From Methylococcales bacterium (lineage in GTDB: Bacteria; Pseudomonadota; Gammaproteobacteria; Methylococcales; Methylomonadaceae): a DNA stretch of 33,416 nucleotides. The notes beneath the pieces were generated by a model. It worked only from the letters and a program-made list of their open reading frames with translations, had not been told where the DNA came from and did not search any database. Positions 1-33,416 of the stretch are shown piece by piece (positions within the stretch are counted from its first letter, which is position 1; each line of letters opens with the position of its first letter). The stretch spans positions 1-33,416 of the forward strand of contig QVQF01000105.1 of NCBI GenBank assembly GCA_003584895.1. The letters run 5' to 3'. Made by a program: the position numbers and the translations under genes.

Positions 1-311
1 CCGAAAAAAGCATTACCTTCGGTAAAGGCAATACTATAGCCATAAAGTGCCCATAAGATGGCCATCAATGAAAAAATCACAAAGACTTGCATTAATATGG
101 AGAGCATGTTTTTGGCGCGCACCATACCGCCATAAAATAAAGCCAAGCCTGGAATTGACATGAGAATAACCAATATCGTGGCCATAATCATCCATGCGGT
201 ATCGCCTTTTTGTGCAACAGGTGCAACAACAGCAACCGTATCATTCGCAAAAGTAAGTCCTGCAAAACTCGACAAAGCAATCAGAGTAAAAATTTTTAAA
301 ATATAGTTCAT
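1..311 (-). CDS. amtB: Ammonium transporter AmtB, N-terminal part (truncated by window edge)
   Basis: This is the first 103 codons of an Amt/MEP/Rh ammonium channel of the inner membrane. It opens with a signal-peptide-like hydrophobic stretch (residues about 3-22, ending SFAGLTFA). Then comes the family hallmark GDTAWM followed by the first transmembrane helix and GLALFYGGMVRAKN, which is highly typical of AmtB. The ATG at 309-311 is preceded on the coding strand by an AAGGGGG ribosome site. The gene lies only 16 bases after glnK, so the two are one transcript, as in most proteobacteria; GlnK plugs AmtB when nitrogen is plentiful. The rest of the gene is outside the window, so pore residues cannot be checked. 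Confidence 0.95.
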   Translation of the reverse strand, partial: MNYILKIFTLIALSSFAGLTFANDTVAVVAPVAQKGDTAWMIMATILVILMSIPGLALFYGGMVRAKNMLSILMQVFVIFSLMAILWALYGYSIAFTEGNAFF

Positions 312-327
312 AAATCCCCCTTATCTA

Positions 328-750
<423 letters not shown>

Positions 751-902
751 TCACTGTATTAATTATAAAAGAAACACAGAATCATGAGCTACAGCCATTT
801 CTTGTTGACAAATACTCACTCAACACAGGAAACATCTGTCATCCATCGAGCCATATCTGACATTCCCATACTTAATAGTCTTATTGATGCAATCTATCGG
901 AT

Positions 903-919
903 TGCACACACTTGGTGCG
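903..919. promoter_or_regulatory. NtrC-binding enhancer site 1
   Basis: A 17-bp dyad of the form TGCAC-N6-TGGTGC type, preceded by T, close to the E. coli glnA enhancer sites. Its centre (911) lies about 210 bases upstream of the predicted sigma-54 start of glnK-amtB, a normal enhancer distance. The assignment rests on sequence similarity and on ntrC being encoded next door. Confidence 0.75.
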
Positions 920-932
920 CAATCTTCTAATA

Positions 933-949
933 TGCTCACTTGTAGTGCA
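933..949. promoter_or_regulatory. NtrC-binding enhancer site 2
   Basis: TGCTCACTTGTAGTGCA is a second 17-bp TGC-N11-GCA dyad. Its centre (941) is 30 bases from that of site 1, close to three helical turns, so two NtrC dimers could bind side by side on one DNA face. It is weaker than site 1 (TGCTC rather than TGCAC in the left half). Confidence 0.62.
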
Positions 950-1101
950 ATTGTTTGAATAATGTATGAGGAGCTGAGCTAGCGAAAAATAATCAAGGCG
1001 ATAAACTATGGCCTATTTCATGAAATCGAACTAGTTAATGAGCCGCTGAGAGGCCTGTGAGCTTCAGTGCTATAAGAACACTGTCTATTGAATAATGAAG
1101 A

Positions 1102-2535
1102 TTAATCTTCTATCTCTAACTCATTAATTTTACGAGTGAGAGTATTTCGGCCATAACCTAATAAAATAGCAGCTTCATGGCGCTTGCCCCGAGTAAAATC
1201 TAAAGCGGCTTTAATTAAAATCGTTTCAACCGTATTAATAGCCTGCTTTGCAATCTCTATCTTTAGCGCACTATTATCTTGTGTGTTTAATAATTGTCTG
1301 TCTATGTGCTTTCTAAACAACGACTCCCAATCCGTTGCGGCAATAACCTGCTCTATCGAAATATTAAGCAACTCAGGGGGTAAATCATGTAAAAAAACCT
1401 CTCGCCCTGAGGCCATTACGGTTATCCAGCGACAACTATTCTCTAATTGTCTAACGTTACCAGGCCATTCTAAGGTACTTAAAAAAGCTTCAGCTTCTGG
1501 CCGTAGAACTTTTATTTCTACACCGAGTTCAGCAGCCGCTTGATTTAGAAAATGACGTAATAACAAAGGAATATCCTGTTTACGTTCACGTAAAGCCGGA
1601 AGGTGTATGCGAATGACATTTAAACGATGAAATAAATCTTCCCGAAACCGACCTTGCTCGACTAAAGTTTCTAAATCTTGATGAGTTGCGGCAATAATAC
1701 GCACATCAACTTTGACCGCTTGATGAGCACCGACTGGATAAAACTCACCATCAGCTAATACTCTTAATAACCGGGTTTGTAATTCTGTTGGCATATCACC
1801 TATTTCATCAAGGAACAAAGTGCCACCATTAGCTTGCTCGAATCGCCCCGCTCTTCGCAATTGCGCACCTGTAAAAGCACCTCTTTCATGCCCAAACAGC
1901 TCTGATTCCATGAGATCTTTAGGAATAGCCGCCATATTTAAAGCAATAAAAGGCTTTTGAGTTCTAGGGCTATGTCGATGTAAGGCCTTGGCAACTAACT
2001 CTTTACCTGCACCTGACTCTCCATTAATGAGTACCGTAATATGCGAACGCGCCAGTCGACCTATTGCACGAAAGACCTCCTGCATGGCTGGGGCTTCACC
2101 AATAATTTCAGGCGTTGGTTCGACATTAGCGGCTGTCGTATTTTGGCTATCTTCTTGCTGCTGTCGGCCGTGTGTACAAGCACGCTGGGCTAGATTAACT
2201 ACTTCTTTGATATCAAAGGGCTTAGGTAAATATTCAAAGGCACCGCCATGAAAAGCCGAAACGGCGCTTTCTAAATCCGAATGTGCAGTCATCACAATAA
2301 CAGGCAAAGTTGGATGACTTATCTGTATCTTGCTTAATAGCTCCAAGCCGTCCATACCTGGCATACGAATATCAGTAATCAAGGCATCTGGCAGATCATC
2401 TTTCAACGCAACAATTAACTCTTTGCCACAGGAAAAACTACGCGTGATAATACCTGCTTTTTGTAATGCCTTTTCAACGACCCAACGTATAGACTTATCA
2501 TCATCAACTATCCAAACTGTTTCGGATTTAATCAT
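1102..2535 (-). CDS. glnG: Nitrogen regulation response regulator NtrC (NRI)
   Basis: This is a 477-residue sigma-54 activator. The receiver domain (about 5-120) has the acidic pocket DDD (11-13) and phospho-acceptor Asp55 in [10 protein letters not shown]. The AAA+ domain shows Walker A GESGAGKE (172-179) and the sigma-54-contacting GAFTGA loop (219-224). A Fis-type helix-turn-helix closes the protein ([17 protein letters not shown]). I chose the ATG at 2533-2535 because [13 protein letters not shown] matches family N termini and a GGAGG site lies eight bases upstream; an in-frame extension to 2598 would lie inside ntrB. It overlaps the ntrB stop by 8 bases (ATGATTAA), indicating translational coupling. 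It likely activates the adjacent glnK-amtB promoter. Confidence 0.96.
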
Positions 2536-3589
2536 TGCGAGCCTCCATTGGTAAAAAAATTGAAAATACAGTATTACCTGGCTCGCTATTACATTCAATT
2601 AAGCCGTTATGTTGATTAATAAGCGATTGTGCAATCGATAAGCCTAAGCCTGTACCGTCAGCTCGCCCAGTAATCATGGGATAAAAGATCTGATTCATCA
2701 TGCTCGCATCAATACCCGGGCCGTTATCGATGATATCGCACTTTACAGCCAACTTATAACGCTTGCGACCCACATTCATGTGTCTATGGATACGTGTTTT
2801 AAATATAAGCTCACCTTTACCATCCATAGCCTGCATGGCATTTCTAGCAATATTTAAAATCGCTTGAATGAGCTGATCCTTATCTGCATAAATATCAGGA
2901 ATACTAGGATCATAATCATTGATTATAGTCAAAGTACTGCTAGATTCTGCATGTACCAATTGTCTAACGCGCTCTAATACCTCATGAATATTAATAGTCT
3001 TTTTATTGGGTAATTTATTAGGGCCTAACATTTTATCCATCAAAGCTTGTAATCGATCTGATTCAGCAATAATAATTTGTGTATATTCTTTAAGCTCGGG
3101 ATCTTCTAGTTCTAAATCTAGTAACTGTGCTGCGCCACGTAAGCCACCAAGAGGATTTTTAATTTCATGAGCCAGCCCCCTCACTAATAAACGCGCCGTA
3201 TTTTGCTGAGTTAATAATTGCTCTTCCTTAGATATACGTAAATGATTATCGACTTGTTGTAGCTCTAGTAATATTTCATTAACTTGCTCGTTAATTACTA
3301 AGGGAGTTGCGCTAAAATTAATCGTTGCATTTTGAGCCGCTCTTGTCACCGTAAGCGCCCGATCTACTAAGGGCTCTGCCATGGATAAAGACTGCTTCAA
3401 ATTTACTAACAAAGCCGTGTCGGAAAATTTGAATAACTCATCCGCACTATGGCCTATCAAATGATGGGCACTATCTGCCAGCAGAATTTCTCCTGAGGTA
3501 TTGATATAAGTCAGTATTAAGTTGCGATCAAATAATAAAATAGCGCTATTTAGATTATCCAGTATGCGTTTATACATAGTTTCTTTCAT
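2528..3589 (-). CDS. glnL: Nitrogen regulation sensor kinase NtrB (NRII)
   Basis: This is a cytoplasmic histidine kinase/phosphatase partner of NtrC, about 353 residues, with no membrane segments. An N-terminal PAS domain (about 5-115) begins ILDNLNSAILLFDRNL. The dimerisation/phospho-acceptor motif LAHEIKNPLGGLRGAAQ carries His at about 141. A HATPase domain follows, with an N-box (NIARNAMQAM), DNGPGID and a GTGLGLSIAQ lid. The ATG at 3587-3589 is preferred over the TTG just before it; an internal ATG at 3575-3577 (MYKRIL) is also possible, and no strong ribosome site decides between them. PII signalling normally switches NtrB between kinase and phosphatase. It forms an operon with ntrC. Confidence 0.93.
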   Translation of the reverse strand: MKETMYKRILDNLNSAILLFDRNLILTYINTSGEILLADSAHHLIGHSADELFKFSDTALLVNLKQSLSMAEPLVDRALTVTRAAQNATINFSATPLVINEQVNEILLELQQVDNHLRISKEEQLLTQQNTARLLVRGLAHEIKNPLGGLRGAAQLLDLELEDPELKEYTQIIIAESDRLQALMDKMLGPNKLPNKKTINIHEVLERVRQLVHAESSSTLTIINDYDPSIPDIYADKDQLIQAILNIARNAMQAMDGKGELIFKTRIHRHMNVGRKRYKLAVKCDIIDNGPGIDASMMNQIFYPMITGRADGTGLGLSIAQSLINQHNGLIECNSEPGNTVFSIFLPMEARND

Positions 3590-3696
3590 CAATCGTTTTA
3601 AATGTGAGCTTTAATTTTATACAAGCAAATTACAGGCCATCTATTATGGAAATAGACTACACCTGAAAAGGGCTCATGATTATATAGCTACGGACA

Positions 3697-3723
3697 ATAA
3701 AAACGCCCCATAATGAGGCGTTT
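3697..3723 (-). terminator. Rho-independent terminator after dcd
   Basis: AAACGCC at 3701-3707 pairs with GGCGTTT at 3717-3723. On the minus strand the stem is followed by a T-rich run, so it should end the mrp/dcd transcript before ntrB. The A/T runs on both sides make it potentially bidirectional. Confidence 0.8.
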
Positions 3724-3758
3724 CTTTAAGATTGAATTTTATAGACCTAACGAATGAC

Positions 3759-4325
3759 TTACGCTTTAGGTAAAGTGACACCGGTTTGTCCTTGATACTT
3801 ACCACCCCGATCTTTATAAGAGGTTTCACAGACTTCATCACCTCCAAAAAAGAGCATTTGTGCAACACCTTCATTTGCATAAATCTTTGCTGGTAAAGTG
3901 GTGGTATTAGAGAATTCTAAAGTGACATGACCTTCCCATTCAGGCTCTAAAGGCGTCACATTGACGATAATGCCACATCTTGCATAAGTAGACTTTCCTA
4001 AACAAATAGTCAGTACATCTCGCGGAATTTTAAAAAACTCAACCGTTCGTGCTAAAGCAAAAGAATTCGGTGGAATGATGCAAACATCAGATTTAACATC
4101 AACAAAGCTATTAGAATCAAAGTTCTTAGGATCAACAATCGCAGAGTTAATGTTGGTAAAAATCTTAAATTCATCAGAGCAACGAACATCGTAGCCATAA
4201 CTGGAAGTCCCATATGAAATGACTCGACCTTGCTCAGAATCTCTGACTTGACCACTTTCAAACGGCGTTATCATGCCATGTTGTTCCGCCATGCGACGTA
4301 TCCATTTATCTGACTTTATGCTCAT
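3759..4325 (-). CDS. dcd: dCTP deaminase
   Basis: Converts dCTP to dUTP plus ammonia, the main route to dUMP and then dTMP in many gammaproteobacteria. The 188-residue length matches the common bacterial form. The active-site segment GKSTYARCG gives Ser112 and Arg116, and LEFSN gives the general base Glu137, corresponding to Ser111, Arg115 and Glu138 of the E. coli enzyme. The C-terminal [14 protein letters not shown] is the nucleotide-closing tail. The start [15 protein letters not shown] fits the family. It lies 110 bases after mrp on the same strand, a pairing seen in several relatives, and a terminator follows the stop. Confidence 0.96.
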
Positions 4326-4435
4326 TAATGCTATCTATCCAGTATGTTAAAACGTCCAATTTTCACATAGACGTCAATCAGGTACAAGGCGAAACACTAA
4401 AGTTGAATTAGTAATGACCGCCTGTATCTATTCGT

Positions 4436-5527
4436 TTAAGTATCTTGCACTACGATAGTAGGAAATCGTGTACTAAAATCTTTGGTTTTTAAAGCTAATC
4501 TAGCGGCTGTTTTACGAGCGATATCTTTATACAACTGCGCAGGACGACCATTAGGGTCTGCAACGACTGTAGGTATTCCAGAGTCAGAACTTAAACGGAT
4601 AGCAATATCCAAAGGTAGTGAACCTAAAAAATCTACCTTATTTTTCTCTGACATAGCCATACCACCCCCCGTTCCAAAAATGGCTTCTTCATGACCGCAA
4701 GCGCTACAAATATGTAAACTCATATTTTCAACAACGCCCAACACAGGTACATTTACTTTAGCAAACATACCTAAGCCACGCTGTGCATCAAGCAAAGCAA
4801 TATCTTGTGGTGTGGTGACTATAATCGCACCACTCACCGGAATCTGTTGCGCCAAGGTTAACTGTATGTCCCCGGTACCAGGTGGCAAATCAATAATCAG
4901 ATAATCAATATCGTGCCAATTAGTATCTCTGAGCAATTGTTGCAAGGTATTAGTGGCTATAGGGCCTCGCCAAATCATAGCTTGATCAGCATCAACTAAA
5001 TAACCTATAGACATAGTTTGTATGTCAAAAGCTATTTTAGGCATTAAAGTTTTATTATCTACACTATCAGGACGACCAGATAGGCCCAACATAGTCGGAA
5101 TACTTGGGCCATAAATATCAGCATCCATAATACCGACTTTTGCGCCTTCTGCTGATAAAGCCAAGGCTATATTAACGGCAGTTGTTGATTTACCAACGCC
5201 GCCTTTTCCGGAAGCTACGGCAATAATATTTTTGATATTAGGCTGTGGCTTTAAACCTTGTTGTACAGCATGAGAAATGATTTTTACCGTAACCTCAACC
5301 GTTACCGAACCGACTCCAGCCAATGTTTTTAAGAGTTGCTCAACATCCGTTTTTAAAGCCTCAATAATGCTTATCGCAGGATAACCCAATTCTAATTTAA
5401 CGGAGACATTGTTGCCATCAAACGTGATTTCTTTAACCTCTTTTGCCGTAACCAGATCAACTCCATGATTAGGATCAATAAAGGTAGTTAATAAATGCTC
5501 TACATCCGTCTTTTCTATGTGCGCCAT
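4436..5527 (-). CDS. mrp: Mrp/ApbC-type Fe-S cluster carrier ATPase
   Basis: This is a cytoplasmic P-loop ATPase that carries and transfers [4Fe-4S] clusters. The N-terminal 90 residues form a MIP18 (DUF59)-type domain, followed by a deviant Walker A IIAVASGKGGVGKST (about 101-115), MDADIYGPSIPTMLG, the IIDLPPGTGD Walker B region, and a CSACGH pair of cysteines that binds the bridging cluster. The length of 363 is normal. It is divergent from metG with 178 bases between; mrp and metG are head-to-head in E. coli as well, which supports both calls. The likely partner genes for cluster assembly are not in this window. Confidence 0.94.
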   Translation of the reverse strand: MAHIEKTDVEHLLTTFIDPNHGVDLVTAKEVKEITFDGNNVSVKLELGYPAISIIEALKTDVEQLLKTLAGVGSVTVEVTVKIISHAVQQGLKPQPNIKNIIAVASGKGGVGKSTTAVNIALALSAEGAKVGIMDADIYGPSIPTMLGLSGRPDSVDNKTLMPKIAFDIQTMSIGYLVDADQAMIWRGPIATNTLQQLLRDTNWHDIDYLIIDLPPGTGDIQLTLAQQIPVSGAIIVTTPQDIALLDAQRGLGMFAKVNVPVLGVVENMSLHICSACGHEEAIFGTGGGMAMSEKNKVDFLGSLPLDIAIRLSSDSGIPTVVADPNGRPAQLYKDIARKTAARLALKTKDFSTRFPTIVVQDT

Positions 5528-5705
5528 AATTATTTTGAGTTAAGTAATTCCAGTAAATTCGGCGATAAAACCAAACTTTATTAGTAGGGTATTCTACAGC
5601 CTTTTTAATAAAACTCATCGGTTAACGATGCACTATACGTTAGCACAGCCTGTTTTATGAGATAATCTGCCAATTATTTATTTTTGCATTCCTTACCTTT
5701 ACGCC

Positions 5706-7724
5706 ATGTCAGATAGAAAAATTCTTGTTACTAGCGCTTTACCTTACGCAAACGGCCCTATACATTTAGGCCATTTAGTTGAATATATTCAAACCGATAT
5801 CTGGGTTCGCTTCCAAAAACAACGTGGCAATAGCTGTTATTTCGTTTGCGCAGATGACACCCACGGCACACCGATTATGCTTAAAGCTGATCGAGAAGGT
5901 ATTACTCCAGAACAACTGATCGCGCAAGTTGGCAAAGAGCATTTAGCTGATTTTACTGAATTTGGTGTGGCTTTTGATAATTATCACAGCACCCATTCCG
6001 AAGAAAACCGCAACTATTCATCGCTGATCTATAAGCGATTACGGGATGCTGGGCACATTAGTTCACGAACGATTACCCAAGCATTCGATCCCGTTAAGAA
6101 TATGTTTTTGTCTGACCGCTTTATCAAAGGTGATTGCCCGAAATGTGGTGCAATCGATCAATATGGCGATGGTTGTGAAACCTGTGGTACCACTTACTCA
6201 CCTAGCGAACTGAAAAATGCTGTATCTGCTATTTCAGGGGCCAAGCCTATTTCAAAAGACTCGGTTCATTATTTTTTCGATTTAGCTAACTTTACCGAAA
6301 TGCTTAATGCTTGGACTAAAGCGGGTCACTTACAGTCTGAAGTACGCAATAAATTAGCTGAATGGTTAGAAGGCGGCTTACAGCAATGGGATATTTCTCG
6401 CGACGCACCTTACTTTGGCTTTGAAATTCCTGACGCCCCTGGAAAATATTTTTATGTTTGGTTGGATGCACCTATTGGCTATATGGCCAGCTTTAAAAAT
6501 CTATGTGACAAACAAGGTTTAGATTTTGATGAGTTTTGGGCTAAAGACAGCACCGCAGAGTTATATCATTTTATCGGTAAAGATATTATCTATTTCCATG
6601 CCTTATTCTGGCCAGCAATGCTAAGTGGCGCTGACTTTAGAACGCCGAGTGCAATTTACGCTCACGGATTTTTAACCGTCAATGGTGAAAAAATGTCTAA
6701 ATCTCGCGGAACCTTTATTACCGCAAGAACTTATCTAGATCATCTCAATCCCGAATATTTACGTTATTACTTTGCCGCTAAACTTAGCGCTGGAGTTGAT
6801 GACATAGACCTTAATTTTGATGATTTTAGTCAACGTGTTAATTCTGATTTAGTTGGAAAAGTCGTCAATATCGCTAGTCGTTGCAGTGGATTTATCGCTA
6901 AACGCTTTGATAATCGCTTATCTGAGCGCTGTTCAGAGCCCTTATTATTTCAAGAGTTTATTGACGCTAATGAACAAATTGCAACCTTTTATGAAACTCG
7001 AGAGTTTGGTAAAGCCATGCGCGAAATTATGGCGCTAGCTGATAAAGCGAATCAATATATTGATGAAAAAAAGCCTTGGTTGATTGCCAAGCAAGAAGGT
7101 AATGAAGCTGAATTACACGAAGTTTGCTCTATGGGACTTAATTTGTTTGGCTTATTGGCTACTTTTTTAAAACCTGTCATTCCTGTCTTAGCGCAGCAAG
7201 CTGAGCAGTTTTTAAACATTCCTACTCAATCGTGGCCCGTCGCTATAAAACCTTTGCTAAACCATAGCATTAATGACTTCAAACCTTTAATGACCCGTGT
7301 CGAAGCAGACAAAATTGCAGCCATTGTTGAGGCATCTAAAGAAAATCTTGAAAAAACAGTTGCACCTTTAAAGACCCTAGTATTTGAACCTATCGCAGAT
7401 ACTATCGAGTTTGATGATTTTGCCAAATTGGATTTACGTATCGCTAAAATTATCAAAGCTGAACATATCGAAGGTTCGGACAAACTATTACAGTTGACCG
7501 TGGATATTGGCGATGAAACCCGCAACATATTAGCAGGTATTAAATCCGCATATGCACCTGAAGACTTAGAAGGCAAATTAACCTTAGTAATTGCTAATCT
7601 TGCACCTAGAAAAATGCGCTTTGGCTGTTCTGAAGGTATGGTCTTAGCCGCAGGCCCAGGGGGAAAAGACATTTGGATACTAAGCCCTGAAGCCGGGGCT
7701 GTCGCAGGATTACGCGTAAAATAA
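5706..7724 (+). CDS. metG: Methionyl-tRNA synthetase
   Basis: Charges tRNA-Met and tRNA-fMet. At 672 residues it is close to E. coli MetRS (677). Visible are the class I HIGH-type motif GPIHLGHL (about 15-22), the zinc knuckle [18 protein letters not shown], the KMSKS loop ([10 protein letters not shown]), and a C-terminal tRNA-binding OB-fold starting around [14 protein letters not shown] that makes the enzyme a dimer. The start [17 protein letters not shown] is standard. Nothing looks degraded. The 5' flank of 178 bases is shared with mrp. Confidence 0.97.
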
Positions 7725-7773
7725 ACCCAATCAAATTTATCAATGCATTGAATACTTTGGGAAAACTGGCTTT

Positions 7774-8691
7774 ATGAATGAATTAAAAGAAAAGATCATT
7801 AAAACCCTGAGGTTTTACACCAAAAAAGCGTTGATAAACTATAGAACCTTACATTACCTTATTAAGCCAGTTAAGTTAATAAAACCTATTTTTGTGGTCG
7901 GCTGCAGTCGAGCCGGCACTACATTAATCTATAAAACATTTTCACAATCAACACATTTAGGCAGCCTACACAAAGAAACCCATGATTTTTGGGCGCAATT
8001 ACACCCACTAACTGAGCGTTTATGGAATAGTCACGCCATCGAGCCAACATTTGCCTGCCCAAGAGATAGATCTAAGGTCTCACAGTATTTTTATACCCAG
8101 ACCGGTCAAACGCGGGTCATTGATAAAAACAATCAGAATGGTCTTTCTATACCATATTTATACCGATTATTTCCCGACGCTCATTTCATTTTTATTAAAC
8201 GAAATGCTGGCGATAATATTGATTCGTTAATACATGGCTGGGGGAAATCTAGTGAATTTGCAACATGGTCTAAGAATTTAACAGAAACCATACAAATTGA
8301 TCACGGTAAATATCAGCAATGGTGTTTCTTTTTAGCGGAAGGTTGGAAACAATTAACTCAGGCTTCGATTGAGCAGGTTTGTGCATTTCAATATCGAACA
8401 ATGAATGAGGCTATCTTAGCCGCTAAAACATTAATTCCTCAGCATCAATGGCATGAAATAGCTTATGAATTACTAATAACTCATCCTGCTCTAGAGTTTG
8501 AGAAGCTCTTTCAAGCTTGCAATGTGCCTTTTGATCAAGCTATGAAAGAACATTGCTCTACTGTTTTAGATAATCCTTATAATACCTTTTCTGAAATTCG
8601 CATTGATAAATGGAAGGATGGTAACAATCAAGAAAAAATTAACAGCATCTTGTCTACAGTTACTGTAATTAGCGAACAACTAGGTTATTAA
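7774..8691 (+). CDS. PAPS-dependent sulfotransferase family protein
   Basis: A 305-residue protein with the sulfotransferase fold's 5'-phosphosulfate loop FVVGCSRAGTTLIYKTF (about 40-56) and a 3'-phosphate motif FIKRNAGDNIDSLIHGWG (about 143-160). These proteins move sulfate from PAPS to hydroxyls of sugars, lipids or peptides. No signal peptide is seen, so it should act in the cytoplasm or at the inner membrane face. It follows metG by 49 bases and converges with the glycan-ligase gene, so sulfation of a surface glycan is a reasonable but unproven idea. The acceptor cannot be read from the sequence. The ribosome site is weak (GGGAAAACTGG upstream). Confidence 0.8.
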   Translation: MNELKEKIIKTLRFYTKKALINYRTLHYLIKPVKLIKPIFVVGCSRAGTTLIYKTFSQSTHLGSLHKETHDFWAQLHPLTERLWNSHAIEPTFACPRDRSKVSQYFYTQTGQTRVIDKNNQNGLSIPYLYRLFPDAHFIFIKRNAGDNIDSLIHGWGKSSEFATWSKNLTETIQIDHGKYQQWCFFLAEGWKQLTQASIEQVCAFQYRTMNEAILAAKTLIPQHQWHEIAYELLITHPALEFEKLFQACNVPFDQAMKEHCSTVLDNPYNTFSEIRIDKWKDGNNQEKINSILSTVTVISEQLGY

Positions 8692-8716
8692 ACAATAATC
8701 TTACGCCTTATCTCGA

Positions 8717-9967
8717 CTATCTCATCGCCCAACGAGGTTTAATCTTATCAGCTTGTATAACTGCTAATTCATCCATTACAACTTTCTTAAGTAAAACAGA
8801 AATAAAAATTAAATGGTACAGTAAATCCCAGTAGGAAAGCCCCAAAAAAGCGGTTCCCACCATATAACAAATCAAAGAAGCTCTTAACATAAAACAATAA
8901 TTACTTACCCACTCCATACCAGAAACATTAAGAGTTTTTTTGGGTATGCTAGTAAGGCTCATAAGTGTACCTAAAATTAATGAAAGCCATAACCCAAAAG
9001 CTATGAAGCCATGCTCAGAAAACATTTCCACATAAGAGCTATGCCAATCACGTTGAGTCACATATAGCCAACCCTCAAAACCGGCTCCAGTAAAAGGATG
9101 CTCTAGCGTATGATTCCAGCCATCTGTCCAAGCAGTAATTCGTCCCATCGCTGAGCTGTCTTGCTCATAGGTCTCGATAGTATTCATTCTTCCAAACCAC
9201 TCTTTCGGCAGATAGTCTTTTGCAAAAACAGCACCTAAAAGCACTAAAGGAATAATAAGATATTTACGTTTACTATGAAATATGAGCATAAGCGTTAGCA
9301 CCCCCATAGTTAGTAATGCGCCACGAGACCATGAACTCAATGATGCCGCAAAAATAATTGGGATAGTAAACGGTACCCCCTTTTTAATCCAAGGATTTAA
9401 TGTTTCTTTCTGCCAAAGCAATAAAAGTGGCACTGAGATCAACATAGCGACAGCAAAGGCATTATTTTCTTCAAACTGAGTATTGGGAGGACCATAAACT
9501 CGAGATGAGAAGCCATGCAAGATAGCGAATAGTCCCCCTTTGACAGCCACAATACCTATTGATGCACCTATAGTAACAATCAAGTAATAAAGCTTTTCCC
9601 TAGTATTAATCAACACTAAGGTGAAATAAAAAGGCAAATATATTTTTGTGACGAACCAAAACTTCTGCCATGCAATATATGGAAAATACGCTTGTGTTGA
9701 CGTGATAGCAAAACCAATCCAAAGCATCACAAAAACTGGGATACGCCAGTCTTTAGGCAGTGATTGTTTATCTTTGCAGGTGAATGTCCGAAACGCTACG
9801 ACTAAGAACAGCACATAATATACGGGGAGTGACCTAACAAATCCCCATGCATAAGCATGAGGATTTAAATAACTAAAAACAGCTAGTGACAATACTCCCC
9901 ACCAAGGCTTTTTTAAGGCCGCGATAATGCAAGCAAGTAAAAATATGAGTACAACGTAATCGCGCAT
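8717..9967 (-). CDS. Wzy/WaaL-like O-glycosylation ligase, exosortase A-associated type
   Basis: A 416-residue polytopic inner-membrane protein with about ten hydrophobic segments and a large periplasmic loop in the C-terminal half (GAGFEGWLYVTQRDWHSSY) typical of O-antigen ligases and polymerases. N-terminal features such as YLNPHAYAWGF and the central GPPNTQFEENNAFAVAMLISVPLL look like the subfamily annotated as putative O-glycosylation ligase associated with exosortase A. Members are thought to join lipid-linked glycan to an acceptor in the periplasm, based on the family rather than on direct assay. It is followed upstream in the same transcript by a family 2 glycosyltransferase (15 bases apart). 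No exosortase or PEP-CTERM protein is visible in the window. Confidence 0.8.
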   Translation of the reverse strand: MRDYVVLIFLLACIIAALKKPWWGVLSLAVFSYLNPHAYAWGFVRSLPVYYVLFLVVAFRTFTCKDKQSLPKDWRIPVFVMLWIGFAITSTQAYFPYIAWQKFWFVTKIYLPFYFTLVLINTREKLYYLIVTIGASIGIVAVKGGLFAILHGFSSRVYGPPNTQFEENNAFAVAMLISVPLLLLWQKETLNPWIKKGVPFTIPIIFAASLSSWSRGALLTMGVLTLMLIFHSKRKYLIIPLVLLGAVFAKDYLPKEWFGRMNTIETYEQDSSAMGRITAWTDGWNHTLEHPFTGAGFEGWLYVTQRDWHSSYVEMFSEHGFIAFGLWLSLILGTLMSLTSIPKKTLNVSGMEWVSNYCFMLRASLICYMVGTAFLGLSYWDLLYHLIFISVLLKKVVMDELAVIQADKIKPRWAMR

Positions 9968-9982
9968 GGCCTTGATTTATTA

Positions 9983-10909
9983 TTAATGTAATGATTGAAT
10001 ATGACCAATTATTTGACCAACAATTCCTGCGGACTTAGTCAAGTAAAACCTTATAGCTTTAACTTTATAAGTAAATATGATCCCAGTAATATATTGACCC
10101 AATTTAGCCCATAAATATTTTGGAATTTTAGTTTTTTCTGGAAAGTGAGCTAAGGTAATTGATCGGTTTCTTTGAAAGCTTTTCAACATAAGGTAGCCCA
10201 ACTTTAGATGATTTAATTCAACATAATGATATTGGACAATCATCGGAATATAGACTAGTTCTTGCTTGGCTTTTATAGCTCTTAATACAAAATCACTATC
10301 TTCACTTCCCATCAAATTATGACGAACGGGCCCCAAAACTTCTGAAAAATTACCAATAATATCAAACACTTTTTTATTAACAATTAGATTTCCACCGCCA
10401 GGAATAAATAACTCTTCCAATGTGCTTAACACTTTATCTCCCAAATTAAAATTAGGTATAGGAAAGGGAGTAATTTTATAATTGCAATCATCATGAACCC
10501 AATCCGGCTCCTCCCCAGTCCAGTCAGGAATAATCTTTCCACAAAACAAACGTGCATCTGGATAGCAATTAATTGCCGTAATTACTGAATTTATATATTG
10601 CTCATCAACTCTGTGATCATCATCTATAAAACCTATCCATCCATCATCAATTTGTGACAATGCGTTATTAAGTGCGTATGATTTTCCAGCATTAAGCTCT
10701 TCTATAAACTGAATGGGTAATAAATGTGTGGTGGTCGATCGATTCTGATAGGCTTGTAATTGGTCAACAGTATCATCCGCACAAGCATTAACAATAATTA
10801 ATATTTTAAAATCTACGTGCGCTGGCATATCTGCATTATTGATTGATGCCAGTGCTTTCAATAGTAATTGAGATCTATTATAGGTACAAATAACTAGGGT
10901 TAATTTCAT
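9983..10909 (-). CDS. Family 2 glycosyltransferase (surface glycan)
   Basis: A 308-residue GT-A enzyme. The start MKLTLVICTYNRSQLLLKAL is the classic GT2 nucleotide-sugar entry. IGFIDDDHRVDEQYI contains the metal-binding acidic cluster, and EELFIPGGGNLIVNKKVFDIIGNFSE plus GSEDSDFVLRA match the acceptor and ED-type catalytic region. The C terminus is basic with a hydrophobic stretch that may lie on the membrane. It precedes the ligase gene by 15 bases, so the two should be co-transcribed and act on the same glycan. The sugar donor cannot be assigned. Confidence 0.85.
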   Translation of the reverse strand: MKLTLVICTYNRSQLLLKALASINNADMPAHVDFKILIIVNACADDTVDQLQAYQNRSTTTHLLPIQFIEELNAGKSYALNNALSQIDDGWIGFIDDDHRVDEQYINSVITAINCYPDARLFCGKIIPDWTGEEPDWVHDDCNYKITPFPIPNFNLGDKVLSTLEELFIPGGGNLIVNKKVFDIIGNFSEVLGPVRHNLMGSEDSDFVLRAIKAKQELVYIPMIVQYHYVELNHLKLGYLMLKSFQRNRSITLAHFPEKTKIPKYLWAKLGQYITGIIFTYKVKAIRFYLTKSAGIVGQIIGHIQSLH

Positions 10910-11055
10910 TTAAACCACTTAAAAACGAAAAAAATTTATTGATGTAATTCGACGAGTTTAATTCATTAGCTATATATCAAGCAGTGGGGCATCCCGCACT
11001 AATTGACAAATACAGTAGTAAAATATAAAAAAATCTAACATATTAACTATGGTTG

Positions 11056-12321
11056 TTATTCTACCATTACAAGATCTAAAGTCTTACATATTTTATCAGT
11101 CGCTCCTTGATTTTGAATCATGAAGGCTTTCGCCTTTTCGACTAGCGTTGCTCTATATGAAGGCTGATCATATAAAATCAATAAGTTAAGAATTAAGGCT
11201 GCTTCATCTTTGCACTGTATCGCGGCATTAGCCACTAATACTTTACGAGCAATCTCTTTGAAATTGGACATATATGGACCAAACATAACCGGAACACCAA
11301 CAGCAACAGCCTCCAATATATTATGTCCTCCACTAGGCACCATACTACCTCCCACAAATGCCACATCAGCACTTGCATAAAGCATTTTCAATTCGCCTAA
11401 AGTATCAGCTAAATAAACATCCGTATCTGAACGTACATTTTCTTTAGACGTGCGTAAAACCACAGCCAATTGCTGTTGTTCGCATTGTTTTTTGACTTCA
11501 GAAAATCGCTCAGGATGCCTAGGAGCGATGACCAGTAATAATTCAGGAATTTTCTTTTTTATCTCTTGATAAAGATCGAGAAATATCGATTCCTCATCTT
11601 TATGAGTACTAGCTATAAGCCATACAAAACGTCCACCAAATAAATCAATTTTTAGTTGTATGCCCTGCTCTATAGTTTCCTGAGGAACTTTAATATCAAA
11701 CTTTATATTGCCTAATGTTTTAACTTTTGAACTGTCTGCACCAATGCTTATAAATCGTGTAGCATCATCTTCAGTTTGTGTCGCCACAAGAGTCACTTGC
11801 GCTAAAGTAGGTCGTACCAGCGAAGGGATTTTTTGAAAACCTAGTGATGATTTTTCAGATAATCTAGCATTTATGATATATAAGGGTATTCTTCTTTTTC
11901 CACAGGCTAAGAAAAGATTTGGCCAGATCTCCGTCTCCATAATGACCGCCAATCTCGGCTTAAAACAGCGCATAAATCGGTTAATTGCATCTGGAATATC
12001 GTAAGGCAAATACACATGAGTAACAGTTTCCTGCATTACCGCATTAACTCTAGCTGATCCAGTCGGTGTTGTTGTAGTAATTAATATCTCTACATTTTGA
12101 TGTTGCTTTTGAATTTGTCTGACTAAGGGGAATACAGCTTCTGCCTCACCTAAGGAAACGGCATGAAACCAAATAACATTTTGTGGATAACTTTTATTGT
12201 ATAAGGCAAAACGTTCGCGCCATCTATGGCGATAAGCGGGGGCTTTTATACTGCGCCAGAGTAACCGCAATAGTATAAAAGGTATAACTAAATAAAATAG
12301 GCTGGAATAGAAATAACGCAT
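11056..12321 (-). CDS. waaA: 3-deoxy-D-manno-octulosonic acid (Kdo) transferase
   Basis: Adds Kdo to the lipid A precursor, joining lipid A to core. The 421-residue length is normal. An N-terminal membrane anchor (residues 1-20) is followed by WRERFALY, the acceptor-site motif VIWFHAVSLGEAEAVFPL with the catalytic-type Glu, MITEIWPN-like METEIWPNLF, and the CMP-Kdo domain with SGGHNILEAVAVGVPVMFGP. The start ATG at 12319-12321 is the obvious one. It is on the same strand as rplI, 74 bases after it, with a hairpin between, and 146 bases before the glycosyltransferase. Confidence 0.95.
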   Translation of the reverse strand: MRYFYSSLFYLVIPFILLRLLWRSIKAPAYRHRWRERFALYNKSYPQNVIWFHAVSLGEAEAVFPLVRQIQKQHQNVEILITTTTPTGSARVNAVMQETVTHVYLPYDIPDAINRFMRCFKPRLAVIMETEIWPNLFLACGKRRIPLYIINARLSEKSSLGFQKIPSLVRPTLAQVTLVATQTEDDATRFISIGADSSKVKTLGNIKFDIKVPQETIEQGIQLKIDLFGGRFVWLIASTHKDEESIFLDLYQEIKKKIPELLLVIAPRHPERFSEVKKQCEQQQLAVVLRTSKENVRSDTDVYLADTLGELKMLYASADVAFVGGSMVPSGGHNILEAVAVGVPVMFGPYMSNFKEIARKVLVANAAIQCKDEAALILNLLILYDQPSYRATLVEKAKAFMIQNQGATDKICKTLDLVMVE

Positions 12322-12330
12322 GACTCAAAG

Positions 12331-12390
12331 TTCAAGGCAAAAGGTTGAAAAACTAATGTTTTCACCTCTCACCTTAATCCCTTGACCTTA
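12331..12390. repeat. Imperfect hairpin built from AAGG/CCTT repeats between rplI and waaA
   Basis: On the plus strand AAGG-type words (AAGGCAAAAGGTTGAAAA) are followed by TTTTC and several CCTT words. On the minus strand GGTGAAAAC-N4-GTTTTTCAACC can fold with one bulge. It may be a weak terminator after rplI. It resembles the heptad-type repeats at 23446-23490 and 33374-33416. Confidence 0.4.
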
Positions 12391-12395
12391 ATAAA

Positions 12396-12845
12396 TTATG
12401 CTTCAGCAGCAACTTTTATTGATAACGTAACGATTACATCAGAATGCAAATTAATGTCGATGGAATATTCGCCAATATGACGTATAGTTCCATGCGGCAA
12501 ACGAATTTGATGTTTTTCCACAGCAATACCAGCCGCAGTAATCGCTTCAGCAATATTTAACGTACCGACTGAACCAAACAATCTGCCTTCATCACCAGCT
12601 TTATGAGTAATTACAACGTCAAGTTTACTTAGCTCATTACCCAGCTTCTGAGCAACACTCAACTTTTCAGCGGCAGCTTTTTCAAGCTCTGCACGACGAG
12701 CTTCAAACTCAACGATTTTCTTAGCTGTTGCAGCAACTGCCTTACCTTGTGGAACGAGATAGTTTCTTCCGTATCCTGATTTAATCGTGACACGGTCACC
12801 TAGGTTACCTAGGTTTGCTATCTTTTCAAGAAGAATAACTTCCAT
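12396..12845 (-). CDS. rplI: 50S ribosomal protein bL9
   Basis: A 149-residue ribosomal protein identical in length to the E. coli form. The N-terminal rRNA-binding domain reads [36 protein letters not shown], then a long connecting helix (about 41-75), then the C-terminal domain with [10 protein letters not shown]. It is the last gene of the rpsF-rpsR-DUF2232-rplI run; a hairpin with A/T-rich flanks follows before waaA. Confidence 0.98.
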
Positions 12846-12880
12846 CTTTTAATCCTCATCTTTCGGTTTTAACCGATTAT

Positions 12881-13783
12881 TTATACGCCATCAGGCGTGT
12901 GTTGATTCGATTTTTTTTTTCGTAAATTCAGCCACGGATCACTTAAGCCAATAAGCATAACCAACAGCATAGCATGTGGTATCAAAAACAAGGTGATATA
13001 TAGCATTGCTACCATATAACGAGCTAGTTTTTTAGTTAAAAAAACGGAATGTAATATAGCCGTTCCAATTACTGTGTATAACACAAAAAGCAAAATACTA
13101 ATATTCCATGCAATCTCAGCAATAGTTCCAGTACTAATACAGGCAGTTGCAACGATAGCTAAACTAGCTATACATAACCTCGGCTTTGCATCTAAAGACA
13201 AGAACTCTAACCTGAAACCACCAGGATTATAAAGATTTGACTGCCACCAACGCCCTAAAAACAAACCAAACAGCAAGCCAAATACTGAGCCTGCAGCGAT
13301 AATTCCAGGCATATAATGCGCAAGAGTATCGATAGTTCGTTGAATATCCACAACAGGGGCGTCAGCTGGAATCATTTGTGTAAGCACTGCTTTCCACATC
13401 TCGACAGGATCTGACACATAAAGATAAAAGCCAAAAACACCTATCACACCGATTAATACCGCAATTTCAACTGCTAGAGATAAATGTCGCCCTTCCCTTA
13501 ACACAATTGAAATTAACCAAGCTGGCAACCACAACACCATTACATAAAGCAATGCGAACTGAAAATTACCTAGTATCAAAAAGCCTAATAAGCCAACAGC
13601 TACACTAGAACAGCCTAAAATAGTCAGGCCCTCATATCCACCGCGTCTTAATGTGACTAAAGCAATCGTTGCTGAACTTACAACACTGACTGGAGGCATC
13701 ATTAGCGACAATAAGGCAAGTGTAGAAGCCACTATCATGGCTTGTATTCTACCTCGCATAATATAATTCGCTAAAAAATTCAT
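12881..13783 (-). CDS. DUF2232 (YybS-like) membrane protein
   Basis: A 300-residue inner-membrane protein with about eight hydrophobic segments (for example residues 15-45, 52-75, 78-95, 105-125, 158-180, 205-225, 229-250, 262-285). Its position between rpsR and rplI is conserved in many gammaproteobacteria, where the gene belongs to DUF2232. Function is unknown; some relatives resemble substrate-binding S components of ECF transporters, but no ligand is suggested here. The ATG at 13781-13783 has an AGGGGGG ribosome site and starts 15 bases after the rpsR stop, so it is translated with the ribosomal genes. Confidence 0.85.
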   Translation of the reverse strand: MNFLANYIMRGRIQAMIVASTLALLSLMMPPVSVVSSATIALVTLRRGGYEGLTILGCSSVAVGLLGFLILGNFQFALLYVMVLWLPAWLISIVLREGRHLSLAVEIAVLIGVIGVFGFYLYVSDPVEMWKAVLTQMIPADAPVVDIQRTIDTLAHYMPGIIAAGSVFGLLFGLFLGRWWQSNLYNPGGFRLEFLSLDAKPRLCIASLAIVATACISTGTIAEIAWNISILLFVLYTVIGTAILHSVFLTKKLARYMVAMLYITLFLIPHAMLLVMLIGLSDPWLNLRKKKSNQHTPDGV

Positions 13784-13798
13784 CCCCCCTCTCAGCCT

Positions 13799-14026
13799 CT
13801 ATTTATGTGCGTCGCAGAACGGCAACAAAGCAATAAAACGTGCGCGTTTAATAGCAACACAAAGCTGCCTTTGATACTTAGCGCTAGTTCCTGTAATACG
13901 ACTAGGAACAATTTTTCCAGTTTCAGTGATGTAATCACTTAATAAATCTAAATCTTTGTAATCGATCTCTGTTCCGCCTTCTGCGCTAAATCGGCAGAAT
14001 TTTTTGCGTCTGATGTTACGGGCCAT
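13799..14026 (-). CDS. rpsR: 30S ribosomal protein bS18
   Basis: A 75-residue basic protein starting [17 protein letters not shown], with the conserved [35 protein letters not shown] core. This is the standard bS18, which binds 16S rRNA together with bS6, encoded directly upstream (32 bases). Confidence 0.98.
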
Positions 14027-14058
14027 AATAATTTCCTTAAATCCAATAAGTTATAGTG

Positions 14059-14520
14059 TTAATCAGTGATGATTTCGTCAGCGTCAAAATCAACATCATC
14101 CAAATCAACTTCGTCATCAACATCACTTGTTGCTGACACTACAACCGCTTCTCTAGCTGCGGCGTCTTTGGCTCTGGATTCAGCAGCTTTATTTTCTTCT
14201 GCAGTTGAAGTAGCAATAATGGATGGTCCAGTTATAGCTACTTTTTGCAATAAAGTCATACTACGCAAAATAGCATCATTAAAACGAAAGCCGCTTTCAA
14301 GCTCTTCTAATGTCGCTTGATCACATTCAACATTCATTAGCACATAATGAGCTTTATGAACTTTTTTAATAGGGTAAGCCAAATGTCTACGACCCCAATC
14401 TTCTAAGCGATGTAACGTACCAGATGCTGCTTCGATAGTTGATTTATATCGTTCAATCATCGCCGAAACTTGGGCGCTTTGATCAGGATGGACTAAAAAG
14501 ACAATTTCATAATGTCGCAT
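14059..14520 (-). CDS. rpsF: 30S ribosomal protein bS6
   Basis: Starts [25 protein letters not shown] and contains [26 protein letters not shown], the standard bS6 core of about 100 residues. The tail is long for the family (153 residues versus about 135 in E. coli). After an Ala/Glu-rich linker it ends in a strongly acidic stretch rich in Asp (residues about 133-153). Acidic tails are common in bS6, and in E. coli the tail is extended with glutamates by RimK. It heads the operon and has its own strong promoter. Confidence 0.97.
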
Positions 14521-14532
14521 TATTTTTCCTTT

Positions 14533-14580
14533 CGGTTAAGCCTCCCTTCTCTGTCTTAAAAAGAAGGTAAAGCAAGGAGG
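14533..14580 (-). promoter_or_regulatory. Possible bS6:bS18 autoregulatory leader
   Basis: The transcribed leader can fold CCTCC/GGAGG-type pairs around a 6-bp stem (CCTTCT 14545-14550 with AGAAGG 14562-14567) and carries an ACCGAAAGG stretch just before the start codon. A CCG-containing leader recognised by the bS6:bS18 complex is described for many bacteria. The match here was made by eye only. Confidence 0.3.
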
Positions 14581-14605
14581 AGCGATATGCCCCATTGAAC
14601 CGCGC

Positions 14606-14634
14606 ATTATAAAGACTTTTATGTTATTTGAAAA
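14606..14634 (-). promoter_or_regulatory. Sigma-70 promoter of rpsF operon with GC-rich discriminator
   Basis: On the minus strand a TTTTCA -35 (14629-14634), 17-base spacer and perfect TATAAT -10 (14606-14611) are followed at once by GCGCGG. A GC-rich discriminator is typical of ribosomal promoters under stringent (ppGpp) control. The leader to the rpsF ATG is about 80 bases. Confidence 0.75.
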
Positions 14635-14793
14635 CACTATTACTAAAAATCAACTTTTGTTCGTTATAAAACCTGCTACGACAAACTACCCAATAATGAT
14701 AATATTTTTTCAATTAAGTTGTATGTTGCAAATAACTACTTACCTGAATAATAATGTAACGCATCTTAAATGAAATTTAACAGGTAACTTTAA

Positions 14794-15051
14794 ATGGTAA
14801 ACTACGCGTTCGACTTAGCAATATGGACAGCTCTTTTCTTCATTACGGGTATGTATAAGCCACAATGGCCATTATTCTTTATGAAAAAACCCGAGAGATT
14901 TTTAATTCTTATAATAACCACCGTTTTAGTTATGATTACTTTCACGCTCTATGGTGAAGGAAATCGTCGCGCAAAGCTTGAGTTAACTAATCAACACCCT
15001 GCTGCCCAAGAATCGGCCTCTGCGCCCGTACCAACCCCACAACCCCATTAA
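14794..15051 (+). CDS. Small two-helix membrane protein, unknown function
   Basis: An 85-residue protein. Two hydrophobic segments (about 7-22 and 37-53) are separated by a short basic loop (MYKPQWPLFFMKKPERF). The tail is soluble and ends rich in Ala and Pro (SASAPVPTPQPH). The ATG at 14794 has AGGTAA seven bases upstream. Nearest gene on the left is the divergent rpsF. I do not recognise a family; the even codon use, hydrophobic pattern and ribosome site make it a likely real gene rather than chance. Confidence 0.65.
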   Translation: MVNYAFDLAIWTALFFITGMYKPQWPLFFMKKPERFLILIITTVLVMITFTLYGEGNRRAKLELTNQHPAAQESASAPVPTPQPH

Positions 15052-15325
15052 TATCGACTGGGCTTGCTATTTCAGCGACTAATAAATAACAACCTATTCA
15101 CATTTACTGGACCTGTGTATTTATAAAGAACTTGAAAAGTTTTTCGTTCGTGGTATGTTTAGTGCCTCGGTATATGCTTATTAATAAACACTTCGTTTAA
15201 GTATAATGAAATTACGAATTAGTGATTCAAAGGCATCTACTTGATACCTGATAAAACTTGCCTGTTCGTTAAAGCAATCATTCATTAAAATAATAAATAA
15301 AATTACATTATCGTGAGGATGACAA

Positions 15326-15856
15326 ATGAGTAATGAAGAAAACGTAAAACCAGAAGAAACTATCCAACCACAACCATCAGAAACCAATAACGAATCCGCT
15401 GTCGACCAACTTAAAAGTACTGCCGGCAATCTGTTTTCTTCGTTTCTAAGTTTAAAAGAAACAAATCCAAAAGTATTTTTTGGTGCTATTGCTGGCGTAG
15501 CTGCTCTACTTGTTTTGATGATGTCATCAGGTGGTAATGGTTCAAAACCAAGCCTTTCTGGCCCCAAAATTATAAATCTCTCGGTAGGCCAACGCTACTC
15601 ACTAAAGAGCGCCAATGCTTATGACCCTTCGGCAACAGTTCGTTTAGTTTCAACACCTGGCGCCATAGCCTCATATGACGATACCGAAGAAGCAGACAGA
15701 AGCGGCGTATGCCAACACATGCCTCAAGGTACTCAAGTATCTGTCTTAGACTTTGCCGACGCTTTTGGTAAACAAAATGCTTATGCTAAGGTGAAAGTAG
15801 AGGATGGTGATTGTAAAGGCACTGAAGCTTGGGCATTAGCAATTGATATCCAATAA
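15326..15856 (+). CDS. Single-pass membrane-anchored protein, unknown function
   Basis: A 176-residue protein. Residues 1-50 are polar and acidic (MSNEENVKPEETIQPQPSE). One transmembrane helix sits at about 51-67 (FFGAIAGVAALLVLMM) with a lysine before it and SSGGNGSK after it. The C-terminal 100 residues look like a small beta-rich domain, with VGQRYSLKSANAYDP and two cysteines (CQHMPQG; DGDCKG) that could pair if periplasmic. A GAGGA ribosome site precedes the ATG. The C-terminal part faintly recalls SH3-like periplasmic domains, which I do not press. No partner is visible; the tRNA promoter begins 8 bases after its stop. Confidence 0.7.
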   Translation: MSNEENVKPEETIQPQPSETNNESAVDQLKSTAGNLFSSFLSLKETNPKVFFGAIAGVAALLVLMMSSGGNGSKPSLSGPKIINLSVGQRYSLKSANAYDPSATVRLVSTPGAIASYDDTEEADRSGVCQHMPQGTQVSVLDFADAFGKQNAYAKVKVEDGDCKGTEAWALAIDIQ

Positions 15857-15863
15857 ATAAAGT

Positions 15864-15891
15864 TTGACAGACTTCAAAATATACCTATAAT
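15864..15891 (+). promoter_or_regulatory. Consensus sigma-70 promoter of tRNA-Gly
   Basis: Perfect TTGACA (15864-15869) and perfect TATAAT (15886-15891) with a 16-base spacer. The tRNA begins 17 bases further on, which fits a short 5' leader removed by RNase P. Confidence 0.88.
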
Positions 15892-15908
15892 ACCCTGATA
15901 AATTCAAT

Positions 15909-15983
15909 GCGGGAATAGCTCAGTGGTAGAGCACAACCTTGCCAAGGTTGGGGTCGCGAGTTCGAATCTCGTTTCCCGCTCCA
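15909..15983 (+). tRNA. tRNA-Gly, anticodon GCC
   Basis: Full cloverleaf. The acceptor GCGGGAA pairs with TTCCCGC, the discriminator is T, and CCA is encoded. The anticodon stem is CAACC/GGTTG with loop TTGCCAA (anticodon GCC at 15941-15943). The T-loop has TTCGAAT. It decodes GGC and GGU. Confidence 0.97.
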
Positions 15984-15992
15984 ATATTTAAT

Positions 15993-16021
15993 AAAAAGCC
16001 GCGTTATTTCGCGGCTTTTTT
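15993..16021 (+). terminator. Rho-independent terminator after tRNA-Gly
   Basis: AAAAAGCCGCG at 15993-16003, loop TTATTT, CGCGGCTTTTTT at 16010-16021: an 11-bp stem with a T-run. It separates the two tRNA genes, so tRNA-Cys is reached only by read-through or has its own promoter in the short gap. Confidence 0.92.
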
Positions 16022-16035
16022 ATTTCACATTTTAT

Positions 16036-16109
16036 GGCTGCGTAGCAAAATGGTTATGCAGTGGCCTGCAAAGCCATCTACGGCGGTTCGATTCCGCCCG
16101 CAGCCTCCA
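16036..16109 (+). tRNA. tRNA-Cys, anticodon GCA
   Basis: Acceptor GGCTGCG pairs with CGCAGCC, T discriminator, CCA encoded. The anticodon stem GTGGC/GCCAT holds loop CTGCAAA (anticodon GCA at 16068-16070). The T-loop is TTCGATT. It decodes UGU and UGC. Confidence 0.96.
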
Positions 16110-16132
16110 AAAATGTATCAAAGCTGCATATT

Positions 16133-16167
16133 AAACCCGCAAGTCATTTGACTTAGCGGGTTTTTTT
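16133..16167 (+). terminator. Rho-independent terminator after tRNA-Cys
   Basis: AAACCCGC (16133-16140) pairs with GCGGGTTT (16156-16163). Inside, AAGTC pairs with GACTT, with a single unpaired A. Seven T residues follow the stem. Confidence 0.9.
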
Positions 16168-16480
16168 ATGCCAAACAATAAGCAATGGCTCGCAATAAAA
16201 ATCGACAATTTATGCTGTAACTTTTACAGTAGCTATATTCGCCCCCATAAAAACCACATAGAACCCCTAAAAAACACAAACATCTACAACTAGCCTTGAG
16301 CACATAAAATAATAAATCAACCTTAAAACAAATTAGCGACCTTCAACAAATAATCTAAATAAAAAACATCATGCAATATTTCGCTTAAGTTACTCACAAG
16401 CAATCATATAATTACTCGTTAAGTACCTCGAAGTAGAATCCCGCATCTATTAACATAAAACAGACCTGAGATTAAATACT
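16168..16480. other. Gene-free AT-rich gap before yajQ
   Basis: I see no gene in these 313 bases. The only structure is a small hairpin CTGTAA-CTT-TTACAG at 16215-16229. The plus strand is rich in A and C runs. It presumably contains the yajQ promoter, but no confident -35/-10 pair stands out. Confidence 0.5.
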
Positions 16481-16963
16481 ATGCCTTCTTTTGATATTAT
16501 TTCTGAATTTGATACCCACGAAGTAAAAAATGCAATCGACCAAGCGAATAAAGAAGTAACGACACGCTTTGACTTTAAAGGCACAAACTCAACAGTTGAA
16601 CTCACTGACGAAAAATTGATCATGATTTCTGAATCTACTTTTCAGTTACAACAAATGTTCAGTGTAGTCTGCTCTAAATTGAGTCGACGCGGCATTGATG
16701 TCGGCTGCATGGAAGTTGGCGATGCAAAAGGTAGCGGTAAAATGATGCGCCAAGAAATCACACTTAAACAAGGACTAGACTCATTGTTCGCAAAAAAAAT
16801 TGTTAAACTCATTAAAGACAAAAAATTAAAAGTCCAAGCCGCCATTCAAGGCGACAAAGTACGTGTGACCGGTAAAAACCGCGATGATCTTCAAGAAGTT
16901 ATTCAAATGCTCAGAAATGAAAAGCTTGAAATGCCCTTACAGTATGATAATTTTCGAGATTAA
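16481..16963 (+). CDS. yajQ: YajQ family nucleotide/RNA-binding protein
   Basis: A 160-residue cytoplasmic protein starting MPSFDIISEFDTHEVKNAIDQ, with TTRFDFKGTNSTVEL and QVRVTGKNRDDLQEVIQMLR-like segments typical of YajQ (DUF520). The fold is two ferredoxin-like domains. Members bind nucleotides or RNA, and in Xanthomonas and Pseudomonas a YajQ protein binds cyclic di-GMP and modulates a transcription regulator; whether this one does is not visible from sequence. It stands alone with a long hairpin after its stop. Confidence 0.94.
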   Translation: MPSFDIISEFDTHEVKNAIDQANKEVTTRFDFKGTNSTVELTDEKLIMISESTFQLQQMFSVVCSKLSRRGIDVGCMEVGDAKGSGKMMRQEITLKQGLDSLFAKKIVKLIKDKKLKVQAAIQGDKVRVTGKNRDDLQEVIQMLRNEKLEMPLQYDNFRD

Positions 16964-16969
16964 GTAACC

Positions 16970-17000
16970 AACCTTCAACGCCTATTAGGAGTTGAAGGTT
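16970..17000 (+). terminator. Long hairpin after yajQ, terminator-like without T-run
   Basis: AACCTTCAAC (16970-16979) pairs perfectly with GTTGAAGGTT (16991-17000), and CCT/AGG pair inside the loop. There is no T-tract on either side, so termination or mRNA 3' end protection are both possible. Confidence 0.55.
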
Positions 17001-17131
17001 AAAACTACTGCCAAAACTAAAATGGAATAACCCTCCACCTAAAAACCTTTAACTTTATACAATCCCAATTCCCACTTAAATACCTTTTATTCAACTTACA
17101 AAGATTTGTACAAGTTTTGTTAAACTATATT

Positions 17132-17160
17132 TTGACATGCAGCCACTTAGTTGTTACATT
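17132..17160 (+). promoter_or_regulatory. Sigma-70-type promoter of the sigma factor gene
   Basis: Perfect TTGACA (17132-17137), 17-base spacer, TACATT (17155-17160). It predicts a start near 17167 and a leader of about 94 bases. A second TATAAT lies at 17235-17240, but it has no good -35 and would leave almost no leader. Confidence 0.7.
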
Positions 17161-17181
17161 ATTATGAAATGATGAATAAAC

Positions 17182-17220
17182 AAATCGTCAATAATAGCAT
17201 CAAGCTAACACTGACGATTT
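17182..17220 (+). promoter_or_regulatory. 9-bp inverted repeat in the leader of the sigma factor gene
   Basis: AAATCGTCA (17182-17190) and TGACGATTT (17212-17220) are perfect complements around a 21-base loop, 40 bases before the start codon. It could be an RNA hairpin in the 5' leader or, since it is a DNA dyad, a repressor site between the two candidate promoters. Confidence 0.5.
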
Positions 17221-17260
17221 GAAGCTTAAATATATATAATGTTTTCGGGAGTTTTTTGTT

Positions 17261-18643
17261 ATGTCTTATTTCAATGAGCCGTTATTAAAACAAGATTTCT
17301 ATGCGTTGGCACTTAACAATGACATTGAAAGCGCAAAAAAAGCGGATAACCATACTAAAGAAGCTACAGCTAAAGATAATAATAATTTTGAAATAGCACA
17401 CCTTTTAAGCATAGACAAATCTAATCTAATTGAAGCACTTTCTCAATTTCCTGCCACAGCGCTATGGCTAATTAACAAATATATTGAAACTGACACTATC
17501 AATGAGTTGGAAGAAGATGTTCCACTTGAAGATGCGCGATCTTCGACTTTACTCGCAATTAAGAAACAGTTTCATGAGCTAAGTCAAAACAACTTAACTG
17601 ATAGCGCCGATACGTTTAATAAAAATAATCTGGCATTTACTTTACAACTATTTCCCTTTTCTTTTCATGACCTAACAGAACTTATCAATATCTTTGCTTA
17701 TAGCTATAAATACAGAGGAATTTATTGTCAATCTATAGTCCAAGATTCTAAAAAAAAGAACAGCATTTTCATTAAAAGACTGGAAGCATCAAATCATCAC
17801 AAACCCATAAGCACTAACCAATGGTTAGCCAGCCTCACGAGTTATGATGAGCAGTTTTTATTCCTCTCCACCAGTGAAATGCATAAACATTACACTAATG
17901 CCGTCCTTTATGAACATAACTGGCTTAATTTAAGAAAAAAATTGGCTACAGCTAATACAAGATTAGTTTTATTCATTGCTAATCAATATAAAGGTAGTTT
18001 TTTAGATTTTGATGACCTCGTTCAGGAAGGTCAATCCGGCTTATTAAAGTCTATTGATAGATATGATTACCGCTTAGGCTTTCAGTTTTCAACTTATGCA
18101 GGGTATTGGATTAGACAAGCCATATCTAGAGCGCTATCTCGATGTGAAAGGGCTGTCAGAATTCCTTGCGGAAGAATTGGAACAATTAATAAAGTATTTC
18201 GCACTAAAGACCAATTCATAAATCGGACTGGTAGAGAACCAACCACTAAAGAACTAGCCGAACACACAGAATTGTCTAACAATGAAATCCACGCTGTTTT
18301 ATCAATGTCTCAATCAGCGATGTCCTTTGAAGGTTCAATTGAAGATGGAGAAACCTCATTTGCTCCAATTGATTTTCTAGAACAACAAACATTCACACCT
18401 GCATTTATTGAGATAGCAAAATCTGATCTTGATAATATTATTGATAAAGCACTAAAAATACTTAACCCACGAGAAGCTAGAATAATATGCTGTCATTTTG
18501 GCATTGAAGTAGATAAAGAAATGACACTGCAAGAAATAGGCTTAGAGCTTGATTTAACTCGCGAACGAGTCAGGCAAATTCAAGTCATTGCCTTAAATAA
18601 AATTAAACGTAATTTCGGCGATCAATTAATGAATTTTTTATAA
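17261..18643 (+). CDS. Divergent RpoD-like (sigma-70 family) sigma factor
   Basis: A 460-residue sigma factor. Region 2 (about 226-293) reads ANTRLVLFIANQYKGSFLDF and DLVQEGQSGLLKSIDRYDYR. Region 3 covers about 294-372 and region 4 about 390-455 (helix-turn-helix LDLTRERVRQIQ). Residues 55-220 look like a shrunken version of RpoD's non-conserved region (ALSQFPATALWLINKYIE resembles RpoD's Tyr-Pro ...LLEQY). Region 1.1 and a clear region 1.2 are missing. Against E. coli sigma-70, the -35 contacts Arg584/Glu585/Arg588 are kept (Arg434, Glu435, Arg438). In region 2.4, T432-W433 is replaced by Gly281-Tyr282 and T440 by Ser289; in region 3.0, H455 and E458 (extended -10) are Gly304 and Gly307. It is too long for RpoS or RpoH. 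The start has a GGGAG site. It should read altered -10 elements. Confidence 0.88.
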   Translation: MSYFNEPLLKQDFYALALNNDIESAKKADNHTKEATAKDNNNFEIAHLLSIDKSNLIEALSQFPATALWLINKYIETDTINELEEDVPLEDARSSTLLAIKKQFHELSQNNLTDSADTFNKNNLAFTLQLFPFSFHDLTELINIFAYSYKYRGIYCQSIVQDSKKKNSIFIKRLEASNHHKPISTNQWLASLTSYDEQFLFLSTSEMHKHYTNAVLYEHNWLNLRKKLATANTRLVLFIANQYKGSFLDFDDLVQEGQSGLLKSIDRYDYRLGFQFSTYAGYWIRQAISRALSRCERAVRIPCGRIGTINKVFRTKDQFINRTGREPTTKELAEHTELSNNEIHAVLSMSQSAMSFEGSIEDGETSFAPIDFLEQQTFTPAFIEIAKSDLDNIIDKALKILNPREARIICCHFGIEVDKEMTLQEIGLELDLTRERVRQIQVIALNKIKRNFGDQLMNFL

Positions 18644-18672
18644 TGTACAAAACCATTAAAGAAAGCTACTAT

Positions 18673-18700
18673 AAAATCCTACAAAATCAGTAGGATTTTT
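18673..18700 (+). terminator. Rho-independent terminator after the sigma factor gene
   Basis: AAAATCCTAC (18673-18682) and GTAGGATTTT (18690-18699) form a perfect 10-bp stem with a 7-base loop and a T-rich end. It separates the sigma gene from ftsH. Confidence 0.88.
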
Positions 18701-18812
18701 GAGTAAGATTTCAAGCTGATAACAGGATAAAATCGGAACATACCTTTTTGAATGCAGTTGTAGGCAATCGCAACAGTACAGTTAACCCCTAGAGGGCTTG
18801 GAGAGTAGGACC

Positions 18813-20735
18813 ATGAAAAAATACATACAAACCACACTACTTTGGAGTGTGGTCTTGGTAGGTGCATTTCTTATCTATAACCGCATAAACACTACGCCGG
18901 CCATAGATGAGTCCATTGCCTACTCTGACTTTATTAACAAGGTTAAAAATAAACTAGTAGATCGAGTAGAAATATCAGGACCGGCTATCAAACTACGTAC
19001 CTCGGATGGTCAAAACCTTGAAACATTTAATCCTAATGACCCTCATTTAATTGATGATCTTTTAGGTGCAGGCGTACAAATAAGAACAAAACCACCCGCA
19101 CAACAATCGGTATTCATGCAAATGTTTATCTCATGGTTCCCTATGCTACTTTTAATCGCGGTATGGGTTGTTTATTTGAGAAAAAACCAAGGTGGCGGCA
19201 TGGGAGGTAATGCTTTTGGAAAAAGCAAAGCTAAACTACTCGAAGAAGATAAATTAACAGCCACTTTTGCCGATGTTGCTGGCTGTGAAGAAGCAAAAGA
19301 AGATGTCGCTGAACTAGTTGATTTCTTAAAAGATCCACAAAAATTTCAAAAGCTAGGTGGAAAAATACCACGGGGCATTTTAATGGTTGGCCCTCCAGGC
19401 ACAGGAAAAACACTTATAGCAAGAGCTATTGCCGGAGAAGCGGGCGTGAAATTCTTTACGGTTTCTGGATCTGATTTTGTCGAAATGTTTGTCGGTGTTG
19501 GCGCTTCGAGAGTAAGAGACATGTTTGCTCAAGCCAAAGAGCACTCCCCTTGCATCATATTTATTGATGAAATAGACGCTGTCGGTCGCCAAAGAGGCGG
19601 AGCAGGCATGGGCGGTGGTAATGACGAACGTGAACAAACCTTGAATCAATTATTAGTGGAAATGGATGGTTTCACTGGAAACGAAGGCGTTATTGTAATT
19701 GCCGCAACTAACCGTGCCGATGTTTTAGATAAAGCCTTGCTTAGACCAGGTCGCTTTGACCGTGAGGTCAATGTTGGCTTACCCGATGTTCGTGGCCGCG
19801 AACAAATATTGAATGTACATATTAAAAAAGTACCTGCAGCTGATGATGTTAAGTTAAAAGATATTGCTAGAGGAACTCCTGGCTTTTCAGGTGCTGAATT
19901 AGCCAATGTAATCAATGAAGCAGCATTATTTGCCGCGAGATCAAACAAAGTGCAAGTCAGCATGAGTGATCTTGAAAAAGCTAAAGATAAAATACTCATG
20001 GGCGCTGAAAAACGCACTATGGTGATGACCGAAGAAGATAAATTATTAACGGCTTATCATGAAGCAGGTCATTGTATAGTGGGAGAATCATCTCCGGATC
20101 ATGATCCTGTTTATAAAGTGAGTATTATGCCTAGAGGAAGAGCTTTAGGTATCACTATGTTCTTACCTGAAAGAGATCAATATAGCGCCAGCAAGCGCAA
20201 ACTAGAAAGTCAAATAGCCAGCTTGTTTGGTGGCAGAATTGCAGAACTCATGATTTATGGTGGCGATCGTGTAACTACAGGTGCATCTAACGATATTGAA
20301 CGGGCAACGGAACTAGCTCGTAACATGGTGACTCGTTGGGGCTTTTCAGAAAAACTCGGCCCCTTGGTTTATGGTGAACAAGGCGGCCAGTCATTTATGG
20401 GACACCCAGGAACCCAAGGAAGCAAAGTGTCTGGAATCGTTGCCGAGCATATTGATGAAGAAATACGTGCGGTCATAGATTGTAACTACCAACGAGCTGA
20501 AACCATTTTACAAGAAAACATCAGCATACTTCATAAAATGGCAGATGCTCTAATGAAATGGGAAACCATAAACAAAGATCAGATTGATGACTTGATGGCA
20601 GGCAATGAACCACGCCCACCAGAAGATATTGATAACCTATCTACCAATAAGCAAAGTTTTACCAAGCAGGATACAGGCGATGTCAAACCTATAAAAACCA
20701 ATATTGACAAGAATAAACCTGCTGGACAAGTTTGA
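18813..20735 (+). CDS. ftsH: ATP-dependent zinc metalloprotease FtsH
   Basis: A membrane-bound AAA+ protease that extracts and degrades membrane and regulatory proteins. Two transmembrane segments (about 5-22 and 103-122) flank a periplasmic domain. Then come Walker A GPPGTGKT (193-200), pore loop FVG (226-228), Walker [19 protein letters not shown] with RPGRFDR, and zinc site HEAGH (416-420) with the third ligand in the following helical domain. The length of 640 is normal. The ATG at 18813 is preferred over a TTG 15 bases earlier because [10 protein letters not shown] fits the family and AGGA precedes it. The usual neighbours rlmE, folP and glmM are absent, so this may be a relocated or second copy. 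Confidence 0.95.
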
Positions 20736-20750
20736 GGTGCGTTCATTTAT

Positions 20751-20775
20751 AGGGGCTTAACCGCCCCTTTTTTTT
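20751..20775 (+). terminator. Rho-independent terminator after ftsH
   Basis: AGGGGC (20751-20756), loop TTAACC, GCCCCT (20763-20768), then a run of T residues to 20775. Confidence 0.93.
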
Positions 20776-20912
20776 AATATACATAAAGCTAAACCCAACT
20801 ATTCAGTACCATTAATAACTTCAAATATTGCTTTGTAAAACAGCTAACACAAAGAAAACTTAACTTAATCAAAGTGCTCCAAATTTCATATCACCAAATT
20901 TGTTACATAGCT

Positions 20913-23078
20913 TTATAAAATATCCAACTTCGCATAAGCAAGCATTAACCATTTAACACCAGCCGATTTGAAATTAATTTGCACACGTTCCTGTGCGCCC
21001 TCACCCTCTATTTGCAAAACGACTCCCTCACCAAACTTAGCATGACTGACGCGCTGCCCGAGCTTGTAACTACCTTGCGTCTGAAATTTAGCTGATTTTG
21101 CCTGTACGGCATTCACTGGACGGCTAATGGTCGCACGCATCCGCACTTCTTGTAATAATTCAGCAGGTATCTCGCGTAAAAAACGTGACGGTCTAGGATA
21201 AGTTTCGCGGCCATATAAACGCCTAGATTCCGCATAGGTTAAATATAATTGCTGCATTGCTCTAGTCATACCGACATAACATAAGCGACGCTCTTCTTCC
21301 AAGCGACCTGTATCATCTACAGACTGCTGTGATGGGAATAATCCTTCTTCCAGACCTACAAGAAAAACTTGCTTAAACTCTAGCCCTTTAGCACTATGCA
21401 AAGTCATAAGCTGAACACAATCCTCAGATTCTTCAGATTGACTAACACCAGCCTCCAAAGCCGCATAGCTCAGAAACATATCGACTTCGCCTAACTTATC
21501 TTCGTTATCTTTATCAAATTCAAATAGCTTAGCGGCATTAACTAGCTCCTCTAAGTTTTCTATTTTTTCATCACCTTTATCCATTTTTTCATTTTGATAC
21601 AAAGCCATTAGTCCGCTTTTTTCAACAATACGCTTAACCTTTTCATCCAAGGTAAGCTCTTCGATGTCATTTTCCAAGGACTTAATGAGCTCCAAAAAGA
21701 CTATCAGTGCATTAGTCGCTCGTGCGGACATGGTTCGTTGATTAATCAATAAGATGGCGGCTGACCATAAGGAAACACTCTGGTCACGCGCGATATTACG
21801 CATTTCATCAATAGCTTTAGCACCAATTCCTCGAGTCGGTGTGTTAATGACACGTTCAAAAGAAGCATCATCATGACGGTTGGCAATTAATCGTAAATAA
21901 GCCAAAGCATTTTTAATTTCAGCACGGTCAAAAAAGCGTAAGCCACCATAAACTATGTAAGGTGTACCTGTAGCCATCAATTTTTCTTCAAATTGGCGAG
22001 ACTGAGCATTTGAGCGATATAAAATAGCCGTATCACTGCGTATACCACCTTCGTTAACCCAGGCTCGAATACGATCAACAACAAAATAAGCTTCATCCTG
22101 CTCATTAAAAGCTGCATACAGAGAAATTAAATCGCCATCACCCGCATCCGTCCAAAGCTCTTTCCCCATTCGCCCCGTATTATTGGTAATGACCTTATTA
22201 GAAGCCTTTAAGATAGTCCCAGTGGAGCGGTAATTTTGTTCTAATTTAATGATTTGATGATTTGGATAATGTCTTTGAAAGCTATAGATATTTTCAATTT
22301 TAGCGCCACGCCAGCCATAAATAGATTGATCATCATCACCGACTACAAACAGATTATCTTTACCATCGGTTAATAAGCGTAACCAAGCATATTGTATGGT
22401 ATTGGTATCTTGAAACTCATCCACATGCACCTGTGTGAAGCGTTTCTGATAAAACTCAAGCACATCAGCGTTGTCGCGCAATAACTCATGAGCTCGCAAC
22501 AGCAGCTCGGCAAAATCGACCAAGCCCGAACGATCGCAAAGTTCTTCATAGGCCTTATAGATGATTAATCTTTGGCGGTCATGGCTATCGCCTGTTTCAA
22601 CACAATGTCTAGCACGAATACCTTCATCTTTCTGCGCATTGATGTACCACTGCATTTCCTTAGGTGGCCATTGCTTATCATCAAAATTAAGATTACTTAA
22701 CAAGCGTTTAATGACTCTTAATTGGTCGCCGGAATCCATCACCTGAAACGTTTCTGGCAACCGCGCCTGCTGTGCATGTCGCCTTAGTAGACGATGGGCT
22801 ATACCATGAAAAGTACCTATCCATAGGTTATGTGCAGAAATACTGAGCAAATTTTCTATTCTGCCGCGCATTTCCTTAGCGGCTTTATTAGTAAAGGTAA
22901 CCGCTAATATACTATGCGGCGATACACCCTCTACCTTAATCTGCCAAGCAATACGATGGACAAGCACTCGAGTTTTACCACTACCCGCGCCTGCCAATAC
23001 CAGCATCGCTTGAGAAGGCGCAGTCACCGCTAGCCTTTGAGCATCATTTAAAGAATTAATTATTGTCGTTACATCCAT
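20913..23078 (-). CDS. uvrD: DNA helicase II, UvrD
   Basis: A 721-residue superfamily 1A 3'-5' helicase, almost exactly the length of E. coli UvrD (720). Motifs in order: LNDAQRLAVTAP (Q motif), LAGAGSGKTRVL (Walker A, about 29-40), TFTNKAAKEMRGR (Ia), VDEFQDTN (II), VVGDDDQSIYGWRGA (III), LEQNYRST (IV), TLHSAKGLEFKQVFLVGLEEGLFP (V) and EERRLCYVGMTRA (VI). The C-terminal Tudor-like module (RVSHAKFGEGVVLQIEG...KWLMLAYAKL) marks UvrD/PcrA rather than Rep. It unwinds DNA in nucleotide-excision and mismatch repair. It converges on ftsH. The ATG at 23076-23078 starts the family-typical MDVTTIINSLNDAQ. Confidence 0.96.
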   Translation of the reverse strand: MDVTTIINSLNDAQRLAVTAPSQAMLVLAGAGSGKTRVLVHRIAWQIKVEGVSPHSILAVTFTNKAAKEMRGRIENLLSISAHNLWIGTFHGIAHRLLRRHAQQARLPETFQVMDSGDQLRVIKRLLSNLNFDDKQWPPKEMQWYINAQKDEGIRARHCVETGDSHDRQRLIIYKAYEELCDRSGLVDFAELLLRAHELLRDNADVLEFYQKRFTQVHVDEFQDTNTIQYAWLRLLTDGKDNLFVVGDDDQSIYGWRGAKIENIYSFQRHYPNHQIIKLEQNYRSTGTILKASNKVITNNTGRMGKELWTDAGDGDLISLYAAFNEQDEAYFVVDRIRAWVNEGGIRSDTAILYRSNAQSRQFEEKLMATGTPYIVYGGLRFFDRAEIKNALAYLRLIANRHDDASFERVINTPTRGIGAKAIDEMRNIARDQSVSLWSAAILLINQRTMSARATNALIVFLELIKSLENDIEELTLDEKVKRIVEKSGLMALYQNEKMDKGDEKIENLEELVNAAKLFEFDKDNEDKLGEVDMFLSYAALEAGVSQSEESEDCVQLMTLHSAKGLEFKQVFLVGLEEGLFPSQQSVDDTGRLEEERRLCYVGMTRAMQQLYLTYAESRRLYGRETYPRPSRFLREIPAELLQEVRMRATISRPVNAVQAKSAKFQTQGSYKLGQRVSHAKFGEGVVLQIEGEGAQERVQINFKSAGVKWLMLAYAKLDIL

Positions 23079-23194
23079 TATTGTTATATCACTTGCACAT
23101 TTTTTAGAGCTGTGTATATTGCCTTTAGCTTTGCAATGTTCGAGTTCATTATTGTTCAGCTACCATAATAACGACTACACAGAAGGGGATTAAG

Positions 23195-23440
23195 ATGAGT
23201 TTTGATTATAAACGCATGACTAAATTTGAGCACAATATAGGCGAAAATGAAAAAAAATACCGTCTATACGCTGGTGCTGCATTAATTGCAATTTCGATTT
23301 TTACAGCTTCCATAGCCCTATTATTGGTAGGCATGGTTCTGATTGGAACTGGTTTTTCAGGCTGGTGCCCAGCTTATTCTGGCATGGACAAAAACACCTG
23401 CGACACTTCAGCAAACGATAATACTTCTGAAGAAAACTAA
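23195..23440 (+). CDS. Small DUF2892 (YgaP transmembrane-type) membrane protein
   Basis: An 81-residue protein. A charged N terminus (EHNIGENEKKYRLYAG) is followed by two close hydrophobic segments (about 26-40 and 41-54) and the sequence GTGFSGWCPAYSGMDKNTC. That layout, including the Cys after the second helix, is the DUF2892 family, also found as the membrane part of YgaP rhodaneses. No rhodanese domain is present. Function is unknown. AAGGGG precedes the ATG at 23195. It is divergent from uvrD and converges with fxsA over a hairpin. Confidence 0.8.
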   Translation: MSFDYKRMTKFEHNIGENEKKYRLYAGAALIAISIFTASIALLLVGMVLIGTGFSGWCPAYSGMDKNTCDTSANDNTSEEN

Positions 23441-23445
23441 AGACG

Positions 23446-23490
23446 AAAGGCGAAAGGCTCAAAAGCACACTGCTTTTGCCTTTTGCCTTT
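23446..23490. terminator. Bidirectional hairpin between DUF2892 gene and fxsA, made of AAAGGC/GCCTTT repeats
   Basis: AAAGGCGAAAGGC (23446-23458) faces GCCTTTTGCCTTT (23478-23490) with one mismatch, and AAAAGCA/TGCTTTT pair inside around a CAC loop. It fills the 51-base gap between two converging stop codons, so it can end transcripts from both sides. Confidence 0.75.
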
Positions 23491-23491
23491 G

Positions 23492-23926
23492 TTATTCTTC
23501 TTTACGAAACTCACCTTCCAACACATTAGCTTTCGCGGCTTTTTCTTGAAAAACACTACTGGCTTGAATCAGATGATTTTCAAGCACATATTGCGCTATT
23601 TTTTTCCGTAAACTCGGCACTAAACATGCAAAGCCGACAATATCGGTAATAAAACCCGGTGTTAATAATAAAGCACCACCCAATAAAATGATCGGCCCTT
23701 CAATCATTTCATAAGCAGGAATAACACCTTGCGCCAAACTCTCCTGAAAGCGCCTAAAAGTCGAAAAGCCTTGCTGACGCAACAACCACGCGCCTAATGC
23801 TGCTGTAAACACAACCAAAAAGATAGTCGAAAAAGCACCGATAACACTACCTACCTGTAGCAGTAGATAAATTTCTGCAAAAGGGATGATCAATACGACC
23901 AAGAATATGATTTGAAAAATTTTCAT
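23492..23926 (-). CDS. fxsA: FxsA family membrane protein
   Basis: A 144-residue inner-membrane protein with the FxsA layout. A first helix (about 3-22) contains FAEIYLLLQVG, a second (about 28-45) reads GAFSTIFLVVFTAALGAWLLR, and a third region follows GPIILLGGALLLTPGFITDIVGFACLVP. The C-terminal tail is soluble and ends in FRKEE. In E. coli FxsA eases exclusion of phage T7 by F plasmids; its normal role is unknown. The ATG at 23924-23926 is preferred to a TTG two codons earlier. It is divergent from cutA. Confidence 0.9.
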   Translation of the reverse strand: MKIFQIIFLVVLIIPFAEIYLLLQVGSVIGAFSTIFLVVFTAALGAWLLRQQGFSTFRRFQESLAQGVIPAYEMIEGPIILLGGALLLTPGFITDIVGFACLVPSLRKKIAQYVLENHLIQASSVFQEKAAKANVLEGEFRKEE

Positions 23927-24062
23927 CGACAAACTCTTTATTACAAAAGGAAAGACTAAATTCTGGCGTTTTAGCCGAACTCGTTTACGGTTACCAACAA
24001 TATAAAGGCAATTCGCTTTAATTTCTAGGATAATATCCTTATTTCATTTGTCATTAACCAGA

Positions 24063-24389
24063 ATGTCGACGTCCTATCAAATAATTCTTTGCACCTGCCC
24101 TGATAAAGACAGTGCCGAACAGCTTGCTCACTTACTAGTCAACGAGCAACTAAGTGCTTGCGTAAATATTTTACCCGGCGTTAGTTCTATTTACTGGTGG
24201 CAAGGACAATCGACCTCAGCGCAAGAATATTTATTATTGATTAAGGCCCATAAAGATCATTATCAAGCCATTGAAACCAGCATAAAAAAACACCACCCTT
24301 ACGAGCTTCCTGAAATAATTGCCGTCTCTATAGAAAACGGTTTACCCGAATATCTGAACTGGATTAATTCATGCCATTCACACACTTGA
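24063..24389 (+). CDS. cutA: CutA family protein
   Basis: A 108-residue trimeric protein of the CutA1 family. The core reads YQIILCTCPDKDSAEQLAHLLVNEQLSACVNILPGVSSIYWWQG, then YELPEIIAVSIENGLPEYLNWI; family members form trimers like PII proteins. It was named for divalent-cation tolerance in E. coli, but a direct metal role is doubtful. A TTG at 24048 would add five residues; the ATG at 24063 fits family N termini, though neither has a strong ribosome site. It overlaps dsbD by 19 bases, so the two are translated together. Confidence 0.93.
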   Translation: MSTSYQIILCTCPDKDSAEQLAHLLVNEQLSACVNILPGVSSIYWWQGQSTSAQEYLLLIKAHKDHYQAIETSIKKHHPYELPEIIAVSIENGLPEYLNWINSCHSHT

Positions 24390-26557
24390 TTTTTATCTGT
24401 TTACTGCTGATTAGTAACTTGGCTTTTGCAGCGAGTAACGACGAGCTTTTGCCTCCAGACCTAGCCTTTAAAATTTCTGCTAAAGCCGTTAGCGCTGATC
24501 GGCTAGAAATTACTTGGGATATTGCCGACGGCTATTATCTTTACCGCGACAAAATGAAGTTCGTCTCTAAAACGGAACAAATTCAAGCAGTGACGCCAGT
24601 CTTTCCTGAGGGCGAAACTAAACATGATGACAATTTCGGCGATATGGTTGTTTATCATAAGCACCTGAGCATCCCACTGTCGCTAATCACAAAGGGTGCA
24701 TCGTCCATACAACTGTTGGTGCAATACCAAGGCTGCGCAGACAAGGGCGTCTGCTATCCGCCGCAGAAACAAACCTTTGACCTTACCCTACCGATGGCAA
24801 CTATCAAAGCTGCCGAACCGATTGATTCCCTGTTTAAACCCAAAGCGACTGAAGATGCCTTATTGCCGGCAGAACAGGCTTTCCGGTTTTTTGCAGTCGT
24901 TAACGAAGCAGATAAGCTAAAGGTTTCTTGGGAAATAGCCCCAGGCTATTATTTGTATCGCGAAAAAATCGGCCTAGAATTAAGCGGCTCGTCTGGCAGT
25001 CGCTTAGGTGATTACTCAATTCCCAGAGGTATACCTAAACACGACGAAGCCTTTGGCCTGGTTGAAATTTTTTACGATCAACTAAGCTTCGAACTACCAG
25101 TGCTGCGCACTCAAGCCACAGCGCAAACTGTGACCTTATCGGCAAATTTTCAAGGTTGTGCAGATCGCGGCGTTTGCTATCCACCGATGAGCCAAAAAAT
25201 CGATCTGGAGCTACCCGCAGCCCCTATTAGCGAAGCCTTAGTCACACAAGTATTCTCCGAGCAAGATCAGATTGTGACAGCGCTCAAACAAGACAATCTG
25301 GCCATGACCTTGCTGAGCTTTTTCGGCTTCGGACTTTTGTTATCGCTAACGCCCTGTATTTTCCCAATGATTCCAATTCTATCGGGCATCATTGTAGGAC
25401 ACGGCAATCACATTACCACCACACGCGCCTTCTTACTGTCGCTTAGTTATGTCATCGCTTCTGCTTTGACTTACACGATATTTGGCATAATCGCCGCCTT
25501 ATTCGGTGGCAACTTGCAGACAACTTTTCAGCAACCTTGGATCATCGGTCTATTTAGCAGCATTTTTGTCATACTGTCTTTATCCATGTTTGGCTTTTAC
25601 GAACTAGAAATTCCTAATGCACTCAAAACCAAACTGCATAATTCCAGCGTAAGGCATCGTGATGGTTCAATCTGGGGCGCTGCAATTATGGGCGCTTTAT
25701 CGTCGCTGATTGTAGGACCCTGTGTCGCCGCACCCTTAGCAGGGGCGTTGATTTATATAGGCCAAACCGGCAATGCCGTGTTGGGTGGTAGCGCCTTGTT
25801 TGCGATGGGCTTAGGCATGGGTATGCCTTTATTGTTATTAGGCGCTTCGGCTGGCAAATTATTGCCTAAAGCCGGAACCTGGCTCTATGCCACCAAAGCT
25901 GTATTTGGCGTAATTATGCTGGCTGTGGCTGTGTGGATGTTAAGTCGCATCTTACCGCCCGCCATTATCATTGTGCTCTGGGCGATGCTACTAATACTGC
26001 CAGCCATCTATCTTAAAGCCATAGATCCTTTACCTGAGCAGTGCTCAGGTTGGCACAAGCTATGGAAAGGTATCGGCTTAATGATGCTCGCCTACGGCCT
26101 ATTATTATTGATTGGTTTCAGTATGGGTAATAACAACCCCTTAAAACCACTACAAGGCTTAGGCGTTAATAATGCTCAGGCAGTAGAACAAGGCCTCATT
26201 TTTAAACGGGTCGCCTCTTTAGCTGCACTGGAAACTGAAATCCAACAAGCCAGCGCAAAGCACCAATCAGTCATGCTAGATTTTTATGCGGACTGGTGTA
26301 TCTCTTGCAAAGAAATGGAAGCGTATACCTTTACCGATCCTAAGGTGAAACAAGCCTTAGCAGGCGTATTGCTCTTGCAGGCAGATGTCACTAACAATAA
26401 TGCCGATGACCTAGCCTTGCTAACAAAATTTAATCTTATTGGGCCACCCGCTATTTTATTTTTTGGCGTAGAGGGCAAAGAAAGCACAGCACACCGAGTT
26501 ATCGGCTATCAAGATTCCGAAACCTTTGTTAAAACCTTACAACGAGTAAAATCATGA
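24371..26557 (+). CDS. dsbD: Thiol:disulfide interchange protein DsbD with duplicated N-terminal domain
   Basis: Carries electrons from cytoplasmic thioredoxin across the inner membrane to periplasmic disulfide reductants. At 728 residues it is far longer than E. coli DsbD (565). A signal peptide (1-20, ending NLAFA) is followed by two alpha domains in tandem: one has the cysteine pair at 122/128 (QGCADKGVCYPP) and the second at 263/269 (QGCADRGVCYPP), with matching GYYLYR segments at 54-59 and 192-197. The membrane domain holds SLTPCIFPMIPILSG (Cys329) and GPCVAAPLAGALIY, and the periplasmic thioredoxin-like gamma domain has ADWCISCKEM. All redox cysteines are present. The stop overlaps the next gene by 4 bases (ATGA). 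Confidence 0.95.
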   Translation: MPFTHLIFICLLLISNLAFAASNDELLPPDLAFKISAKAVSADRLEITWDIADGYYLYRDKMKFVSKTEQIQAVTPVFPEGETKHDDNFGDMVVYHKHLSIPLSLITKGASSIQLLVQYQGCADKGVCYPPQKQTFDLTLPMATIKAAEPIDSLFKPKATEDALLPAEQAFRFFAVVNEADKLKVSWEIAPGYYLYREKIGLELSGSSGSRLGDYSIPRGIPKHDEAFGLVEIFYDQLSFELPVLRTQATAQTVTLSANFQGCADRGVCYPPMSQKIDLELPAAPISEALVTQVFSEQDQIVTALKQDNLAMTLLSFFGFGLLLSLTPCIFPMIPILSGIIVGHGNHITTTRAFLLSLSYVIASALTYTIFGIIAALFGGNLQTTFQQPWIIGLFSSIFVILSLSMFGFYELEIPNALKTKLHNSSVRHRDGSIWGAAIMGALSSLIVGPCVAAPLAGALIYIGQTGNAVLGGSALFAMGLGMGMPLLLLGASAGKLLPKAGTWLYATKAVFGVIMLAVAVWMLSRILPPAIIIVLWAMLLILPAIYLKAIDPLPEQCSGWHKLWKGIGLMMLAYGLLLLIGFSMGNNNPLKPLQGLGVNNAQAVEQGLIFKRVASLAALETEIQQASAKHQSVMLDFYADWCISCKEMEAYTFTDPKVKQALAGVLLLQADVTNNNADDLALLTKFNLIGPPAILFFGVEGKESTAHRVIGYQDSETFVKTLQRVKS

Positions 26558-27072
26558 AAACAGCCGGACTTATCTTGATTGCCGTCGCCGTGCTGGCCTT
26601 GGGTGGAGGCATTATCGCCAGAGGCCTGTTATCACCGACAGGCCCAGCTAGCATTGTGTCTTTACCTGACTTTACCTTGCCCGATGCCTCCGGTCAGCCA
26701 CATACTATTTCAGAATGGCAAGGCAAGCTAAGAGTGATTAACTTTTGGGCGACTTGGTGCGGGCCTTGCCTAAAAGAAATTCCTGAATTTATCGAGCTGC
26801 AAAACCACTATACCGATAAAGGCCTGCAATTTATCGGCATAGCCGTAGATACCCCAGAAGCAGTAGCAACCTACCTAAGCTCCATCAACATCAATTACCC
26901 CATATTAGTTGGTGACATGCCCGCTATTAGCATCGCCCATCAACTGGGCGATAATATGGATGCAGTGCCTTTTACCGTCATTGTTAACCAACAAGGACAA
27001 ATCATCCATCAACATGCAGGTGAATTTTCTAAAGAACAAATATTGGAAGTGATTAAGCCTTTGCTCAAGTAG
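26554..27072 (+). CDS. TlpA/ResA-like membrane-anchored thiol-disulfide oxidoreductase
   Basis: A 172-residue protein. An N-terminal uncleaved-looking anchor (about 5-25, LILIAVAVLALGGGIIARGLL) precedes a periplasmic thioredoxin-fold domain with redox motif FWATWCGPCLKEIPEF and the cis-proline region DAVPFTVIVNQQGQI. Proteins of this group reduce disulfides for cytochrome c maturation or protein repair, fed by DsbD/CcdA. The 4-base overlap with dsbD makes DsbD the likely electron donor. Confidence 0.9.
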   Translation: MKTAGLILIAVAVLALGGGIIARGLLSPTGPASIVSLPDFTLPDASGQPHTISEWQGKLRVINFWATWCGPCLKEIPEFIELQNHYTDKGLQFIGIAVDTPEAVATYLSSININYPILVGDMPAISIAHQLGDNMDAVPFTVIVNQQGQIIHQHAGEFSKEQILEVIKPLLK

Positions 27073-27251
27073 AAGTTTGCTCGGGCTACGCAGGCTTTGA
27101 GTGTTTGCATGACGGACTCCTTTAAAATAAATGCTAAAGGTACGACTTAATTTACGTAATATCAACACGTCAAAAAATAGCCGGGTAAGACAGAAAAACT
27201 TATGCTCGCCTATGCTCGAAAAGTCTTATTCCAGCCTACAGTTGCAGCATA
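27073..27251. repeat. Imperfect inverted repeat, REP-like, left edge of accessory block
   Basis: CCGGGTAAGAC at 27181-27191 faces GTCTTATTCCAG at 27223-27234 (complementary with one bulge and mismatch). Between them TATGCTCG occurs twice in tandem. No gene is seen in this 179-base gap, which separates the convergent tlpA-like and glycosyltransferase genes. Confidence 0.45.
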
Positions 27252-28211
27252 TTAATTATTTTTTCGGATGCAACTGTACAACGCGTGAAGTAAAAATTTA
27301 AGTTGTAACTTGGTGACGCCATAACGCAAAGTTCCGAGTAAAAATATGAAGGCTTTAAGGCCTTTATCTTGCGTTATATATTCCCATGCTACGTCTTGTC
27401 CCGCCTCTATAACCGCGTCATTAATCAGTATTTTGTAAAAGTCTGCACGAGGATTAGTCAGTAATTGCTTTTTTATGGTGAGTCCCGACAAAGCGTGCTC
27501 AAGTCGACGACGGGGTAAGGATGAGTATCCTTGTCCATCCACTCGTTGTAAATACAGGCCGACATTGAGCAGACCGCAGACATTATTTAGTGTTGCGCGT
27601 AACGCCCAGTCACAATCCCATAGCAGACAGTCTTGCTGATATAGCCCCACTTGATGAAAATGTTCTCTCGTAGTGACAGGGCGTTGAAAAGGCATAGGCA
27701 CTCGCTTAAGTAAGGCAGGAAAAAGATGTGTATCAAATTGTATGACATGCTCATACTTGTTTATACCTTGCGCGTCACCTAAAACTTTTTCCATCGTCTT
27801 GGGAACATTAGCTTGTACCCAATGAACGTTAGTGCCGAAATACTCGACGTCCATGAATAAAGTACTTATCTGTGGATTGGCTTCAAGAGCCTCAATTGCT
27901 GTTGCCAAATAAGTGGGAGCAAATAAATCATCATCATCTAAAAAGGCTAGATATTTGCCGGTGGCGGCATTTACTCCGGTATTTTTGGCGGTAGGGCCGC
28001 CTTGAGGATCGGCATGACTAATTACTCGAAACTTATTGCCGAACTGAGCTTTAATCTCTTGCTCATTCACGATTGGGCTTGATCCATCATCGACAATAAT
28101 AACTTGCCAATCGGTCATAGTTTGCCCAGCAATGCTTGCTAGGGCTTCTAGCAGCAATTCTGGACGATTATGGGTTGGAATGATGACGGAAACTAATGGC
28201 ATGTTTTGCAT
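27252..28211 (-). CDS. Family 2 glycosyltransferase
   Basis: About 319 residues. LVSVIIPTHNRPELLLEALASIAGQ, VIIVDDGSSP and YLAFLDDDDLFAP are the GT2 (GT-A fold) donor-binding motifs, the last being the metal-binding DXD. GPTAKNTGVNAATG matches the family's recurring ARN-G segment with a changed start (Thr-Ala-Lys-Asn). The C-terminal third has a few hydrophobic residues but no clear membrane helix. An in-frame GTG at 28265 would give 337 residues, and MPLVSV could start at 28202; I chose the ATG at 28211 but no ribosome site decides. It stands alone on the minus strand between core operons, next to repeats, and the product glycan cannot be guessed. Confidence 0.8.
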   Translation of the reverse strand: MQNMPLVSVIIPTHNRPELLLEALASIAGQTMTDWQVIIVDDGSSPIVNEQEIKAQFGNKFRVISHADPQGGPTAKNTGVNAATGKYLAFLDDDDLFAPTYLATAIEALEANPQISTLFMDVEYFGTNVHWVQANVPKTMEKVLGDAQGINKYEHVIQFDTHLFPALLKRVPMPFQRPVTTREHFHQVGLYQQDCLLWDCDWALRATLNNVCGLLNVGLYLQRVDGQGYSSLPRRRLEHALSGLTIKKQLLTNPRADFYKILINDAVIEAGQDVAWEYITQDKGLKAFIFLLGTLRYGVTKLQLKFLLHALYSCIRKNN

Positions 28212-28357
28212 AGCAGACTGATTTCCTTGGGCAGGTGTAGGATTTAAGCTGAAACAGTAAGTCACTACGAACTGGTTTCAACAATGGATGATAAGTTTTT
28301 TAAATTGTACCGAATTATCGAGTGGATTAAAGTTTAGCTCCTAGTGGTTTCTTGTAT

Positions 28358-28385
28358 AAAAAAGCTGCCTTGGCTGCGGCTTTTA
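28358..28385 (-). terminator. Hairpin terminator downstream of the orphan hypothetical gene
   Basis: AAAAGCTGC (28360-28368) pairs with GCGGCTTTT (28376-28384) with one G-T pair. On the minus strand it is followed by TTTTTTATA. It lies about 280 bases after the stop of the orphan gene at 28663; it could also work on the other strand. Confidence 0.55.
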
Positions 28386-28495
28386 TTGAACTAATTTTAC
28401 GCAGCTACCTCTCATAAAACGTATCATTTCGGAATGGAAAAAATAAAATTAACACTTAACCCGCAATCTCTAACTCGGTAAAGCGTAATTCGTAG

Positions 28496-28522
28496 GGCGT
28501 CAATAGCGTAGCGTATTGCGCC
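28496..28522. repeat. REP-like imperfect palindrome
   Basis: GGCGTCAATAGCG and CGTATTGCGCC flank a short TAG centre, forming an imperfect hairpin. Flanking GTAGGG and GCATAATT/AATT words extend the symmetry. The form resembles interspersed palindromes found in many gammaproteobacterial genomes, but copy number here is unknown. Confidence 0.5.
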
Positions 28523-28613
28523 GCATAATTGAGACTTCATACTCGAAAAATCATTAAACGTTCAACATGGGATTACAAACCCCGTCCAGCTGAGATTAAT
28601 AAACTGTAGGAAC

Positions 28614-28643
28614 AAATCGCGGCCCGCCACATGCCCACGATTT
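28614..28643. repeat. Hairpin repeat just after the orphan gene
   Basis: AAATCGCGG (28614-28622) and CCACGATTT (28635-28643) pair with one mismatch around a 12-base loop. Together with the elements at 28358 and 28496 it fills the 28212-28662 gap, in which I see no gene. Confidence 0.4.
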
Positions 28644-28662
28644 ATGTCAATTCATCTCAAAT

Positions 28663-29352
28663 CTACCCCCCCACCGAAACACTAATCACATCACTCCACT
28701 GCCCTACCAGTTCGTCGTGCAAGCGATAAATGGCTTTGTATTTCCATAAAGCACTGGCACCCGCTGCCGGCAATGGCGAGGTGTCGGTGGTGTTGGGCTC
28801 GGTGTTGATAGTGAGTAAGACAAACTCATGACCGTCGCCTCTATCTACCCAGATTTCTATGGCGCTGGCTTGGCCTTTGCTCCAGACGATAATCGGATGA
28901 CCTGCTTGATTTTGTATCGTTAATATCGGTTTCCAAGTGCTGGTATCAAGCACTTGAAAGCTGCCAATTAGCCATAAATCTTGGCCGATGGCGGTGGTGT
29001 AGTTTTTGTGAGTTTTGATATGTGCCGCTAAGGCAGCGAGTCTAGCAATAACACCGGGTCTGACAGCAGGCGGAACAGGGGTGGCCAATGTTAAGGCGAT
29101 CGGCCAATCTGCCGTGCCGCTACCACCATCCCTAAGCACATTCTTATAAGCCGTCCAGTGTTGACTATAAGCCAATACATCGGTTTGCGCATGTAAAGTG
29201 TAGCGAAAAGCATCAGCATCCGCTTTAAGTGCGACAAGATCAACAGCACTGACATCTAACGCAGCCGCATAACGGGGCAAAGCAGATGAAAAATGATCTA
29301 GCAAGTCGGCTTTGCCGCTGTCGTTAGTAGGCATAAAATAGTTAGTCGTCAT
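28663..29352 (-). CDS. Orphan hypothetical protein, possibly with C-terminal Fn3-like domain
   Basis: A 229-residue protein with no signal peptide or membrane helix. Residues about 1-125 are Ala/Leu-rich and probably helical (LLDHFSSALPRYAAALDVSAVDLVALKADADAF, given here in part as a helix-forming block). The C-terminal half looks beta-rich, with IEIWVDRGDGHEFVLL, a short TDTSPLPAAG turn, and a closing LWKYKAIYRLHDELVGQWSDVISVSVGG that recalls fibronectin type III strands. The ATG at 29350-29352 has AAGGAG upstream; an in-frame extension to 29403 has none. It is GC-richer than its surroundings (33 of 60 bases at 29041-29100, against 22 of 60 at 10381-10440), which suggests transfer. I recognise no named family. 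Confidence 0.72.
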   Translation of the reverse strand: MTTNYFMPTNDSGKADLLDHFSSALPRYAAALDVSAVDLVALKADADAFRYTLHAQTDVLAYSQHWTAYKNVLRDGGSGTADWPIALTLATPVPPAVRPGVIARLAALAAHIKTHKNYTTAIGQDLWLIGSFQVLDTSTWKPILTIQNQAGHPIIVWSKGQASAIEIWVDRGDGHEFVLLTINTEPNTTDTSPLPAAGASALWKYKAIYRLHDELVGQWSDVISVSVGG

Positions 29353-29427
29353 AGTCTTTAAGCTCCTTATGGTTAATTTACAAAGGTGGTGTTGAGTATC
29401 CAACGGGTGTAGCGGTAATGATTATTA

Positions 29428-29762
29428 GGCGTCTAGCAATGACAGCCAGACAACTCTGCGTGACAGAATGTTATCTGGCTAGCGTAGCCAGTCGTCTGGC
29501 TGTCATTGCTAGTTATATTTTATGATGGCTAGTTGCCTGTCCGTGCTAGCCAGATGACTAGCTACCATTGCTAGGCGTCTGTGTGCCATTGCTAGTCATA
29601 TTTAATGCTTGCTAGTTGTCTGTCTGTATTAGCCAGATGACTAGCAATCGCTGCTAGGCGTCTAGCTGTGCCTGACCGATGCCTAGCAATGGTAGCCAGA
29701 CAACTGGCAAGCATAGCTAAGCGTTACTTAATGATGACCTTACACCTAGCTAGAGTGGCTAG
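29428..29762. repeat. CTAG-rich palindromic repeat cluster
   Basis: Sixteen CTAG tetramers occur in 330 bases, where about one is expected by chance. A 12-base word AGCCAGAYRACT occurs at 29444, 29548, 29631 and 29694 and inverted at 29490, with two further degenerate inverted copies at 29531 and 29614. CTAGCAATG-NN-AGCCAGACAACT at 29433-29455 recurs at 29683-29705, and its near-perfect complement is at 29490-29512. Two tandem units of 83 bases start at 29528 and 29611. It lies upstream of the orphan gene. No open reading frame runs through it, and spacing is too irregular for CRISPR. Confidence 0.9.
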
Positions 29763-30087
29763 CAGCCGTTAAAACAAGGCGACACAGGGCAAAATGAAAG
29801 CCAGAGGTCTTAGCTAAAAAAAATAGGGGATGGGTAGTATCGTAATCACAACGGCGATAAACATCAAGTTAAAGTGTAATAAATATTAGCTCCCCAATAC
29901 AGGTCACGACCTTTCCTACCTTCGCACCCTATTAGACAAAAAAACCATGACTTAAAATGGAGGATAAGCTAACTAATAACCGACAATCTGTTGCTATCTT
30001 TTGTTAAAAACAGAATGTCTGGACAAAATACTACAAAACGGTAAAATTATCGGCTGTTATAATCTATATGCTGACTTAAATACCTAA
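29763..30087. other. Gene-free stretch between repeat cluster and aroQ
   Basis: About 325 bases with no convincing gene. Only very short reading frames occur. An extended -10 element (TGTTATAAT, 30055-30063) lies 25 bases before the aroQ start and is the likely promoter of the aroQ-accB-accC transcript; no good -35 accompanies it. Confidence 0.5.
30055..30063 (+). promoter_or_regulatory. Extended -10 promoter of aroQ-accBC
   Basis: TGT-TATAAT: perfect -10 with the TG extension, no recognisable -35 at the usual distance. The predicted start is within 20 bases of the aroQ ATG, so the leader is very short. Confidence 0.55.
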
Positions 30088-30534
30088 ATGGCGACGATTA
30101 CCGTTTTAAATGGACCAAACTTAAACCTATTGGGTATCCGTGAGCCTAGCTTATATGGCAATAAAACGCTCGCTGACATTCGCGACTCGCTGGAAAAAAA
30201 AGCGACCGATTTAAATCATCAACTCGATTTTTATCAAAACAATGCCGAACATGAAATTATTGAATTGATACACCTAGCTTACAAAAAAAACACGGATTTC
30301 ATCATTATTAACCCTGCTGCGTTTACTCATACTAGCGTTGCACTCCGTGATGCTTTATTAGCAACTAAAATTCCCTTTATAGAGGTTCATTTATCAAACG
30401 TCCACGCACGTGAACCTTTTAGAAAACACTCTTATTTCTCAGATATTGCTCAAGGCGTTATCTGTGGATTAGGAGCGATAGGATATGAACTGGCCTTACA
30501 AGCCGCTGACCAGATATTAACCGAGAGACCATAA
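30088..30534 (+). CDS. aroQ: 3-dehydroquinate dehydratase, type II
   Basis: Third step of the shikimate pathway: 3-dehydroquinate to 3-dehydroshikimate. The 148-residue length is standard for the type II dodecamer. [17 protein letters not shown] holds the catalytic Tyr23 in its flexible loop, [17 protein letters not shown] is the substrate-binding strand, and [11 protein letters not shown] contains the catalytic His. It is followed by accB after 3 bases. The pairing aroQ-accB-accC is conserved in many gammaproteobacteria. Confidence 0.97.
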
Positions 30535-30537
30535 GCC

Positions 30538-30978
30538 ATGGATATTAGAAAAATAAAAAAACTCATCGAAATTATCGAAGAATCCGATATTGCCGAACTA
30601 GAAATCAAAGAAGGCGAAGAGTCGATTCGCATTAGTCGCTATTCTGCGGCACCGACTCAGGTCACTTATGCACCTGCACCTATGGGTGTAGCACCGACTG
30701 CAATCAGCGCTACTCCTGCAGTTGCCGTAGAAGAAAAAATAACAGGACATGCCGTTAAATCACCGATGGTAGGTACTTTTTATCGTTCAGCGTCACCCGG
30801 CAGTAAAGTGTTTGTCGAAGTAGGTCAATCGGTTATGTCCGGCGATACCTTATGTATTATTGAAGCTATGAAAATTCTTAATCAAATTGAAGCGGATAAA
30901 AGTGGCGTTATTACTAAAATACTGGTTGATAATGCTGAGCCGGTCGAATACGGCCAACCCTTATTCATCATTGAATAA
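30538..30978 (+). CDS. accB: Biotin carboxyl carrier protein of acetyl-CoA carboxylase
   Basis: A 146-residue BCCP. The N-terminal helix ([26 protein letters not shown], listed here only by its first and last parts) is followed by a Pro/Ala-rich linker (about 36-66) and the biotinyl domain with [14 protein letters not shown] and the biotinylation site [15 protein letters not shown]. The target is Lys112. The residue after it is Ile rather than the commoner Met, a mild and accepted change. It carries CO2 between AccC and the transferase. Confidence 0.96.
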
Positions 30979-30992
30979 TCTGCGGGGATCCC

Positions 30993-32336
30993 ATGTTCAA
31001 TAAAATTGTTATTGCCAATCGCGGCGAAATTGCTTTGCGTATCCTTCGCGCCTGCAGAGAATTAGGCATTAAAGTCGTTGCCGTGCATTCAGAAGCAGAT
31101 CGCGATCTTAAGCATGTACGCTTAGCTGATGAGTCCGTGTGCATAGGTCCTGCGGCTTCAGCAGACAGCTATCTAAATATTCCAGCCATTATCAGCGCCG
31201 CTGAAGTGACCGATGCAGAAGCCATCCATCCGGGCTATGGTTTCTTATCAGAAAATGCTGATTTTTCTGAAAAAGTAAAGCAAAGTGGCTTTGTCTTTAT
31301 CGGCCCGAATGCCGAGACTATCCGCATGATGGGTGACAAGATTTCTGCTAAAAAAGCCATGCAGGCTGCAGGTATTCCTTGCGTCCCTGGCAATAATGAT
31401 CCTTTGTCAGATGATGATCAAAAGAACTTGCTCATGGCTCAAGAAATTGGCTATCCGGTCATTATCAAGGCGGCTGGCGGTGGCGGTGGTAGAGGTATGC
31501 GCACCGTGCATACTGAATCTGCGCTGATTAACTCCATAGCGATGACTAAAGCCGAAGCCGGCAGTGCCTTTGGTAATCCAACCGTGTATATGGAAAAGTT
31601 TTTAGAAGATCCTAGGCACATTGAGTTTCAAGTCATGGCTGATTCTCACGGCAACGCTATTCATTTAGGCGAACGTGATTGTTCTATGCAGCGTCGTCAT
31701 CAAAAAGTAGTGGAAGAAGCACCAGCTCCGGGCATTACTGAAGAACAGCGTAAACTCATCGGTGAACGTTGTGCTAAAGCCTGTATTGATATTGGCTACT
31801 TAGGCGCAGGTACGTTTGAGTTCTTATATGAAAAAGGCGAGTTCTTTTTCATAGAAATGAATACGCGCGTACAAGTTGAACATCCAGTAACCGAGATGAT
31901 AACTGGCTTTGATATTGTTAAAGAACAACTGCGTATTGCTGCAGGTGAGCCGCTTTCTATTACCCAAGATCAAGTTAAAATCACCGGCCATGCTATTGAA
32001 TGTCGCTTGAATGCTGAAGATCCTAGAACCTTCATGCCTTGTCCTGGCACCATTGATCAATTCCACATGCCTGGTGGCCCTGGTATCCGTTGCGAAACTC
32101 ATATCTACAATGGCTATAAAGTACCTCCGTATTACGACTCTATGATAGGTAAATTGATTGCTCATGGCGAAGATAGAAAAAGTGCTATCGCGCGTATGAA
32201 CACGGCGCTGAGTGAAATCATTATAGATGGTATTAAAACCAACATCCCTTTACAGCAAGATATTATGAATGACAGTGCTTTCGCTCAAGGCCAACAAAAC
32301 ATTCATTATTTGGAAAAGAAGTTAGGAATTTATTAA
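30993..32336 (+). CDS. accC: Biotin carboxylase of acetyl-CoA carboxylase
   Basis: An ATP-grasp enzyme of 447 residues (E. coli 449). It opens [20 protein letters not shown]. The glycine-rich ATP loop is [13 protein letters not shown], followed by [38 protein letters not shown], the metal-binding [18 protein letters not shown] and the C-terminal domain ending [13 protein letters not shown]. It carboxylates biotin on AccB using bicarbonate, the first half of the committed step to fatty acids. It starts 14 bases after accB, behind a GGGGATCCC-like stretch that includes the ribosome site. A strong hairpin follows its stop. Confidence 0.98.
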
Positions 32337-32343
32337 GCCTTAA

Positions 32344-32381
32344 AAACTACTCTGTTAATTAAAGCATTAACGGAGTAGTTT
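32344..32381 (+). terminator. Hairpin after accC
   Basis: AAACTACTC-T-GTTAAT (32344-32359) pairs with ATTAAC-G-GAGTAGTTT (32366-32381), a 16-position stem with one mismatch and a 6-base loop. The following TACAATTTC is only loosely T-rich, so termination may be partial, allowing read-through into prmA. Confidence 0.6.
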
Positions 32382-32482
32382 ACAATTTCTATTCATACTA
32401 TTGAATATAGCCTCTCAGTTTTGTTAATTCGCTAAGCAATAGCCAATCAACAAACACTCTTTATCACATATATCCTCTCATC

Positions 32483-33361
32483 ATGGCCTGGCATCAAATT
32501 TCCGTTATTACCCAAGAAAACATCGCTCCCCAACTGGCTGATTTTTTCAGTGATCTAGGCGCTGTGTCTGTCACCTATATGGATGCCGAAGATGAGCCTG
32601 TCTACGAACCGGCTATCGGCGAAACAAAGATATGGAGTAATACCCAAGTTATTGCCCTCTATGAATTAGATGCTGATCCCGAGTTGATAAAATCTCAGGT
32701 TTATAAGCAGTTTAATCACGATGACTTGCATGACTGGGTGTATGAAGCCATTGCCGATCAGGAATGGGAACGCGCTTGGATGGAATATTATAAGCCGATG
32801 AAATTTGCCGATAGACTTTGGGTGTGCCCAACAGATCAAGAGCAAGTTGAGTCGGGGACAGTTTGTTTAACACTTGATCCCGGCCTTGCCTTCGGAACAG
32901 GCACACATCCAACCACGGCATTATGTTTAGAATGGTTAGCCAGTCATGAATTAAGCGCTAAAACCGTCATCGATTATGGCTGCGGCTCTGGCATACTCGC
33001 CGTTGCCAGTGTATTGCTAGGCGCTAAAGTCGCTCATGCTGTGGATATTGACCCGCAAGCAATCACCGCCACAGAAAGCAATGCTTTAAAAAATAAGGTT
33101 GAAGATAAAATTAAAACCTATCTACCTGAACAGTTCACTCCTTTTCAGGCGAATATAGTCTTGGCCAATATCTTAGCTAAACCCTTAATTGATATGGCGG
33201 AGCAAATTTGCGCCTTAGTCGTTTCAGGTGGATCGTTAGTTTTATCGGGTATCCTACACGAACAAGCCGAATCTGTTATTAATGCCTATCAGCGCGAAAT
33301 TATCTTCAGCCCTTTGGTACAACAAGAAGATTGGATCAGACTTGAAGGCATCAAGCGTTAA
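32483..33361 (+). CDS. prmA: Ribosomal protein L11 methyltransferase
   Basis: Trimethylates several positions of bL11 using S-adenosylmethionine. The 292 residues match E. coli PrmA (293). An N-terminal substrate-recognition domain (about 1-55) starts MAWHQISVITQENIAPQLADF. It is joined by a linker to a Rossmann-type methyltransferase domain with LDPGLAFGTGTHPTTALCLEW, VIDYGCGSGILAVAS (SAM motif I), HAVDIDPQAITAT and NIVLANILAKPLIDMA (the catalytic-region NIL motif). It lies 146 bases after accC, the usual neighbour. Confidence 0.97.
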   Translation: MAWHQISVITQENIAPQLADFFSDLGAVSVTYMDAEDEPVYEPAIGETKIWSNTQVIALYELDADPELIKSQVYKQFNHDDLHDWVYEAIADQEWERAWMEYYKPMKFADRLWVCPTDQEQVESGTVCLTLDPGLAFGTGTHPTTALCLEWLASHELSAKTVIDYGCGSGILAVASVLLGAKVAHAVDIDPQAITATESNALKNKVEDKIKTYLPEQFTPFQANIVLANILAKPLIDMAEQICALVVSGGSLVLSGILHEQAESVINAYQREIIFSPLVQQEDWIRLEGIKR

Positions 33362-33373
33362 CAATACAACACC

Positions 33374-33416
33374 AGCCTTTAGCCTTTAGCCTTTAGCCTT
33401 TAGCCTTTAGCCTTTA
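33374..33416 (+). repeat. Tandem 7-bp repeat AGCCTTT, at least six copies, cut by window end
   Basis: Six perfect AGCCTTT copies run from 33374 to 33415, directly after prmA; the window ends inside the array. No reverse arm (AAAGGCT) is visible within this window, so it is not yet a hairpin here. It resembles the GCCTTTT words of the hairpin at 23446-23490. Confidence 0.9.

Follow-up and report, generated by a model that had tools for sequence, protein, structure and literature searches.

Arrays of 21-base units lie upstream of most examined genes of an unnamed family in Methylococcales and other bacteria

What is a dense cluster of CTAG words that stands directly upstream of a gene in Methylococcales DNA, and is it tied to that gene? 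The window analyzed here, 33,416 nucleotides long, makes up the complete contig C20 in a draft genome that totals 2.6 Mb over 235 contigs. Its patch at 29428-29762 has 16 copies of CTAG in 335 bases (at 29433-29759), while the best other stretch of equal length within the window has 5. With a rate of 2.66 per kb outside the cluster, the Poisson probability of 16 or more copies is about 3e-15. The cluster is real, and its internal repeats were found as the original prediction described them. The 12-base word AGCCAGAYRACT is present in both orientations in five copies, four exact on the plus strand (29444, 29548, 29631 and 29694) and one exact on the minus strand (29490). A 23-base element at 29433-29455 has an inverted copy at 29490-29512 (96% complementary) and a direct copy at 29683-29705 (91%), and an 83-base tandem repeat occupies 29493-29672 in 2.1 copies. 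The general rarity of CTAG in bacterial DNA, also put forward originally, is untrue of this window, where 104 copies were found against 97 expected from trinucleotides. CTAG is about as common here as expected, so its rarity is no argument. As the key feature of the patch CTAG was rejected, being common in the window DNA and not enriched before most genes of the family described below.

Read on the minus strand, which is the strand of the neighboring gene, the patch forms a register of 14 recognized 21-base units, from 29753 down to 29420. There are 13 steps between unit starts, eleven of 21 bases and two of 41. The 83-base repeat equals four of these units minus one base, and many units contain a dyad of the type GCYAGNCRNCTRGC, as read by eye. 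The patch is not in essence a CTAG element; its 21-base register had been missed. The array ends 67 bases before the ATG of the gene. In the leader between them (29353-29419, minus strand), an AAGGAG read directly at about 29361-29367 resembles a Shine-Dalgarno sequence and may act as one. Upstream of the array lies a promoter-like block, CTTGATGTTTATCGCCGTTGTGATTACGAT (29839-29868, minus strand), which is recognizable in the orthologous loci L006 and L007 in an alignment by eye and might be the promoter.

The neighboring gene (28663-29352, minus strand) encodes a protein of 229 amino acids. It had been called an orphan of unusual composition. The composition is indeed unusual (GC 49.6%, against 40.0% for the window), but the gene is no orphan, since a scan of genome contigs found relatives at 73 loci, some of them partial, above all in Methylococcales. 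No family match was found in two further genomes of the order, G055 and G039. The window's own genome has 14 family matches, and the complete relative G018 has 9 match rows, corresponding to about 7 genes (two are split). Other family loci were in Thiodictyon, Gallionellales, Nitrosomonadales, Zoogloea, Verrucomicrobia and Flavobacteriaceae records; a Limisphaerales-type genome, G063, has 12 match rows. The family is rare in Bacteroidota (2 of 148 genomes searched), and scans of plasmid, phage and viral collections, at the settings used, brought up no relatives.

The product had no match in Pfam and, for the four family members submitted, none in PADLOC. NCBIfam (E 0.066) and PHROGs (E 0.045-0.051) gave only chance-level rows, and a sequence profile of the family, compared with solved structures, gave nothing below E 0.04. 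The protein, RNA and defense libraries searched yielded no credible family. In the predicted structure (mean pLDDT 85.7, pTM 0.55), the N-terminal half consists of long helices and the C-terminal half is an FN3-like beta sandwich. Candidate structural relatives were rejected, as these were only generic FN3 domains in single-domain matches with target TM-scores of about 0.5-0.6, and likewise in the viral library.

A conserved operon partner was looked for by eye among the next genes, from the starts of their translations, and none was seen. There were single cases. At L059, on a Candidatus Methylumidiphilus contig, a TIR-like protein (5711-6430) starts 21 bases after the family gene and matches PDC-S35, TIR effector and PycTIR in PADLOC; other genes on this contig appear conjugation-related by eye. 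At L163 and L167 (G062, Verrucomicrobia type), the same 183-aa companion frame (MPFDPTKPAAN...) starts 14 and 19 bases after the family genes. Proteins that look PEP-CTERM-like by eye adjoin family genes at L007 (6074-6688) and L020 (1352-3366).

The tie between array and gene was measured in two ways. In a fixed-segment test, matches at lag 21 were counted in upstream 420-nt segments (z > 3) for the 53 loci with enough upstream sequence. The signal was present upstream in 43 of 53, downstream in 0 of 47, within the gene in 4 of 53 and far upstream in 2 of 45. A sliding test (z > 4.5 in a 300-base window within 900 bases) found an array upstream in 48 of the same 53 loci and downstream in 0 of 48, apart from one downstream signal at lag 42. 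The five misses were L008, L019, L020, L029 (z 4.1) and L063. For L019 and L020, the array is more than 1 kb upstream, and in L020 it precedes a three-gene run with the family gene last.

A second set consisted of 30 loci, covering 30 of the 45 match rows listed for seven genomes. Nine of them were left out as already known (L142=L010, L144=L045, L145=L052, L147=L067, L148=L066, L149=L053, L150=L070, L151=L075 and L159=L065), leaving 21 new loci from six genomes. By the sliding test, lag 21 gave an upstream array in 17 of the 21, a count that rises to 19 if lag 42 is accepted as well, and 1 of 21 was positive downstream; the two misses, L154 and L160, are pieces of one divergent split gene. 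The window's own genome has an adjacent array at 11 of 12 tested loci, the window included, and none at L089. This count leaves out L091, where the gene starts near the contig end, and is 11 of 13 with L091 counted. The downstream values of L092 and L093 are invalid because the contigs end there. A Bacteroidota genome has a clear array at its family gene L192, about 294 kb into the contig.

Such periodicity is rare elsewhere in what was scanned. Of the 5987 windows over the loci scanned, 165 had a passing score (z 5) at lag 21, compared with 11, 7, 4 and 20 at the control lags 15, 18, 24 and 27; a few of these 165 lie in coiled-coil-like coding sequence (L059) or in a stretch of N (L047). G018 was sampled in 20 evenly spaced stretches with a total of 400 kb. 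One window out of 6580 passed there, and no array was seen at the split family match G018:3231111-3231716 inside this sample. By these tests, the family members without an array are L008, L029, L063, L089, L154/L160 and this split match. Array and gene go together across three phyla, with the array 5′ of the gene. The original prediction had proposed a tie to the gene family, and the tie is stronger and wider than proposed.

For unit spacing and wording, we used 33 non-redundant arrays (42 minus 9 near-duplicates). The unit steps were 346 of 21 bases, 8 of 20, 3 of 19 and 2 of 22, a share that is conditional because the arrays were selected by periodicity. They hold roughly 10-23 units. The words themselves differ: GCTAG types in the window, GAGCGCTC types in Methylobacter and Loclat loci, TGTCACATGACA types in Zoogloea, TAGGCTAGCCTA in one Flavobacteriaceae genome and others in Verrucomicrobia. 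The AGCCAGAYRACT/CTAG words are common to the orthologues of this locus and some further arrays, with weak matches in L059 by DNA similarity. A search for them in relatives matched in 6 of 61 related genomes, all 6 of the same genus. As a conserved feature these words fail, since the 21-base period recurs before most other family genes in different words. A common unit fits the 33 arrays, 22 of them gammaproteobacterial, better (0.510) than it fits permuted arrays (0.382, sd 0.008). A unit word shared across phyla was rejected, as the unit lists by phylum show none to the eye.

Units come and go by whole steps. Upstream regions of orthologues were compared in 13 pairs, over 650 bases or up to the end of a shorter contig. 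Six pairs were gap-free, and the gaps in the others included three of 21 bases, two of 42 and one of 43, along with nine single bases and gaps of 2, 6, 8, 10 and 17. On the aroQ side, the window, L006 and L007 share flanks of about 89% identity, while the window array can be aligned to L006 only by opening two 21-base gaps, and to L007 only piecewise. In brief, the period of 21 is fixed, the wording differs between arrays and phyla, and the units vary by whole steps.

This turnover would be expected if the array were a largely neutral satellite, remade by amplification in 21-bp steps, with the gene only supplying the place. Two further observations fit such a satellite. One is the lack of a common word to be seen between phyla. 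The other is a site where the array has been wholly lost: compared with L108 (2343-2530), the array is missing in L113 and L114 exactly between two CTAG words, with the element flanks kept, so arrays can contract to nothing. A neutral satellite does not explain why the arrays are tied to one gene family in three phyla and are nearly absent elsewhere in what was scanned, nor why they keep their position 5′ of the gene and a register with few indels despite diverged units. We consider it unlikely.

Since 21 bases are seven codons, the array could also encode heptad repeats in a leader peptide. In 18 of 42 arrays, L059 among them, one sense frame runs through the 252-base core without a stop. Open frames are, however, no longer than in column-permuted arrays (mean P 0.52), and the 3-base purine/pyrimidine harmonic is below chance (z -2.5; 33 arrays). 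Neither the window array nor the Flavobacteriaceae array L066 can be read through in any sense frame, and steps of 20 break the frame. Coding heptad repeats were rejected on these grounds, and the leader peptide is nearly refuted.

Over 42 arrays, the mean fold z was -3.45 for the sense and -3.84 for the antisense strand, with the sense strand more negative in 16 of the 42; a fold z below -3 (folding without pseudoknots) was reached by 22 of 42 arrays in sense and 24 of 42 in antisense. L010, L027, L039, L045 and L062 showed no folding excess on either strand. The extensive folding as RNA or single-stranded DNA claimed for the window array holds for that array, but it does not extend to all arrays and favors neither strand. 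Dyad mispairs were counted in those arrays, 13 of 33, that have half or more of their dyad positions paired. There were 183 G-T and 221 A-C, against 183.4 and 220.6 expected from composition, and hence no G-U excess. Rfam gave only two tRNAs in the window at gathering score, and below threshold, at the array, only microRNA families (best 26.9 bits against 72.9). RNA structure as a universal constraint is not supported: folding is equal on both strands and absent in several arrays, and there is no G-U bias.

These results bear on an RNA-level pair of the type III toxin-antitoxin kind, in which array RNA would be cut into repeats that restrain the protein of the adjacent gene. The order of promoter, tandem repeats and protein gene is the same as in ToxIN, CptIN and TenpIN, with the repeats directly upstream of the gene. 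The array sequence is private to its gene or close relatives, and the family is multicopy and patchy. Type III antitoxin repeats, too, differ greatly in sequence and length between loci, according to the available part of PMC4627078. That part of the paper gives repeat units of 36 and 45 nt in ToxI and CptI examples, against 21 here, and the present arrays have many more copies and no RNA-strand signal, with sense folding not preferred (16/42), no G-U excess and several arrays lacking a folding excess. Where the ToxN, CptN and TenpN families are RNases, the protein here has predicted helices plus an FN3-like fold, without a Pfam match, a PADLOC match for the four members submitted or a credible NCBIfam match. 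A pair of this kind appears rather unlikely.

An array on the path of transcription would nevertheless be compatible with roles at the RNA level. A sigma70-like motif was found upstream of the array, at -654 to -697 before the ATG, in nine related Methylococcales loci, three of them near-identical, the pattern having been read from seven of the nine. It was found nowhere else in the loci searched (960 kb, both strands counted) or in the G018 sample. The Zoogloea-group loci have a common block at the distal edge of the array (by eye). A promoter before the array would have it transcribed, which leaves room for RNA roles, and the array probably lies in a transcribed leader. Between the array and the start codon, at about -120 to -30, a conserved block GGCTAGATGC...AGCAGGANGC was seen by eye in L012, L013, L015, L022, L026, L029 and L033; the same leaders have a possible hairpin, TGCAGA...TCTGCA.

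For the arrays as DNA, the tests gave a partial signal. The 10.5-base purine/pyrimidine harmonic is above chance over the 33 arrays (z 6.6). The 3.5-base harmonic is as strong overall (z 6.5), and we have no explanation for it. By group, the 10.5-base harmonic is strong in the gammaproteobacterial arrays (z 8.2), where the units have common ancestry. It is weak in the 15 Verrucomicrobia arrays (3.3, on a level with the first harmonic; L075 is included a second time as L151), and the 7 beta arrays lack it. As this signal is mainly gammaproteobacterial, we take it as support and not as proof. In 19 of 33 arrays the dyads surpassed every one of the 30 column-shuffled controls, and in 14 they did not. 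Curvature predicted with a wedge model is strong in some arrays (L047, L052). Intrinsic curvature as a universal constraint was rejected, the window array being straighter than all 30 column-permuted controls. In sum, the tests argue against coding, against selection on an RNA strand and against DNA curvature as a general property.

The reading we prefer, with a probability of about 0.42, is that the window cluster is a phased double-stranded DNA array that acts in cis on its gene. Array and gene form a two-part genetic unit, an array of 21-base units followed by one gene of the unnamed 229-aa family, in which the array would work as double-stranded DNA. Units 21 bp apart are separated by two helical turns, which places the sites on one face of the helix. 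On the dyad units, copies of a dimeric protein could bind next to one another; this might be the family protein, a partner or a protein of the host. The nucleoprotein stretch formed between promoter and gene would control expression of the array's own gene. Gain and loss of units would let the sequence drift quickly while selection holds the spacing. Against a DNA array of this kind, the family protein (pI 5.84) has no recognized DNA-binding domain, some members have no array, and the existence of solo arrays shows that the gene is not needed for an array to persist.

These solo arrays were found at several places. A close relative of the window array lies at C83:1474-2010, on a 10.2-kb contig without a family gene, where its neighbors are, by eye, a metallo-beta-lactamase-like gene and a long repetitive gene. 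L108 and L110 have further solo arrays, as perhaps has L106, with an array near the contig end. They could be relics of a small non-autonomous element whose cassette is array plus gene, the array serving as its mobility or recombination sites. Paralogues within a genome do align as array plus gene (L013/L033, L012/L015, L017/L022 and L024/L034), from -859, -765, -277 or -196 to 4-84 bases past the stop codon, and the similarity between the window and L006 stops 3 bases past the gene match. Against a mobile cassette, no terminal inverted repeat plus target duplication turned up, nor did relatives on plasmids, phages and viral contigs at the settings used. The paralogue pairs are about 74-90% identical and are not recent copies. 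Mobile insertion with a clean empty site was rejected, as the best candidate, L113/L114, keeps the element flanks and looks like array contraction rather than a pre-insertion site. The mobility originally suggested stands at most in part, by the solo arrays and the array-plus-gene paralogues, and we regard the cassette as quite improbable.

The original prediction had left the cluster without a class, and no known system like the array was found in the searches. No precedent for 21-bp arrays before such a family appeared in the literature searched, as represented by titles and abstract openings with few subscription papers, nor one for the gene-array unit in the available parts of PMC4853749, PMC4627078, PMC4679880 and PMC3733652. 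Of the known systems compared, none could be matched on every defining feature. REP/BIME and RAYT systems likewise have short palindromes in intergenic DNA, old and widespread. REPs, as the available text of PMC3733652 describes them, carry GTAG or CGTC tags, measure 20-40 bp and mostly follow coding regions; the arrays here are instead a tandem 21-bp register upstream of one gene family, in agreement with the original exclusion of REP-BIME. The TAACTGA heptamers of Beggiatoaceae are also direct repeats before start codons and also occur in a few Bacteroidetes, but they are one fixed 7-base word, in 169 sets in one genome and before many genes (PMC4679880, in the part available), whereas the family arrays have no fixed word and precede one gene family. 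The exclusion of CRISPR was likewise borne out: the array units are contiguous 21-mers without spacers, and none of six window proteins compared with Pfam is a Cas protein.

Plasmid iterons and partition sites (centromere-like) are arrays in which repeats of some 17-22 bp precede a gene in helical phase. The family arrays resemble them in having tandem sites about two helical turns apart upstream of a gene, and may share their dependence on helical phase. They differ in lying on genome contigs, in many copies per genome and with private wording per copy; the gene product is not Rep or Par in any library searched, and there was no plasmid match.

A narrower form of the DNA reading, which we find rather doubtful, is a self-addressed nucleoprotein system, in which the family protein or a partner would assemble on the private array before its own gene. 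If this were true, each subunit pair would take two helical turns, the solo arrays would be further landing sites, about a dozen address codes would coexist per genome and evolve by unit turnover, and a ruler of two DNA turns would be conserved across phyla.

Over Pseudomonadota, Verrucomicrobiota and Bacteroidota, the family combines a fixed array period with free wording before most of the copies examined, an unusual constraint. It raises the question of what reads a 21-bp ruler without a fixed word. For a phased DNA array, re-spacing of the units is predicted to abolish function, while re-wording within the array may not. The arrays also offer access to an unnamed family that has as many as 14 matches in a genome.

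Short tandem runs of another period were seen beside some of these loci. The window has a heptamer run, AGCCTTT x 6.1, at the contig end (33374-33416), and other short heptamer runs are TAAACAA x 5.4 in L079 (2184-2221) and AAGGCTA/AGGGCTA in L108 (about 2090-2130).
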